NCBI GenBank assembly: GCA_012512325.1 | Contig: JAAZEL010000026.1 | Location: forward strand, 1 to 55,929 | Source of the DNA: Candidatus Fermentithermobacillaceae bacterium | GTDB taxonomy: Bacteria > Bacillota > Sulfobacillia > Fermentithermobacillales > Fermentithermobacillaceae | Reading direction: 5' to 3' | DNA: 55,929 nt | Shown here: one piece after another, positions 1 to 55,929 of the stretch | Layout of the letters: each line of letters opens with the position of its first letter | How positions within the stretch are numbered: position 1 is the first letter of the stretch | Made by a program: the position numbers and the translations under genes | Notes under the pieces: model-generated | Told to the model about the DNA's origin: nothing | The model's database searches: none | Seen by the model: the letters and a program-made list of their open reading frames with translations, nothing else

Positions 1-4
1 AACT

Positions 5-199
5 TCAGCCACGGGTTGTTGGGATTAGGTTTGTGGCCCGTGGGTCTTTCATCCCTTTCTTCAACCGTTTCACCTGTCGCTCGCTGAGCCCCAAGAGTTC
101 AGCTGCCAGTTTGATTGTCAGTTTCCCGTCCAGTACTTGTTCCATGACGTAAACTCTTCGTGCTTCCTTTGCGCTCAAGGAAAAGTGTTCTCCTCTCAT
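5..199 (-). pseudogene. Transposase N-terminal fragment (HTH domain), frameshifted
   Basis: The 64-residue reading frame starts MRGEHFSLSAKEARR and contains a helix-turn-helix (AAELLGLSERQVKRLKK) of the kind found at the N-terminus of ISNCY/IS481-like transposases. It ends at a TGA at 5-7 after a short unrelated tail. In the neighbouring frame the sequence could continue with a basic TGHKPNPNNPW stretch, so a frameshift is likely and the rest of the transposase would lie beyond the left edge. The HTH is clear; the family assignment rests on memory of similar N-termini. Confidence 0.6.
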
Positions 200-242
200 G
201 GTGACATTTTCTCTGTCCGCTTACAGGGTGACAATATCGCTG
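200..242. repeat. Probable insertion-sequence end with direct repeats
   Basis: Directly upstream of the transposase start lie two 16-bp direct repeats, GGTGACATTTTCTCTG (200-215) and GGTGACAATATCGCTG (227-242), which match at 13 of 16 positions. Transposase-binding repeats close to an IS end have this arrangement. The other end is outside the window, so a terminal inverted repeat cannot be confirmed. Confidence 0.45.
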
Positions 243-316
243 GCCGGTAGCAGTTCCCCATTAAGGTCCTAGACAAATCGGCGGCAAAAGGTTAGAATAA
301 TAGGGGTATATCAGGT

Positions 317-393
<77 letters not shown>

Positions 394-876
394 TTTCAAC
401 TACGATATCCCCTTCTGGTAGGCATGTTGAACGCTATCCAGTCCGGTGACTCCAGTGGCTTGGAACAGCACATAAGCAGCAACAATCGTCATGGCTGACC
501 ATGGGTTTCATCAAGTCGTTTAGCAAGCGGCACAGGTTTCTTGGTTTCTTGGTGAAACGAGCTTGCTTTCCGGGGCTTGAGGGATTGGTTCAGTACCTTG
601 ACGGTTCGGTATTTCGCTTTGATGTACTGCCCCTAGCCGATGACTCCGTCGGCAAAGCCTGGTTCTGTACCTTCATGTTTCGTGGCCCGCGGAGTGATGA
701 CTCAATAGCAAAGCAGGGATTGGGATGAGCAACAGACAATATCAGAAGGACAGGATTGAGGACAGCTTTAAGGACAGTATTAGGGACAGGTCGAAGACAG
801 GGTTCAGGACAGGTCTGAGCATCAGTATCAGGCGTTCATATCAGCCTTCATATTAGTCGGAGAGGGGCGTCAGTCA
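394..876. other. Non-coding region with degenerate repeats
   Basis: No convincing gene lies between the tRNA and the amidohydrolase. A 75-codon frame at 501-728 has no recognisable family and no good ribosome-binding site. The segment contains a degenerate long repeat: TGGTTCAGTACCTT near 584 recurs as TGGTTCTGTACCTT near 660, each followed by a GATGACTC motif. The 3' part (741-825) is a shorter tandem repeat, listed separately. The ribosome-binding site for the next gene, GGAGAGGGG, is at 859-867. Confidence 0.5.
741..825. repeat. About 12-bp degenerate tandem repeat, 7 units
   Basis: Seven consecutive units of 11-13 bp end in the word GACAG or a close variant: ATCAGAAGGACAG, GATTGAGGACAG, CTTTAAGGACAG, TATTAGGGACAG, GTCGAAGACAG, GGTTCAGGACAG, GTCTGAGCATCAG. 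The array stops about 35 bp before the ribosome-binding site of the amidohydrolase gene, so it may lie in that gene's leader. No dyad symmetry is obvious in the unit. Confidence 0.75.
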
Positions 877-2466
877 GTGAAAGCAATCAAGACAGCGCAA
901 TGTCTCTTCTTGCAGAACCTCAAGATATACGACGGTACAGGCGCTCCGCCTGTATCGGGGGATATCCTGATTTGTGATGGGAAGATCGTCGCAGTAGGGC
1001 GGGTAGACACCTCAGTTGTTCCGGTCGAGGCAGTAAAGCATGACTGCAACGGGCTGTGCGCTTCCCCTGGTTTCATAGACATCCACAGCCACTCAGACAG
1101 TGGCATTATCTTGCATCCAGAAGCAGAGTGCCTCATAAAGCAAGGGATTACTACCTCAGTAGGGGGTAACTGCGGGGGCAGTGCCGGGGGAGCTCCTTCA
1201 TCGGCTCACAGGCACAGCGAGAAGTACCTTGCCCTAGGGGTCTGTTGGGAGGATTTTCAGGGATTTCTGGGCGCGGTGGAGCAAGTGGGGCCCGCGGTCA
1301 ACCTCGCCATGCTGTTCGGGCATGGCGACATAAGGGTTCAAGTGCTTGGGAGTTCAGGCAGGCAGCCTACACCCGAGGAGAAGCAGAAGATGCTTGCGAT
1401 TTCTCGCACACTCATGCAGACAGGCGCGTTCGGCATATCAAGCGGGCTTGAGTATGTGCCCGGCAGGTTCGCAGATGTAGACGAACTGGTGAACGTTTCA
1501 AGGCCTGTAGCAGAGCGAGACGGCATCCACACGATGCACATGCGCAGCGAAGGCCCGGAACTCTTCGAAGCCGTCCAAGAAGCGATCGAAATCACCGAGA
1601 AGAGCGGTGTCAGGTTTGAAATCTCCCACCTAAAGGCGGTGGGTGAAGACAACTGGGGCAAGCTGCCCAAGGTTTTGGAGATGTTGGATGAAGCAAACGC
1701 CAGAGGCCTGGATATTTCGGCGGATGTGTACCCGTATCTGGCATCAAGCACTGAACTTGCTATCGTCTTGCCTGATTGGGTGCTTGAGGAGGGCAAGGCA
1801 GCGGCGGTAGGGTTGCTTGCAGAGGGTAGTCCTGTGCGGGAGCGGATCGCCGCTGAGTCTCATGTTCGCACCGAAAAGCAGGGAGGTTGGGATAAGATCG
1901 TAGTCACTTCTGTACGGACTCCCGAGGACAAGTGGATGGAAGGGCTCAACGTGGAGGAAATTGCCCTGAGGATGGGAAGAGCGCCCCAGGAGACGGCCCT
2001 GGACATCCTTGTGAGCAATGAAATGAGGGTGTCCATAATCAGGCATTCCATGAGCGAAGATGATCTTGTGGCGGCCATGAAACACCCCAGGGTTTGCTTT
2101 GCGACAGACGGCCATGTGGCAACGGCGGCTGAGGGGAGTATCCATCCCAGGAGCATAGGCACATATCCCAGGGTGCTGGGGCGCTATGTGAGGGAGAAAG
2201 GTGTCTTGACCATGGAAGAAGCCATCAGGAAGTTGACTTCTTTGCCTGCTTCGAAGATGAAGATTTGCGACAGGGGCCTTCTCAAGCCTGGGCTGGCCGC
2301 CGATGTAGTGTTTTTCGACAGGGACACCATAGCGGACAAGGGTACTTACGCGAATCCCTGGCAGTTCCCCTCGGGGATTTTCGGGGTGTTGGTCAACGGA
2401 AGGCCTGTGGTGTGGGAAGGTGAGGCCACCGGTGTCCGGCCGGGCAAGGTGTTGAGGAAACGATAG
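877..2466 (+). CDS. N-acyl-D-amino-acid deacylase / D-aminoacylase family amidohydrolase
   Basis: This 529-residue protein belongs to the amidohydrolase superfamily group that hydrolyses N-acyl-D-amino acids to D-amino acid and carboxylate. Near residue 67 the strand-1 motif DIHSHSD supplies metal-binding histidines. GGNCGG near residue 95 corresponds to the conserved metal-ligand cysteine of D-aminoacylases. Later motifs are ISSGLEYVPG, HMRSEG, FEISHLKAVG and CFATDGHVA, the last with the catalytic aspartate region. The C-terminus (LKPGLAADVVFFD, VLVNGRPVV) is the usual beta-sandwich end of the fold. Length matches the family (about 480-530). Translation starts at GTG with GGAGAGGGG 9 bases upstream. 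It appears monocistronic. A role in recycling D-amino-acid derivatives or peptides is likely, but the substrate is not readable from sequence; dihydropyrimidinase-like relatives are less likely. Confidence 0.85.
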   Translation: MKAIKTAQCLFLQNLKIYDGTGAPPVSGDILICDGKIVAVGRVDTSVVPVEAVKHDCNGLCASPGFIDIHSHSDSGIILHPEAECLIKQGITTSVGGNCGGSAGGAPSSAHRHSEKYLALGVCWEDFQGFLGAVEQVGPAVNLAMLFGHGDIRVQVLGSSGRQPTPEEKQKMLAISRTLMQTGAFGISSGLEYVPGRFADVDELVNVSRPVAERDGIHTMHMRSEGPELFEAVQEAIEITEKSGVRFEISHLKAVGEDNWGKLPKVLEMLDEANARGLDISADVYPYLASSTELAIVLPDWVLEEGKAAAVGLLAEGSPVRERIAAESHVRTEKQGGWDKIVVTSVRTPEDKWMEGLNVEEIALRMGRAPQETALDILVSNEMRVSIIRHSMSEDDLVAAMKHPRVCFATDGHVATAAEGSIHPRSIGTYPRVLGRYVREKGVLTMEEAIRKLTSLPASKMKICDRGLLKPGLAADVVFFDRDTIADKGTYANPWQFPSGIFGVLVNGRPVVWEGEATGVRPGKVLRKR

Positions 2467-2468
2467 AA

Positions 2469-2493
2469 GGCCGGACGGCTATGCCGGCCGTTT
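2469..2493 (+). terminator. Hairpin after amidohydrolase gene
   Basis: Three bases after the stop codon, GGCCGG (2469-2474) pairs with CCGGCC (2484-2489), followed by GTTT. The U tract is short, so termination may be inefficient or aided by the larger hairpin at 2536. Confidence 0.5.
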
Positions 2494-2535
2494 ACCATGC
2501 GGGCCATTGGTTGCACTCATGCCGGATATAGACAT

Positions 2536-2593
2536 AAACGGCTGCCGCCGGCAGGTCGCGGGCAATGCGCTTACTGCCCGGCGACAGCCGTTT
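2536..2593. terminator. Large inverted repeat between convergent genes
   Basis: The outer arms AAACGGCTG and CAGCCGTTT pair perfectly and continue inward with interrupted GC-rich pairing (CCGCCGGCAG with CTGCCCGGCG). The hairpin sits between the convergent amidohydrolase and proA genes and probably acts as a bidirectional transcript end, although neither side has a long U run. Confidence 0.5.
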
Positions 2594-2612
2594 GCTTGTG
2601 AGGTCTTACCTC

Positions 2613-3857
2613 CTACTGCCGTACCTGTCCTGTGCCCTCTATCACATACTTGTATGTGGTCAGTTCGTTGATGCCCATGGGCCCCCTGGCGTGGAGCTTC
2701 TGGGTGGAGATGCCGATTTCGGCGCCAAACCCGAACTCGCCGCCGTCGGTAAAGCGGGTGCTGGCGTTCACGTATACTGCGGCTGCGTCTACCGCCCGGG
2801 TAAACTTGGCAGCCACATCCGGGTCCGCCGTGATAATCGCTTCCGAATGGGCCGTACCGTATGTTGCGATGTGTTCTATGGCTTCATCCAACCCGGACAC
2901 CACCTTTATGGCGAGCACCAGGTCCAGGTATTCCTCTTGCCAGTCTTCCTCGGTGGCAGGCTCTATGTAAGGGACGATCTCCCGGCTTCGCGGGCAGCCC
3001 CTTATCTCAACGCCCTTGTCAGTCAAATCTTGTGCCAAGCCGGGCAACAGCGCCTCGGCGATGCCTTCATGGACCAGCAAGGTTTCCATGGCGTTGCACA
3101 CCGCGGGATTGCTGAGCTTGGCGTTCATGGCGATGGAGCGGGCCATCTCACGGTCGGCTGCCGCATCCACGTATATGTGGCAATTGCCTGTACCTGTTTC
3201 GATAACAGGGATGCTGGCATTTTCTAGGGTCGCCTTGATTAACCCGGCGCCACCCCGAGGTATCAGGACGTCTATGAGCCCTCTCAATCTCATCATGGTG
3301 AGCGCTTCAGAGCGGTCCGGATTGTCTATGTACTGGATGCACTCAGGGGTGATTCCTGCCTTCTCCAAGCCAGTGCGCAGCTTGGCCACGATGGCAGTAT
3401 TGGTCTTGAGTGCCTCAGTGCCGCCACGGAGAATTACCGCGTTGCCCGACTTAATGCAAAGCCCTGCAGCATCTGCCGTGACGTTGGGCCGCGATTCGTA
3501 AATCACTCCGATCGCGCCGAAGGGCACTCTCACCTTCTTGATGGTCAAACCGTTTGGCCGGCTTATCATCTGAACGATCTTGCCCAGATTATCCTGGAGC
3601 AGGCCTATCTGCCTGAGAGCCTGAGCCATCATGCCGATCTTGGTTTCTGATAGGGCGAGGCGTCGGCGCATGGGCCCAGTAATCCCGGCCTTATCGGCAT
3701 TTTCCAGATCTTCTTGGTTGGCGTCCAGTATGTGGAGGCGTCCTGCCTCAAGTTCATCCGCCATGAACAACAAGCCCTTGGCTCTCTGCTCCGGGCTCAG
3801 GGATGCCAGGACCTTCGATGCTCCTCTGGCGCGCTCTGCCTTCTCAATAACTGTCAT
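2613..3857 (-). CDS. proA: Gamma-glutamyl phosphate reductase
   Basis: ProA (414 residues) reduces gamma-glutamyl phosphate with NADPH to glutamate-5-semialdehyde, the second step of proline synthesis. It is cytoplasmic. Family landmarks include IGVIYESRPNVTADAAGL near residue 110, ILRGG, the catalytic-cysteine segment NPAVCNAMETLLVHE near residue 260, LDLVLAIKVV, and the C-terminal GFGAEIGISTQKLHARGPMG. Length is normal. The ATG at 3857 has GGGAGG 8 bases upstream and overlaps the end of the upstream ProC-ProB fusion gene by 14 nt, so the two are co-translated parts of one operon. The operon sits behind a proline T-box, so transcription should rise when tRNA-Pro is uncharged. Confidence 0.97.
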   Translation of the reverse strand: MTVIEKAERARGASKVLASLSPEQRAKGLLFMADELEAGRLHILDANQEDLENADKAGITGPMRRRLALSETKIGMMAQALRQIGLLQDNLGKIVQMISRPNGLTIKKVRVPFGAIGVIYESRPNVTADAAGLCIKSGNAVILRGGTEALKTNTAIVAKLRTGLEKAGITPECIQYIDNPDRSEALTMMRLRGLIDVLIPRGGAGLIKATLENASIPVIETGTGNCHIYVDAAADREMARSIAMNAKLSNPAVCNAMETLLVHEGIAEALLPGLAQDLTDKGVEIRGCPRSREIVPYIEPATEEDWQEEYLDLVLAIKVVSGLDEAIEHIATYGTAHSEAIITADPDVAAKFTRAVDAAAVYVNASTRFTDGGEFGFGAEIGISTQKLHARGPMGINELTTYKYVIEGTGQVRQ

Positions 3858-5565
3858 GTGATTCGCCTCCCGATGCTGCTTTTCCGGGCTTGCGCCCTTG
3901 GAATGCTTTGTCGCCTACGAACAGGGTGCCGATCATGCGGCCTTCAAGGATGGACTTGAGCACGCCCGGCCTGCTGCCGTTTGCTATCACCGCCGGGACA
4001 CCGTGCTGCAACACCATGTTGGCAGCCCACAATTTGGTTATCATCCCGCCTGTGGCTATATCCACATTGCGGGTGCCTTGGGCCATGGCAAGGATGGATG
4101 GGTCGATGGTCTTCACTGTGGTGATGAGTCGGGCATCAGGGTGAACACGAGGATCTTTGTCGTAGAATCCTTCGGTGTCTGTCAGCAGTACAAGTAGATC
4201 GGCGTTAAGCAGTACGGCGACCCTTGCAGACAAGGTGTCGTTGTCGCCGAACCGTATTTCTTCTACGGCCACGGTATCATTTTCATTGATGATGGGGACG
4301 ATCCTTCTTTTGAGCATCGCCTCCAAGGTGTCCCTGCACAGAGCTGAGCGTTTGGGGCTTCCCAGATCGTCTCTGGTGAGCAACACCTGACCTACGGTGA
4401 GCCCGAATTCCTCAAAGAGAGTCTCATAGCTTCTCATCAATAGCCCTTGGCCGACTGCGGCGAGCACTTGTTTTTCCGTGATGGAGACGGTCTTTTCCCG
4501 GCCAATCCGGCCCCTGCCGGCTGCCATGGCCCCCGACGAAACTACCACCACTTCGCGGCCTTCTGCCATCAGGGTTGATACCTGCTCGACGATACCCCTG
4601 AGCAATTCTTCGTTGAAAGTACCGTTGGCGTCTGTGACGGTTGAGGAGCCTATTTTGACCACAATCCTTCTGGCTCTGGTAAGGGCTGCGCGCTTCCTGG
4701 TCTCGTACTCGGAGTAGGCGGCAGAGATCTCTTCCGACCTGCGGAGCGCCTTGCCCATTGCTTCTTCAACCAGCAGACCGAGCCCGTTTGACTCGAAAAC
4801 CCGGAGGGCTGCTTCCGTGGTACCGTTGGGCGATGCAATCTGGTCGATGAGCTCTTTGAGCGTTAAGCCGGTGCTTTTGAGAAGGCAGCCTGCGCCTATG
4901 AGAGTTTGGCGGGACAGTTGCTCAGAGAGCCGTCTTTCCAGCCCCATCTCCACGGCCACCTCGGTCATCTCCTGAGCCAGACGGTAGAAATATGCGGGCC
5001 CGCTGCCTGACAAGGCTGTAACTGCATCCATGTATATTTCATCAAGCCAGAAGACCTTTCCCACGGAAGCGAACACAGCTTCTGCCAGGCCTTTGTGCTT
5101 ACCGGTAACCCGGTGGCTTCCACACAGCACCGATACTCCTTCGCCCACTTGGGCCGGGGTGTTGGGCATCGCCCGTATAACCGGGACTTCTTTGGCCAGG
5201 GAATCTTCTATGCTCTTGATGGTTATGCCTGCGGCAACTGAGATAATCAAATGGTCCTCAGTCACCAGGTTTGACACCGCATCCAGCACTTCCGGCATTT
5301 GGTCGGGTTTTGCCGCCAGGATTATTACCTGCGATGCCTCCATCAATTCCCTGTAGTCTTTGGCGGCTCTTACACCGTAAGCCCTGCATAGGCGCGCCAG
5401 TCGTTCACGGTTGTTCTTGTTGATCACCCTTATCTCGGAATCCCGCAGGCTGTTGCCTGAAACAAGGCCCTTGATTAGGGCAGCGGCCATGTTACCGGCG
5501 CCGATAAAGCCTATCCGGACACCGTTGTTTGCTGCTATGTTGTTACCTACACCTACGTCGTTCAT
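3844..5565 (-). CDS. Fusion of pyrroline-5-carboxylate reductase (ProC) and glutamate 5-kinase (ProB)
   Basis: This 573-residue protein joins two enzymes that are normally separate. Residues 1-290 are ProC: Rossmann motif IGFIGAGNMAAALIKGL, then AAKPDQ, MPNTPAQVGEGV and ALSGSGPAYFY. It catalyses the last step, pyrroline-5-carboxylate to proline. Residues from about 300 are the amino-acid-kinase domain of ProB: RRIVVKIGSSTVT, VVSSGAMAAGR, INENDTVA, FGDNDTLSARVA, LLTDTEGFYDKDPR and IATGGMITK. It catalyses the first step, phosphorylation of glutamate. The junction at residues 290-300 has no stop or frameshift. The C-terminal PUA domain of typical ProB (about 367 residues) is missing. The start ATG has GGAGGT 11 bases upstream. 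With ProA downstream the operon encodes the whole glutamate-to-proline route. Since proline normally inhibits ProB, physical linkage of first and last enzymes could affect feedback or channelling; that is inference. Confidence 0.94.
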   Translation of the reverse strand: MNDVGVGNNIAANNGVRIGFIGAGNMAAALIKGLVSGNSLRDSEIRVINKNNRERLARLCRAYGVRAAKDYRELMEASQVIILAAKPDQMPEVLDAVSNLVTEDHLIISVAAGITIKSIEDSLAKEVPVIRAMPNTPAQVGEGVSVLCGSHRVTGKHKGLAEAVFASVGKVFWLDEIYMDAVTALSGSGPAYFYRLAQEMTEVAVEMGLERRLSEQLSRQTLIGAGCLLKSTGLTLKELIDQIASPNGTTEAALRVFESNGLGLLVEEAMGKALRRSEEISAAYSEYETRKRAALTRARRIVVKIGSSTVTDANGTFNEELLRGIVEQVSTLMAEGREVVVVSSGAMAAGRGRIGREKTVSITEKQVLAAVGQGLLMRSYETLFEEFGLTVGQVLLTRDDLGSPKRSALCRDTLEAMLKRRIVPIINENDTVAVEEIRFGDNDTLSARVAVLLNADLLVLLTDTEGFYDKDPRVHPDARLITTVKTIDPSILAMAQGTRNVDIATGGMITKLWAANMVLQHGVPAVIANGSRPGVLKSILEGRMIGTLFVGDKAFQGRKPGKAASGGESHDSY

Positions 5566-5594
5566 TCCGGATCAGCACCTCCGACTGTTAAGAA

Positions 5595-5720
5595 CTTCAA
5601 GTACTAAGACAAAAACCCCAAGCATCAACACAAGAACTCCAATCGTCACGACAAGGACGCCAAGGGCCACCACAAAGACTACAGGCATCAAGATAAGAAC
5701 CACTTGCATCAAAACAAGAA
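5595..5720. repeat. 21-bp tandem repeat, six exact-length units, in the proCB leader
   Basis: Six consecutive units, each exactly 21 bp, fill the gap between the T-box terminator and the ribosome-binding site of proCB. On the plus strand they begin at 5595, 5616, 5637, 5658, 5679 and 5700. Two examples are CCCCAAGCATCAACACAAGA and CCACTTGCATCAAAACAAGA (each plus one A). They differ by substitutions only, with no indels. They lie in the transcribed leader when the T-box reads through. The unit has no dyad symmetry. Confidence 0.85.
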
Positions 5721-5731
5721 ATGCGAGCACC

Positions 5732-6000
5732 AAAAAAACCTCCGTCGCTAAGGACGGAGGTTTGTCTCCGTGGTACCACCTTAATTCGGGCTATAAAGCC
5801 CCTCAACAGACGGCCCAGCAGCCGTCTCCCCGTGTAACGGCTGGGTTCCCGATAGGCTCATCGCCTATAGCCTCGTGAGCGGGTTCGAAGAGAGTGGAAG
5901 GTAAACCTTTCAGCCACCGGTTTACTCTCTGTACATCCCTGGCTCTTCTACTATTCTCAGTCATAGGCCGCGTATGTATTGGTTCTATGCAGTGTCTAAT
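5732..6000 (-). promoter_or_regulatory. T-box riboswitch (proline, CCC specifier)
   Basis: On the minus strand the leader contains the T-box sequence AAGGTGGTACCACGGAG (5782-5766), which can pair with the tRNA acceptor end. It is followed by a terminator hairpin ACCTCCGTC/GACGGAGGT and a run of seven T (5763-5732). Upstream is a stem I with CAGAGAG at its 5' side, a GGTGGCTGAAAGG distal element, and a CTCTC return followed by GAACCCGCTC. Read as in other T-boxes, the specifier is CCC (complement of 5881-5883), a proline codon decoded by tRNA-Pro(GGG). Uncharged tRNA-Pro should stabilise the antiterminator and switch on proCB-proA. T-box identity is firm; the exact specifier position is inferred from alignment by eye. 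Confidence 0.92.
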
Positions 6001-6007
6001 GCATCTG

Positions 6008-6036
6008 ATTATGCCGCAGATGACGCCGTTTGTCAA
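6008..6036 (-). promoter_or_regulatory. Sigma-A-type promoter of the T-box/proCBA transcript
   Basis: On the minus strand TTGACA (6036-6031) and CATAAT (6013-6008) are separated by exactly 17 bp. The predicted start of transcription near 6001 is just upstream of the T-box stem I. Confidence 0.8.
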
Positions 6037-6201
6037 TCGCAGCCCAGTGCTGGATGCCCTAGACACACCTGTACACCCTGGCATGAACTGCATGGCCGCG
6101 AACACATTCCTGTCCTGAAACATATTGCCAGGCGGTCACCTATAAGTTAAGATATAGGTGACGCTTGCGGAGAAATATATGGTGTCGGAAGGTGATAATG
6201 A

Positions 6202-7512
6202 GTGGACGACCCCGGAGGTAGTAGTTACCTTCTAGCGTTGTGTTGCTTGGTGTTGTCTGCATACTTCTCCGGCTCAGAAAGCGCCATATTTTCCTCGGAT
6301 GAAGTTAGACTCAAGAGTAAGTATCCCGGGAACAAAAGGGCTCAACAGGTTCTTGGTTTGAAAAAGAACCCCAATGCTCTGCTCTCGAGTATCTTGCTCG
6401 GCAATACCCTTGTAAACATCTTGTTCTCTTCGACATTTACCGTTATCGTCTACTCCTTGCTCCCCAAATCACAAGGGCTGGCGGAGGCCTTGTCCGTCGT
6501 ATTCGGGACGGCCTTGGTCTTGTTGTTTGGTGAGATAACACCCAAACTTCTGGCAGGCTCAAATCCTGAGGCCCTTGCGGTCAGAGTGGTAGGAAGCCTT
6601 ACATGGCTGCAGCTTATCTTAAAGCCGTTTACCACTGTATTGGAGAAAGTGGCTTCTCTGTTTGCGTGGTTGCTTCCCAAACCGGACCGTGATCCTGAGG
6701 AGATGGAAGAGATGTCAGAAGCCAGGGTGATGGCCGCCCTGGAGTATGGGGAAGATACAGGAGCCATCAGCTACGCCGAGAAGGAGATCATCGCCGGGGT
6801 TATCGACTCCCGGGACATCGACGTATCTGAAGTGATGGTTCCCCGTCCGAGGATGATAGCCATAGAAGAGCAGGCAAGCGCCCTGGAAGCTCTCAAACTT
6901 ATGCTGAGAGAGGGGTTTTCGCGTATCCCCGTATACCATGGCTCAAAGGATAACATAACCGGTATTGCGAACATAAAGTCTCTGGCCATATTCCTAGGAG
7001 AAAGGCCTTCAGACTGGGAGGAAGCCTTGGCTGACATTCCGGTCAAGCAATTCGCAGTCGAGCCCTATTTCGTACCTGAAAGCAAGAATGTATCTGACCT
7101 GCTGCAGGAAATGAAGGCTTTGGGGGTACACATGGCCATTGTTGTAGACGAGTACGACGGTGTTTCCGGGCTGGTGACCATCGAAGACCTGATAGAGGAG
7201 TTCGTTGGGGACATACAGGACGAGTACGATTCCGAGAACATGGAATATGAAGTGTTAGGTGAAGGACGGTGGCGGATGCCCGGAAGCATAAGCTTGGTCG
7301 AACTGGAGGACTTCACCGGCATCGAGATAGACAATGAAGACTGTGACTCACTGGCGGGCCTTGTAATGATGTGCCTCGGCCGGGTGCCTGTACCCGGCGA
7401 CGCCTTTTGCCTGATCGAGCCCAAGGTTTGCTTTACCGTGGAAGACGTTAAAGGGCCGAGAATTACCGAGGTGCTGGTGGAGAGAATTGAGGGAGAAACC
7501 GGACAGATATGA
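6202..7512 (+). CDS. CNNM/CBS-domain membrane protein (HlyC/CorC family), first copy
   Basis: This 436-residue protein has an N-terminal CNNM (DUF21) membrane domain of about four helices (residues 8-170), opening with LSAYFSGSESAIFSSDEVRLK and including the family hallmark FGEITPKLLA. A pair of CBS domains follows (about 205-325: VMVPRPRMIAIEE, GFSRIPVYHGS, VDEYDGVSGLVTIEDLIEEFVGDIQDEYD). The last 85 residues are the CorC_HlyC domain. Relatives are linked to magnesium or sodium-coupled metal transport or efflux; the older label hemolysin is historical. Start is GTG at 6202 with GGAAGGTGAT 6-15 bases upstream; the ATG four bases earlier is in a closed frame. The next gene overlaps by 4 nt and encodes a paralogue, so the two may work as a heteromer. 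Confidence 0.9.
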   Translation: MDDPGGSSYLLALCCLVLSAYFSGSESAIFSSDEVRLKSKYPGNKRAQQVLGLKKNPNALLSSILLGNTLVNILFSSTFTVIVYSLLPKSQGLAEALSVVFGTALVLLFGEITPKLLAGSNPEALAVRVVGSLTWLQLILKPFTTVLEKVASLFAWLLPKPDRDPEEMEEMSEARVMAALEYGEDTGAISYAEKEIIAGVIDSRDIDVSEVMVPRPRMIAIEEQASALEALKLMLREGFSRIPVYHGSKDNITGIANIKSLAIFLGERPSDWEEALADIPVKQFAVEPYFVPESKNVSDLLQEMKALGVHMAIVVDEYDGVSGLVTIEDLIEEFVGDIQDEYDSENMEYEVLGEGRWRMPGSISLVELEDFTGIEIDNEDCDSLAGLVMMCLGRVPVPGDAFCLIEPKVCFTVEDVKGPRITEVLVERIEGETGQI

Positions 7513-8591
7513 GTACTGGCATACCTATATTTTCACTCTTGCTTAGGATTGTACTGTTGATCATATCCGTATTGGCAGTCGGGTTTTTCGCAGGCGCGGA
7601 AACCGCTTTCCTGGCTATGGACAAATGGGTTATCAGCACTCTTGCCGGCGAAGGTGACAAGAGGGCCCGGATGCTCCAGAGCCTCAAAGATAATTCCGAA
7701 AACACGGTTTCCGCCGTCCTGGTAGGGACCAACGTGTTCACGGTGCTGGTTTCAGTCAGTGCGCTGTCCATAGCTTACGCCTTGGGCTTCAACAAGCCCA
7801 TCCACGTGACGCTGGTCTCGCTGCTTGCCACCGCCGTGGTGTTCGTATTTTCAGAGCTTATTCCCAAGACCTACTCGGCCAACGCGCCCACGGAAGCAGC
7901 GCTTTCCGTGTCCGTACCCCTTGGGATTGCGGTGAAAGTCTTGAGTCCCGTGGCATATTTGGTGGGGGCGGCTCCGGCGTTTCTCGTCTCGGTGTTTACC
8001 CGTGGCAGCGCCTCGGCCGCAGAGGAACCCAAATCAGAGGTCATGGCCATATTCGAAATCGCCGAAGAAGATGGGTATGTGACACCCGAGGACAAGGATG
8101 TCATCGACAGCGTGTTCAACTCGGGGAGCAAGACGGTGGCCGAGATCATGCAGCCGTGGGACAAGGTGGTCGCCTATGAACCCAGTGTTACCTTATGGCA
8201 GGCTGTGGACTTGTTCGATTCACATCGGTACAGCAGGGTGCCGGTGGTCGCCCCGGGAAGGGAAGTGCTTGGTGTCGTATACATTAAAGACGTGGTGCGT
8301 GAAGTAGTGTCCGACCCTGAAAACGCTGCATTGCCCATCACCCATGTGATGCGCCCGCCTTATCAGGTGACGGCAGGAGAAAACATCCTGTCTGCGTTCA
8401 CCAAGCTGAAGCGGATGAAGGTCCACTTGGCTGTTGTAGCCCAGGGGAGAAAACCCGTGGGTATAGTGACCATGGAAGACTTGCTCAAGGAGCTTGTGGG
8501 TGACATTCCCGATGAAGTTCGCCTCGATGGTACGGCCGGCCCTATAACGGGTTATCCTCAGTCGGGAGTAACCCTGAGCGGCACGGATTAA
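7509..8591 (+). CDS. CNNM/CBS-domain membrane protein, second copy
   Basis: The 360-residue protein has the same layout as its upstream neighbour: CNNM membrane domain (VGFFAGAETAFLAMDKWV, FSELIPKTYSANAP), then two CBS domains (MQPWDKVVAYEP, YSRVPVVAPGREVLGVVYIKD, HVMRPPYQVTAGENI, GIVTMEDLLKELVGDI). It stops about 25 residues after the second CBS, so it lacks the CorC_HlyC domain of the first copy. ATGA start/stop overlap shows translational coupling. A membrane transport or regulatory role like that of the partner is inferred. The absence of the C-terminal domain hints at division of labour within a pair. Confidence 0.88.
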   Translation: MSTGIPIFSLLLRIVLLIISVLAVGFFAGAETAFLAMDKWVISTLAGEGDKRARMLQSLKDNSENTVSAVLVGTNVFTVLVSVSALSIAYALGFNKPIHVTLVSLLATAVVFVFSELIPKTYSANAPTEAALSVSVPLGIAVKVLSPVAYLVGAAPAFLVSVFTRGSASAAEEPKSEVMAIFEIAEEDGYVTPEDKDVIDSVFNSGSKTVAEIMQPWDKVVAYEPSVTLWQAVDLFDSHRYSRVPVVAPGREVLGVVYIKDVVREVVSDPENAALPITHVMRPPYQVTAGENILSAFTKLKRMKVHLAVVAQGRKPVGIVTMEDLLKELVGDIPDEVRLDGTAGPITGYPQSGVTLSGTD

Positions 8592-8616
8592 CCGGCATAC
8601 AACCGGCGCAGGATAC

Positions 8617-8670
8617 AGCTTTCCGGAAGGCCGGGCTTAGACCGCAAGGCCTACCGGAGAGCTGTTTGTT
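8617..8670 (+). terminator. Rho-independent-type terminator
   Basis: AGCTTTCCGG (8617-8626) pairs with CCGGAGAGCT (8654-8663), and GGCC/GGCC extends the stem inside. GTTTGTT follows. It ends the CNNM gene pair. Confidence 0.7.
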
Positions 8671-8848
8671 CTCTTGGCCCTCAGGCAGCCGGAGATCCTT
8701 CAGGTCATCCGGGACTTTCCGCAGGGTCTATGATAGAATCATAAGGATGTCTTGGGACAAGTTTTGAAGGATCTTGAGACAAGCCAAAGCCCTCTTCAAA
8801 ATTCTGTTCCTCTTTTCACTAAATGTCGTTAAGTTTCACTAAACATTG

Positions 8849-8877
8849 TTGCTTTTTGGTTTGGGGCGTGTTATAGT
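8849..8877 (+). promoter_or_regulatory. Sigma-A-type promoter of hydrogenase operon
   Basis: TTGCTT (8849-8854) and TATAGT (8872-8877) are 17 bp apart. The likely start of transcription near 8884 lies just before the Rex operator. Confidence 0.65.
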
Positions 8878-8888
8878 TTTCTGGGGAC

Positions 8889-8906
8889 TTGTGAACACAT
8901 TCACAA
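8889..8906 (+). promoter_or_regulatory. Rex operator (NADH/NAD+ sensor site)
   Basis: TTGTGAACACATTCACAA is an 18-bp palindrome matching the Rex consensus TTGTGAANNNNTTCACAA at every defined position. It lies immediately downstream of the -10 box, where bound Rex would block RNA polymerase. Rex leaves DNA when NADH is high, so the operon should be induced under reducing conditions. No rex gene is in the window. Confidence 0.9.
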
Positions 8907-8973
8907 AGCCGGAACTCATTGTAGCAAGGTCCATAGCAAGAGACAAAGACAGGAGAGAAAGGAGGATTCGCCC

Positions 8974-10824
8974 ATGAGCAGACTTACTGTGTACACACCG
9001 GACGATGCCGAGATAGTTATGGAACGGATGGTCCATGAGATGGAGCGACGTTTAGCCGCCGCTCCTCAGGGTACATGTCCGGTAGACATGGCTTCGGTGT
9101 TTCTGAGGCTGTGTCATGCACAAACGTGCGGGAAGTGTGTTCCGTGCAGGGTAGGTCTTGGCAGGCTAGGCGATCTTTTGGACGACATTTTGGAAGGCAG
9201 GGGCGACGACCAAACCATTGAGCTTCTGAAAGAAGTGTCTGAATCCATAGTGGATACAGCTGACTGTGTTATCGGTTCTGATGCCGCGGCTATGGTCCTA
9301 AGGTCAGTCAGGGAGTTTGAGCCTGATTACATTTCCCACATCGAAGAAGGGCATTGTCTTGGTACCTTTGCTGCACCTGTACCGTGTGTGGCAGGTTGTC
9401 CAGCAGGTGTTAACGTTCCCGGATACATCGCGTTGATCAGGGCAGGCAGGCCTCAGGATGCCGTGAAGGTCATCAGAAGGGACAACCCGTTCCCCTCAGC
9501 ATGCGCCCTGGTCTGCGAACATCCATGCGAATCCCACTGCCGCCGCTCGATGTTGGATGACGCCATCAACATCCGTGGGCTTAAGAGATATGCGGTTGAA
9601 GCTGCAGGTGACGTACCGGTAGCTGAGCCATTACCCCTTACAGGCAAGAAGGTGGCTATCATCGGAGGAGGCCCGTCGGGGCTGACAGCCGCCTACTACC
9701 TTGCATTGATGGGTCACGATGTAACCATATTTGAGAAACAGCCGAAACTTGGCGGCATGCTCAGATACGGAATTCCCGAGTACAGGCTTCCCAAGAAGCT
9801 ATTGGACAGGGAGATCGAGACAATCCTCAACCTAGGGGTAACCGTCCACACCAATTTCGAGGTGGGCCGCGACGGTACCTTGGAGAGCTTGAAGAAGAAG
9901 TACGACGCAATCTACATCGCCATCGGTGCACATGGAGACAGAAAACTGGGTATCCCGGGCGAAGAAGCGGAAGGAGTAGTGCCGGCCGTCAAGATGCTTC
10001 GGGATATTGCCCTGGGTGAGCCCATCGACCTCAAGGGTAAGAAAGTCGTAGTTGTGGGCGGTGGCAACGTGGCAATGGACGCAGCCAGAAGCTCTATAAG
10101 GTTGGGAGCTCAGAAGGTGACAGTGGCATATAGGCGCAGGATGCAAGACATGACTGCGTTGCGCGAGGAGATTGAAGGGGCTCTGGCCGAAGGAGCGGAC
10201 ATTCTCGAACTTACGGCGCCGGCCAAGGTCGAAACCGATGGCAACGGCAAGGTGGCCGCTCTCTGGGTCCAGCAAATGACGGTTGGGGCCATTGATTCGT
10301 CAGGCAGGCCCAAGCCGGTACCCACGGGCAACCCGGATGTAAGGATTCCCTGTGACGTGATAATAGTTGCAATAGGCCAGGCCATCGAGTCGGAGTTCCT
10401 CGCAGAAGACGGCATCCCGCTCTCAAGGGACAGGGTATCTGCTTTCGAAGACCTGTCCATCAATGGCCATCCTGGGATCTTCTCAGGCGGGGACTGTGTC
10501 ACCGGCCCGGAAAGCGCAATCATGGCAATAGGAGCAGGCAAGGTAGCTGCGTACAATATAGACATGTATCTGGGCGGACGGGGACGTATACCTGAAGACG
10601 GCATTGAGATTCCATCGGCAATTCCCGGAGACCTGTCGCCCCAAGGCAGGGTCAATCTCAGGGAAAGGTCCGCTTCAGAGAGAATCCACGACTGGGCGCA
10701 GATCGAACTCAACATGGATTTCAAGGAAGCGCTTCATGAGTCCAGGCGCTGCTTGCGGTGTGACCACTATGGATCTGGTTCCATGGAAGGAGGTAGGGTT
10801 GCGAGATGGTCAAGCTCACGATAG
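8974..10824 (+). CDS. NuoF-type Fe-S / GltD-like FAD-NAD(P) oxidoreductase, hydrogenase partner
   Basis: This 616-residue protein has three parts. Residues 40-115 are the C-terminal 4Fe-4S domain of NuoF-type subunits (CGKCVPCRVG with Cys52, 55, 58, and Cys98 in TADCVIGSDAA). Residues 130-210 are the Fer4_20 domain found in GltD (PCVAGCPAGVNVPGYI, ACALVCEHPCESHCRR). From about residue 225 there is a two-dinucleotide-fold oxidoreductase: FAD site VAIIGGGPSGLTAAYYL, then NAD(P) site VVVVGGGNVAMDAARS, and FSGGDCVTGPES. It lacks the FMN domain of NuoF. It ends 19 nt inside the [FeFe]-hydrogenase gene, so it is probably the electron-input subunit, passing electrons between NAD(P)H and the hydrogenase, perhaps with ferredoxin. 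The cofactor (NADH or NADPH) cannot be told. Start ATG follows GAAAGGAGG. Rex control is indicated. Confidence 0.88.
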   Translation: MSRLTVYTPDDAEIVMERMVHEMERRLAAAPQGTCPVDMASVFLRLCHAQTCGKCVPCRVGLGRLGDLLDDILEGRGDDQTIELLKEVSESIVDTADCVIGSDAAAMVLRSVREFEPDYISHIEEGHCLGTFAAPVPCVAGCPAGVNVPGYIALIRAGRPQDAVKVIRRDNPFPSACALVCEHPCESHCRRSMLDDAINIRGLKRYAVEAAGDVPVAEPLPLTGKKVAIIGGGPSGLTAAYYLALMGHDVTIFEKQPKLGGMLRYGIPEYRLPKKLLDREIETILNLGVTVHTNFEVGRDGTLESLKKKYDAIYIAIGAHGDRKLGIPGEEAEGVVPAVKMLRDIALGEPIDLKGKKVVVVGGGNVAMDAARSSIRLGAQKVTVAYRRRMQDMTALREEIEGALAEGADILELTAPAKVETDGNGKVAALWVQQMTVGAIDSSGRPKPVPTGNPDVRIPCDVIIVAIGQAIESEFLAEDGIPLSRDRVSAFEDLSINGHPGIFSGGDCVTGPESAIMAIGAGKVAAYNIDMYLGGRGRIPEDGIEIPSAIPGDLSPQGRVNLRERSASERIHDWAQIELNMDFKEALHESRRCLRCDHYGSGSMEGGRVARWSSSR

Positions 10825-12596
10825 ACAACAAGGTTGTAGAAGTGCCTGAGGGCACGACGATTCTCGAAGCTGCCCGGAAGGCGCAGCTCAGGATACCGAC
10901 CCTATGTTATCTCGAGTGCATCAACGAAATAGGGGCATGCAGAGTCTGCGTTGTGGAACTCAAAGGATCCCAGAAGTTAGCAACTGCATGCAACACGGCT
11001 GTACAAGAAGGAATGGAAGTCCTCACTGCAAGCACCAGGGTACGGCATGCCAGGAGAATGGCTGTTGAACTCATGCTGACCCAGCATGACAGCAATTGCC
11101 CTACTTGTCCGAGGAACGGCAACTGCAAGCTGCAGAACCTTGCCCGTGACCTGGGCGTGCGTGATGTGCGGCTCAACAAGGAAATTCCTATCCAGAGAAA
11201 AGACGCGAGCACTCCTTCCATAGTCAGGGATCCTAAGAAATGTGTCATGTGCTACAGATGCGTAAGCTTGTGCGACAAGGTTCAGTCGCTTGCCATATGG
11301 AGGATCTCAGGTACGGGGGCCAGGACCCTTATTGAACCCGCCTACGGGACCAAGTTGGGTGAATCCGATTGCGCCCTTTGCGGCCAGTGCGTCATCCATT
11401 GTCCGGTAGGCGCCCTAACTGAGAAGGGCGACACTGACAGGGCATGGGAATTGCTCGCAGACCCTGACAAGATAACCGTGGTCCAGGTTGCGCCTGCAGT
11501 CCGCGCGTCGTGGGGAGAACCCCTGGACACACCGGCGGAGGTTGCAACGCCCGGCCGTCTGGTTGCCACCCTGAAACACCTGGGTTTTGACTACGTGTTC
11601 GATACCTCGTTCACCGCCGACCTGACGATCATGGAAGAAGGGACCGAGCTCCTTGAAAGGCTTGGGTTGAAAGAAGGCAGCCATAAGCCAGGGCCGTTGC
11701 CCTTGCTCACATCGTGCTGCCCCGGATGGATAAGATTCGTCAAGACCCAGTATCCCGAACTCTTGCCCAACGTATCAAGCGCGAAGTCGCCGCAGCAGAT
11801 GTTCGGTGCGGTGGCGAAGACCTACTACGCACAGCTGTTGGATGTTCCCGCCGACAAGATCGCGGTGATCTCCATCATGCCGTGCACCGCAAAGAAGTAT
11901 GAAGCAGGGCTCTCTGCAATGAACCAAGCGGGAAGCGGGCAGGATGTGGATCTGGTTCTCACCACCAGGGAAATGTGCGCCATGATTAAGGAGGAAGGCG
12001 TACAGGCCCAGGTACTGCCTGAAGAAGAGTGGGATACTCCCCTTGGGGTATCCTCAGGTGCCGGAGTCATCTTCGGTGCAACAGGCGGCGTAATGGAGGC
12101 TGCTCTCCGGACCGCGTATGCCCTGGTGACCGGGAAGAACCCCGAACCCGATGCATTCACCGAGGTCAGAGGGCTTGAAGGATGGAAAGAAGGCAAGTTC
12201 GTGCTGCCTGGCAAGACTCTAAGGGTTGCGGTAGCGCACGGACTAGGCAATGCACGCAAGCTGATTGAAGCTATCAAACAGGGCCAGGTTGAGTACGACT
12301 TTGTCGAAATCATGGCCTGTCCCGGAGGTTGTGCCGGCGGCGGAGGCCAGCCCATCTCAGTAGACGATGAAGACAGGGCAGGCCAACGCTCCCAGGTGCT
12401 GTACGCACTGGATGACAAAGCTGAGATAAGGTTCTCGCACGAAAACCCGGCGATCAAGGACATATACGAAAACTTCTTGGGTGAACCGGGATCTGAACTA
12501 GCACACAAACTACTTCACACAGACCAGAGCACCTGGGAGATGGGTTCACGTGGAGCTCGTAAGCGGAGGATGTTCCAGGCTGCCGGCAGCGATTGA
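10806..12596 (+). CDS. [FeFe]-hydrogenase, group A
   Basis: This 596-residue enzyme interconverts protons plus electrons and H2. From the N-terminus it has a plant-type 2Fe-2S domain (CINEIGACRVCVVEL), a His-Cys 4Fe-4S site (HDSNCPTCPRNGNC), and two 4Fe-4S clusters (CVMCYRCVSLC, CALCGQCVIHCPVGA). The H-cluster domain has all three signatures: TSCCPGW (from residue 302), MPCTAKKYE (358) and MACPGGCAGGGGQP (503), so Cys305, 360, 505 and 509 can hold the active site. It ends with a small-subunit-like helix region and a basic tail. Start ATG at 10806 has GGAGGTAGGG upstream and overlaps the oxidoreductase gene by 19 nt. Absence of a NuoE-type gene distinguishes it from classic HydABC bifurcating complexes. 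It probably disposes of fermentation electrons as H2. Confidence 0.96.
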   Translation: MVKLTIDNKVVEVPEGTTILEAARKAQLRIPTLCYLECINEIGACRVCVVELKGSQKLATACNTAVQEGMEVLTASTRVRHARRMAVELMLTQHDSNCPTCPRNGNCKLQNLARDLGVRDVRLNKEIPIQRKDASTPSIVRDPKKCVMCYRCVSLCDKVQSLAIWRISGTGARTLIEPAYGTKLGESDCALCGQCVIHCPVGALTEKGDTDRAWELLADPDKITVVQVAPAVRASWGEPLDTPAEVATPGRLVATLKHLGFDYVFDTSFTADLTIMEEGTELLERLGLKEGSHKPGPLPLLTSCCPGWIRFVKTQYPELLPNVSSAKSPQQMFGAVAKTYYAQLLDVPADKIAVISIMPCTAKKYEAGLSAMNQAGSGQDVDLVLTTREMCAMIKEEGVQAQVLPEEEWDTPLGVSSGAGVIFGATGGVMEAALRTAYALVTGKNPEPDAFTEVRGLEGWKEGKFVLPGKTLRVAVAHGLGNARKLIEAIKQGQVEYDFVEIMACPGGCAGGGGQPISVDDEDRAGQRSQVLYALDDKAEIRFSHENPAIKDIYENFLGEPGSELAHKLLHTDQSTWEMGSRGARKRRMFQAAGSD

Positions 12597-12625
12597 GCGG
12601 CCTGGCAAGGGACAGGTGCATGGAT

Positions 12626-12658
12626 GCCTGGCCTGAGTCATATCGGCTCAGGCCAGGC
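12626..12658 (+). terminator. Perfect 12-bp hairpin after hydrogenase operon
   Basis: GCCTGGCCTGAG (12626-12637) and CTCAGGCCAGGC (12647-12658) pair perfectly around a 9-base loop. No U tract follows, so it may protect the mRNA 3' end while the hairpin at 12695 terminates. Confidence 0.55.
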
Positions 12659-12694
12659 TCTGAACAGAGAAGGTTAGCGATAGCCTGCCATAGC

Positions 12695-12730
12695 GAAAGT
12701 TCCGGATGGCCACCGGAACTTTCTCCTTTA
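12695..12730 (+). terminator. Rho-independent-type terminator
   Basis: GAAAGTTCCGG (12695-12705) pairs perfectly with CCGGAACTTTC (12713-12723) around a 7-base loop, followed by TCCTTTA. It lies in the 379-bp gap between the hydrogenase and the GTPase gene. The rest of that gap shows no gene; GGAGGTGG at 12961-12968 is the next ribosome-binding site. Confidence 0.75.
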
Positions 12731-12975
12731 TGAGCGCCTTTATGAGCGGGGCATATGCTTCACAGAAGGAGATGGCCCTTGCTGCCCACCACAAAGGGAA
12801 GACTTCCGTGGTTGAGTCAGACATATGCTTTACCGGTTAATGGCTTTAGATGTTATAGTTAGAATAAGCAGCGACGCCGGAGCGCCGTTGGATTGTCAAC
12901 GCGGGCTGACTCAGGCGACGGTTGGACCCAAGGGGTAGCTTTAGGATGGCAGCTTGATTCTGGAGGTGGCGGTAA

Positions 12976-14007
12976 ATGGAAGTCGGAATAGTGGGAAGCC
13001 CCCATTCAGGCAAGACCACCTTGTTCAGGCTGTTGACCGGGATGGCCGGCTCAAAGCCCGGGGGTAGCACAGCTAGCGTGGGCTTCATGGAAGTACCCGA
13101 TGAGCGCTTGCGTATCCTGGGCGAGACATACAAGGTCAGGAAAATTATCCATGCAAGGATGGGTGTGGCAGACATCCAACCCCATAAAGGGCAGGAATTG
13201 CTTAACGCCGTTCGCAATCTCGACGCCCTGGTGGTTGTCCTGGGTTGCTTCATGGAAGAGCCGGGCGTCCGGGATTCCCTGGATTTTCTGGACAACATGG
13301 ATGCAGAGTTTTACATTGCGGATCTGGCTTCAGTGGAAGGCAGGCTCACCAGGCTTAAGACCAACAAGGCCAAGCCCGTGAACCAGATGGAAATCCCGTT
13401 TCTGGAGAAATGCAAGCAGGCGCTTGAGGACGAAGTGCCCCTGAGGAATGTCCGGTTTTCCCCGTGGGAGCAGGATTTTGTATCCAACTTCGCGTTTTAC
13501 AGCAGCAAACCGTTGATACTGGCACCCAATATCGGTGAGGAACACCTTGATGCCCCAAGCTACCCCGGAATGGATGAAATCCACAAGACAGCCCAGGAGC
13601 GGGGCTACAAGGTGGTGCCCTTTTCCGGCCTGGTGGAAGAGGAGATAGAATCCCTGGACCGGCAGAGCAGGGAGGAGTTCCTTAAGGCCTACGGGTTAAG
13701 CCAGCCCGGGACTGCCAGGATTGCACAAGCCGCCTACGATGCCTTGGGGCTGATATCGTTTTTCACAAGGAACCCGGAGGAAGTGAGGGCGTGGACCATA
13801 AGGCGGGGCACCGCGGTCAGGCAAGCCGCGGGGAAGATCCACAGCGACATGGAGCGGGGGTTTATAAGAGCGGAAGTGGTATCCTTTGAGGATTTCCAAC
13901 GACTGGGTTCCATAAAGGCGTGCAGAGACAAGGGCCTTGTGAGGCTGGAAGGAAAGGACTACTTGGTGGAGGACGGCGACATAATCCACGTAAGGTTTAA
14001 CGTGTGA
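12976..14007 (+). CDS. YchF/Obg-like GTPase family protein
   Basis: The 343-residue protein starts with a P-loop VGSPHSGKTTLF (Gly7-Thr14) and ends with the TGS-like DUF933 domain characteristic of YchF: ISFFTRNPEEVRAWTIRRGT, IHSDMERGFIRAEVV and YLVEDGDIIHVRFNV. YchF proteins bind ATP or GTP and associate with ribosomes. It is a little shorter than typical YchF (about 363), and the canonical DxxGL switch-II motif is replaced by ADIQPHKGQE, so its nucleotide cycle may differ. NKAK at about residue 133 takes the place of the specificity motif. Start ATG has GGAGGTGG 7 bases upstream. It is followed within about 60 bp by a metallo-hydrolase gene on the same strand. Confidence 0.85.
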   Translation: MEVGIVGSPHSGKTTLFRLLTGMAGSKPGGSTASVGFMEVPDERLRILGETYKVRKIIHARMGVADIQPHKGQELLNAVRNLDALVVVLGCFMEEPGVRDSLDFLDNMDAEFYIADLASVEGRLTRLKTNKAKPVNQMEIPFLEKCKQALEDEVPLRNVRFSPWEQDFVSNFAFYSSKPLILAPNIGEEHLDAPSYPGMDEIHKTAQERGYKVVPFSGLVEEEIESLDRQSREEFLKAYGLSQPGTARIAQAAYDALGLISFFTRNPEEVRAWTIRRGTAVRQAAGKIHSDMERGFIRAEVVSFEDFQRLGSIKACRDKGLVRLEGKDYLVEDGDIIHVRFNV

Positions 14008-14068
14008 TTTGAGGCGAAGATGTGAGCCCAAGCAAAGATATGATGCAAAGCAGAGATTGGTGGTCTTA

Positions 14069-14860
14069 ATGCGCATATTTTCTTTGTCCAGCTCGAGCAC
14101 TTACGGCAATGCTTATGTATTATGGGAAGATTCCAAGAGGCCGCTGCTGATAGACTGCGGGCTTTCTATGAGGCGCCTTGTGAACGCTTTGGCTGACATA
14201 GATCTGGCCCCTCAGGATATCGCGGCCGTGTTCATAACCCACGAGCATTCCGACCACATCAAGGCCATGTGCCTTAAGACCCCTTTCCCCCAGAAGTTCA
14301 AGGTGCCCGTGTTTGCATCTCCAGGGTTTTGGGAATGGTTCCGGGCGCGCCACGGTAGCTGCATAGACCCTTCGCTGGTTCACTGTATAGAACACAACGG
14401 GCGGGTGAACATCGCGGGCTACACCGTCCACGGATTCAGAAAGCCCCACGATGCCCGGGAGCCGATGGGCTACAGGGTGGACGGGACGTCATCCAGCGCC
14501 GGTTTCGTCATGGACCTTGGACATGTCCCCTCCTCTATAGACCAACTCCTCAGAGGGATAGAGTATCTGGTGTTCGAGGCTAACCACGACGTGGAAATGG
14601 AAATCAACTCAGGCCGTCCGTGGTCACTCATACGGCGGGTCATGGGTAAGCTGGGCCACCTTTCCAATGATGAGGCCGCTGATGCGCTGAGCAGGTTAGT
14701 TACGCCCTCCACCAAGCAGGTAATCCTTACCCACCTCAGCATAGATTGCAATTGTCCGGAAACAGCCTTGAAAGTGGTCAGCGACAAGCTGGAGGCCTGC
14801 GGTCATAAGCCGGGTATAAGGGTAGCTCCCCCACGGGGTGTATCGGCATTTGGCCCATGA
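14069..14860 (+). CDS. Metallo-beta-lactamase-fold hydrolase (YycJ/WalJ-like)
   Basis: This 263-residue protein has the MBL motif THEHSDH (His58, His60, Asp62, His63), an N-terminal LSSSSTYGNAYVL strand, GFVMDLGHV (further metal ligands), EANHDVEM, and ILTHLS with a late histidine. This pattern fits the YycJ/WalJ subgroup, which may act as a nuclease-type phosphodiesterase. The ATG at 14069 is preferred because homologues begin with the MRIFSLSSSS strand; an in-frame TTG at 14009 would add 20 basic residues with no similarity. It is probably co-transcribed with the GTPase gene. WalJ normally sits beside walRK, which is not the case here. Confidence 0.85.
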   Translation: MRIFSLSSSSTYGNAYVLWEDSKRPLLIDCGLSMRRLVNALADIDLAPQDIAAVFITHEHSDHIKAMCLKTPFPQKFKVPVFASPGFWEWFRARHGSCIDPSLVHCIEHNGRVNIAGYTVHGFRKPHDAREPMGYRVDGTSSSAGFVMDLGHVPSSIDQLLRGIEYLVFEANHDVEMEINSGRPWSLIRRVMGKLGHLSNDEAADALSRLVTPSTKQVILTHLSIDCNCPETALKVVSDKLEACGHKPGIRVAPPRGVSAFGP

Positions 14861-14917
14861 GTTGCCGCAAAAGGTTTCGGCATCACGCCGGATGGTTTTC
14901 GTCCTGACCGCTTGCGC

Positions 14918-16270
14918 CTAGGCGTCGCGCCCTACGATTTCTACGTTGGCTTCCGCCACGTCCACCAGGGACCCGCCATCCAGGCGGACCCTGACCGCTT
15001 CCATGAGCCCTTCAGACTCCAGGGGTATTCTCCCTGGCATCACTTGTTCCACCAAACCCCAGAGGCCCAGGTAAGGCTGCCTTACGCATCTTACCCTGTC
15101 CCCCGGCTGAACCCGGTCCCTCAGGGAAGGTATGGCCTTTCGCGATTCGGCTCCGGTTTCGGTGATCTCATACCCGGGCACTGTCCCGTCTGGAACCCGG
15201 CCTACAAAGATCCAAGGACGGAGCGTTTCTCCTGACAACCTGGTAGTGCCGTCCATTGAAGCCAGGGCGCCGTGGTTTTGGATTAGAGCTTCCCAGGTCC
15301 GGTGGTTCATGGCCATGAATCCCGCGCCTTCGGTCATTATCGTAGCGAAACCGGTGAGCCTGGCCAAGTCTTTCTGGTTGAGGCCCCCGGCGATGATGCC
15401 CCTGGCACCCAAGTGGAAGGCCTTTTCCATGGCTTCGTAGGTGGCTCCTGCTCCCGCCACGATTATCCTGCCGTCAACTTCAGGGCCAATCTGCGAGCTT
15501 TCCAAGACGTCACCGGGACCCTTTGTCATCACCCATAAGATGCCATGGCATTCCGCCCCTGCGCCAAACACTCCTTCGATGTAGCAGCCAAGGCTTTCAA
15601 TCACCGCGCCGTAGTTGGGGATGATCTCAACTACCCTGCCGGGCACATGGGCCGTGACTTTCAAGGTTTCCATGGGCCTCACTATGGAAACGTTGCCCAG
15701 CAGGGGGCAAATTCTTGCAACGATACCGCTGATAGGCGCGTAGACAGCGCTGAAAGTGCCCGGTTCAAGGTAGCCTGCGATGATCTGGCCTTCCTTTACA
15801 TATTGGCCCTCCCTGACTGTAACATGGGTTCTGATCCACTTCGGGTTGGACTTGAGGATGGAGCTTACGGGGACAACGCACATGGGCTCCATTGAGTCTG
15901 CATCTTCACTGATAAGGATTCTAGCGTCCAGCTTGGATACATACTGGATGACCCCATCGCACGGCGAAGGTAACTCCTTGTACCCTGTACCTCCGGCTGG
16001 CATACGGGCTAATGGCTCGCCGGCCTTCACGCGCTCTCCCGCCTTCTTGAGCACTATGGACTCTACGGTGTCAGGTTGTATAGGCATTTTGAACTCGGCC
16101 CTCAGGTCCACCACCCTGGGGCTTTCCCGGAGGTAGTCGGTCTTGGCGATGATCGCCGTAGGCCCCACTGTGTCTCCTTTCTTCACCAGCACCTTGCCGG
16201 GGGAAGGGAGGGTCCGGGGCTTGAGCAACCTGGCGTTGTGCCTTACCACTATTTCAGAAAACACTGCCAT
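14918..16270 (-). CDS. Lipoyl-like / KOW-like domain protein of the MutL-FtsX operon, function unknown
   Basis: This 450-residue protein has several barrel-sandwich (biotinyl/lipoyl-like) segments: PGKVLVKKGDTV near residue 20, GERVKAGEPLARM near 80, and VREGQYVKEGQIIAGYL near 155 followed by SAVYAPISGIVARI. None carries a clear biotinyl MKM lysine. A middle section (VAGAGATYEAMEKAFHLGARGIIAGGL, near 280) looks like an alpha/beta fold. The end has a KOW-like VQPGDRVRCVRQPYLGLWGLVE. No signal peptide is seen. ATG at 16270 lies one base after the MutL-like stop, with GAAGGAG 9 bases upstream; an in-frame start at 16351 would sit inside the previous gene and is unlikely. The neighbouring MutL-like protein is its probable partner. 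I do not recognise a defined function. Confidence 0.8.
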   Translation of the reverse strand: MAVFSEIVVRHNARLLKPRTLPSPGKVLVKKGDTVGPTAIIAKTDYLRESPRVVDLRAEFKMPIQPDTVESIVLKKAGERVKAGEPLARMPAGGTGYKELPSPCDGVIQYVSKLDARILISEDADSMEPMCVVPVSSILKSNPKWIRTHVTVREGQYVKEGQIIAGYLEPGTFSAVYAPISGIVARICPLLGNVSIVRPMETLKVTAHVPGRVVEIIPNYGAVIESLGCYIEGVFGAGAECHGILWVMTKGPGDVLESSQIGPEVDGRIIVAGAGATYEAMEKAFHLGARGIIAGGLNQKDLARLTGFATIMTEGAGFMAMNHRTWEALIQNHGALASMDGTTRLSGETLRPWIFVGRVPDGTVPGYEITETGAESRKAIPSLRDRVQPGDRVRCVRQPYLGLWGLVEQVMPGRIPLESEGLMEAVRVRLDGGSLVDVAEANVEIVGRDA

Positions 16271-16271
16271 A

Positions 16272-18092
16272 TCAGCGACTCCTTCCGTCGGGCAAAGCAT
16301 AGTCAGGATAGGCGCCGAGAGCTCGATACCACTGCTGCAGTTTGGCTGCACGCACCTGCGGATTCCGGGGCAGGATCAAGGGCCGCCCCCGGCCATCGAG
16401 GATCAAACCCAGCTTGCTCGGGGGTATTGTCACCGTCACAGCCTGGCCTTTGCCCGCGCCGACGTCAAACCGCTTGTTGGGAACTACTGTAAGCTCCGTG
16501 CCGGACCAGGCGTCACCGGCTGCCGGAGGGTTCAAACAAGGCACTACCGTGATTTCTCCTGCGACCAGCTTGTAAGTGCTGCCGCAGAAGGTTACGGCCG
16601 CAATTGCGGTACCTTGTTTCACGTCCGGGCCTACAGGTGCAATGGCTGTTGCCGCCAAAGCAGGCGGGAAGACACTCGTGTCTTGCTCCGGGCCGCCGTT
16701 GCTACCCGCGGAAATGAGCCCAGCGCAAGGCAAGAACGAACCGTCGTCGATATAGATGTGGGTAATCCCTTCAGGCTGGATGGCGTCGAGGATGATGGAG
16801 ACTGCCTGGCTCAGGCGGGGCGCATTTGCGATCACGCCTCCCATGCCCACAATGGCATCTGTTTTCATCAGGTTTACCAGGGTATATCCTGTGCCATGCT
16901 GGTCGAAAACATCCCCTATTTGCCTTGAGATCTTTATGCCTTTGAGCCCCGTGACGATTGAGCGGTGGCGGTCCAGGGACAGCCTCACCGCTTCCTTTGC
17001 AAAACTCTGCTCAAGTATGAGGTCCTCTATGGTCTGGGGTAGAGTTGACGGGCGTATGGCCTTGTTGAGATGCCAGTTGCCCACAAGACCGTCATCCTGT
17101 ACCCACGGCAACCACTGGATGATCATATCTGGGTTGATCTGGTCAAGCAGCTTTCCCATGCTGTACGACATGCCTACATTGGCCGATACGCTCCTGTAAA
17201 GCCGGCCGTCGATGACGGAGAACACATCTGTGGTTGCGCCTCCGACATCCACTGCCAGGATATTGTAGTTGCTTTCCGCGGCAAACCGGGTAAGGGCCGC
17301 ACCTACCGCTACAGGTGTGGGTTGGACCCTGTCTTGCGACCAAAGAGCCAGAGTTTTGAAACCCGGTGCGCCTGACATCACGTGCTTGAGGAATATTTCC
17401 TGGATTACGCTCCTTACAGGATGGAGCTGCTCGGTTTCCATGGCGGGACGGATGTTGTCGATGAAAATCAGATCCATTGTACTCCCGACAATGCTTTCAA
17501 GATATCTGCGGGCGTCTACATTGCCTGCGTAAACCAAAGGAATCTTGCCCCTGACATCAAACCGGGGTTTGGGCGCTGCCAAAGCCAGGAATTCTGCAAG
17601 GGTGAGCACATCGGAGATATTGCCGCCGTCTATCCCGCCTGTGAGGAGCACCATATCGCAGGACACCTTCTTGATGCGTTCCAAAGATCTGAAATCCGAA
17701 GTTGCCTGGTTCAAAGACACAACCTCGGTGACCACCGCGCCCGCCCCCAAGGCTGCCCTGTGACCTGATTCGGCGGTGATCTGCTCCGTGAGCCCTGCCA
17801 CAAGCACCTGAAGTCCGCCGCCTGCGCTGGAGGTGGCTATGAACTCCCCAACCCCCTGGTTTTCCCCTGTACCCGAAATAGGGTGGTTTTGAGAAAGGAT
17901 CCTGATTCCCGTCCACGCCTCAAGCTTAGCGATGGCTCTCCTGAGCCCTATCATCACGTCGGAGTAGGGGGAATCCACGGTAGTAGGCGCCCAGGCCCGC
18001 TCCCTGACCCGCCAAGTGCTCCCGTTGCGCTCAAGCAGGCTCACTTTGGTGAAGGTAGCGCCGGTGTCCGCGAACAAGATGCGTTCAGCCAC
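16272..18092 (-). CDS. MutL-family (glutamate mutase-associated) ASKHA ATPase-like protein
   Basis: The 606-residue protein resembles MutL/GlmL, the actin/Hsp70-fold protein found beside glutamate mutase and thought to act as its chaperone or reactivase. Phosphate-binding strands are ILFADTGATFTKVSLLE at the N-terminus and ILAVDVGGATTDVFSVIDG near residue 250. VLLTGGIDGGN and TDAIVGMGGVIANAP are further family segments. GTG at 18092 is chosen because GGAGGTGA lies 8 bases upstream; a longer frame from 18119 would overlap the permease gene and swallow that site. No mutase genes (MutS/MutE) are in the window. Instead the gene is embedded with two FtsX permeases and an ATPase, suggesting a different, envelope-related job. 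Confidence 0.85.
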   Translation of the reverse strand: MAERILFADTGATFTKVSLLERNGSTWRVRERAWAPTTVDSPYSDVMIGLRRAIAKLEAWTGIRILSQNHPISGTGENQGVGEFIATSSAGGGLQVLVAGLTEQITAESGHRAALGAGAVVTEVVSLNQATSDFRSLERIKKVSCDMVLLTGGIDGGNISDVLTLAEFLALAAPKPRFDVRGKIPLVYAGNVDARRYLESIVGSTMDLIFIDNIRPAMETEQLHPVRSVIQEIFLKHVMSGAPGFKTLALWSQDRVQPTPVAVGAALTRFAAESNYNILAVDVGGATTDVFSVIDGRLYRSVSANVGMSYSMGKLLDQINPDMIIQWLPWVQDDGLVGNWHLNKAIRPSTLPQTIEDLILEQSFAKEAVRLSLDRHRSIVTGLKGIKISRQIGDVFDQHGTGYTLVNLMKTDAIVGMGGVIANAPRLSQAVSIILDAIQPEGITHIYIDDGSFLPCAGLISAGSNGGPEQDTSVFPPALAATAIAPVGPDVKQGTAIAAVTFCGSTYKLVAGEITVVPCLNPPAAGDAWSGTELTVVPNKRFDVGAGKGQAVTVTIPPSKLGLILDGRGRPLILPRNPQVRAAKLQQWYRALGAYPDYALPDGRSR

Positions 18093-18108
18093 ATGGGTCA
18101 CCTCCGGT

Positions 18109-19329
18109 TTAGATGCCACCGCATAGGCCGCAATTGGCGCATGAAGGGTTGGAAATCACATACACCGGCCTGTTATTGAGCAGTTGGTCGCAGTTGGCAT
18201 TCTTGATAAGCTGAAGGGGCATCCATACCCCCGCTGCCATGGTCAAAATACCGGTGATCACTGCGATTACATAGGCGCTCGGGGGCATCAGATCGCCTGT
18301 TTCAAGCAAGCCTGCAAACCGGCGTCCGGCGATCACTCCCAGGACTATACCGGGCAAGCTGATGTAAGCGGCTTCCAACGCCATTGATCTCCTGAGGTCG
18401 GCTACGGTGCCTCCCAACACCCTGAAGATGCCCAAGGAGCGCTTACGTCCGAGGAATGACACGGTGAGCACGCAGGTTATGGCAGCTGCGGCAGATAAGA
18501 GCACCAGGAGGGAAATGACCTGCCAGGATGCAAAGGCGCCCCTGGTTGCCCTTCTCAGAGACATGGTGCCGGAATAAGGTGTGATAACTGTGGCCTCCTC
18601 GGGGACATTTCTCTCAACTTGAGCAAAGTACCTGTTTATCGTAGACGTCCCAACCGGGTTCCTGGGGTTGAACCCCAAGCGATCCGGCAATTCCAGCAAG
18701 ATCCCCTGGCGCTCATTGCCAAGCTTGCTGATGAAATCGGGATGTACCAAAGCCCAGCCGTGAAGGGCCGGAAAGCTTTCTTCCGCGCAAGGCAGGATTA
18801 CGTTTTGCCACCGGAGCTGTTGAGACGGATTGCCCGGAAGCCATGCGGAGATGCTCGGTTCCGCATCACCGGTTTCAGCGTAGAAAAGCAGTTGGATTGC
18901 GTCTTCCGGCAAGTCGTACCCTGTTCCCAAAAGCCACAGCCTTCCTATGTTGGATTCGACTTCCGCCCACTTAACCCTGTAAGTTGACCCGGACCACTTC
19001 AGTGACCGCTGAAAACCTGTCAGGTCACCCATGTCCCTGTCAAAGGTAATGAGCCCATGAAAAGGGAGTTTGCTCATCTGAACTCTGGCCGCCAGCACTT
19101 CAACGTTCTTAGCTATGATAGTGGTGATCAAGAACGATACAGCCACGCTCAAGAACACTGACAAAGCGACCAGGGCGGCAAAAGCTTTGGTGAACCGGAT
19201 CCTTCCCAGGGCAATAAGGTTGTAAACGGGATAATTGGGCTTCGGACGTGGGATCTCTATGGCTTGCCCCTGTCCCGGAGTATATGCCCTGCTTGACGGA
19301 ATGTGTGCCCCGCTAGATGAGGGTGCCAT
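18109..19329 (-). CDS. FtsX-type ABC transporter permease with C-terminal cysteine motif
   Basis: The 406-residue membrane protein has a cytoplasmic leader of about 45 residues, a first helix ([22 protein letters not shown]), a large external domain (about 75-275), and three C-terminal helices, the MacB/FtsX topology. It ends with [13 protein letters not shown], giving Cys397, Cys400 and Cys403 in a CxxCxxC pattern, which is not a feature of FtsX permeases that I know. ATG at 19329 has GGAG 10 bases upstream and overlaps the ATPase gene by 17 nt. The stop is 16 nt before the MutL-like start. It probably pairs with the upstream permease in an ATPase-driven extracytoplasmic machine rather than a classic transporter. 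Confidence 0.82.
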
Positions 19330-20023
19330 GCCGGTCACTCCTCTCCGCGATTTCGCCGTCTACGATTCTTACTACGATGTCGGCATATTCGAGGAAACTC
19401 CGGTCGTGGCTGGCGATGATGAAAGTCTGGTTCTCTTCTTTGTTGAACTTGGCGAACAGGCCCATGATTTCCCTTGAACGTGCCGAATCGAGGTTGCCTG
19501 TGGGTTCGTCGGCAAGCACCACGGCGGGACGCGTGGCAAGAGCCCTGCATATAGCCACCCGCTGTTGCTCGCCTCCGCTCAGTTCTGAAGGGTAGTGTTT
19601 CATCCTGTCCAACAGCCTCACAGCTTCTAAGAGCTCTGTGGTTCGCTGGGTGATTGCGTCGTCGTCGTAACCAGCCAGCCTCATGGGCAGCCCGATGTTT
19701 TCCACGGCGGTTAGTTCAGGGAACAGGTTAAAGAACTGAAACACCATACCTATTTCAGTTCGCCTCAACATTGCCAGGTCATCTTCGGAAAGCCTTGAGA
19801 ACTTGCGGCCCTTGAGTATGACCTCGCCGTGGGTGGGCCTGTCTATCCCTCCCAGGATATTGAGAAGAGTGGTCTTGCCTGAACCGGAAGGCCCCATGAT
19901 CACCACAAAGGCGCCTTCAGGCACTTCCAGTTCCACATCTCTTAGAGCAAACAGCCCGTCCCCCACCGGGTAGAACTTGGAGATCTCGTGACAGCTGATT
20001 ATAGGCCCTGTCCGTTTATTCAT
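19313..20023 (-). CDS. ABC transporter ATPase, LolD/MacB/FtsE type
   Basis: This 236-residue ATPase is complete: Walker [13 protein letters not shown] near residue 43, Q-loop [11 protein letters not shown], signature [15 protein letters not shown], Walker [14 protein letters not shown], and a switch histidine in IIASHDRSF. The [11 protein letters not shown] form is typical of the LolD/MacB/FtsE class, which powers mechanotransmission by FtsX-type permeases. It overlaps the upstream permease gene by 8 nt and the downstream one by 17 nt, so the three form one translationally coupled unit. Confidence 0.95.
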
Positions 20024-21479
20024 GGCTCAGCACCTCCGCACATGATAGTCGGGACGCCCACCAGGCAATTCCGAAGCCGATCGCCAGGGACAGACCTACC
20101 GAAAGCCCCATTATCTTGCCAAAATCGCCCAGGGCTTGTATAAGCCATTCTTTAAGTGTCATGTCAGACCCTATCAGCGTGATCAAGTACAGCAAGTTGC
20201 CTGCGGCGATTCCGTAGAAGGTACCGGAAGCCGAAACGTACGCTACCAGGGTTAGGATGTACTGGACAATGTTCTTGGATGTAGCGCCTATCACCCTGAG
20301 GAGTCCGAGTTTGCGTTTCTGTTGCGCAACGGATATGTATGTGTTGCCCGCCACCACCACAGCGGCAAACCCTATTATGAGAGCCGCGTACACCGTGTGC
20401 ATGTCCGGGGGCATTACCACGTGGCTGGCCATGTGGCTCCTGGCTTCGGCCACCGGGTAGACTCCGTAATCGCTCCCCAAAGCTTCACGTATCAGCCGAG
20501 AGGTTTCCCTGATTTTGCTGCTCCTGTCTACGGTGACTGCAAGCTGATAGGTGGGGAAGTCCAAGTCAAAATCGCCTGAGGCTAGGCCGGTGGCTTCATG
20601 GGCAGTCAGCGCTCCCAGTTCGGCGAGGATCCCTTCGAACACGTCCATGGGAACAAGAAACTCAGGGCGTTCCCAGTATATAGGTATGCTCGGGGGAGGC
20701 CCCGGGCTGGCCGCCCCCGCTGCCGCATCTGTCTCCTCGCCCACCTGGATGGCGTACTTCTGGGAAACCACAAACCGGTACGAGCGGGCCCCTTCCCAGT
20801 CCACGGCCAATTGAGGTACAAGGCCTGACGGGGAGGCGGTACGGTAGACCACGACCTTGGGCACTGTGATGCTTATCACATCGCCTACTTCGATACTTGA
20901 AAAGGGCCTGCCTACGTTGGGGGCGATGCCTTCCAGCTCATCCTTCCGGGTAAAGGGAGGGTGTTTCTCCGGGTCTTCGGTCAGATGGGGCTCTATGGGA
21001 TGGCCTTCCAGATCAAAACCTCTCAAGAAAGCGTGGACGGTGCCGCGGTCAGTGCCAACTATACAAGGCACGCTGCGGTAAGCCGAAATCCGCCTTATAT
21101 TTGGTATACTTGCCAGCTGCTCAATGAGTTCCCTGGGGATCATGGCTCGCCATCCGGCACAAGCTTCTTCGGCGAGGTAGCCTGTTTTCGCAGTATCCTT
21201 GAAATAATACAGCAGGTGGGATTGCCAATCGCTTCCTTGCCAGTTTCTCCAGGTGAGCATGTTGGTTTCAGATGACGACAAAGGTGCCTGAGCGGGGAAG
21301 ATGAGGATGTCCCCGCCGGAAAAGGTGCGCTCAGGCAGGGCAACCCCAACGTTGTAACCTTCGGGAACCACCCGGATTAGCACGACTATCATGGCAGCCA
21401 GAGCACAAGTGATCACACCTACAATGGTCCTGGTGGAGTTGCGCCTGATCTCCGTCATTGCAAGCTTGGAGAAATCCAT
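20016..21479 (-). CDS. FtsX-type ABC transporter permease, first gene of the operon
   Basis: This 487-residue protein has an N-terminal helix (RTIVGVITCALAAMIVVLIRVV), a large external domain of about 290 residues, and three C-terminal helices (VYAALIIGFAAVVVAGNTYI, YILTLVAYVSASGTFYGIAA, IMGLSVGLSLAIGFGIAWWA). SVAQQKRKLGLLRVIGATSK after the second helix is the coupling-helix region that contacts the ATPase. The external domain resembles the MacB periplasmic core only in general layout. Start ATG follows AGGTGATCC. It is the first gene of the five-gene operon and is divergent from speD. Confidence 0.85.
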   Translation of the reverse strand: MDFSKLAMTEIRRNSTRTIVGVITCALAAMIVVLIRVVPEGYNVGVALPERTFSGGDILIFPAQAPLSSSETNMLTWRNWQGSDWQSHLLYYFKDTAKTGYLAEEACAGWRAMIPRELIEQLASIPNIRRISAYRSVPCIVGTDRGTVHAFLRGFDLEGHPIEPHLTEDPEKHPPFTRKDELEGIAPNVGRPFSSIEVGDVISITVPKVVVYRTASPSGLVPQLAVDWEGARSYRFVVSQKYAIQVGEETDAAAGAASPGPPPSIPIYWERPEFLVPMDVFEGILAELGALTAHEATGLASGDFDLDFPTYQLAVTVDRSSKIRETSRLIREALGSDYGVYPVAEARSHMASHVVMPPDMHTVYAALIIGFAAVVVAGNTYISVAQQKRKLGLLRVIGATSKNIVQYILTLVAYVSASGTFYGIAAGNLLYLITLIGSDMTLKEWLIQALGDFGKIMGLSVGLSLAIGFGIAWWASRLSCAEVLSHE

Positions 21480-21571
21480 CCGGGATCACCTGCCTTCGTA
21501 CTGATGCTTTAGTTCTGCTTTGACTGGGCTGACTCCTTCTGTAACTACAATAAGGATCGGGTAAGCCCACC

Positions 21572-21657
21572 GGACGTTTGAGCATATATTGCATTGACAC
21601 CTGAGGGGGACTAACCTAGAATGTGATTGGTTTACTCTATGTATCCCTCAAACGTCC
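21572..21657. repeat. Inverted repeat flanking the speD promoter
   Basis: GGACGTTTGAG (21572-21582) and CTCAAACGTCC (21647-21657) are perfect 11-bp inverted copies, one on each side of the speD promoter. They could be operator halves for looped repression, or form a large hairpin if transcription started further upstream. Confidence 0.7.
21594..21622 (+). promoter_or_regulatory. Sigma-A-type promoter of speD
   Basis: TTGACA (21594-21599) and TAGAAT (21617-21622) are exactly 17 bp apart, followed about 50 bp later by the ribosome-binding site GAAAGGGGG and the speD ATG. Confidence 0.85.
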
Positions 21658-21682
21658 TTGATAAGAGAAAGGGGGCTGAGAG

Positions 21683-22054
21683 ATGAAGGGACTGGGCCGG
21701 CATGTCCTGGCTGAGGTTTACGGATGTGAGTTTGACATCCTAAATGACCTGGACAAGATCCGGGAGGTCATGGTCAGTGCGGCTCTCTCCGCCGGCGCGG
21801 AAGTGATAGAAACAACTTTCCACCGGTTTTCGCCTCAGGGTATAAGCGGCGTGGTGGTGATTTCCGAATCACATCTTGCAATTCACACATGGCCTGAATT
21901 GGGTTATGCAGCCATAGATGTGTTTACTTGCGGAACTAACGTCGATCCCTGGGTAGCAATGGAGGCCATAATAGACGAATTCGGAGCGACATCGGTAACT
22001 GCAACGGAAGTGAAGCGTGGAGTTCTCTTGAAATCCGTAGAGGCGGCCAGCTAG
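21683..22054 (+). CDS. speD: S-adenosylmethionine decarboxylase proenzyme
   Basis: SpeD (123 residues, the short SpeH class) decarboxylates AdoMet to supply aminopropyl groups for spermidine. The proenzyme self-cleaves between Glu62 and Ser63 in VVISESHLAIHTW, turning Ser63 into the pyruvoyl cofactor. His68 and Cys83 (FTCGTNVDPW), needed for processing and catalysis, are present at the canonical positions. The length is normal. It appears to be a single-gene transcript with its own promoter and terminator. No spermidine synthase gene is adjacent. Confidence 0.97.
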   Translation: MKGLGRHVLAEVYGCEFDILNDLDKIREVMVSAALSAGAEVIETTFHRFSPQGISGVVVISESHLAIHTWPELGYAAIDVFTCGTNVDPWVAMEAIIDEFGATSVTATEVKRGVLLKSVEAAS

Positions 22055-22120
22055 CCAAAATACTACGGGAAAGGTGATGTCTTATTGTAGGTTCAGATGA
22101 GGATGGAAGCCTAAAGGATT

Positions 22121-22160
22121 AGACCCTGCGTGACAAAACGGAAACGCAGGGTCTTGTCGT
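22121..22160 (+). terminator. Terminator after speD
   Basis: AGACCCTGCGT (22121-22131) pairs perfectly with ACGCAGGGTCT (22144-22154), followed by TGTCGTTT. No gene is visible in the remaining part of the gap up to ndk. Confidence 0.8.
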
Positions 22161-22310
22161 TTCAGGTACACTTAACCCGAGACGGCCCCGAATTGGCCTT
22201 GCGTTGGTTGTGCTGTGCCTCTTACGGCGCGAGCCATGGTGTCCTGAGACTCGTGTATGAGGTATATTAGTGGTAACAACACAAGAATAACTGTAAGGGG
22301 AGACGGACCA

Positions 22311-22766
22311 GTGACGGAAAGAACTCTCGTGTTGGCAAAACCCGATGCGGTTGCCCGGGGACTGACAGGTGAGATAATCAAGAGGCTGGAGGCCAGAGGT
22401 TTGAGACCGGCGGGACTCAAGATGATTTGGATCGACGAAGAACTTGCCAAACGCCATTATTCAGCCCACATAGGAAAGCCGTTTTTTGAAGGGCTGGTAC
22501 AGTACATAACCTCCCTCCCTGTAGTGGCGATGGTGTGGGAGGGGCCGTCAGCGGTAAGCGTGGTAAGGAACACAATGGGCGCCACCAATCCGGCCCAGGC
22601 CCAGCCGGGCACAATCCGCGGCGACCTTGGAACCGACATCTCAAACAACCTGGTACATGGGTCTGATTCAGTTGAATCGGCGGAGAAAGAGATAAACCTG
22701 TTCTTCAACGAAGCGGAGATTTTCAGCTGGAAGAGGCCACATGAGTCATTCATAACCGGGGAATGA
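22311..22766 (+). CDS. ndk: Nucleoside diphosphate kinase
   Basis: Ndk (151 residues) transfers the gamma-phosphate from ATP to other nucleoside diphosphates by a phosphohistidine intermediate. The catalytic His116 is in SNNLVHGSDS. The N-terminal RTLVLAKPDAVARGLTGEI and the RNTMGATNPAQAQPGTIRGD segment are diagnostic. The GTG at 22311 is chosen because AGGGGAG lies about 8 bases upstream and gives the usual family length; an ATG at 22257 would add 18 non-homologous residues. Confidence 0.96.
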   Translation: MTERTLVLAKPDAVARGLTGEIIKRLEARGLRPAGLKMIWIDEELAKRHYSAHIGKPFFEGLVQYITSLPVVAMVWEGPSAVSVVRNTMGATNPAQAQPGTIRGDLGTDISNNLVHGSDSVESAEKEINLFFNEAEIFSWKRPHESFITGE

Positions 22767-22850
22767 CATCCTCGCAGGTTGTACCTGGTGACGCCGGCCT
22801 TGGCCAGGTGCAGGCCGGCGGGAGGGTTCAGATTTCAGGGAGGAGCTCTA

Positions 22851-23636
22851 ATGCTGTACATAGGAACATCAGGCTTCAGCTACGCCGATTGGAGGGGAGT
22901 GTTCTATCCCCAAACCATGAAGCAAGGCGACTTCCTCGCGTATTACGCCCAACGTTTCGATTGCGTGGAACTTAACTTCACTTACTACAGGCAGCCCGCG
23001 GCCCATGCAATGGCTGCCATGGCAGCCAAGGTGCCGGATGCCTTCAAGTTTACCGTAAAGGCTCACAGGACCATGACCCATGAGATTCCAGGGGGCTCTG
23101 ATCTGGCTGCTGAGTTCGAACGGTTCCGCCAGGGGATGTTGCCGGTGGTTGAGGCCGGGAAACTTGGGTGCGTCTTATTCCAGTTTCCCTGGTCGTTCAG
23201 GCCTTCCAAGGGCAATTACGATTATGTGCTGTCCCTGCCCGACAGGCTGGATTACGCACAAGTAGTGGTTGAGTTCAGGAACAATGGGTGGGCAAGGGAC
23301 GAAGTGTACGAAGCTTTGAGACAACAGGCTATCGGGTTTTGCTGCGCGGATGAGCCTGAGTTGCGGGGGCTTTTCCCGAGGGTAGCCGTGGCGACCTCAA
23401 GAGTGAGCTATCTCAGGTTTCACGGCAGAAACGCAGCCAAATGGTTCAACCACAAAGAAGCATGGGAAAGATATGACTATCTGTACAACCGGGAAGAGCT
23501 CGCCCAATGGGTACCCAAGATACATGAAATGGCAGATGCCAGTGACGATATGTATGTGTTCTTCAACAACTGCCACCGGGGACAAGCCGCGGTCAATGCC
23601 GCGCAAATGCAGGAATTGCTCAGCCGACCTGTCTGA
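22851..23636 (+). CDS. DUF72 (YecE-like) family protein
   Basis: The 261-residue protein begins LYIGTSGFSYADWRGVFYP and has ELNFTYYRQP, FKFTVKAHRTMTHE, LGCVLFQFPWSFRPS, VEFRNNGWARDEVYE and YLRFHGRN, all typical of the DUF72 TIM-barrel family. The biochemical role of the family is not settled, although an Fe-S or nuclease link has been suggested. ATG at 22851 has AGGGAGGAG 6 bases upstream. It ends directly against the convergent DUF401 gene with no spacer. Confidence 0.9.
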   Translation: MLYIGTSGFSYADWRGVFYPQTMKQGDFLAYYAQRFDCVELNFTYYRQPAAHAMAAMAAKVPDAFKFTVKAHRTMTHEIPGGSDLAAEFERFRQGMLPVVEAGKLGCVLFQFPWSFRPSKGNYDYVLSLPDRLDYAQVVVEFRNNGWARDEVYEALRQQAIGFCCADEPELRGLFPRVAVATSRVSYLRFHGRNAAKWFNHKEAWERYDYLYNREELAQWVPKIHEMADASDDMYVFFNNCHRGQAAVNAAQMQELLSRPV

Positions 23637-24980
23637 CTATATAAGTCTGGTGGCAATACCTGCATGCAGGACCATGACAACTGCCACCGCCGCTATCACC
23701 GGCCAGTATTTCTTGTAGATCTCGGACAGATCAACGTCGTAATACTCGCATGTGAGCACCTGGCACAGGTGGAGGGGTGACGCAAAATACGCCAGGAAAC
23801 CTGCGCCGTAGATCACGGTTGTAAGGTACAACACAGCTTCCTGGGAAGCTCCTGCAGGAATCAGCACCGGGATGAGCACCCCCGTTGTGGTGGTATGGTT
23901 GGCGCTCACATATCCGAACAGCAGGGGGAAAACAACGGCGAGCAAGGCATGGGGTATCCCGTGGGCGGTTGCCGAGTCTACCAGAGCAGGGAATACCGGG
24001 GAAATCGCCGCAAACTCCTTGAATGCCATTATCCAAAACATGGCTGCCACCTGGGGGAGATTAGACCCCTTGATAACCGTACCTACCGAGGGCAGTTCCG
24101 TTTTTTCGAAGTAGGCCATAACCAGCCCTAGGGCTACTCCGACCATCATGGATTTCCACAATGACAGCTTGAAGACGACGCTCAACACCAAAGCAATGAG
24201 CAGAGGAGCGCCGTAACGGAAGAATCTCCACATATCCCGGACTCTGGAACTGTGAGCTTGGGAGTCATGAGCCTGGGAGTCATGAACCCTCGAGCCTTGC
24301 ACCTTTGCTCCTGCCGGTTGCCGGCCATGCAGCATACACGCAGAGTCTCTGTCCGTTGCAGGCGACGCTTCAACAGTCTTGGGCTGCCCGGTATTTCTCA
24401 GGAATAGCCAGTAGCCTGCAATCCAAAACCCTACCCCGTAGACCCACAGTTTGGAGATCAGTGTGCCCACAGATACTCCAATCAGGTTAGCCACCAAGAT
24501 CATTGTGGGCGACAACGGAAAGATGAAAAACATGCCGTGTCGAAATACAAGGTTTATGGCTGCCTTGGTGTCAGGCGACAGGTCCAGCCCGTCTCCCAGC
24601 TTGTCCACCAGAGGTGCTGAGACAGCAGCTCCTCCCAATACAGGCATGGAGCCTATAAGCGCAGGAGCGGCCATAATCGCTGCTTTGAGGTTTCCCAGAA
24701 AACCCGCAAGTCCCTGAACCATATTGTCAAGGTAACCCGTCTCTTTCATTATCGTGGAAAACACACCTATCGCGAACACCGTGAGGGCCAGCTCAACGGT
24801 GGTAGTGTGCAAGAAGGCTTTCAGCACGGTACCTCCAGCTTCAGCCACAGGAAGCCCTGAAGTGAGCGCCATTACCACTGTGGCGGCACACATTGTATAA
24901 GCGAGGGACACCTTCTTGAAAGAGAAGAGGATGATGATGGCGAATGCGACTGCAACTCCGAATAACTGCAACGGACCCAC
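23637..24980 (-). CDS. DUF401 family membrane protein (putative anion/carboxylate transporter)
   Basis: This 447-residue hydrophobic protein has about ten membrane segments and the DUF401 hallmarks: ALTVFAIGVFSTIMKETGYL, IGSMPVLGGAAVSAPLVDKL, FRHGMFFIFPLSPTMILVA and FGYVSANHTTTTGVLIPVL. The fold resembles gluconate/citrate-type ion transporters, so transport of an organic anion is a fair guess. A cytoplasmic loop near residues 205-240 carries a tandem peptide repeat (HDSQA HDSQA HSSRV) encoded by 15-bp DNA repeats. The GTG start at 24980 is uncertain; a TTG at 24971 has a better spaced GAGGTG site. Confidence 0.8.
   Translation of the reverse strand: MGPLQLFGVAVAFAIIILFSFKKVSLAYTMCAATVVMALTSGLPVAEAGGTVLKAFLHTTTVELALTVFAIGVFSTIMKETGYLDNMVQGLAGFLGNLKAAIMAAPALIGSMPVLGGAAVSAPLVDKLGDGLDLSPDTKAAINLVFRHGMFFIFPLSPTMILVANLIGVSVGTLISKLWVYGVGFWIAGYWLFLRNTGQPKTVEASPATDRDSACMLHGRQPAGAKVQGSRVHDSQAHDSQAHSSRVRDMWRFFRYGAPLLIALVLSVVFKLSLWKSMMVGVALGLVMAYFEKTELPSVGTVIKGSNLPQVAAMFWIMAFKEFAAISPVFPALVDSATAHGIPHALLAVVFPLLFGYVSANHTTTTGVLIPVLIPAGASQEAVLYLTTVIYGAGFLAYFASPLHLCQVLTCEYYDVDLSEIYKKYWPVIAAVAVVMVLHAGIATRLI
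24254..24298. repeat. 15-bp in-frame tandem repeat inside the DUF401 gene
   Basis: GAGCTTGGGAGTCAT (24254-24268) is followed by GAGCCTGGGAGTCAT (24269-24283), one mismatch, and a decayed third unit GAACCCTCGAGCCTT (24284-24298). Being a multiple of three it keeps the frame and adds polar residues to one loop. Confidence 0.8.
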
Positions 24981-25040
24981 CTCGGTTCTGGATAGAGATC
25001 AACGCAATTATAACTCAGTAGGCAGGCTTTGCACATTCTT

Positions 25041-25150
25041 GGGGCCAAACCGCTATCTGCAGGAGTTGGGTGTCTTGGCCTGTGCTAATCCGCCGGAGCA
25101 GAAAAGGGGGCCAAACCGCTGTGTGCAGAGGAATCGGGCCGGTTGCCCCA
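25041..25150. repeat. 66-bp degenerate direct repeat upstream of nuclease gene
   Basis: GGGGCCAAACCGCT at 25041 recurs at 25107, each followed by a similar TGCAGRG-type tail; the spacing is 66 bp. The 250-bp gap between the divergent DUF401 and nuclease genes consists largely of this repeat. Confidence 0.65.
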
Positions 25151-25230
25151 GAACTACCAACATCGTGGCTCCGTGGTTGCCATGGTTGTGGCAGATACTG
25201 CTCATAAGCAGGAGAGAGGAGTTGGACGCA

Positions 25231-27774
25231 GTGGCCATACCTGTTCCGGATTACGTAGCTTTTGACGTTGAGACTACCGGTTTTTCCCCTGACGAGGACC
25301 GTATTATAGAAGTAGCATTTGTGCGGTTTGAAAACGGCGTACCGGTCAAGAGGTGGTCATCCCTGGTTCATCCCGGCAGGGAGGTTGGGCTCAAGATCAT
25401 TAGGCTCACAGGAATAGATCGGGACCGGTTGGCCATGAGCCCCGACTTCGCCTCAATCTGCGGAGAAATTGAGGAGTTTCGCGGGCGCCTGCCCCTGGTA
25501 GGACACAACCCTGATTTCGACGTCGCGTTTCTTTCCAAGGTGATCCAGGGCTTCCCAGGCGTTCCCGTTTACGACACCCTTGAGCTGGCCAGGATTGTGT
25601 GTCCCGGGCTTAAGAGCTACAAACTCGGGGACCTGGCGGCGGAGCTAGGGGTCGCCTTGTGCGACGCCCACAGGGCGTGTGATGATGCAGAAGCTACAGG
25701 GATGATCTTTGAGCTCATCCAAAGGAGAATCATCCGGCTGCCAGAAGACCTGCGTCGCAAGATTGTATCCATGATGGGCGAAGGCTGGGTGTCTGCGCGC
25801 CTTTTTGACGTCCAAGAGAGCCCGGGGCAGCAGCTACGCCTGTTTATCCATGCACTACCGCGGCCCATGCCTGCCTGCGAAATCGCTCCTCGTCCGGCGG
25901 ACCTGGAAGAGGGCGAAGAAGGGCTGGGGCGCGGGGAGAAAGGGGCGAACCGGGAGGACCGGCCTGACCGGGGTGAACGAGTGCCTATCGACTGGCTGCC
26001 GGGTCTGCTTGAGGCAGGTTCAGGCCCCGCTTTCGTGGATTTTCCCGTGGAATGGCTGACCCCGGGTAGTCTGGCTGCAAGCTTGGGGTCCTATTCCGGC
26101 CAAGCGGTGCTCGCACAGGATGTGGCAACCCTGCCCATGGCTGATGCAGATGTGTGTTTCCTGTCTTTGCCGCAAGATTATCTTTGCCTGCTAAAAGCTG
26201 TCGCCCTTGAGAAATTCGCCGGGGGCGGGCTGCTGGAGCACTTGGACGAGGAATCAAGACGGTTCTTGTCGACCATTGCCGTGTGGAGGACTCAAACACG
26301 ACACGGTGTGTTCAGAGAGCTTCAGCTCGCGGGCAAAGGCCATGCCCTGAGCCGCGAACTGAGCTGCTCAGATTTTCCCCATTGCCGGGAACAGTGTCCT
26401 AGTGTCGACCGCTGCTATTACCTGAAAGCTCTGACAGCTGCTTCAGGATGTCGGGTCATTGTGACCCCTAAGCAAAGCCTACTTGACATTTCCCGGAGCA
26501 TAAGCGCAAGTGCGTGCATTGTGGTGGGCTTAGACGATTTGGGAGACATGTGGGAGCGGAGACAGCCAAGGCTGAATTTGGGAAGATTGAAAGAAGCATT
26601 GGAAGCGTTGGATTGCAGGCGGTGTGCCGGGCTTGTTGATAGGGTCATATACAAGAGCCTGGGCGCCCTCGGCTCATCGCCGGATATGGTTGTGCCCGAC
26701 GAGATCATGGAAGCCCTTGGTGCCGTGGGTCGGGAGATCCGACTGGTCATCCCCGACTTGAGGCAAGGGCTGAGAGATGCCATAGATCCCGTCAGGGAAC
26801 TACCCTTTGACCCGCCTGTACTTGGGATGAACCTCGGCAGATTGGAATACTGGACCGAACAGATGGAGGGAGTGTTGGCGGAAGACGGTTCATCCATACG
26901 GCTCCTGGAGAGGGGCTATGGCGATTCCCGCGGGGTGATTGCGAGGAGAACCGTGTGGCCGGCCATTGAGGCCAAGCATGAGCTGGGACGGCGCTTTGAA
27001 ACAGTGGTGTTGGTTTCTGCCTACGCAAGCTTCGTGTCCGGATTCCAAGGGCTCAGGCGTATGTACGGGATGGAGCCGGGAGGCCTTGTCCGCCATGCAG
27101 GCACCGGGGAGCCGAAAACCGCCGGTGCATCCGGTGAGAACCGCGGGGCTTTGCTGATTTCGGTAGACAAAGGGCAAAAGATGTCCCATTCGGAACACCT
27201 GGAGTCTGTAGGCGAGTTTCTACGGCAGCTGGCCCTGGAGTCCAATGACAATATCCTATGCCTTTGCCCCTCGTATTCTTACATAAGGCAGCTGAATGCC
27301 TGCATTTCCGCGTTCCTGGAGAGTCAAGGCATCGCAGTGTTTGCCCAGGGCGTGGACGGCGGGCCGAGAGTGCTTGAGCACCTGGCCGAGCCGGACACCG
27401 TGGTCTTGGCAAGGTTCGGGGTGGACATTGAGGCCAACTCACAAATCATGCCTCGTATCTTGGTGATACCTAAGGTACCCTTCTTGCCCCCGAACACTAT
27501 TGCAGACCTGAGGCAGAGGGAGATCTCAAGCCTTGGTATGGACGGGTTCATTGAGCTGAGCGTATTACCTGTTGCGTTTGCCCTCCGAACTTACATGGAA
27601 AGCTTGAGCCGCGTTGCAGGAAAGATTGGGGTGTTCCTGCTCGACCCGAAACTCCTGCCCGGGCAGAGCGCTTGGGGCAAGCATTTCATGGCTCAATTTG
27701 CCGACATGAATACCATCCTGTGCCCGCCCCAAATGGCCATTGCACAAGGTGTGAAATGGGTGTGCTTTGGGTAA
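25231..27774 (+). CDS. DnaQ-type exonuclease fused to a degenerate DinG-like helicase
   Basis: The 847-residue protein opens with a DEDDh 3'-5' exonuclease: FDVETTG (Asp12, Glu14), GHNPDFDVAFL (Asp97) and AHRACDDAEAT (His147, Asp152), so the nuclease looks intact. The rest aligns in outline with DinG/XPD helicases: a four-cysteine Fe-S site (Cys379, 385, 389, 395), then YYLKALTAASGCRVIVTPKQSLL in the place of the DinG segment that ends in VANHALL. However no Walker A GxGKT and no DEAH box can be found; ACIVVGLDDLGDM stands where DEAH should be. It is therefore probably an exonuclease carrying a non-ATPase, Fe-S-containing pseudo-helicase. The GTG at 25231 has GGAG 9 bases upstream; the open frame extends to 24916 but that part is repeat DNA. 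Confidence 0.82.
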   Translation: MAIPVPDYVAFDVETTGFSPDEDRIIEVAFVRFENGVPVKRWSSLVHPGREVGLKIIRLTGIDRDRLAMSPDFASICGEIEEFRGRLPLVGHNPDFDVAFLSKVIQGFPGVPVYDTLELARIVCPGLKSYKLGDLAAELGVALCDAHRACDDAEATGMIFELIQRRIIRLPEDLRRKIVSMMGEGWVSARLFDVQESPGQQLRLFIHALPRPMPACEIAPRPADLEEGEEGLGRGEKGANREDRPDRGERVPIDWLPGLLEAGSGPAFVDFPVEWLTPGSLAASLGSYSGQAVLAQDVATLPMADADVCFLSLPQDYLCLLKAVALEKFAGGGLLEHLDEESRRFLSTIAVWRTQTRHGVFRELQLAGKGHALSRELSCSDFPHCREQCPSVDRCYYLKALTAASGCRVIVTPKQSLLDISRSISASACIVVGLDDLGDMWERRQPRLNLGRLKEALEALDCRRCAGLVDRVIYKSLGALGSSPDMVVPDEIMEALGAVGREIRLVIPDLRQGLRDAIDPVRELPFDPPVLGMNLGRLEYWTEQMEGVLAEDGSSIRLLERGYGDSRGVIARRTVWPAIEAKHELGRRFETVVLVSAYASFVSGFQGLRRMYGMEPGGLVRHAGTGEPKTAGASGENRGALLISVDKGQKMSHSEHLESVGEFLRQLALESNDNILCLCPSYSYIRQLNACISAFLESQGIAVFAQGVDGGPRVLEHLAEPDTVVLARFGVDIEANSQIMPRILVIPKVPFLPPNTIADLRQREISSLGMDGFIELSVLPVAFALRTYMESLSRVAGKIGVFLLDPKLLPGQSAWGKHFMAQFADMNTILCPPQMAIAQGVKWVCFG

Positions 27775-27821
27775 TAGCAAACCCTTCGTCCTAATATACA
27801 CAAACCAGGAGGTGTTTTCCC

Positions 27822-28247
27822 ATGAAGTACAGCCCTCCTGGCAAACCAGGGTACCGGCGGTGGAGTCAAAAATATGTGGAAGAAGGGTTTTCAGTTCCAT
27901 TGGTGGGCAAGGGAGTAGTATATGCCCTGTTCATGGCAGCGCTGCTCATATTGGTTGCATCGGCGGTTGTGTACCTGACGAAGTTGGAGGAAAGCATTGT
28001 TTACTGGGTAGTTAACATAGGTAGTTTCGCCATTTTGGGTCTGGCATCTTTCATCACCGCAAAGCAGGCGAAGCGGTACGGCCTCATGTACGGCATTGCC
28101 ATTGGCGCGTCATATGCCGTAATAACGGGCCTGGTTGGGGCAATACTCTACCCTCCCTTTATGGGAATCGGGGCGCTGCTGAAAAGAACAGGTTTTTGCG
28201 TGTTGGCCGGAGCTTGCGGTGGAGTTCTAGGGGTAAACTACCGATAA
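27822..28247 (+). CDS. Small membrane protein (TIGR04086/YrzE-like)
   Basis: The 141-residue protein has a basic N-terminus and four predicted helices (VVYALFMAALLILVASAVVYL, VVNIGSFAILGLASFITA, MYGIAIGASYAVITGLVGAI, GFCVLAGACGGVLGV), the layout of the TIGR04086 family. The function is unknown. AGGAGGTG lies 8 bases before the ATG. It follows the nuclease gene by 47 bp. Confidence 0.7.
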   Translation: MKYSPPGKPGYRRWSQKYVEEGFSVPLVGKGVVYALFMAALLILVASAVVYLTKLEESIVYWVVNIGSFAILGLASFITAKQAKRYGLMYGIAIGASYAVITGLVGAILYPPFMGIGALLKRTGFCVLAGACGGVLGVNYR

Positions 28248-28314
28248 GGAATAACCTGGCTGTCAAACACGCATGATACCCTCAGGAACACAGGTTGTTG
28301 CTGGGGGTTTTGTC

Positions 28315-29520
28315 TTGACCCGGAAGACTCTCAAGAAGCTGCTGAAACCGATGTGTCGGTCCATTCCGGCATTGCTTATCCTTGCAGTGCTTGTCCTTGG
28401 GGCGCTTGTCCCGGCAGCCCCCGGGTCAGGGACACCCGGGGTGGCAGCTGCCGGAAGCCAAGCAGAATACGCCGAGTTGTTCGGAAGCAAGCGGCCGTTG
28501 CGACATGGCCACACAGGTGAAGACGTCAGGCAATTGCAAGCACTCCTCAAACAGCTGGGCTTGTACGGTTCAACTGTGGATGGAGTCTTCGGAGACAAGA
28601 CCAAACACGCAGTGCTGGAGTTCCAGAAAAACGCAAGCCTTGTCAGGGACGGGATTGTTGGCCCCGATACCAAGCAAGCCCTGTATGCCGAATTGCTCAG
28701 ACTCAACCCGCCTGCAAAGCATATAGTCTCGGCAGGGGAAACCCTGTGGATCATAGCCAACAAGTACGGCCTGAGCGTTCCATACTTGATCGAGATAAAC
28801 AACCTCAAAGACCCCGACCGTCTGTTTCCAGGCGACGTCCTGGTGATCACGCCGGACCAAACAACCCCGGTTTCAGGAAACGATGAAGCTACCGCTGAAG
28901 CTGGATTGCCTCCCGTTGAGCTTCTACCGGTGCCTGACAAGCGTATTTGCCTCACGTTCAACGACGGGCCTGACCCTGCCACAACTCCTGCAATCCTGGA
29001 TGTGCTGGACGAATACGGGATCAAAGCCACTTTTTTCGTGATAGGAAAGAAGGCACGGGAATACCCTGAACTCGTAAAACAGATGGCTGATAGGGGCCAC
29101 GTTATAGGCGTGCACGGTTACGAACACAAAGCCTTGGCCGGACTTACCCCGCGTGAAGTCCGGAACGATCTGCAGATGGCCCAGACGTGCATAACCCATA
29201 TTTCAGGCCAGAAGCCATACCTGTACCGCCCTCCCCATGGAATGCTCGACGAGACGCAAATAAGGGAGGCGCAGAAGCTTGGTATGAGGGTGCTCATGTG
29301 GACCAATGTCGGCGGCGCAGACATAGGAGCAAGCTCCTCACGGGAAGTGACGGAGCGGGTACTGGCTTGGGCAAGGGACGGAGCCATAATCTTGCTCCAT
29401 GAAACCTTCCCGCATACAGTTGAAGCCTTGTCTGAGATCATTCCGTCCCTTGCGCGGATGGGGTTCGGCTTTCAGAACCTGAGCCCAACTTCTCTCATTG
29501 AACCTGTCCCGGGGCCATGA
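28315..29520 (+). CDS. Exported polysaccharide deacetylase with peptidoglycan-binding and LysM domains
   Basis: This 401-residue protein has a signal peptide (IPALLILAVLVLGALVPAAP), a PG_binding_1 domain (GHTGEDVRQLQALLKQLGLY to IVGPDTKQAL), a LysM domain (HIVSAGETLWIIANKYGLSV), and a NodB deacetylase domain. NodB motifs: TFNDGPDP, HGYEH, YRPPHG and IILLHE. In motif 1 the usual catalytic-base Asp is Asn216, while the metal-ligand Asp217 is kept, and the DxxDW motif is altered to WTNVGGADIG, so activity may be weak or changed. TTG at 28315 has GGGGG 9 bases upstream; an ATG at 28273 lacks a site. It is probably anchored to the wall and acts on peptidoglycan or another N-acetylated glycan. Confidence 0.85.
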   Translation: MTRKTLKKLLKPMCRSIPALLILAVLVLGALVPAAPGSGTPGVAAAGSQAEYAELFGSKRPLRHGHTGEDVRQLQALLKQLGLYGSTVDGVFGDKTKHAVLEFQKNASLVRDGIVGPDTKQALYAELLRLNPPAKHIVSAGETLWIIANKYGLSVPYLIEINNLKDPDRLFPGDVLVITPDQTTPVSGNDEATAEAGLPPVELLPVPDKRICLTFNDGPDPATTPAILDVLDEYGIKATFFVIGKKAREYPELVKQMADRGHVIGVHGYEHKALAGLTPREVRNDLQMAQTCITHISGQKPYLYRPPHGMLDETQIREAQKLGMRVLMWTNVGGADIGASSSREVTERVLAWARDGAIILLHETFPHTVEALSEIIPSLARMGFGFQNLSPTSLIEPVPGP

Positions 29521-30040
29521 TGTCCTGGATCACCTGATCCGCCCCTTTGACGTAATGGCACATCTCTGAAATGGCCATACTCTGAAACATGGCGTTTTGA
29601 GCGTCTGCCAGGGAGCATACAGCCTTTTGCAGCGCTTGGGCTACCTGTCTGTCTGCCTTGGTTTGTTGCATGGAAAGCTGATTTGACAGCAGTGCGATCA
29701 TCTCGCTTAACTGTTGTGCATTAGATCTTACCGCCTCGTTGCCCTGGGAGACTATCGAGGCGATTTGTTGTGTGATGGCCAGAAGCGTGTCTACAGCCTG
29801 GGAGTCAGCTACATGGGTGGAAGCTTTGCTCAACGCACTCTGCAAGTCCTGTTCTATGAGCATCTGCTGTTCCCTGACTGTATTCTGGACTTCCGACAGG
29901 GATGCCTCGATCTTCTCCGCCGGGGTGGTGGGTGCTCCTGCACCCGGAGGTCTGAAAGTGCGTCTCATTTCCTCTACAACGTGGGACGCCGGATTCTTGC
30001 CATCTATGCTGCCTATTGCGTAATCTTCATGTTCGGTCAC
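29495..30040 (-). CDS. Hypothetical coiled-coil protein
   Basis: The 181-residue protein is largely helical and rich in Gln, Ala and Ser. From about residue 45 it shows heptad-like patterns (IEASLSEVQNTVREQQMLIE, SNAQQLSEMIALLSNQLSMQ). No membrane segment or signal is seen, and I recognise no family. GTG at 30040 has GGAGGGG 5 bases upstream; the frame open to 30334 has no support. Its last 26 nt overlap the 3' end of the convergent deacetylase gene, and it is divergent from the next small gene. Confidence 0.65.
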   Translation of the reverse strand: MTEHEDYAIGSIDGKNPASHVVEEMRRTFRPPGAGAPTTPAEKIEASLSEVQNTVREQQMLIEQDLQSALSKASTHVADSQAVDTLLAITQQIASIVSQGNEAVRSNAQQLSEMIALLSNQLSMQQTKADRQVAQALQKAVCSLADAQNAMFQSMAISEMCHYVKGADQVIQDIMAPGQVQ

Positions 30041-30161
30041 AATACCCCTCCTTTCTGTATCATCCTTAGTGTTTTCTTTTTTGGTTGCCTTATGAGGAAA
30101 CGGGGCACAAGTAAAGGAAATCCAGCAACGGCAGCGAAATGTGACAAAGGGGGGTCGAAGA

Positions 30162-30440
30162 GTGTCGAGGTTTCTGCGTGTGGGGATTTTCCTTGACAGA
30201 CTGGAAGATATTGCAGAAGCTGCCGGTATGCTATCTGATGTAGTCAGGTCCAGTGGCGACGTGAACTTGGCCAAGGCCGTCGAACTGGCTGAGGACATTG
30301 AATCTATGGCCAAAGAACTGCTTAACATAATCACAAGATGGAATTGCGAACCTCTGATTTACACCGGTGCAGGCACCACCGAGGAAATAATCACCCTTCT
30401 GGATTCACTGCTCAAAGATGCTGAAAAGCGCTCGCGATGA
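30162..30440 (+). CDS. Small hypothetical helical protein
   Basis: The 92-residue product (LRVGIFLDRLEDIAEAAGML, VELAEDIESMAKELLNII) is acidic and helical with no recognised domain. GTG at 30162 is chosen because a GGGGGG site lies 8 bases upstream. It is divergent from the coiled-coil protein gene and upstream of a zinc-ribbon gene on the same strand; the close pairing suggests related roles, but nothing more can be said. Confidence 0.6.
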   Translation: MSRFLRVGIFLDRLEDIAEAAGMLSDVVRSSGDVNLAKAVELAEDIESMAKELLNIITRWNCEPLIYTGAGTTEEIITLLDSLLKDAEKRSR

Positions 30441-30510
30441 GAATTAGCAGTTAAGGGAGGTTTGCACAACCGGTAGCCTCCGTCTAAACTATTACCGGGA
30501 GGCGGTTTTC

Positions 30511-30720
30511 ATGCCAATCTTTGAGTACAAGTGCAAGCACTGCGGCAAAGTGTTTGAATGTCTGGTGAGAAAACATGACATCCCTGCATGCCCTGACTGC
30601 GGTTCGCAAGACCTTACAAAGCTCATGTCGAGGTTTGCGACAAATGTGAGAAAGGGTTCAGGAAGCCAATCGTCATGTGGAACTTGTTCCGGGGGGACGT
30701 GCAGTACTTGTAGGGGTTAA
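30511..30720 (+). CDS. FmdB-family zinc-ribbon protein
   Basis: The 69-residue protein starts MPIFEYKCKHCGKVFE and has a second pair, PACPDCGS, forming the FmdB zinc ribbon that is typically fused to MPxYxYxC N-termini. It ends in a Ser/Cys/Gly tail with CGTCSGGTCSTC. Proteins of this family are putative regulators of unknown mechanism. GGGAGGCGG lies a few bases before the ATG. Confidence 0.88.
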   Translation: MPIFEYKCKHCGKVFECLVRKHDIPACPDCGSQDLTKLMSRFATNVRKGSGSQSSCGTCSGGTCSTCRG

Positions 30721-30879
30721 CTGCCCGTTATCCCACAGTTGCTTCGTCGTGTCTGCCCGTCACCTCCCGGCCGGTTTTCGCCCGCCCTGCAAGACGTGAT
30801 GATTTAATGGGCAAAGTTGAAATAGAAGTTACTGTGGTAGTGTTGTAAACGCCAAACGGATCAGAAAGGAAGTGATCTT

Positions 30880-31311
30880 GTGTCTCAGGAACGTGAAGGC
30901 AGAGGCAAGGATCTGTTGTCCAGGCTGAGCCGCACCCTCAGGTCCGGTGCGGAGACCCTGGTGCAGGAAACCAAGGAACTGACCAGGATCGGCAAGTTGA
31001 AGGTGGAGCTCTTGTCCCTGGAAAATGAGCGGTCAAGGAAGTTCGAAGAAATAGGCCGGCTGGCCCATACACTTTATAAAGAAGGCGGGACTATCGAACA
31101 GCTCCACGAACACTTTGAAGCCATAGATGAGATAGAAGCTAAGATTGATGCAAAGAACAAGGAGATCGAAAAAGCTCCTCCCGAGGAGAAGCTTGCACAA
31201 GCTGACGAGACTCCGGAAGAATCCGTAAGCTTGTATTGCTCTCAATGCGGCGCCATGGCTGATGCAGATGACAGATTCTGCTCCAAGTGCGGGAACCTGT
31301 TGAAGCCCTAG
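30880..31311 (+). CDS. Coiled-coil protein with C-terminal zinc ribbon
   Basis: The 143-residue protein has an amphipathic helical region (residues 10-95: LLSRLSRTLRSGAETLVQET, LSLENERSRKFEEIGRLAH) and a C-terminal zinc ribbon, YCSQCGAMADADDRFCSKCG (four cysteines). GTG start at 30880 has AAAGGAAG 7 bases upstream. Similar proteins occur widely in Firmicutes without assigned function; an envelope-associated or regulatory role is conceivable. Confidence 0.75.
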   Translation: MSQEREGRGKDLLSRLSRTLRSGAETLVQETKELTRIGKLKVELLSLENERSRKFEEIGRLAHTLYKEGGTIEQLHEHFEAIDEIEAKIDAKNKEIEKAPPEEKLAQADETPEESVSLYCSQCGAMADADDRFCSKCGNLLKP

Positions 31312-31559
31312 GCCTCGCCATAAACCAAACCAAAACTTCTTCCTTTTTGGGCTTGTAGCATACCGGGCTCGTTGCCGGGCGGGCCCGGGATTGTACGTAT
31401 GGCCTTGTTGACAGTGGCGAGTCATCAACGGGCCTTGCTTCACAATGTGACGAGGATGCGTTCATGTCCTGTGAAGAGGTATGCAGGAGCCCGGTGTCGA
31501 AAACAGATGCCGGGCGAGCAATTGCCTGAATTGACAAGTTAAGGAAGGAGTTTGGGTTG

Positions 31560-32414
31560 ATGGCCGCAAGAATCATTGACGGACGGAAGATCGCGTCTGA
31601 AATCCGGGCAGAGGTCAGGGAAAAGGTGGCCTCGCTGAGAGAAGCGGGGATTACCCCAAGACTATGCGTGATCTTGGTGGGAGATGATCCTGCTTCTGTG
31701 TTGTACGCAAGGTCCAAGGAAAAAGCTTGTCGTAAGTCGGGCATAGACTACGAGTTGTTCACCTTTCCCCAGGATGCCCAAGAGTTAGAGGTGATAGACA
31801 AACTCAAGGAGCTTTCCGCGGATCCCTCTTGCCACGGGATTATGGTTGAACTCCCTCTTCCGAAACATATGGATAAACAGCGTGTAATGATGGCAATTGA
31901 TCCCCTGAAGGACGTGGATGGCATAAACCCGGTTAACAGGGGGATGATGTTTACCCAGAAATCCGGTTTGTTCCCGGTTACCCCTCAAAGCTGCATAGAG
32001 ATCCTGAGGAGAGACGGTATTTCCCTGGAAGGTAAGGACGTATGCCTTATCGGGCGCGGCGATACCGTGGGGAAACCTCTTATCTTCTTGCTGCTCAATG
32101 AAAATGCCACTGTCACAGTGTGCCATACCCGTACCAAGGATCTTGCCGCCCACACCAAGAAAGCCGACGTGATCATTGCGGCGGCGGGCAAAGCAGGGCT
32201 CGTGACCGAGGATATGGTCAGTCCTGGGTCTATAGTGGTGGACGCAGGCATAAACGAGGTTGACGGAAAGACAGTGGGTGACGTGGATTTTGAAGGGGTA
32301 TCAGAGCTTGCAGCTGCGATTACCCCGGTTCCGGGTGGCGTCGGAAGCCTCACCACCGCCCTTTTGCAAAACAATCTGCTCAAGGCAATCGAACTGCAAA
32401 AGGTGCAATTGTAA
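31560..32414 (+). CDS. folD: Bifunctional methylenetetrahydrofolate dehydrogenase/cyclohydrolase
   Basis: FolD (284 residues) interconverts methylene-, methenyl- and formyl-THF. Lys in YARSKEKACRKSGI is the catalytic lysine of the YxxxK motif. VELPLPKHMD, DVDGINPVN and the nucleotide-binding GRGDTVGKP are present. The usual PCTPxG loop reads PVTPQS, a variation in the active-site rim. AAGGAAGGAG precedes the start; a TTG three bases earlier is possible. It is followed 48 bp later by a cyclohydrolase-type gene, so the pair covers C1-THF interconversion, useful for histidine or purine breakdown and for acetogenesis-like metabolism. Confidence 0.95.
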   Translation: MAARIIDGRKIASEIRAEVREKVASLREAGITPRLCVILVGDDPASVLYARSKEKACRKSGIDYELFTFPQDAQELEVIDKLKELSADPSCHGIMVELPLPKHMDKQRVMMAIDPLKDVDGINPVNRGMMFTQKSGLFPVTPQSCIEILRRDGISLEGKDVCLIGRGDTVGKPLIFLLLNENATVTVCHTRTKDLAAHTKKADVIIAAAGKAGLVTEDMVSPGSIVVDAGINEVDGKTVGDVDFEGVSELAAAITPVPGGVGSLTTALLQNNLLKAIELQKVQL

Positions 32415-32461
32415 CCGTGTCAGTTTAGGGACAGCGTCAAGCATGGAAAGGGGAGAGCGGT

Positions 32462-33094
32462 TTGGGCCGGCTTTTTGACAAGAGCTTATCTGACATACTT
32501 CAGGAAGCGGCTTCTTCAGCTCCCACCCCCGGCGGCGGGAGCGTATCAGGGATAGCCGCAGCGTTTGCCGCTTCGATGGCAGCTATGGTAGGCAATCTTA
32601 CTATCGGCAAGAAGAAGTACAGGGATGTGGAAGAGCAGGTCACAGCGCTCAGGGACAAAGCCCTCGGGCTTATGGCCGCGTTTGAAACCCTGGTTGAGGA
32701 AGATATCAGCCAGTTTGGCAAGTTCATGGAGGCATACAGGCTCCCTAAGAGCACTGAGGAAGAAAAACAGCATCGGGAAGGGGTGCTGCAGCAGGCACTC
32801 AAGGGAGCTACAGAAACACCCCTCAAGGTTGCCAGGGCGTGTGTTGAGCTTCTGGAGCTGGTGTGTGAGCTGGCGCCCATTGGAAACACCATGGCCATAA
32901 GCGACGCAGGAGTAGCGGCGTATCTCGCGGAGGCAGCTCTGTACGCAGTGCTGCTGAACGTTGATATCAACGTGCCGATGATAAAAGAGCGGGGTTTTGC
33001 CGTCCAGGCGATCGAAGAAAAGGAAGGCCTGATGGAGCAGGCCAGGAGTCTCAGGGAGAAAGCCGTGGCTATTGTCTCTGAGAGGATGAGCTGA
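32462..33094 (+). CDS. Cyclodeaminase/cyclohydrolase family protein (FchA-like)
   Basis: The 210-residue all-helical protein has the family signature APTPGGGSVSGIAAAFAASM near the N-terminus and APIGNTMAISDAGVAA near residue 140. The family covers formimino-THF cyclodeaminase (histidine catabolism) and methenyl-THF cyclohydrolase FchA of clostridia. Position after folD favours FchA activity; the hut genes at 52-55 kb make cyclodeaminase equally reasonable. TTG start has GGGGAG 6 bases upstream. The 3' end overlaps the convergent ymaF-like gene by 26 nt. Confidence 0.88.
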   Translation: MGRLFDKSLSDILQEAASSAPTPGGGSVSGIAAAFAASMAAMVGNLTIGKKKYRDVEEQVTALRDKALGLMAAFETLVEEDISQFGKFMEAYRLPKSTEEEKQHREGVLQQALKGATETPLKVARACVELLELVCELAPIGNTMAISDAGVAAYLAEAALYAVLLNVDINVPMIKERGFAVQAIEEKEGLMEQARSLREKAVAIVSERMS

Positions 33095-33533
33095 TTTTGC
33101 GAAAACGGAGGCGTCGCCGCCTGGGCGGGCTGAGTTCCCCGTCCCGGGCTTGACGCAAGGCTCTGCCCAGGCTCATTAGCCTGGGTCTTCTAGTTCTGGG
33201 TCTTACCGGGGGACCGCTGAACACGTCAAAGCGGTGGGTGTGCCCGTCGTCAAAACTTGTGATTCCTGAGATCTGATGGACGTGTCCCCCTAATGACCTG
33301 ATTTGCAGGGAGGTTGTCCCGTGCATCCTGTGGGTATGGCCGTGGGCTCTTGAGGTTTCGGTACTGAAGCGATGGACATGGCCTTGGTCTGTTTCGTAGT
33401 TTGCCCCGGTAGTGCCGTCAAACACGTGGAAATGGTCCTGGTCTGTGGTGGTTCTTCCGTAATAATGGTGTGCATGCTGCTGTGGGCTTATGGGTTCCGC
33501 CATATCCTTCCTTTCTTCGCCGGAAGTGTCCAC
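33069..33533 (-). CDS. YmaF-family histidine-rich protein
   Basis: The 154-residue protein contains repeated HxH pairs in a YmaF arrangement: HAHHYYGRTT, DHFHVFDGTTG, GHVHRFSTETS, HGHTHRMHGTT, GHVHQISGITS, DGHTHRFDVFSG. Spacing between pairs is about 20 residues. The C-terminus is Arg-rich (RPRTRRPR, PPRRRRLRFRK). The function is unknown, and metal binding by the histidines is a plausible inference. GTG at 33533 has GGAGGG 6 bases upstream; the ATG at codon 11 also has a site. Confidence 0.85.
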   Translation of the reverse strand: MDTSGEERKDMAEPISPQQHAHHYYGRTTTDQDHFHVFDGTTGANYETDQGHVHRFSTETSRAHGHTHRMHGTTSLQIRSLGGHVHQISGITSFDDGHTHRFDVFSGPPVRPRTRRPRLMSLGRALRQARDGELSPPRRRRLRFRKISSSSQRQ

Positions 33534-33673
33534 GTTATTCCCTCCTTAGGTGCCGCTGAGATGGCGGCGCCGGTAATCGCGGTTATGTCAAGCTACAATA
33601 TGAAACCCTGGGGTCACTTGTGATTGGCTTAGCACTTCCTTTTGTCTATCCGGACAAATGCCCGGTATGATTC

Positions 33674-33701
33674 TTGTACAATCCAATATATATCTGATAA
33701 T
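33674..33701 (+). promoter_or_regulatory. Promoter-like sequence
   Basis: TTGTAC (33674-33679) and GATAAT (33696-33701) are separated by 16 bp of A/T-rich DNA, in a local A/T-rich island (33675-33725) that stands out from the GC-rich surroundings. AAAGGAGGG follows at 33736. Confidence 0.5.
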
Positions 33702-33759
33702 TACGATTTGTTATGATTATGTGAGATTGGCTCTAAAGGAGGGAAAAGGCGCCTGAGCA

Positions 33760-33849
33760 ATGGACAACCGAGAAGGGTCTGGAACCTTCGGGCCTAAGCA
33801 TTTTGGATACGACATAGAGTGGGTGTCCGTCAACGAAATAACGGAATAG
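33760..33849 (+). CDS. Possible 29-residue small protein
   Basis: An ATG at 33760 opens a frame ending at TAG 33849, with a peptide starting MDNREGSGTFGPKHFGYDIE. A strong AAAGGAGGG lies at 33736-33744, but at 15 bases it is further than usual; a nearer AGG is at 33747. The promoter-like pair is upstream. It may be a real leader peptide or chance. Confidence 0.25.
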   Translation: MDNREGSGTFGPKHFGYDIEWVSVNEITE

Positions 33850-33987
33850 GGTAAGGGGCGAAGAACCGTGTGCTGAGTGTCGGGCACTGTCGCTGCTCAC
33901 CGATATTGCCTGGCACTCTATCTTATACCTGCCCTTTCCCCCAAGGATCGCTGCAGGCTCACTTGTTCTGAAAGGAAGAATGGCACA

Positions 33988-34821
33988 GTGAAACTGCAAT
34001 TGACCCTTACGGTAAATGAGGCAAAGCGGATTATTGCAAAAGGCATAGCTGGGCTTCCCGAGGTAAGCGCGGCACTTGATACGGGAAAAATCCTCCTCAA
34101 AGGCGGCACAACCGTGGAACTTGTGGGGGTGCCCTTGGGAATATGCGGCCGCATAACGCAAAAAGGAACCAATTCGGCCTTGTCAGAAGAGCCAAAACAT
34201 GACCTGGATGCCCCTCATTGCATACTCATCGACAAAGGGGAAATCGTTGATGTCGACGATGCAGAATCCTTCGAGAAGGCTGCCTTGAGCCTCAGAAAAC
34301 ATGACATCCTGGCTACCGGTGCAAATGCGGTAGACGTCAACGGCAACGCTGCAATGATGGCAGGAAGCCCTTTGGGCAACTTCCCCGGTATGATAATACC
34401 CGCCCTGGCAGCTGAAGGGGTAAGGATAATCATAGCCGCAGGCCTTGAAAAGCTAATCCCGGGAAATATTAACGACGCAATCCGGGCCGCAGGGAGAAAG
34501 AGTATAGATACTGCTTTCGGCATGGCGGTAGGCCTCATACCGCTGCAGGGCGAGGTGTTTGACGAAAGAAGGGCACTTGAGGTATTGGCCCGGGTAAAGG
34601 CTACCGTAATCGGAATGGGAGGAGTTCAGGGCGCTGAAGGTGCCACAACCGCGGTTGTTGAGGGGGCCCCTGAAGAGGTGCGGAAGCTCTTGGCGATAGT
34701 CAAGAGCGTTAAAGGTGCCGGGATAAGCGGTTCTCCTCAAACCCTGTCGGAATGCGAAAGAGGTAGCCCTGGATGCAGGGAACACCTGGCGTGCCTGTAC
34801 CGACGGGGGCTCGACTCATAA
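33988..34821 (+). CDS. Conserved hypothetical protein
   Basis: The 277-residue protein reads as a soluble alpha/beta protein with glycine-rich turns: KILLKGGTTVELVGVPLGICG, ILATGANAVDVNGNAAMMAG, IIIAAGLEKLIPGNINDAIR and VIGMGGVQGAEGATTAVVEG. Alternating beta strands and glycine loops suggest a Rossmann-like or nucleotide-binding fold, but no standard motif is present. I think similar proteins exist in other Clostridia, without known role. GTG at 33988 has GGAAG about 9 bases upstream; the frame open from 33877 lacks a site. Confidence 0.65.
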   Translation: MKLQLTLTVNEAKRIIAKGIAGLPEVSAALDTGKILLKGGTTVELVGVPLGICGRITQKGTNSALSEEPKHDLDAPHCILIDKGEIVDVDDAESFEKAALSLRKHDILATGANAVDVNGNAAMMAGSPLGNFPGMIIPALAAEGVRIIIAAGLEKLIPGNINDAIRAAGRKSIDTAFGMAVGLIPLQGEVFDERRALEVLARVKATVIGMGGVQGAEGATTAVVEGAPEEVRKLLAIVKSVKGAGISGSPQTLSECERGSPGCREHLACLYRRGLDS

Positions 34822-34834
34822 AGGGCGAGAGGTA

Positions 34835-35290
34835 TTATAGGCTCTGCCAAGTCACCGACACTTTCTGTGGATCCGCTTCCAGGTCTTCCACCTGTATGGA
34901 AATCCCGCTCTTGTTTATGGATAAGTGCTTTATTGTGGCAGTCTTGATGATACCCTTAGACAGTCTGACCAGGTCCAATTCTACCGGTGTGTGGCGGTTC
35001 CGGGAAACCGCTTCAGGCCTGTTAGGCTGCGCCGCGTTCGGTGATTCCGCCATGGAAAGATTTATGGGCGGTGTTGCCTTGAACACAACTCTTGAGCCTT
35101 GGACCGAGTCAAACTCCAGCTTCACCCTTACAGGTATCCCGAAATAGGATGCGATTCTGAGCACGAGCAAAACCGCTCCGTCTGCAAGGCTCAAATCCAC
35201 AAGAGTTACGCCATCGGGAAACCTTGCGCCTTGAAGCAACCTGCTCAGCGCCTCCTTGGAAACTGTTGCAGAGATCTTCTGAATATGCAT
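34835..35290 (-). CDS. Hypothetical protein
   Basis: The 151-residue protein consists mainly of predicted beta strands (ATVSKEALSRLL, TLVDLSLADGAVLLVLRIA, VRVKLEFDSVQGSRVVFKAT, GISIQVEDLEA). The pattern recalls lipid-binding LmeA/DUF2993-like domains, but it has no signal peptide and I cannot assign it. ATG at 35290 has GGAGGTG 5 bases upstream. It converges with the preceding gene, leaving a 13-nt gap. Confidence 0.6.
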   Translation of the reverse strand: MHIQKISATVSKEALSRLLQGARFPDGVTLVDLSLADGAVLLVLRIASYFGIPVRVKLEFDSVQGSRVVFKATPPINLSMAESPNAAQPNRPEAVSRNRHTPVELDLVRLSKGIIKTATIKHLSINKSGISIQVEDLEADPQKVSVTWQSL

Positions 35291-35400
35291 GTTGCACCTC
35301 CGAAACGAAAACATGTTTCACATAACGCTATGCCCGTAAACTTCTCCGTGACACAGGAAGTGTTTCTCATTTGACCTTGGGCAAGAGGATTTTGGCGGCC

Positions 35401-35433
35401 AAGGGTGAATTTCACATAAAACCTTTCACCCTT
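35401..35433. promoter_or_regulatory. Inverted repeat, possible operator of the nucleoside operon
   Basis: AAGGGTGAA (35401-35409) and TTCACCCTT (35425-35433) are perfect inverted copies 15 bp apart, about 80 bp upstream of the ribokinase start. It could be an operator or a weak hairpin in the leader. Confidence 0.45.
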
Positions 35434-35514
35434 AGGTCTGCTTCCGGCTAAACGATGAAGCTTGCTTGCGGCTTTCTGTAGGAGATAGATTTGGACTGAG
35501 GAGGCGACATTGGT

Positions 35515-36432
35515 TTGAGCAGAGACATTATTGTCCTGGGAAGCATGAACGTAGATTTCGTGGTGAGGGTTAAGCGCCGGCCCGGCATAGGCGAGACAGT
35601 TCCAGGCTCTGAGTTTTCCATCTTTCCCGGAGGTAAGGGTGCCAATCAAGCGGTGGCAGCCGCAAGGCTGGGCGGCAATGTAGCCATGGCAGGCAGAATA
35701 GGCGATGACGTGTTTTCCAAGGTAGTGCTTGACAGCTTGTCATCAGCCGGTGTGGGTAGGGAGTTGATCGTTACCACTCAGGATGTACCTACCGGTTCAG
35801 CTTTTATCACCGTGGATGAGACAGGCGAGAACTCGATTGTGGTTGTCCCGGGGGCCAACGGTCATTGCAGCAAAGCTGACGTTGACGCACTCAGGCCTCA
35901 CTTGGAACTGGCAAAGATGCTCATGCTTCAACTTGAGATACCTCTGGAAACTGTGGAGCATGCAGTCAGCGTTGCCAGATCTTGCGGCACGAAGGTAATG
36001 TTGGACCCGGCCCCGCCTGTACCCCTGTCACAAGAGTTGCTCAGGGGCATCGATGTGCTTACGCCTAACGAACATGAAGCATCTTTCCTTACCGGGCGTA
36101 AAGTGACAGATGCCGCCGGCGCTCAGCTTGCAGCCAGTGACTTACTTAAGGCAGGGGCAAGGGCGGTGGTGATAAAGCTGGGCTCCGGCGGCCTGGTTTG
36201 GGCGGAAGGCGGGAAGTCCGGGGTCATTCCAGGACATCGGGTCCATGCTGTGGACACCACCGCAGCGGGCGACGCGTTCTCAGGAGGTCTGGCCGCAGCT
36301 CTGTGCGAGGGCAAGTCCCTTGAAGAGGCTTGCCGGTTCGCCAACGCGGTAGGTGCCTTGTCAGTCACGCGCAAGGGCGCACAAACATCCATGCCGGAAC
36401 GAAGGGAAGTTGAGGTTTTTCTCCAAACTTGA
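35515..36432 (+). CDS. rbsK: Ribokinase (PfkB family)
   Basis: The 305-residue kinase phosphorylates D-ribose with ATP. It has the sugar-binding GGKGANQAVAAARLGG near residue 41, LDPAPPVPL, TPNEHEASFLTG, and the catalytic-base/anion-hole motif DTTAAGDAFSGGL. Length is typical. TTG start has GAGGAGG about 10 bases upstream. It heads a run of genes for nucleoside import and hydrolysis, so its ribose probably comes from nucleosides rather than from a ribose transporter. Ribokinase is preferred over other PfkB kinases because of the exact motif forms. Confidence 0.9.
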   Translation: MSRDIIVLGSMNVDFVVRVKRRPGIGETVPGSEFSIFPGGKGANQAVAAARLGGNVAMAGRIGDDVFSKVVLDSLSSAGVGRELIVTTQDVPTGSAFITVDETGENSIVVVPGANGHCSKADVDALRPHLELAKMLMLQLEIPLETVEHAVSVARSCGTKVMLDPAPPVPLSQELLRGIDVLTPNEHEASFLTGRKVTDAAGAQLAASDLLKAGARAVVIKLGSGGLVWAEGGKSGVIPGHRVHAVDTTAAGDAFSGGLAAALCEGKSLEEACRFANAVGALSVTRKGAQTSMPERREVEVFLQT

Positions 36433-36583
36433 TCCTGCTTGCTGCATGAATGTGATAACATGAGAGTGTTGGCTACATAACTATCAGCCACTTAGAACTC
36501 AGTTGGGGACAGGGGGTGGGAGGCAGAATAGGGCGGACTCCCAGGACTTATCCAAGAAAGCTTATCTCCGGAGGTTGAGCGAA

Positions 36584-37507
36584 GTGAAGTGGATAATAGA
36601 CACGGACCCTGGCATTGACGACGCCTCAGCCATCATCACGGCAGTCAACTCAGGTGCTTTGGATATCATAGGGATCACCACTGTCCACGGCAACGTTGGG
36701 TTGAACCACACTACCAGAAATGCCCTCAGACTCGTTGAGCTCATGGGAGCTGACGTACCGGTTTACCAGGGAGCAAGCAGGCCAATTTTGCAGCAACGTG
36801 AGCATGCAGCCGAGTATCACGGAGAAGACGGGTTCGGCAACACCTTCTTGCCTGAACCGGGTCTTTCGCCTGCAGACGGTCATGCGGTCGATTTCATCAT
36901 CGAATCGGCAAGGAACCATGAAGTTGCTCTGCTTACCTTGGGCCCGCTTACCAATGTTGCCCTGGCCATAGCCAAGGAGAGGGACTTGGAGTGTCAAATC
37001 AAGCGGATTGTGATGATGGCAGGTACTTCACGAGCCAGGGGCAACACAAGCCCTGTGGCTGAGTTCAACATATTTGCTGACCCAGAAGCCGCTGCAGTGG
37101 TGTTCAATTCCGGAATACCCATCACAATGGTTCCGTGGGAGACATGCCTTGACGCGGTGTTTGGATCCGAAACTATTGCCCAGATCAGGAATTCCTCAAC
37201 CCAAGTGGGCAGGGCGTTTGCCCAAGCTATGCAATACTCGGTTGAAAGAACAACAGCTTACCTTGGCACAGAAGTGCTTCTGCTGTGCGACCTGCTGGCT
37301 GCGTGCGCTGCAATTGATCCCGCGGTTATTGCCGAGCAGGTGCAAGCCAAGGTCACAGTTGAGACCGGCGGGCAGTTCAGCAGAGGGCTTACTGTGATCG
37401 ATGAGCGCATGGACGACGGAAGCAAACCAAATGCTTCAGTCGCTCTGGCTTGCGATCGCTCCAAGATCGCAAACATGTTCTTGGATGCGCTCAATGCCAA
37501 AAAATAA
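36584..37507 (+). CDS. Nucleoside hydrolase (IUNH family), first copy
   Basis: The 307-residue enzyme hydrolyses the N-glycosidic bond of nucleosides to base plus ribose. The calcium-binding IDTDPGIDDA is at the N-terminus. GNVGLNHTTRNALRLVELM, LTLGPLTNVALA, VMMAGTSRARGNTSPVAEFN and a late DGSKPNASVALACD complete the family pattern. GTG at 36584 follows GGAGG by 9 bases; the frame open from 36503 has no support. Specificity (purine or pyrimidine) cannot be read. The next gene encodes the binding lipoprotein of a nucleoside-type transporter. Confidence 0.93.
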   Translation: MKWIIDTDPGIDDASAIITAVNSGALDIIGITTVHGNVGLNHTTRNALRLVELMGADVPVYQGASRPILQQREHAAEYHGEDGFGNTFLPEPGLSPADGHAVDFIIESARNHEVALLTLGPLTNVALAIAKERDLECQIKRIVMMAGTSRARGNTSPVAEFNIFADPEAAAVVFNSGIPITMVPWETCLDAVFGSETIAQIRNSSTQVGRAFAQAMQYSVERTTAYLGTEVLLLCDLLAACAAIDPAVIAEQVQAKVTVETGGQFSRGLTVIDERMDDGSKPNASVALACDRSKIANMFLDALNAKK

Positions 37508-37531
37508 CCGGATAACCGGAGGTGCAAGGAT

Positions 37532-38656
37532 TTGAACAGAAAGCTCATAGGAGTAATGCTGGTGGCGGCGCTGCTTGCGTCCGCGATGCTTGTCGGGTGC
37601 GGGCCCAAAGAGCCTGAACAAGAGCAGAACGGCGACGTCGAAGAGCCCAAGTACAAGGCCGTCCTCTTGCTTGCAGGCAACCTCGGCGACATGTCGTTCC
37701 TGGATTCGGCCAACAGGGGCATGCAAATGATCAAGGAGCAACTGGGCTGGGAGGTCAAAGTGATCGAAATGGGCACCGACCCCTCCGCCTGGGAGCCCAC
37801 CCTTACCGATGTGTCAACCCAGGATTGGGACCTGATCATCACCGGAACTTTCAACATGCAGACCCAGATCGAAGAGGTAGCTCCCAAGTTCCCGGACAAG
37901 AGATACGTGTTGTTTGACGTATCAGTGGACTACACTAAGGGCGACTACAGCAACGTATACTCGATCCTCTACAGGCAGAACGAAGGCTCTTATCTCGCCG
38001 GCGCCCTTGCCGCGATGGTTACCACTTCGGACATGCCCCGTGCCAACGAACAGAAACTCATCGGTTTCTTGGGCGGCATGGATGCGCCTGTAATCAATGA
38101 CTTCCTGGTGGGGTACATCGAAGGCGCCAAGAGCGTGGACCCGGAGATCAAAGTAGTCGTGTCTTATGTCGAATCCTACAGTGACCCCGCTAAAGGCAAG
38201 GAGATGTGCCTGGCCCAGTACGACATGGGCGTAGACATCGGGTTCAACGTAGCCGGTGGAAGCGGATTGGGCCAGCTGGATGCGGCTAAGGAACGCGGCC
38301 TGTATGCCATCGGCGTAGACTCTGACCAAGCCATGCTTTTCAAGGATTCAGACCCTGAAAAGGCCGAACTGGTACTCACCTCCATGTTGAAGCGCGTGGA
38401 CAACTCCCTGTTCAGGGCAGCCAAGCTGTTCCAGGAGGGCAAGCTTGAGTTCGGCAAGGCTGAAAGCCTGGGACTGGCGGAAGATGCAGTAGGCCTGGCG
38501 GTCAACGAATTCTACGAGAAGAACGTGCCTGAAGAAATGAGGACTAAACTGGACGAACTTGCGCAGAAGGTCAAGTCAGGCGAAATCCAGGTGCCTTCCG
38601 CTTTCGATCTGGGCCCTGATGCCGTTAAGGAACTCCGCGATTCTGTGGCTCCGTAA
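37532..38656 (+). CDS. BMP-family substrate-binding lipoprotein (nucleoside ABC transporter)
   Basis: The 374-residue lipoprotein has a signal peptide ending in the lipobox LVGC (Cys23), then the BMP/PnrA/Med fold: YKAVLLLAGNLGDMSFLDSA, DWDLIITGTFNMQ, YRQNEGSYLAGALAAMV, IGFLGGMDAPVINDFLVGYI and YAIGVDSDQ. PnrA-type proteins bind purine nucleosides for uptake. TTG start has GGAGGTG 7 bases upstream. A strong hairpin follows the gene, which is usual for highly expressed binding proteins. Confidence 0.93.
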   Translation: MNRKLIGVMLVAALLASAMLVGCGPKEPEQEQNGDVEEPKYKAVLLLAGNLGDMSFLDSANRGMQMIKEQLGWEVKVIEMGTDPSAWEPTLTDVSTQDWDLIITGTFNMQTQIEEVAPKFPDKRYVLFDVSVDYTKGDYSNVYSILYRQNEGSYLAGALAAMVTTSDMPRANEQKLIGFLGGMDAPVINDFLVGYIEGAKSVDPEIKVVVSYVESYSDPAKGKEMCLAQYDMGVDIGFNVAGGSGLGQLDAAKERGLYAIGVDSDQAMLFKDSDPEKAELVLTSMLKRVDNSLFRAAKLFQEGKLEFGKAESLGLAEDAVGLAVNEFYEKNVPEEMRTKLDELAQKVKSGEIQVPSAFDLGPDAVKELRDSVAP

Positions 38657-38664
38657 GGGTTCAG

Positions 38665-38690
38665 GGGGCAAGGAGCCGGCTCCTTGCCCC
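38665..38690 (+). terminator. Perfect hairpin between binding protein and ATPase genes
   Basis: GGGGCAAGGAGC pairs perfectly with GCTCCTTGCCCC around a CG centre, followed by TCTTGCTT. This GC-rich stem just after the binding-protein gene probably gives partial termination and mRNA protection, so the binding protein is made in excess over the transporter. Confidence 0.8.
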
Positions 38691-38715
38691 TCTTGCTTAG
38701 ATTGAAAAGGATGAG

Positions 38716-40317
38716 GTGGATGGCGTGAGGGTCCAAGCAGAACTTCAAGCAGCAAGCCCGATTTTGTTGATGAAGGGGATCACGAAAGTCTATCCCAACG
38801 GTTTGGTGGCTAACTCAAACGTCACTTTTGAAGTACGCAAAGGGGAAATCCATGCCCTTGTAGGCGAGAACGGCGCCGGCAAGACCACCTTGATGAAAGT
38901 GTTGTTTGGATTGGAGAAACCGGATGAAGGAAGTATTTTTATCAAGGGTAGGGAAGTCAGGATAAGCTCGCCCAATGATGCCATAAAGCACGGGGTCGGC
39001 ATGGTTCACCAGCATTTCATGCTTGCTCCTTCGCTTACCGTGGCTGAGAACATCGTATTGGGGGCCGAGCCTACAAGAGGGATTTGGTTTGACCGGAAGC
39101 AGGCGGAACTGATGTGCAGGGAGCTTGGAGAGAAATACGGCCTGCCCGTAGGCCCTTCCGCCAAGATCAAGGATGTGCCGGTAGGCATCAGGCAGCGGGT
39201 TGAGATCCTCAAAGCCCTCTTGCGCGGCTCAGAGATCCTCGTGCTGGACGAGCCTACGGCAGTGCTTACGCCTCAGGAAACCGAGGAACTGTTTGAGGCG
39301 CTTAAGTCACTCAAGGAGATGGGACACACCATCATCTTCATTTCCCATAAGCTCAGGGAAGTCAAGGAACTGTCAGACCGGGTAACCGTCATGCGTTCAG
39401 GCGTGCTTGTGGGGACCAGGGATACCGGCCAGGTGACGGTAGAGGAAATATCCAGGATGATGGTGGGGCGCGATGTTGTGCTTAGACCCCTCAGGCCCAA
39501 GGCTCAGGAGGCTCCGGGCGAGGTGCGCCTGGTGGTGAAGAACTTGAACGTCGTAAGAGACAGTACCCATGTACTCAGAGATGTAAGCCTGCAAGTAAGG
39601 GCAGGGGAAATCCTCGGGGTGGCCGGCGTTGAAGGCAACGGCCAGGCGGAACTGGTGGAAGCCATCACCGGGCTTTCGCCCGTTGACAGAGGTGAGGTCT
39701 GGGTGTGCGGACAGGATGCAACGGGAAAGAGTCCCGGGGAGATAAGGAACATGGGCCTTTCTCACATACCCCAGGACCGGATGGTATTCGGGGTCGCATC
39801 CAGGGCTTCCATAGCCGAAAACCTGATTTCCACCCGGTACAACAAGCAGCCTGTGAGCAACGGATTCTCTCTGGACATCAAGGCAATTTCCGGATTGGGC
39901 CGCGAACTGATGGGCAGATTCGAGATCAAAGCCTCATCCGCCCAGCAGCCTGTGGGTACCCTTTCAGGCGGCAACATCCAAAAGGTTGTCGTAGCTCGGG
40001 AGTTTTCAACCGAGCCTAAGGTGATAATTGCAAATCAGCCCACCCGTGGAATTGACATAGGAGCCACCGAATCGGTTCACAGGTATCTCGTGGAAGCCAC
40101 GGAAAGCGGGACGGCTGTGCTTCTGGTATCTGCCGACCTCACTGAAGTGATGAGCCTCTCAAACAAGCTGATTGTGATGTACGAAGGCCAGGTGGTTGCG
40201 TATTTCGACGAAGTCGAAGGGTTGGATGAAGAAGAGATCGGACTGTACATGTTGGGGCTGAAACGTCAGGAGCCTGACGAGGTTGCGACTTCGATGATGG
40301 GAAGGCCGGTTGAATGA
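38716..40317 (+). CDS. Nucleoside ABC transporter ATPase (two ATP-binding domains)
   Basis: This 533-residue ATPase has two nucleotide-binding domains, as in RbsA and NupA/YufO. Domain 1: Walker A GENGAGKTTLMK, Walker B EILVLDEPTAVLTPQE. Domain 2: degenerate Walker A GVEGNGQAELVEAITG (typical of the class), signature LSGGNIQKVVVAREF, and Walker B KVIIANQPTRGIDIG. It energises the two permeases that follow. GTG at 38716 or 38725 is the start, near GGATGAGGTGG. The ATPase and permease genes overlap by 4 nt (ATGA). Confidence 0.93.
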   Translation: MDGVRVQAELQAASPILLMKGITKVYPNGLVANSNVTFEVRKGEIHALVGENGAGKTTLMKVLFGLEKPDEGSIFIKGREVRISSPNDAIKHGVGMVHQHFMLAPSLTVAENIVLGAEPTRGIWFDRKQAELMCRELGEKYGLPVGPSAKIKDVPVGIRQRVEILKALLRGSEILVLDEPTAVLTPQETEELFEALKSLKEMGHTIIFISHKLREVKELSDRVTVMRSGVLVGTRDTGQVTVEEISRMMVGRDVVLRPLRPKAQEAPGEVRLVVKNLNVVRDSTHVLRDVSLQVRAGEILGVAGVEGNGQAELVEAITGLSPVDRGEVWVCGQDATGKSPGEIRNMGLSHIPQDRMVFGVASRASIAENLISTRYNKQPVSNGFSLDIKAISGLGRELMGRFEIKASSAQQPVGTLSGGNIQKVVVAREFSTEPKVIIANQPTRGIDIGATESVHRYLVEATESGTAVLLVSADLTEVMSLSNKLIVMYEGQVVAYFDEVEGLDEEEIGLYMLGLKRQEPDEVATSMMGRPVE

Positions 40318-41372
40318 CTAGAAATACATGGTTCGAACTTCTAAGGACCGGAGTGGCCATTGCCGTAGCGCTTCTGATAGGCTTTGTCGTCACCTGGCTG
40401 GTCTCAGAATCCCCCGGGGAGGCCTTCGGATACTTCCTGAAGGGGCCCTTCACAAGCATCAGACGATTGGGGGCTTTTCTGGAGGCGGCAGTCCCCCTGA
40501 CTTTCACAGGTTTGGCAGTATCCTTGGTGTTTTCCGCCGGCCAGTTTAACATGGGAGCGGAAGGCCACTTTTTCATAGGAGCCGTTGCCGCCACAGCCGC
40601 CGGGATCTTCTTTGATCTCCCGCCTGTGATCCACACACTGGTATGTCTGGCGGCGGGAATGGCTGCCGGGGCAATAGGGGGATTCATACCTGGCATTCTC
40701 AAGGCCCGTTGGAACGCTTCTGAACTTGTAGCATCCCTTATGCTCAACTATGTGTTTCTAAAACTCGGCATGTACCTGATAACCTATCACCTCAGGGATC
40801 CTTCGGCAGGAGCTCTGGTGTCCCTGCCTTTGAAGGAGACTTCGTGGTTGCCCCAGTTTACCAGGACCACAAAGCTTCATGCAGGCATACTTGTGATGTT
40901 TCTGGCGGTGTTCTTGTGTTATTACTTCCTGTACAGGACTACCAAGGGATACGAGGCAAGGATGACCGGACACAACATCAGTTTCGCGCGGTACTCGGGG
41001 ATTCCCGTGCTAAGCGTCATGCTGCTTGTTCAAGTGTTGGGAGGTGCCGTGGCCGGGCTGGGAGGCGCAGTTGAGATGCTGGGCATTTACAGGCGCTTCC
41101 AGTGGCAGGCCAGCCCCGGATACGGGTTCGATGGGGTAATCATCGCAATCCTGGCCAGGAACAACCCCCTGTTGGTGCCTGTGGCTGCGGTGTTTCTTGC
41201 ATACCTGCGCGTAGGTGCTGATGTCATGGCCTTGTACGCCGACGTGTCTGCTGAAATGGTTTCAATCATACAAGCTGTGATCATATTGCTGGTAACCGCT
41301 GAGGCCTTCCTTGCCGGCTACCGACACCGTTTGACGCTGAAAGAGGTGAAGCAACGTGCATCCGCTTCTTAA
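40314..41372 (+). CDS. Nucleoside ABC transporter permease 1
   Basis: The 352-residue membrane protein has about 9-10 helices and motifs of the BPD_transp_2 (LivH/RbsC/YufP) family: PLTFTGLAVSLVFSAGQFNM, GAEGHFFIGAVAATAAG, ARWNASELVASLMLNYV, GHNISFARYSGIPV and GYGFDGVIIAILARNNPL. It forms the membrane channel with the next gene product. It overlaps both neighbours (4 and 17 nt). Confidence 0.92.
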   Translation: MTRNTWFELLRTGVAIAVALLIGFVVTWLVSESPGEAFGYFLKGPFTSIRRLGAFLEAAVPLTFTGLAVSLVFSAGQFNMGAEGHFFIGAVAATAAGIFFDLPPVIHTLVCLAAGMAAGAIGGFIPGILKARWNASELVASLMLNYVFLKLGMYLITYHLRDPSAGALVSLPLKETSWLPQFTRTTKLHAGILVMFLAVFLCYYFLYRTTKGYEARMTGHNISFARYSGIPVLSVMLLVQVLGGAVAGLGGAVEMLGIYRRFQWQASPGYGFDGVIIAILARNNPLLVPVAAVFLAYLRVGADVMALYADVSAEMVSIIQAVIILLVTAEAFLAGYRHRLTLKEVKQRASAS

Positions 41373-42279
41373 GGCAATTTTCTCAGCTTCTTTTGCTGCA
41401 TCCATCTTACGTGTCACAACTCCCATCCTGTTTGCGGCGCTCGGATCAGTGGTTGCCGACTTGTCAGGGGTAGTCAACATAGCTCTGGAAGGTATGATGC
41501 TGATTTCGGCGCTTGTGGGGGTAATCGTGTCTGCTTTCACAGGCTCGGCATGGATGGGGTTCTTTGCAGGCGCGGCGGCCGGTGTCCTGGTGGGCTTGGT
41601 GCTCGGCTATTTCCACCTCAAGCTAAGAACTAACGTGATACTAGCAGGTATCGCGCTCAACCTCTTGGCTTCTCAGGGCACGGTGTTCGTGTTGTACGCG
41701 GTGGCCCATGACAAGGGCGTTTCCAGCTCGTTGCCAAGTAAGGTGATGCCGGAGGTACAGCTTCCGATCATCAAAGACATTCCGGTCTTAGGGCCTATCA
41801 TCGGCAAACAAAACATACTCACGTACATGTCCCTCATAGCCGTGGTGGTGATTTATCTGTTCTTGTACAAGACCTCTTTTGGCCTGAGACTCAGGGCCGT
41901 GGGGGAAAACCCGGACGCCGCCGATTCAGTGGGGATTTCAGTCCACAAGGTCCGGTTCATAGCCTTGGCCATTAGCGGCGCCCTGGCGGGCATGGGGGGA
42001 GTTCACCTTTCCATGGGCTATGTAAGCTGGTTCTCCCGCAATATGACGTCGGGCAGAGGGTTCATAGCCCTGGCGGCTAAAGCTCTGGGACGTACCCATC
42101 CGATTGGGGCGTTCTTCGCTTCGCTGCTGTTTGGATTGACGGATGCTTTGTCCAATTATATGCAGAGTCTGAGGGTCCCCGGCGAGTTTATCCAAATGAT
42201 CCCGTATGTAGTCACGCTAGTGGTGCTTGCGGTGTATTCAGGCAGGCAGCTTAAGTCAGGGAGGTTTTCCAATGAGTGA
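41356..42279 (+). CDS. Nucleoside ABC transporter permease 2
   Basis: The 307-residue permease belongs to the YufQ-like BPD_transp_2 family: TTPILFAALGSVVADLSGVV, NIALEGMMLISALVGVIV, LRTNVILAGIALNLLASQG, LRAVGENPDAADSVGISV, and GRGFIALAAKALGRTHPIGA. About eight helices are predicted. GTG start lies 17 nt inside the previous permease gene, and the next gene starts 8 nt before its end. Confidence 0.92.
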   Translation: MHPLLKAIFSASFAASILRVTTPILFAALGSVVADLSGVVNIALEGMMLISALVGVIVSAFTGSAWMGFFAGAAAGVLVGLVLGYFHLKLRTNVILAGIALNLLASQGTVFVLYAVAHDKGVSSSLPSKVMPEVQLPIIKDIPVLGPIIGKQNILTYMSLIAVVVIYLFLYKTSFGLRLRAVGENPDAADSVGISVHKVRFIALAISGALAGMGGVHLSMGYVSWFSRNMTSGRGFIALAAKALGRTHPIGAFFASLLFGLTDALSNYMQSLRVPGEFIQMIPYVVTLVVLAVYSGRQLKSGRFSNE

Positions 42280-43246
42280 TGCCAAAATCCCGGTACTCAT
42301 TGACTGCGACCCAGGCATCGACGATGCGGTAGCCCTTACCCTCGCGTTCGGGTGCGGCAGGTTGGATGTTTTGGGGGTCGCCACTGTTGCAGGCAATACC
42401 ACAGGGGAAAACACCTACCGCAACGCCAGGAAGTTCTTGTCGTTCATCGGAGCCGAGGTGGAAGTTGCCAGGGGGGCGGACAAGCCTATGCTGCGGCCGC
42501 TGGTTACCGCGCCTGACGTTCACGGCAAGACAGGGCTTGGGGCCATCGGCGAGACGGAAGACGGCGGCACAGGAAATGATGTCACGGATACCGCCGGACG
42601 CAGCGCTTTAGACCTGATAACTGAGATTTTGCTGAATCATCCGACAAAGGTGACCTTGATACCCGTTGGGCCGCTCACCAACATAGCCATAGCTTTCCTT
42701 GCGCGTCCTGAGATAAAAGACCGGATTGAGAAGATAGTGCTCATGGGCGGTGCCGCACTGGAGGGCAACCGGACACCTGCCGCAGAGTTCAACATATACG
42801 TTGACCCGGAAGCTGCCAGGGTTGTGTTTGACTCAGGCGTGCCCATCACCATGATTGGGCTGGATGTCACCCACCAGGCGCTGATATATCCTGATGAAAT
42901 TGAGGCCTTGCGCAAACTTGGCCTGGTAGGCAGGATAGTGGCCGAACTCATGGATTTTTACGGACATCACTACCGCAAGCGGTTCGAAGGCAACCCCATC
43001 CACGATGCCCTGGCGGTGGCAGCCGTGTTTGAACCTGACATTGTGTCAACCAGGCATGTCAATGTATGTGTGGAAACATCGGGTGAGTTTACCCTTGGCA
43101 GAACTGTGGTGGACTTCAGAGGGGTTACGGGCAGAGAGCCAAACTGCGACGTAGCTTTGGGAGTGGATAGGGAGCGGTTCATCAACCTCATCTTCGCTGC
43201 GGTGCAAAACCTTGAACGGCGACGTGAAGTAAGGTCCCGGGAGTAG
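42272..43246 (+). CDS. Nucleoside hydrolase (IUNH family), second copy
   Basis: The 324-residue hydrolase has IDCDPGIDDAVALTLA at the N-terminus, GNTTGENTYRNARKFLSFIG, LIPVGPLTNIAIAFLARPE, VLMGGAALEGNRTPAAEFNI and HDALAVAAVFEPDI, the late His being part of the active site. ATG at 42272 has GGGAGG 7 bases upstream, and the gene overlaps the permease by 8 nt. It differs clearly in sequence from the first copy, so the two probably cover different nucleosides. It closes the operon. Confidence 0.93.
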   Translation: MSDAKIPVLIDCDPGIDDAVALTLAFGCGRLDVLGVATVAGNTTGENTYRNARKFLSFIGAEVEVARGADKPMLRPLVTAPDVHGKTGLGAIGETEDGGTGNDVTDTAGRSALDLITEILLNHPTKVTLIPVGPLTNIAIAFLARPEIKDRIEKIVLMGGAALEGNRTPAAEFNIYVDPEAARVVFDSGVPITMIGLDVTHQALIYPDEIEALRKLGLVGRIVAELMDFYGHHYRKRFEGNPIHDALAVAAVFEPDIVSTRHVNVCVETSGEFTLGRTVVDFRGVTGREPNCDVALGVDRERFINLIFAAVQNLERRREVRSRE

Positions 43247-43400
43247 GACCTGAGAAGCTCCTGCACAGTGCGTTTGCAGTTGACTTAGGCTGTATGCATG
43301 CCAGTCGGATATTGGAACCTTGCGTCCTGAAAAGGAAAGTTTTGAGTTACGAAGAATACTTTAGGTGCAACACTCAAAGTTTTCTTTTGGGGGCGTAAGT

Positions 43401-44597
43401 ATGGACAAAGGTGACGGCATGCGATTGGAAACAAAGGCAACCCACGTCGGCCATGAGCCGGAACCTCTCACAGGATCAATAGTCACGCCGATTTATCAAA
43501 CCTCTACCTTTGTATTCCCCAGCGTTGACGAGGGAGCTGCCAGGTTTTCGGGAGAATCAGACGGTTTTATCTACACCCGGCTGGGCAATCCCACCCTTGC
43601 GGCTTTGGAAAGATGCGTAAGCGCCCTGGAAAACGGGGAGAAGGCCATAGCTTTTGCCTCAGGGATGTCAGCTATTTCTTCGGTGGTGATGGCCATCGTC
43701 AGCGCCGGGGATCACATCGTGGCAGACAGATGCGTATATGGCTGCGTTTACTCGCTGTTTTCAGGCATCCTAAGACGCTTCGGGGTTGACGTGGACTTTG
43801 TCGACTGCTCACAAGTTGCAGAGGTCGAGAGAGCGGTTAAGCCCAATACCAAAGTGGTTTATTTCGAATCGCCCTCCAATCCAGTGCTCAAACTGGTCGA
43901 CATGGAGGCTATGGTTCGGATCGCCGAGAGGCATGGCATTATGACGGTTATGGATAACACCTTTATGACCCCGTTCTTCCAGCGACCCCTTGAGTGGGGC
44001 ATAGACGTGGTGGTGCACAGCGCTACCAAGTACCTTGGCGGCCACGGAGACGTCATCGGGGGAATTGCCGTAGGCCCTAGGGAACTTATGGATCAGATTG
44101 CAGAGACTACGCAAAAGGATCTGGGTGGATCTCTGAGCCCGTTTGACGCATGGTTGATACTCCGCGGCATTAAGACCCTTCATGTGCGCATGGAGCGCCA
44201 CGAGTATAACGCTATGAAGGTTGCAGAGTTCTTAGAGGGCCACAAAGGAGTTGAGAGGGTCTACTACCCGGGACTCAAATCCCATCCCCAGCATGAACTG
44301 GCGAAGAAACAGATGACGGGTTTTGGCGGCATGATTGCCGTTGAGCTTAAGGGCGGGTTCGAGGCCGGAAGGACCTTGATGGATTCGGTGAAGCTGTGCC
44401 AGCTTGCCGTGAGTTTGGGCAAGACGACCACCCTGGTTGAGCATCCTGCCTCCATGACCCATTCGACTATGACTCCTGAAGCCAGGCAAGCCGCAGGCAT
44501 CGCTGAAGGCCTTGTAAGGATATCGGTAGGCTTGGAGCACGTGGATGACATAATCGCCGATTTGAGCCAAGCCTTGAAGAAAGCCACGGGTTATTAG
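43401..44597 (+). CDS. Cys/Met metabolism PLP enzyme, probably methionine gamma-lyase
   Basis: The 398-residue PLP enzyme belongs to the cystathionine gamma-synthase/lyase family: TPIYQTSTFVFPS, YTRLGNPTLAALERCVSALE, ASGMSAISSVVMAI, and the PLP lysine K210 in SATKYLGGHGDVIGG. Cys115 in CVYGCVYSLF matches the active-site cysteine that marks methionine gamma-lyase (cystathionine enzymes usually have Gly there). It would split methionine into methanethiol, ammonia and 2-oxobutyrate. ATG at 43401 has GGGGG upstream. Cystathionine gamma-lyase cannot be excluded. Confidence 0.85.
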   Translation: MDKGDGMRLETKATHVGHEPEPLTGSIVTPIYQTSTFVFPSVDEGAARFSGESDGFIYTRLGNPTLAALERCVSALENGEKAIAFASGMSAISSVVMAIVSAGDHIVADRCVYGCVYSLFSGILRRFGVDVDFVDCSQVAEVERAVKPNTKVVYFESPSNPVLKLVDMEAMVRIAERHGIMTVMDNTFMTPFFQRPLEWGIDVVVHSATKYLGGHGDVIGGIAVGPRELMDQIAETTQKDLGGSLSPFDAWLILRGIKTLHVRMERHEYNAMKVAEFLEGHKGVERVYYPGLKSHPQHELAKKQMTGFGGMIAVELKGGFEAGRTLMDSVKLCQLAVSLGKTTTLVEHPASMTHSTMTPEARQAAGIAEGLVRISVGLEHVDDIIADLSQALKKATGY

Positions 44598-44620
44598 CTT
44601 AGTCTCCCCGTCGGTCGGCC

Positions 44621-45844
44621 TTAGCCGTTTGGCGCCTTGCGGTTGAGCCCGCGGGGCCTTGCGTGAGCCCTGCGCGGCCTGCGGGCATAGATGGGTCGTG
44701 GCTGCTTGTAATACACCGCCTTTGCCTGCAGGTCTTGTTCAGCTTGAGCCTCGGTTGCCAAGGATTCCGACTGACTGGGCGGCAATCCGTGTGACAGGCG
44801 GGATGACGGCTGAGGCGGCAGGTGTCCGGGCCCGACATCTATCTCCCCGGAAAAATCGAACCCTGAGACCCTCTTGAACAGTTTCTTGTAGAAAGCAGGC
44901 GGTTTCAGGTTCAGACCCTGTATTGCTTGCTTTACAATCTCCGCGGATTTCTTGAAAGCTGCGAGCTCTTCAGGGGAGAGGGGGAGCTCGATTACGCGCA
45001 AGATGCCTTCCCGGCCTACTACCGCCGGTGTTCCGAGGTATACACCGCTTACGCCGTACTCACCGTCGATATAGCAGGAAACGGAGTAGACGCTGCGAAG
45101 ATCCCTGAGAATTGATTCGGTTATCTTGGCCAGGGCAACCGCTATGGCATAGAAGGTGGCCCCCTTAAGGTTGATAATGTGGTAAGCTGCATCCCGGACT
45201 TCTTCGAACATGCTTTGCAGGTGAGACTCGGACAAGGCCCAGTGCCTCAGAGGGGTTCCTGCAATCGTCGCCCTTGACCATGCCGGGATTTCAGAATCGC
45301 CGTGTTCGCCGATGACCGACGCGTGGATGCTCTGGGGATTGATACCCAGTTCGTCTCCGATCACGTAACGGAGCCTGGCAGTATCGAGCACAGTCCCGGA
45401 TCCTATCACCCGCTCGCGTGGAAGCCCTGAACGTGCCAAAGCCACATATGACATGACGTCTACGGGGTTGGTTACCACGAGCAAGATGGCGTTTGGGGCG
45501 AGCTTACCCACCCTTTCCGCAATGTCACCTACTATTGCCGCATTCTTGGTAATGAGGTCCATCCTTGTTTCCCCTGGCTTCTGTGCCGAACCTGCGGAGA
45601 TCACCACAAGGTCAGAATCTGCCACATCATGCATGCTGCCTGCCCAAATGGTTGTGCGTTCTACCAGTGACATGGCATGGTTCAAGTCCATGGATTCGCC
45701 CAGGGCTTTTTCCTTGTCATCGTTGATCAAGCAGATCTCATCGGCTGTGCCTCTCAACAACAGGGTGTAGGCGTAAGTGCAGCCGACCCGCCCTGTGCCT
45801 ATGACAGACACCTTGGTAGGTTTTTGAAATGGTGCGTTTGGCAA
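44621..45844 (-). CDS. ldh: L-lactate dehydrogenase with C-terminal extension
   Basis: The 407-residue protein is an NAD-dependent LDH: VSVIGTGRVGCTYAYTLLLR, LINDDKEKALGESMDL, SAGSAQKPGETRMDL (the Gln of AQKPGETR favours lactate over malate), VVTNPVDVMSYVA, GSGTVLDTARLR, and the catalytic-histidine motif GEHGDSEIPAWS. The enzyme core ends at about residue 318. About 85 residues follow with no LDH counterpart, rich in Pro, Gln and finally Arg (RPIYARRPRRAHARPRG). TTG start follows GGAGGG by 6 bases. The core is normal, so activity is likely. The tail may be a read-in of local repeat DNA. Confidence 0.92.
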   Translation of the reverse strand: MPNAPFQKPTKVSVIGTGRVGCTYAYTLLLRGTADEICLINDDKEKALGESMDLNHAMSLVERTTIWAGSMHDVADSDLVVISAGSAQKPGETRMDLITKNAAIVGDIAERVGKLAPNAILLVVTNPVDVMSYVALARSGLPRERVIGSGTVLDTARLRYVIGDELGINPQSIHASVIGEHGDSEIPAWSRATIAGTPLRHWALSESHLQSMFEEVRDAAYHIINLKGATFYAIAVALAKITESILRDLRSVYSVSCYIDGEYGVSGVYLGTPAVVGREGILRVIELPLSPEELAAFKKSAEIVKQAIQGLNLKPPAFYKKLFKRVSGFDFSGEIDVGPGHLPPQPSSRLSHGLPPSQSESLATEAQAEQDLQAKAVYYKQPRPIYARRPRRAHARPRGLNRKAPNG

Positions 45845-46103
45845 CTGGTTTCCCTCCGTTCGCGTTCAGATGCTCACTGACGCCTTTCGCCGGTTCCTGG
45901 CTTCCGCGGCTCCTGCTTCCGCGACAAGCCCTTCACCACCGGCTTCTTCTCCGGTTAAGCTTCCTCGACAAGCCACGTTGATGATCTTGAGTAGGGTGTG
46001 GGAAGCCGGCTTCGCGGTTAGGTTTCCCCAAGAAGGCGCTTGTGCTTCATGGAAATGGCTGAATTGCTGTTTATCGAGGAAGTGTAGATAAGGCGGTTAG
46101 ACG
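45845..46103. repeat. Intergenic degenerate repeat region
   Basis: The 259-bp gap contains GCTTCCGCGACAAGCC (45915-45930) and GCTTCCTCGACAAGCC (45959-45974), 44 bp apart, within sequence rich in CTTCC words. No Rex-like site and no gene could be recognised. Confidence 0.45.
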
Positions 46104-47015
46104 TTACGGTTCCAGGTTCGCATGCCCGGAACTCAGAAGGAGCTCATTGTAGACGTCGCAAGCGGGACGGACAAGGATAATCTGTGGTCCCCGGAAAGGC
46201 ACGGCGTGGGTGGCCGCTAAGAAACCTATGAGCTTCCCGTTTTGGACGACGGGGCTGCCGCTGAACCCTGAGAGGATTTTTGGCTCTTTGCCGGTGAGTT
46301 GAGCTACAATCAGGTGCCCGTTCCGGGACAGCCAGAACCCCTTTATTTCCGCTGGCAAGACGCCTGACCTTGCAGTGTGTAGCAAAGCCTCTTCTCCTGG
46401 CCCGATGTCGTCTGGTTTGCCAATAGGCAATTCGTCCGGGCCGCTCCTGGGCGGCTGGATACCGGACAGTATCACCCCATAATCGCTGTCCAGCAAGACT
46501 TCAGCATCAGTTGCATTGGGGTCAAAAACTGGGCACCAATCAGGTGGTTCAGAGCCGGACTTGCTGAATGGGACGAGCAAGACTTTGACCGTCTCCCCGG
46601 CCTGGGTCTCACACGAGTGAGCAGCAATTACGCATAGGTCGGTATCAGCGACATAAAAGCACACTGTTACGTTGAAGCATCTCTCATCGGTATGCACCCT
46701 TATGTGGTCTCCGCCCAGAAGGACCGATGCGTCGACGTCGGCAAGGGGACTCAGGGGCGTTAAGTGGACTTCTTCGGTAAGGAGTATATGTCCCCCTGTG
46801 GCGTATATGGCCACAAACAGCATTAGAAGCCCGGCGATCACGGTTAAGGAACGCCGTTTGGCCAAGGTGTGGACTGATGATGCGAATATTGCGACGACAA
46901 TAGGCATCAGCTTGCGGCTGAGTTTCAGCGTGAACACCGATACAAGGCAGATCACCATGACTACCACGGCGATCTGTTTTTCGTATCGGGTGAGCCACAG
47001 TTGTAAGCGCGTCAT
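46104..47015 (-). CDS. Membrane-anchored SpoIVB-like (S55) / trypsin-like protease domain protein
   Basis: The 303-residue protein has two or three N-terminal helices (IAVVVMVICLVSVFTL, LMPIVVAIFASSVHTL, LTVIAGLLMLFVAIYA) and an external domain with DLCVIAAHSCE (possible catalytic His) and ILSGFSGSPVVQNGKLIGFL, close to the GMSGSPIIQ serine motif of SpoIVB peptidases. SpoIVB normally has a PDZ domain and signals in sporulation; no PDZ is seen here. ATG at 47015 is preferred because it places the first helix near the N-terminus; a GTG at 47060 is an alternative and both sites are weak. A large repeat array lies just upstream. Confidence 0.7.
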   Translation of the reverse strand: MTRLQLWLTRYEKQIAVVVMVICLVSVFTLKLSRKLMPIVVAIFASSVHTLAKRRSLTVIAGLLMLFVAIYATGGHILLTEEVHLTPLSPLADVDASVLLGGDHIRVHTDERCFNVTVCFYVADTDLCVIAAHSCETQAGETVKVLLVPFSKSGSEPPDWCPVFDPNATDAEVLLDSDYGVILSGIQPPRSGPDELPIGKPDDIGPGEEALLHTARSGVLPAEIKGFWLSRNGHLIVAQLTGKEPKILSGFSGSPVVQNGKLIGFLAATHAVPFRGPQIILVRPACDVYNELLLSSGHANLEP

Positions 47016-47181
47016 GGGATTCTTACCGTTCCACTGGAATGGTTCGCATATGGCTGGCACAAACCTGGTACTCAGTGCTATGCTTTATGGATTCTTCGTA
47101 AGCCCCGGAACTCCTCTTCAACCGCCCACCGCGGTTATCTTGCAAGTGAGCTTGTGTGAAAGACAAAGGCTTTGACGCATC

Positions 47182-47949
47182 TGGTTTCAAGGTGACCGGT
47201 GCCTGGGATAGCCTGGTTCGAGATTAGCCACTTAGCCTGCCCATGTGGTCTAGAATCGACCATTTCCGTTCACACGGGGTTCGCACTGGTTCCGATTTGG
47301 CCGGTTAGGCGCGTGAGTTGGTCAGAGATTTGCCACTTCACTCCGGAGACTGGTTTGGAATTGACCGGTTCAAATTCCTAGAGGCTCAGACCGGTCTCAG
47401 ATTGGCCAATTCAGACCCTGATCTGGCTTGGAGTTGGCCATTTCCAACGCAAACCCGGTTCAGGATTGACCAATACGGCCTTCACCGTAGCGGAAGTGGT
47501 TTGGGATTGTCCAGTCCGGCTCAAGACCTGGTCCGAAATTGACCACTCCCAACCCCATACCTGGTTCAGAATTGACCAATACGGCCTTTACCGCAGCGGA
47601 AGCGGTTTGGGATTGTCCAGTCCGGCTCAAGACCTGGTCCGAGATTGACCACTCCCAACCCTATACCTGGTTCAGAATTGACCAACCTGGCCTTTGACAG
47701 ACTGTAAGTGGTTTGGAATTGTCCAGTTCGGCTCAAGAGATGGTTTCCGGTTGACCACTTCCAGGCTAGATCTGGTTCAGAATTGACCAACCCGGCCCTC
47801 GGCGAACAAGAGCCGGTCAGAAATGTTCCGGTTCGGCTCAAGACCTGGTTCGGAATTGTCCAGTTCCGGCGGAGATCTGGTTAGAACTTGACCGCTTCCT
47901 CGTCCCGCAAACCAAGCCGGTTTCTAGCCGGCACCATTGGCCGCATGCC
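47182..47949. repeat. 105-bp higher-order repeat (41+32+32) of a 17-bp dyad motif
   Basis: Twenty-one to twenty-two units follow one another with lengths 32, 32, 41, 32, 32, 41, 32, 32, 41, 32, 33, 41, 32, 33, 41, 32, 32, 41, 32, 32, 40, 32. Larger periods begin at 47246, 47351, 47456, 47562, 47668, 47773 and 47878. Each unit opens with a 17-bp motif, best form TGGTTCAGAATTGACCA, with inverted ends (TGGT...ACCA). Examples with compensating changes are TGGCTTGGAGTTGGCCA (47424) and CGGTCAGAAATGTTCCG (47814). The units at 47456-47561 and 47562-47667 are nearly identical, so part of the array expanded recently. Open frames on both strands in the array are by-products. Confidence 0.9.
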
Positions 47950-48022
47950 TCACTTGGTTTCAGGAGACCTTTAATCTGAGAATTTTGTGAGACATTTATG
48001 GGGGCGTCAGATGCGACAGGCA

Positions 48023-49162
48023 TCAGATATTGAGGATTTCCCGGTAGACCTTCTCGGTGGCTCTGGCAACGCTTTCTTCGGAGTGGCGTTCCACAACGAT
48101 TTGGCGTCCGAAGTTGCCCAAAGCTGCGCTCTTTATGGGATCTTGGACGAGTTCATCTATGGATCGGTACAACACATCAGGGGTTGCAGGATAGGGGGGA
48201 TCCAGGGACACAAAATTCCTTTCTTCCAGGATATGAGCGTTGTCAGGTGATACAGGGCCAAATGCACCCTCAGGCCCGAAAATGACTACAGGCTTTGCCA
48301 TTGCCATGGCTTCAAGTGCTGCCCTTGACATCCCGATGAAGATATCCGCGGCAGCAAGCAGCGATGGGATGTCCAGTATAAAGCCGAGACAGCGAGCAAG
48401 CTCCCTGTTATGGAGGGTGTTTATCTCATCCACTCTCGCCTTGACTTGTGGGAAGTTGGTGCCGTCACCGGCTATGAGCAACATTATGTCGGGATATTTC
48501 TTGTAAAGCTCCGATACCGCCTCTGCGGCAATAATCGCTGCGTCTGCCAGCTGTCCGTCCAACCTGGAGACGTACACAATAAGCGGTCGTCTTTGTTCCG
48601 ATACTTCCAGGCCGGATCTTGCACGGTGTTTTTCTTCATCGGCGGGGGGAGAGAAGAGGTTTACGTCTATGCCGTTTGGAATAACGGTGATCCTTTCCGG
48701 ATCAAAACGAAACTCTTTCACTATGTAGTCTTTGATCACATCGCTGACCGCTACGGTCTTGTCCCCCTGACGGCTGAAAAACACCCACGGGAACCCGCCT
48801 TTGAAACACCAATGATATGTAGCCACAAGGGGAATGTTGCGCCGGACAGCGATTTTTTCAGATATCCATATCGGAATGCGGGCGTGGGCGTGGATTAAGT
48901 CTATGTCATAGGTGTCGACGATCTTTGAGATGATCTGGTATGCCTTGGCCATGTGATGCGGCCACCGCGAGTGGAGCGGGGCATACAGATGAGTGATTCC
49001 TGCTTCAGTCAAGTCTTGTACCCGTTCGCCTCCGTGGGAAGCAACGTAAACTTGCCATCCCAATGATTTCAGACCTTTCGAGAGGCTGATCACATGGGTT
49101 TCAGCACCGCCGATACCCAAGCTCATGGGGAGCATGAGAATCGACGCCTTTGACTTGGCCAT
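48023..49162 (-). CDS. Glycosyltransferase family 4 protein
   Basis: The 379-residue enzyme has two Rossmann-like halves. LPMSLGIGGAETHVISLSKG at the N-terminus is the GT4 nucleotide-sugar loop region. DLIHAHARIPIWIS, VIPNGIDVNLFSPP, LIVYVSRLDGQLADAAI, IMLLIAGDGTNFPQ and the donor-binding ADIFIGMSRAALEAMAMAKP (degenerate EX7E) follow. It probably builds a surface glycan or glycolipid. ATG at 49162 has GGCGAG upstream; a GTG four codons earlier is possible. The acceptor and sugar cannot be predicted. Confidence 0.88.
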   Translation of the reverse strand: MAKSKASILMLPMSLGIGGAETHVISLSKGLKSLGWQVYVASHGGERVQDLTEAGITHLYAPLHSRWPHHMAKAYQIISKIVDTYDIDLIHAHARIPIWISEKIAVRRNIPLVATYHWCFKGGFPWVFFSRQGDKTVAVSDVIKDYIVKEFRFDPERITVIPNGIDVNLFSPPADEEKHRARSGLEVSEQRRPLIVYVSRLDGQLADAAIIAAEAVSELYKKYPDIMLLIAGDGTNFPQVKARVDEINTLHNRELARCLGFILDIPSLLAAADIFIGMSRAALEAMAMAKPVVIFGPEGAFGPVSPDNAHILEERNFVSLDPPYPATPDVLYRSIDELVQDPIKSAALGNFGRQIVVERHSEESVARATEKVYREILNI

Positions 49163-49435
49163 CAGGAATATCACTCGCCTTCAAAGTTGCATCATTAACT
49201 AGGCTATCCTGTCTTAAGAAGATGGTCAATACATATCTCAGCATATGGCCTACCGCGGCAGCAGGAACTCACAGGGAACCCCGCGGTAACATGGTACGTC
49301 AGTAAAACCGGACAGGTCGACGAATGATGTTAGTGAGCCCAATGGGAAATACTACCGCTAGACCGTCTTCGGTGTGGACTGTTATTGTGTTGGTTACGTA
49401 GTACCCACCGAACGGGATTACAAGGAGGGAACACC

Positions 49436-50473
49436 ATGAGAGGAAGGAACTTGCCTCTTTTGCTGATAGCCTTGCTCGCGCTGAGCATATTCGCAACGGG
49501 CTGCGGGGCCAAGGATCTTGTATCACTGGCAGGCCTGGATAAAGCGGACCTTTACGTGGGCGACAGATATGGGAACAGGGTCAAGGTCGAGAACCCTGAC
49601 GAGTTTCTTGAGGCGTTCAAATCAGCCAGATTTGTGAAAGATCCCAAGGATGCAAGGAGCGAAATAGAGGCAGAGTATGTGTTTTACTCAGGTGAAAGCA
49701 AGGTGTATTACGACGCCAAAGGCAAGTACCTGATGTTTGTTGACAAAGGCAAGCGTAGTGTGTACGCCGCCAACATCGACGCGCTCCTGGCACAGGTAAG
49801 CGGTCTGCCTCCTGCCATCACTCCCGGTTTTGACGACGAGGAGATTGCAGAGTGGCTGGAAACCCTGTCCCAGGTAGACCAGCCTGCTGCCCTTGTGTTC
49901 AGACGGGGGGACGGGGCCGTCCTTGCTGTGATGGCGGGACAAAGGTCCCAGGATGGGTACAAGATGAACTTGGAGAACGTTTCGTATTCCATGGGGGAAC
50001 TTACGGTTGATTTAAGGCTGGTCCCGCCTGAGGGCGGCGCTCAAACTGCCAGCTACCCCGTGGCAACCTTCACCCTGTCTGAGTACGCAGATCTGAACGT
50101 GAGGCTTGTCCAATCCGGAACCGGCGGCGATGACTTGATCCAGGTGCCTGTGGCAGTGGTTGAAGAGGGCCAGAACATCATCTTGTTGAGGCCTGAACGG
50201 GGTTCCATCCTCACCGAAAGAGTCAAAATGACGGGGTTTGCAAGGGTATGGGAGGCCAGCTTCATCGTAGAGGTTGAAGACGGCCACAACGTGCTTGGGA
50301 TCAAGCAGGTCACGGCCTCGGAGGGAGCTCCCGGATGGGGCAAGTTCGAATTCTGGATGGATCTCGAGCCGGCCACCAGCCCCTACGGCACCATAATCTT
50401 TGTGACTTACTCTGCAAAAGACGGCTCCAGGATAGAAGAACTCAAGGTTCCCGTGGGATTTGGCGGAAAATAG
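49436..50473 (+). CDS. Lipoprotein with PrcB-like and Gmad2-like domains
   Basis: The 345-residue lipoprotein has a signal peptide and lipobox (IFATGC, Cys23). The middle (AVLAVMAGQRSQDGYKMNLE to VATFTLSEYADLNVRLVQ) resembles the PrcB_C protease-complex domain. The C-terminal 90 residues (IILLRPERGSILTERVKMTG, FEFWMDLEPATSPYG) resemble the Gmad2 immunoglobulin-like domain of spore-associated proteins. It is exported and membrane-anchored. AAGGAGGG lies 6 bases before the ATG; the frame open from 49385 is not needed. The domain calls are from memory of motif shapes. Confidence 0.75.
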   Translation: MRGRNLPLLLIALLALSIFATGCGAKDLVSLAGLDKADLYVGDRYGNRVKVENPDEFLEAFKSARFVKDPKDARSEIEAEYVFYSGESKVYYDAKGKYLMFVDKGKRSVYAANIDALLAQVSGLPPAITPGFDDEEIAEWLETLSQVDQPAALVFRRGDGAVLAVMAGQRSQDGYKMNLENVSYSMGELTVDLRLVPPEGGAQTASYPVATFTLSEYADLNVRLVQSGTGGDDLIQVPVAVVEEGQNIILLRPERGSILTERVKMTGFARVWEASFIVEVEDGHNVLGIKQVTASEGAPGWGKFEFWMDLEPATSPYGTIIFVTYSAKDGSRIEELKVPVGFGGK

Positions 50474-50812
50474 GCTGCAAGCATAGGAAGATAGAAGTGT
50501 GAAGAACGGCCAGGGCATCCCCTTCTTGATGCTACTCCTCCATGGGGTGATGGGGTGAGCCCTGGCTGTCTGATGGGTTTCGTGACTAGATCCTCTCTGG
50601 CGCCAACCCCTGGTCTCAAGTTCACGGTAGTTGGCTGCTGTCCGAGGTAACCGTATCTCATCCTCCGGCTGTTCTCCAACTGTCTACCAAAGTGAGCTAC
50701 TCAACTGCTTCCACGCGCAATGGGCTCCAAGACACAGGACAGAAGTCTCCCTTCAATGGGAAGAAAGGAGTATTATGCTATTCAATCGGTTCTTCGAAAG
50801 GAGGGAAAACCA
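50474..50812. other. Intergenic region with hairpin
   Basis: In this 339-bp gap, CCAGGGC near 50510 pairs with GCCCTGG near 50561, with CATCCCC/GGGGTGATG helping the stem, probably the transcript end of the lipoprotein gene. No U tract follows. The rest contains no recognisable gene or riboswitch. GGAGGG at 50800-50805 serves the next gene. Confidence 0.4.
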
Positions 50813-51577
50813 ATGTTGATTGAAGGGCGTGTGTTTACTCTTGTACTCGTCATAGTATTCACCGCAGCCATCTTGTATCTGGCCAGGGAATTAGACTCAG
50901 GAAAGCGGGAAGTAGCCTTGGCCAGGACGCTCGTTTTCGATGCAATGGATGAAGCGGTTGGGCGCGCAGCAGAGATGGGAAGGCCCGTCCACTACACATT
51001 TGGGACGGGAGAGATGGATGCCAGCGTTTTTGCTTCGTTCAAGATACTCGGGTATGTAGTTTCCAAGTGTGCCAAAATGGATGTAGGTATGATTGTGACT
51101 CTTGCTTGGGCCGAGGAATTTCCCATGGCAGAAGAGATCGTAAAAAACGCTTGGCGAAACGAAGGTAAGACGGACAAATGCCGGCCCGATTTTGTCAGGT
51201 ACCTTTCCCGCAGTTTCAGCTACACAACCGGCATTTTCGCCGTAATGGTGAGGGAACGCCCTGCGGCAAACTTCGCCATCGGGCCCTTTTACAATGAATC
51301 GCTGCTAATTCCTACTGCCGGGCGGCGGGTAGGCGCCATGCAGATAGGCGGGACGGCTGTCACAATTCAGGTCCCATTCTTGGTTGCCACGTGTGACTAT
51401 GCCCTCATAGGTGAGGAGATGATGGTAGCCGGTGCCTACCTATCCGGTACACCGCTGGAGATCGCTTCTGTTGCTGTGCAGGATGTGGCTAAGTGTGGTG
51501 CCATCATCCTTTGCATACTAGGATGTCTCCTAAACTTGTTCGGTTCTCAGGCTATCAGCAATTTGTTGTCGCTGTGA
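50813..51577 (+). CDS. DUF6754-like membrane protein
   Basis: The 254-residue protein has a helix at the N-terminus (VFTLVLVIVFTAAILYLARE) and one at the C-terminus (CGAIILCILGCLLNLFGSQA) around a soluble region with GRPVHYTFGTGEMDASVFAS, FSYTTGIFAVMVRERPAANF, and GAMQIGGTAVTIQVPFLVAT. This matches my memory of the DUF6754 family of Firmicutes, whose function is unknown. ATG at 50813 has GGAGGG 7 bases upstream. The small membrane gene 16 bp downstream is its likely partner. Confidence 0.7.
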   Translation: MLIEGRVFTLVLVIVFTAAILYLARELDSGKREVALARTLVFDAMDEAVGRAAEMGRPVHYTFGTGEMDASVFASFKILGYVVSKCAKMDVGMIVTLAWAEEFPMAEEIVKNAWRNEGKTDKCRPDFVRYLSRSFSYTTGIFAVMVRERPAANFAIGPFYNESLLIPTAGRRVGAMQIGGTAVTIQVPFLVATCDYALIGEEMMVAGAYLSGTPLEIASVAVQDVAKCGAIILCILGCLLNLFGSQAISNLLSL

Positions 51578-51593
51578 CAGGGGGGATACCACG

Positions 51594-51797
51594 TTGAAAA
51601 CTGAATTGCCGGTGTTGGTTGCGTTCATCGTAGGGACCATAATAGTGGTGTCCTACTTCTTGAATGTTCCCACACTACAAGTAACAGCAGAAGCATTCAT
51701 TAACTGGGCAGTCATACTATCTGGTTTTGCCCTTGGTTTAGGAGTCATCAACCTGCTTCAAGTTCACTCCAAGAACATAGCGACTGGATCAAGCTGA
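51594..51797 (+). CDS. Small two-helix membrane protein, possibly truncated
   Basis: The 67-residue protein has two helices (PVLVAFIVGTIIVVSYFLNV, INWAVILSGFALGLGVINLL). It looks like the N-terminal part of a longer multi-helix protein usually found next to DUF6754 genes. The frame ends after LLQVHSKNIATGSS, and no continuation is found in other frames before hutU. TTG start follows a GGGGGG site. Either a natural short form or a gene truncated by the hut insertion. Confidence 0.6.
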   Translation: MKTELPVLVAFIVGTIIVVSYFLNVPTLQVTAEAFINWAVILSGFALGLGVINLLQVHSKNIATGSS

Positions 51798-51930
51798 TCA
51801 AATAGGTAAGATTTGATATATATTGGAGTAGAAGAGCTGTTCTGCGCAGGTTTGAGTAGTCGTGCAAGCCTGGGAACAGGCTCGGGGATTCCTCCAAGCC
51901 TGCTCGAACTCAAGGGGGGGGGTAGTTGAT

Positions 51931-53583
51931 ATGGCAAAACGTGTAGTAAGGGCACCTAGAGGATCGGCCTTGACATGTAAAGGTTGGGAGCAGGAAGCAG
52001 CAATGAGAATGCTCATGAACAACCTCGATCCTGATGTTGCAGAGAAGCCTGAAGAGCTGGTGGTTTACGGTGGTACCGGAAAAGCTGCTCGCAACTGGGA
52101 GGCTTTCGACGCCATCGTGAGGACCCTTAAAGCACTCGAGTGTGACGAGACCTTGCTTGTACAGTCAGGCAAGCCCGTGGGAGTCTTCAAGACCCATGAA
52201 ATGGCGCCGAGAGTGCTCATAGCTAACGCTTTGCTGGTTCCCGCATGGGCCACTTGGGAACAGTTCCGTGAGCTGGAGCAGCAAGGGCTCACTATGTATG
52301 GCCAGATGACCGCAGGAAGCTGGATTTACATAGGTACTCAGGGGATCCTCCAGGGCACTTACGAGACCTTTGCAGAAGCTGCAAGGAAGCATTTTAGCGG
52401 CAGCCTGAAAGGCAGACTGGTGATAACCGCCGGATTGGGCGGCATGGGTGGTGCGCAGCCTCTTGCGATTACCATGAATGGAGGGGTTGCGCTTGTTGTA
52501 GAGGTTGATCCGTGGAGGATCCGGCGCAGGGTAGAGACAGGATACTGCGACATGCAGGCTAGGGATTTGGATCACGCACTTGAGGTTGTGGAAGACGCTT
52601 TGGCCAAAGGAGAGGCCCAGTCAGTGGCTGTGCTCGGAAATGCGGCTGAAATCCATCCTGAGCTTGTGAAGCGTGGTGTCGTACCCGATCTCGTGACTGA
52701 CCAGACCTCCGCCCACGACCTGCTTGGTGGGTACGTTCCTGCCGGCTTGACTTTGGAAGAAGCGTATGCATTGCGTGAAAACGATCCTGATGAGTATGTC
52801 CGCAGGGCTACCGAAAGCGTGGTAGTTCACGTCCATGCCATGTTGGAGTGGCAGAAGAAAGGTGCCATAGTTTTTGACTATGGTAACAACATAAGGCAAC
52901 AGGCGTTTAACGCAGGTATGGAGAATGCGTTTGACTTCCCTGGCTTTGTGCCGGCGTTTATCCGTCCCATGTTCTGCCAAGGCAGCGGGCCCTTCAGGTG
53001 GGTAGCGCTATCCGGAGATCCTGAAGATATTTACCGGACTGACGAAGCCCTCATTGAAGCGTTCCCGGAGAATGAGAGCATGATCAGATGGCTCAAGATG
53101 GCCCAAGAGAAAGTACATTTCCAGGGGCTACCTTCCAGAATATGCTGGCTGAGCTATGGTGAGCGGGCCAAAGCGGGGCTTATTTTCAATGAGCTGGTAA
53201 GGAAAGGCGAGGTCAAGGCACCCATAGTCATCGGCAGGGACCACCTGGACAGCGGAAGCGTGGCCTCTCCAAACCGCGAAACCGAATCAATGAAAGACGG
53301 TTCAGATGCCATTGCCGACTGGCCCATCCTCAATGCACTGGTCAATACTGCGGCGGGCGCCAGCTGGGTATCCGTACATCATGGCGGCGGGGTCGGAATC
53401 GGCTATTCAATCCATGCAGGTATGGTAGTGGTGGCAGACGGTACAGATCGGGCTGCAGCCAAGCTGGAAAGGGTTCTCACAACTGACCCCGGTACCGGTG
53501 TCATGCGCCACGCTGATGCGGGGTATGAAACAGCTATAGAGACGGCCAAGGAAAGAGGCGTAAAGATCCCCATGTTGGGTTAG
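51931..53583 (+). CDS. hutU: Urocanate hydratase
   Basis: HutU (550 residues) converts urocanate to imidazolonepropionate using tightly bound NAD+ as electrophile. Landmarks are [59 protein letters not shown] (Rossmann region), [16 protein letters not shown] (active-site cysteine region) and [17 protein letters not shown]. Length is typical (about 555). ATG at 51931 has a GGGGGGGG-type site about 9 bases upstream; the frame open from 51862 is not supported. It is followed by hutH with a 108-bp gap, so the enzymes of the first two steps are encoded in the order U-H. Confidence 0.97.
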
Positions 53584-53691
53584 ATGCTGAAGCCGGCTAC
53601 AACTGCAGATTCTTCCCGGTTTTCTCCGGGGGAGATGTTGGAGCGAAGCTGAAGTAGATGCTGAGATGGCTGCTAAAGGAGCATGGTGCAT

Positions 53692-55212
53692 ATGACGGTT
53701 GCGGTAGACGGAAACCCCAAGACAATCCAGGAAATCGCCAGGGTAGCGTTTGACAGGGAACAGGTGGAGATGTCCCAGGCTGCGTGGGACAGAATACAAG
53801 CTTCACGGCAGATCATTGATGATATCCTGTCAGAAAACAAGAGGGTATACGGGATAAACACTGGATTTGGGAAGTTTGCCGAAGTAGCCATATCCATCGA
53901 GAACACTAGGAAACTCCAGACTAACCTGGTCTTAAGCCATGCAGTGGCTGTAGGCGAGGTGTTTTCTGAGGCAGAAGTGCGGGCTGCCATGTTTCTTCGG
54001 GCAAATGCCCTTGCCAAGGGCATGTCAGGTGTAAGGCCTGAGGTAGTACAGACCCTTTGCAGCCTTCTCAACAAGAATATCGTGCCATATGTGCCTCAAA
54101 AGGGTTCAGTAGGAGCCAGCGGCGATCTAGCCCCTCTTTCCCATATCTCTTTGGTGCTATTGGGCAAGGGTCACGCGTTTTACGAGGGAGAATTACTTCC
54201 CGGGCAGGATGCTCTAGACCGTGCCGGGATTCCACAGCTTCAGCTTGAAGCAAAAGAAGGACTGGCTTTGACCAACGGGGTTCAGATGACTGCCGGAGTG
54301 CTTGCCCTGGCGATACATATGGGGTATCGGTTGGCAAGGGCAGCTGATATCATTGCAAGTTTGACGGGCCAGGCTCTGCAAGTAGTGCGGGACGCCTACG
54401 ACCCATGGATCACATCGTTGCGTCCCCATGCAGGAGCACAAGCAGTAGCTGAGAACCTCAGGGCTTTGCTTGAAGGGTCGCGATTGACCACAACTTCGGG
54501 TGAAATAAGGGTTCAGGATCCTTACGTGTTGCGGTGCATACCTCAGGTCCACGGGGCTGTGAGGCAAGCTCTGGACCATGTGACGTCTGTTGTTCAAGTC
54601 GAGTCAGGTTCCGCCACTGACAACCCGTTAGCCTTGCCCGACGGCAGGGTGGTGTCCGGCGGCAACTTCCACGGACAACCCCTGGCTGTTGCCGGTGACT
54701 ATCTGGGCTTGGCTCTGTGTTCCTTTGGCAATATGTCTGAAAGGCGCATGGCCAGGATGATGGATCACCACAAGAGCGGGCTACCCGCTTTCCTCACTGA
54801 ACACGGAGGGCTGAACTCGGGGTTCATGATTATGCAGTATACAGCTGCTTCCTTAGCATCTGAGTGCAAGTCACTGGCTCATCCTGCCAGTGTGGATACT
54901 ATCCCCACTTCCGCTGACCAGGAAGACCATGTGAGTATGTCTACAACGGCCGCTAGAAAAGCCAGGGAGATAGCCAACAACGTGTCTTACATCCTGGCGA
55001 TTGAGTACCTTGGTGCCTGCCAGGCGCTTGAATTCAGGGGTCCGGAACTCCTGTCCAAAGCAGGCCAGGCTGCGTATGAACTATTGAGGAGCCGGGTGCC
55101 TGCGCTTTATGAAGACAGGGAGATGCATGGTGATATAGAAGAGGCCAGAGGTCTCATTGCGTCAGGGGCCTTGGAGAAGTCAGTCCGTTCCGTGATTGAG
55201 CAATTGTTGTAA
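53692..55212 (+). CDS. hutH: Histidine ammonia-lyase
   Basis: HutH (506 residues) removes ammonia from histidine to give urocanate. The MIO cofactor forms from Ala142-Ser143-Gly144 in GSVGASGDLAPLSHI, at the canonical positions. Tyr53 in YGINTGFGKF, ALTNGVQMTAG-like segment, and QVESGSATDNPLA (active-site Asn region) are present. ATG at 53692 is preferred since AAAGGAG lies 10 bases upstream; an in-frame ATG at 53683 sits on the site. No hutI or formiminotransferase gene is in the window. Confidence 0.97.
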   Translation: MTVAVDGNPKTIQEIARVAFDREQVEMSQAAWDRIQASRQIIDDILSENKRVYGINTGFGKFAEVAISIENTRKLQTNLVLSHAVAVGEVFSEAEVRAAMFLRANALAKGMSGVRPEVVQTLCSLLNKNIVPYVPQKGSVGASGDLAPLSHISLVLLGKGHAFYEGELLPGQDALDRAGIPQLQLEAKEGLALTNGVQMTAGVLALAIHMGYRLARAADIIASLTGQALQVVRDAYDPWITSLRPHAGAQAVAENLRALLEGSRLTTTSGEIRVQDPYVLRCIPQVHGAVRQALDHVTSVVQVESGSATDNPLALPDGRVVSGGNFHGQPLAVAGDYLGLALCSFGNMSERRMARMMDHHKSGLPAFLTEHGGLNSGFMIMQYTAASLASECKSLAHPASVDTIPTSADQEDHVSMSTTAARKAREIANNVSYILAIEYLGACQALEFRGPELLSKAGQAAYELLRSRVPALYEDREMHGDIEEARGLIASGALEKSVRSVIEQLL

Positions 55213-55282
55213 GACGTCAGATGAGGTTTGCCGTTGGAGATGGAAATAGCACCGACAAAACGATGTGCGGGGGATGATGTAG

Positions 55283-55545
55283 ATGGAAAAGGCAATCCAA
55301 CGCTGGATAGATGACAACCGGTCAACTCTGACTTCCATGTCCGACAAGATTTGGGCCCACGCTGAGCTTGGATTGGTAGAGCACAAATCGTCGAAGGTGG
55401 GTCCTTGTAAGGCACAGGCTTATTGGATACCATGGGCACAGCATCGAACTCGCCCAGCCGTTGCTCTCAAACAACTCATGGAAAGCCAGGGTCTCCCCGG
55501 CACAGTGCGGTACTATGGGTGCCCGCTGAAGAAAGAACTGGAAGA
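55283..55545 (+). pseudogene. Decayed AbgB-like M20 amidohydrolase
   Basis: The start (MEKAIQRWIDDNRSTLTSMS, then KIWAHAELGLVEHKSSK) matches the N-terminus of AbgB-like aminoacyl-aminobenzoate/peptidase M20 enzymes. It jumps to a distant part, [20 protein letters not shown], with about 90 residues missing and frame changes: a MGTAS piece and a PAEE piece occur in another frame. The Zn-binding core is lost, so the product cannot be active. The end at about 55545 abuts a head-on HsdR fragment. Confidence 0.75.
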
Positions 55546-55929
55546 TGTCATAACAACTTTGATAACACCCTTGCCCAAATCGTCACTATGCCACTCAGGG
55601 CGAAGCTTTATGATTTCATTATACAAATCAACGGCGATTCTGCGGCTCATTGTTACAATCATCGCTTTACCCTCAAATACTTTCTCCCGGTCTTCAAAAT
55701 GCGTAACAATGTCTTTTGCGAGAGTGGCAAGGCGTTCTTTATTGCCGACAATAGCCTCAAGCTTTGCCCATTTCATTTTTGCGGCTTATGCTTCGTCTTT
55801 TTCGTCCACTAGAACCATGGGAATACCGTTGATAAAAAGAAGAATATCCGGCCGCTTATTATTATTGTTTTCAATAACGGTAAACTGGTTGACTACAAAA
55901 AGCGTTTTTCCAAGCAGTTAAGGCAAGAC
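55540..55929 (-). pseudogene. Decayed type I restriction enzyme HsdR fragment
   Basis: On the minus strand, from the right edge inward, TLFVVNQFTVIENNNNKRPD and ILLFINGIPMVLV match the N-terminal nuclease domain of HsdR (RPDxxLFxNGxP). After VDEKDEA comes an in-frame TAA (near 55782), then [59 protein letters not shown], which match a C-terminal HsdR region. The several hundred residues between (helicase motors) are missing. The frame then runs into antisense abgB DNA. It is a deletion remnant, likely extending beyond the window. Confidence 0.8.

Follow-up and report, generated by a model that had tools for sequence, protein, structure and literature searches.

Phased arrays of dyad sites dispersed through Fermentithermobacillaceae genomes and a linked family of winged-helix proteins with a homing-nuclease-like domain

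The archaeal proteins TrmBL2 and AspA are winged-helix proteins that, judging by the titles of their entries, coat DNA; we know of no chromosomal family of phased arrays dedicated to either. The F-plasmid sopC locus is made of tandem 43-bp units, each containing a single dyad. Both sopC and 43-bp are named in passages of PMC9178275 and PMC6238139. In PMC8049555, RAYTs are described as genes that are inherited vertically, occur in a single copy and duplicate REPINs; the EDxHD family of homing endonucleases is described in PMC3943268. Here, we report on a phased array that shares features with each of these systems.

The window, i.e., the whole stretch of DNA analyzed (55,929 nucleotides), is contig C6 of the 1.66-Mb genome of a Candidatus Fermentithermobacillaceae bacterium (G000). 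It contains 21 dyad sites of the form YGG-N11-CCR that follow each other in a 32-32-41 bp order. The site consensus is TGGTYTGGAATTGACCA, with weaker flanks on the 5' (A.C) and 3' (STTC) sides. The features of the window are as follows.

5747 to 5973, minus strand: T-box leader (98.5 bits), a separate observation.
44621 to 45844, minus strand: lactate/malate dehydrogenase-type (Ldh-type) gene, conserved left-hand syntenic marker of the array locus.
46104 to 47060, minus strand: left neighbor, 318 aa, function unassigned, with a weak SpoIVB-like stretch only.
47182 to 47894, plus strand: class-1 phased array, 21 YGGYN7TGDCCR sites in seven three-site units, 32-32-41; orphan, without a partner gene.
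Starts of sites 1 to 7: 47182, 47214, 47246, 47287, 47319, 47351, 47392.
Starts of sites 8 to 14: 47424, 47456, 47497, 47529, 47562, 47603, 47635.
Starts of sites 15 to 21: 47668, 47709, 47741, 47773, 47814, 47846, 47878.
47450 to 47767, plus strand: three most similar 106-bp units of the array, 93% and 73% identity to the first.
48023 to 49174, minus strand: right neighbor, family 4/1 glycosyltransferase.

A preliminary description of this DNA had recognized evenly spaced dyad-type sites over 47182-47949 with a strict 105-bp period. The 21 sites are real and their 32-32-41 order runs throughout, but two of the 32-bp spacings measure 33 bp, which gives a 106-bp period over part of the array. 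The range needs trimming on its right side, as the final clear site ends at 47894 and no good site was found in 47895-47949. The 106-bp units at 47450-47767 are the most alike, pointing to a recent amplification of the unit. Since single-unit spacings are not divisible by 3 and the array is not spanned by any ORF, we consider it to be non-coding. No relationship was found between the left neighbor and the partner protein described below. In the related genomes G001 and G003, an array likewise lies between an Ldh-type gene and a glycosyltransferase gene.

A search for further copies of the motif had been proposed in the preliminary description. A two-site pattern returned 80 strand matches in G000 versus 1 for a reversed control, indicating that window-type arrays do not arise by chance. 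At least eight arrays are scattered in this genome, those outside the window being located on contigs C4, C18, C34, C51, C60, C78 and C84. Arrays of this type, hereafter class 1, occur in four of the five species of the genus (the window's and three sister species), and a sequence-only model of the class-1 three-site unit found no arrays in the rest of the 154 genomes of the class. Searches for a viral or plasmid source of the array gave no match. In many genomes, matches to the generic GG-N11-CC pattern at 31 bp were no more frequent than those to its control, with the exception of G005 (19 vs 0). A repeat of another type was also caught by the array pattern on the reverse strand of a Chthonomonas MAG (L071, 6804-6962), where TGGCCGGAGTTTGGCCG repeats are dense.

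Pooling the class-1 arrays of the four species yielded 22 arrays and 308 sites. Spacings of 32 bp (190 occurrences) and of 41 or 42 bp (84 occurrences) dominate. The short-short-long order is kept in 233 of 242 consecutive spacing triples, compared to a mean of 120 and a maximum of 153 after shuffling within arrays. Hence, spacing does not vary freely between relatives, as the preliminary description had anticipated. Furthermore, the site consensus differs between the three positions of the triplet.

Comparison of orthologous arrays revealed that the sites outlast their surroundings. The GG/CC cores share 93-97% identity between the window array, L082 and L090, and between L080 and L087, whereas the linkers share 63-65%. 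In the closer pairs L079/L089 and L086/L088, cores are 91-97% and linkers 86-87% identical, and cores drop to 79% in the most decayed pair (L077/L094, G004). These alignments support the view that the cores and the spacing of the sites are kept under selection while linkers decay. Orthologous arrays also differ by gain or loss of whole 105/106-bp units.

Across 10-17 sites, arrays from unrelated loci align co-linearly as copies of each other. At comparable loci of the complete relative G006 (2.0 of 2.3 Mb covered), the matching gaps are short and empty. The gap between MreB and a flagellar gene carries an array in G000 only; in four sister species nothing occupies it, and the insertion shows no obvious duplication of its target site. 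Downstream of this array (L274, contig C18), G000 has two diverged copies of a ~97-bp repeat (CGATGTATGGTCTAAGTTGCGAAGG...) that is absent from the sister species. Array orientations are mixed on both halves of the chromosome as mapped on G006, with no replication-direction bias seen for the few loci mapped. The flanking genes are unrelated, mostly housekeeping, and found in every relative orientation (convergent, tandem and divergent); therefore, the promoter-type element that had been suggested is unlikely and was rejected. A CRISPR array was likewise rejected, given that the only common element of the sites is a degenerate 17-bp core, that linkers at different loci resemble each other, and that no cas gene was found among the flanking genes. 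Independently, G006 carries a CRISPR array with the repeat GTTTTGAGCCTACCTATGAGGGATGGAAAT (L168, 1033-7246).

Arrays of different sequence were found in the same group of bacteria. At the ArgS locus, class-1 arrays are present in G000, G004 and, inverted, in G001, whereas G003 has a different array. The latter, which defines class 2, consists of sixteen 18-bp sites (TGGTCGATTTTGGTACCA) in a strict 33-33-32 bp order, and class 2 was found at three further G003 loci. A third class (31 bp) is present at three loci of G005 and a fourth (32 bp) in G006. Motifs vary by locus, with GTGCAAACC..GTTGGCAC in G015 and G016, and TGGTCGCCAC.GACCA at 32-32-30 in G028. Class 2 averages 32.7 bp (3.1 turns), the least exact fit to whole turns. 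Helical phasing, as first proposed, agrees well with these data because spacing is fixed across species and classes of unrelated sequence also fall near 3 or 4 turns. A 261-aa ORF adjoining a G005 orphan array is unrelated to the partner family.

The fourth class led to a candidate partner, since the G006 array sits immediately upstream of a 260-aa winged-helix gene. The G001 gene abutting a class-1 array is a homologue of this gene (34% identity, E=2e-40), and its orthologues adjoin class-1 arrays in G003 and on contig C78 of G000, the gene locus being orthologous in these three genomes. In G000, this class-1 partner gene (C78, about 4.0-4.8 kb) appears frameshifted near 4.59 kb in the assembly, which may reflect a recent event or an assembly error. 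The class-1 array having the partner gene is flanked by a NUDIX and HNH (type IV restriction-like) gene at 5669-7135 of L080 (G000 C78). Furthermore, G003 encodes a paralogue with 64% identity located 35 bp from a class-2 array; the class-1 protein of this genome is on contig C52 and the class-2 protein on C40. In G006, a second copy of the gene is interrupted by a frameshift, and no array lies near it. On the side of the class-4 array opposite to the partner gene, G006 has a TOTE-type primase-helicase gene (L219, 11087-13744), a possible link to a conflict system.

The family profile matches 36 of the 154 genomes of the class and 23 of its 88 genera, with up to 11 copies per genome. To assess linkage, one family member from each of 30 genomes was taken and its surroundings were scanned for self-similarity at lags of 31, 32, 41 or 43 bp or their multiples, with a threshold of z>4; paralogues such as the one on G000 C19 fall outside this sample. 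Because the chain finder over-extended arrays at low penalty, the arrays used were those that lag analysis or inspection by eye also showed. A phased signal was detected at 18 of the 30 homologue loci, which are members of one family rather than independent samples, and G015 and G016 add clean 42-bp arrays. None of the control stretches gave such a signal (0/29, 0/13, 0/12 and 0/220; 0/274 in all). Ten to 12 of the 30 members have no detectable array. When all lags from 20 to 60 were allowed, the strong periods beside the genes were mostly 31, 32, 33 or 42 bp, with one of 53, all close to 3, 4 or 5 helical turns, and two more (21 and 45) resemble coding periodicity. We relied on the restricted lags because the all-lag test gave z values over 5 at 6 of 54 control loci, largely at coding-derived multiples of 3. 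In G012, directly downstream of a family member (L316, 357-700), we observed six near-perfect 27-bp palindromes (AAAGTGGCTCA-N5-TGAGCCACTTT) every 53 bp, the arms of which do change together (GGCTCA/TGAGCC, GGCCTA/TAGGCC).

Most arrays in the genus have no partner gene alongside. Nonetheless, class-1 orphan arrays share motif and spacing with the gene-adjacent arrays of G001 and G003, and the same holds for class 2 in G003. Only gene fragments were found in G004, which has the shortest arrays (median of 5.5 sites vs 15.5-16.5), as would be expected if the protein maintains arrays, although the gene may simply be missing from an assembly that is 80% complete.

Profile searches assigned residues about 20-90 of the partner protein to a MarR/HTH_36-like winged helix. 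Its structure was predicted with a pLDDT of 92 (AlphaFold, 29-sequence alignment), and the weak PDB fold matches, none of which falls below E=0.001, include MarR, TrmBL2 and AspA. The C-terminal domain matches the phage homing-endonuclease family phrog_9084 in 29 of the 29 aligned members, in which D151, E163, G166, Q168-H169, T173, D189 and K192 are invariant. Predicted viral structures were matched at E<1e-6 to 1e-5, some of them named restriction or homing endonuclease. By sequence, no solved (PDB) structure matched this domain, and Pfam gave only a weak DUF2726 signal. The domain thus has the conserved acidic, His and Lys residues of a nuclease, and the residue motif suggests that it is an EDxHD/Vsr-like nuclease, EDxHD proper being a putative assignment. 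Apart from its winged helix, the family has no name in Pfam or NCBIfam. Pfam, PDB and PHROG profiles revealed a winged helix and a homing endonuclease but no transposase, and an AsnC/Lrp effector domain is absent from the linked protein. As regards plasmid iterons, in which a replication initiator uses the array as its origin, the winged helix of some members scores weakly against HTH_36 and against PHROGs of phage initiators. No relatives of P0002 were found in the plasmid collection, and the viral relatives of the C-terminal domain lack arrays but for one borderline case (z=4.1) in 80.

This organization resembles a REPIN-RAYT system in that a resident gene is flanked by its own repeat while gene-less copies of the repeat are dispersed. 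However, the partner protein combines a winged helix with a homing-nuclease-like domain instead of a Y1 (HUH) tyrosine transposase, which excludes membership in that system, and the repeats are phased arrays of 300-760 bp in about 8 copies, whereas REP hairpins number in the hundreds. The C-terminal domain recalls EDxHD/PD-(D/E)XK (I-Bth0305I type) and DUF2726-type nucleases through its phrog_9084 match and invariant D, E, QH, D and K residues, but is here fused to an N-terminal winged helix and encoded next to a phased array. TrmBL2 and AspA, in contrast, have no nuclease domain. No paper describing such a gene-array pairing was found in a limited literature search. The pairing of a DNA-binding homing-nuclease-like protein with its own array in many related bacteria, with binding and function predicted from sequence, appears to be undescribed.

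Taking together the observed sites, their spacing, conservation and dispersal, and the statistically specific linkage of gene and array, we think it probable that the window array is a set of binding sites for a winged-helix nuclease-like protein specific to its array class, present in dispersed gene-less copies and phased for filament packing. Each array class would have its own version of this MarR-like protein, C-terminally similar to homing endonucleases, with the gene lying next to a single copy of the array, and the remaining copies, including that of the window, would be orphan arrays at unrelated intergenic sites. We infer that a dimer of the linked protein would occupy each 17-18-bp dyad, which a winged-helix N-terminus suits, and that neighboring dimers would cooperate. 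Whole-turn spacing would align the bound dimers along a single face of the DNA, where they could pack as one nucleoprotein filament; such one-face stacking is supported by the preference of unrelated array sequences for 3 or 4 turns. Arrays would grow and shrink by gain and loss of three-site units, and whole arrays would be copied to new loci, a process in which the nuclease-like domain may assist. If active, this domain might drive array copying or cut foreign DNA; it may otherwise be reduced to a structural role. Several observations go against this model: the arrays of G000 are the best kept though its own class-1 gene looks frameshifted, some family members have no detectable array, and the class-1 site is asymmetric. 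Its right half (TTGACCA) is better conserved than the corresponding left-hand positions, an asymmetry that binding by a simple symmetric dimer leaves unexplained.

Homing endonucleases insert at their targets, and a spacing of about 31-32 bp is known for Lrp-type octamers. Another host protein (Lrp-like, nucleoid or partition) could thus bind the arrays and homing-nuclease-like selfish genes could settle there, using the arrays as insertion target, in keeping with a nuclease motif that is intact in 29 of 29 members. We regard this as unlikely, since different array classes adjoin different paralogues of one family, the family itself bears a winged helix, and most arrays of the genus lack an adjacent gene.

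Partition had also been put forward in the preliminary description, and a centromere-like or chromosome-organizing array of the sopC kind, acting in segregation or nucleoid folding, would account for tandem one-dyad units at whole-turn spacing and for the weak matches in fold between the N-terminal domain and two archaeal proteins, AspA (centromere) and TrmBL2 (chromatin). The arrays differ from sopC and ParB-type centromeres in that they are chromosomal, dispersed in about eight copies per genome over both chromosome halves (on G006) in mixed orientations, restricted to a lineage and linked to an unrelated protein family; no ParA or ParB genes were found among the flanking genes scanned. This makes a partition role quite improbable.

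Mobile elements could leave arrays of transposase-binding sites of the IS21, Tn7 or Mu type, as IS21 ends bear repeated sites. An IS21-type element of G016 (L128) indeed has 23-bp-period repeats near its ends (1145-1290 and 3185-3253) that are probably transposase-binding sites. IS21 ends were rejected given that no IS21 transposase was found in G000 or G001, and transposon ends in general retain very little probability: no transposase was found among the array-flanking genes scanned, arrays have 15-21 sites each, and the MreB insertion lacks an obvious target duplication.

The short TGGT/ACCA arms could also pair in a transcribed repeat RNA, forming hairpins or titrating a protein, and compensating changes at both ends of some units had been reported initially. 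Among the 308 class-1 sites, the pair 1-17 is T-A in 221, T-G in 42, C-A in 36 and C-G in 6, and Watson-Crick pairs amount to 227 where 229 are expected. The arms vary independently, so the compensating changes are a coincidence, and the RNA hairpin, for which no Rfam match was found either, was rejected. Spacing fixed to about 1 bp near whole turns is also not needed by an RNA, and we give this possibility hardly any weight. Independent ends speak against an RNA hairpin but not against a DNA dyad. Finally, a neutral minisatellite grown by slippage would explain the gain and loss of whole 105/106-bp units but is the least credible reading, as orthologous arrays keep cores and fixed spacing while linkers decay and arrays are linked to one gene family, in line with the protein-loaded array first proposed.

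The binding-site reading may extend beyond the window. Tentatively, and with somewhat less than even confidence, we suggest a new kind of system that spreads repeats or organizes the genome, in which host-encoded winged-helix homing-nuclease proteins each own a fast-evolving phased array and seed and maintain gene-less arrays chromosome-wide. It might be a selfish element that has become domesticated, or it might serve in chromatin or defence, with the array holding the nuclease.

With this linkage, an unusual intergenic repeat becomes one side of a protein-DNA pairing that can be tested. Because the 64%-identical paralogues of G003 adjoin arrays with different sites and spacings within one genome, they offer natural experiments on the co-evolution of DNA-binding specificity with the target repeats. 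The spread of phased arrays through compact bacterial genomes, and their persistence there, could be studied in the same way.
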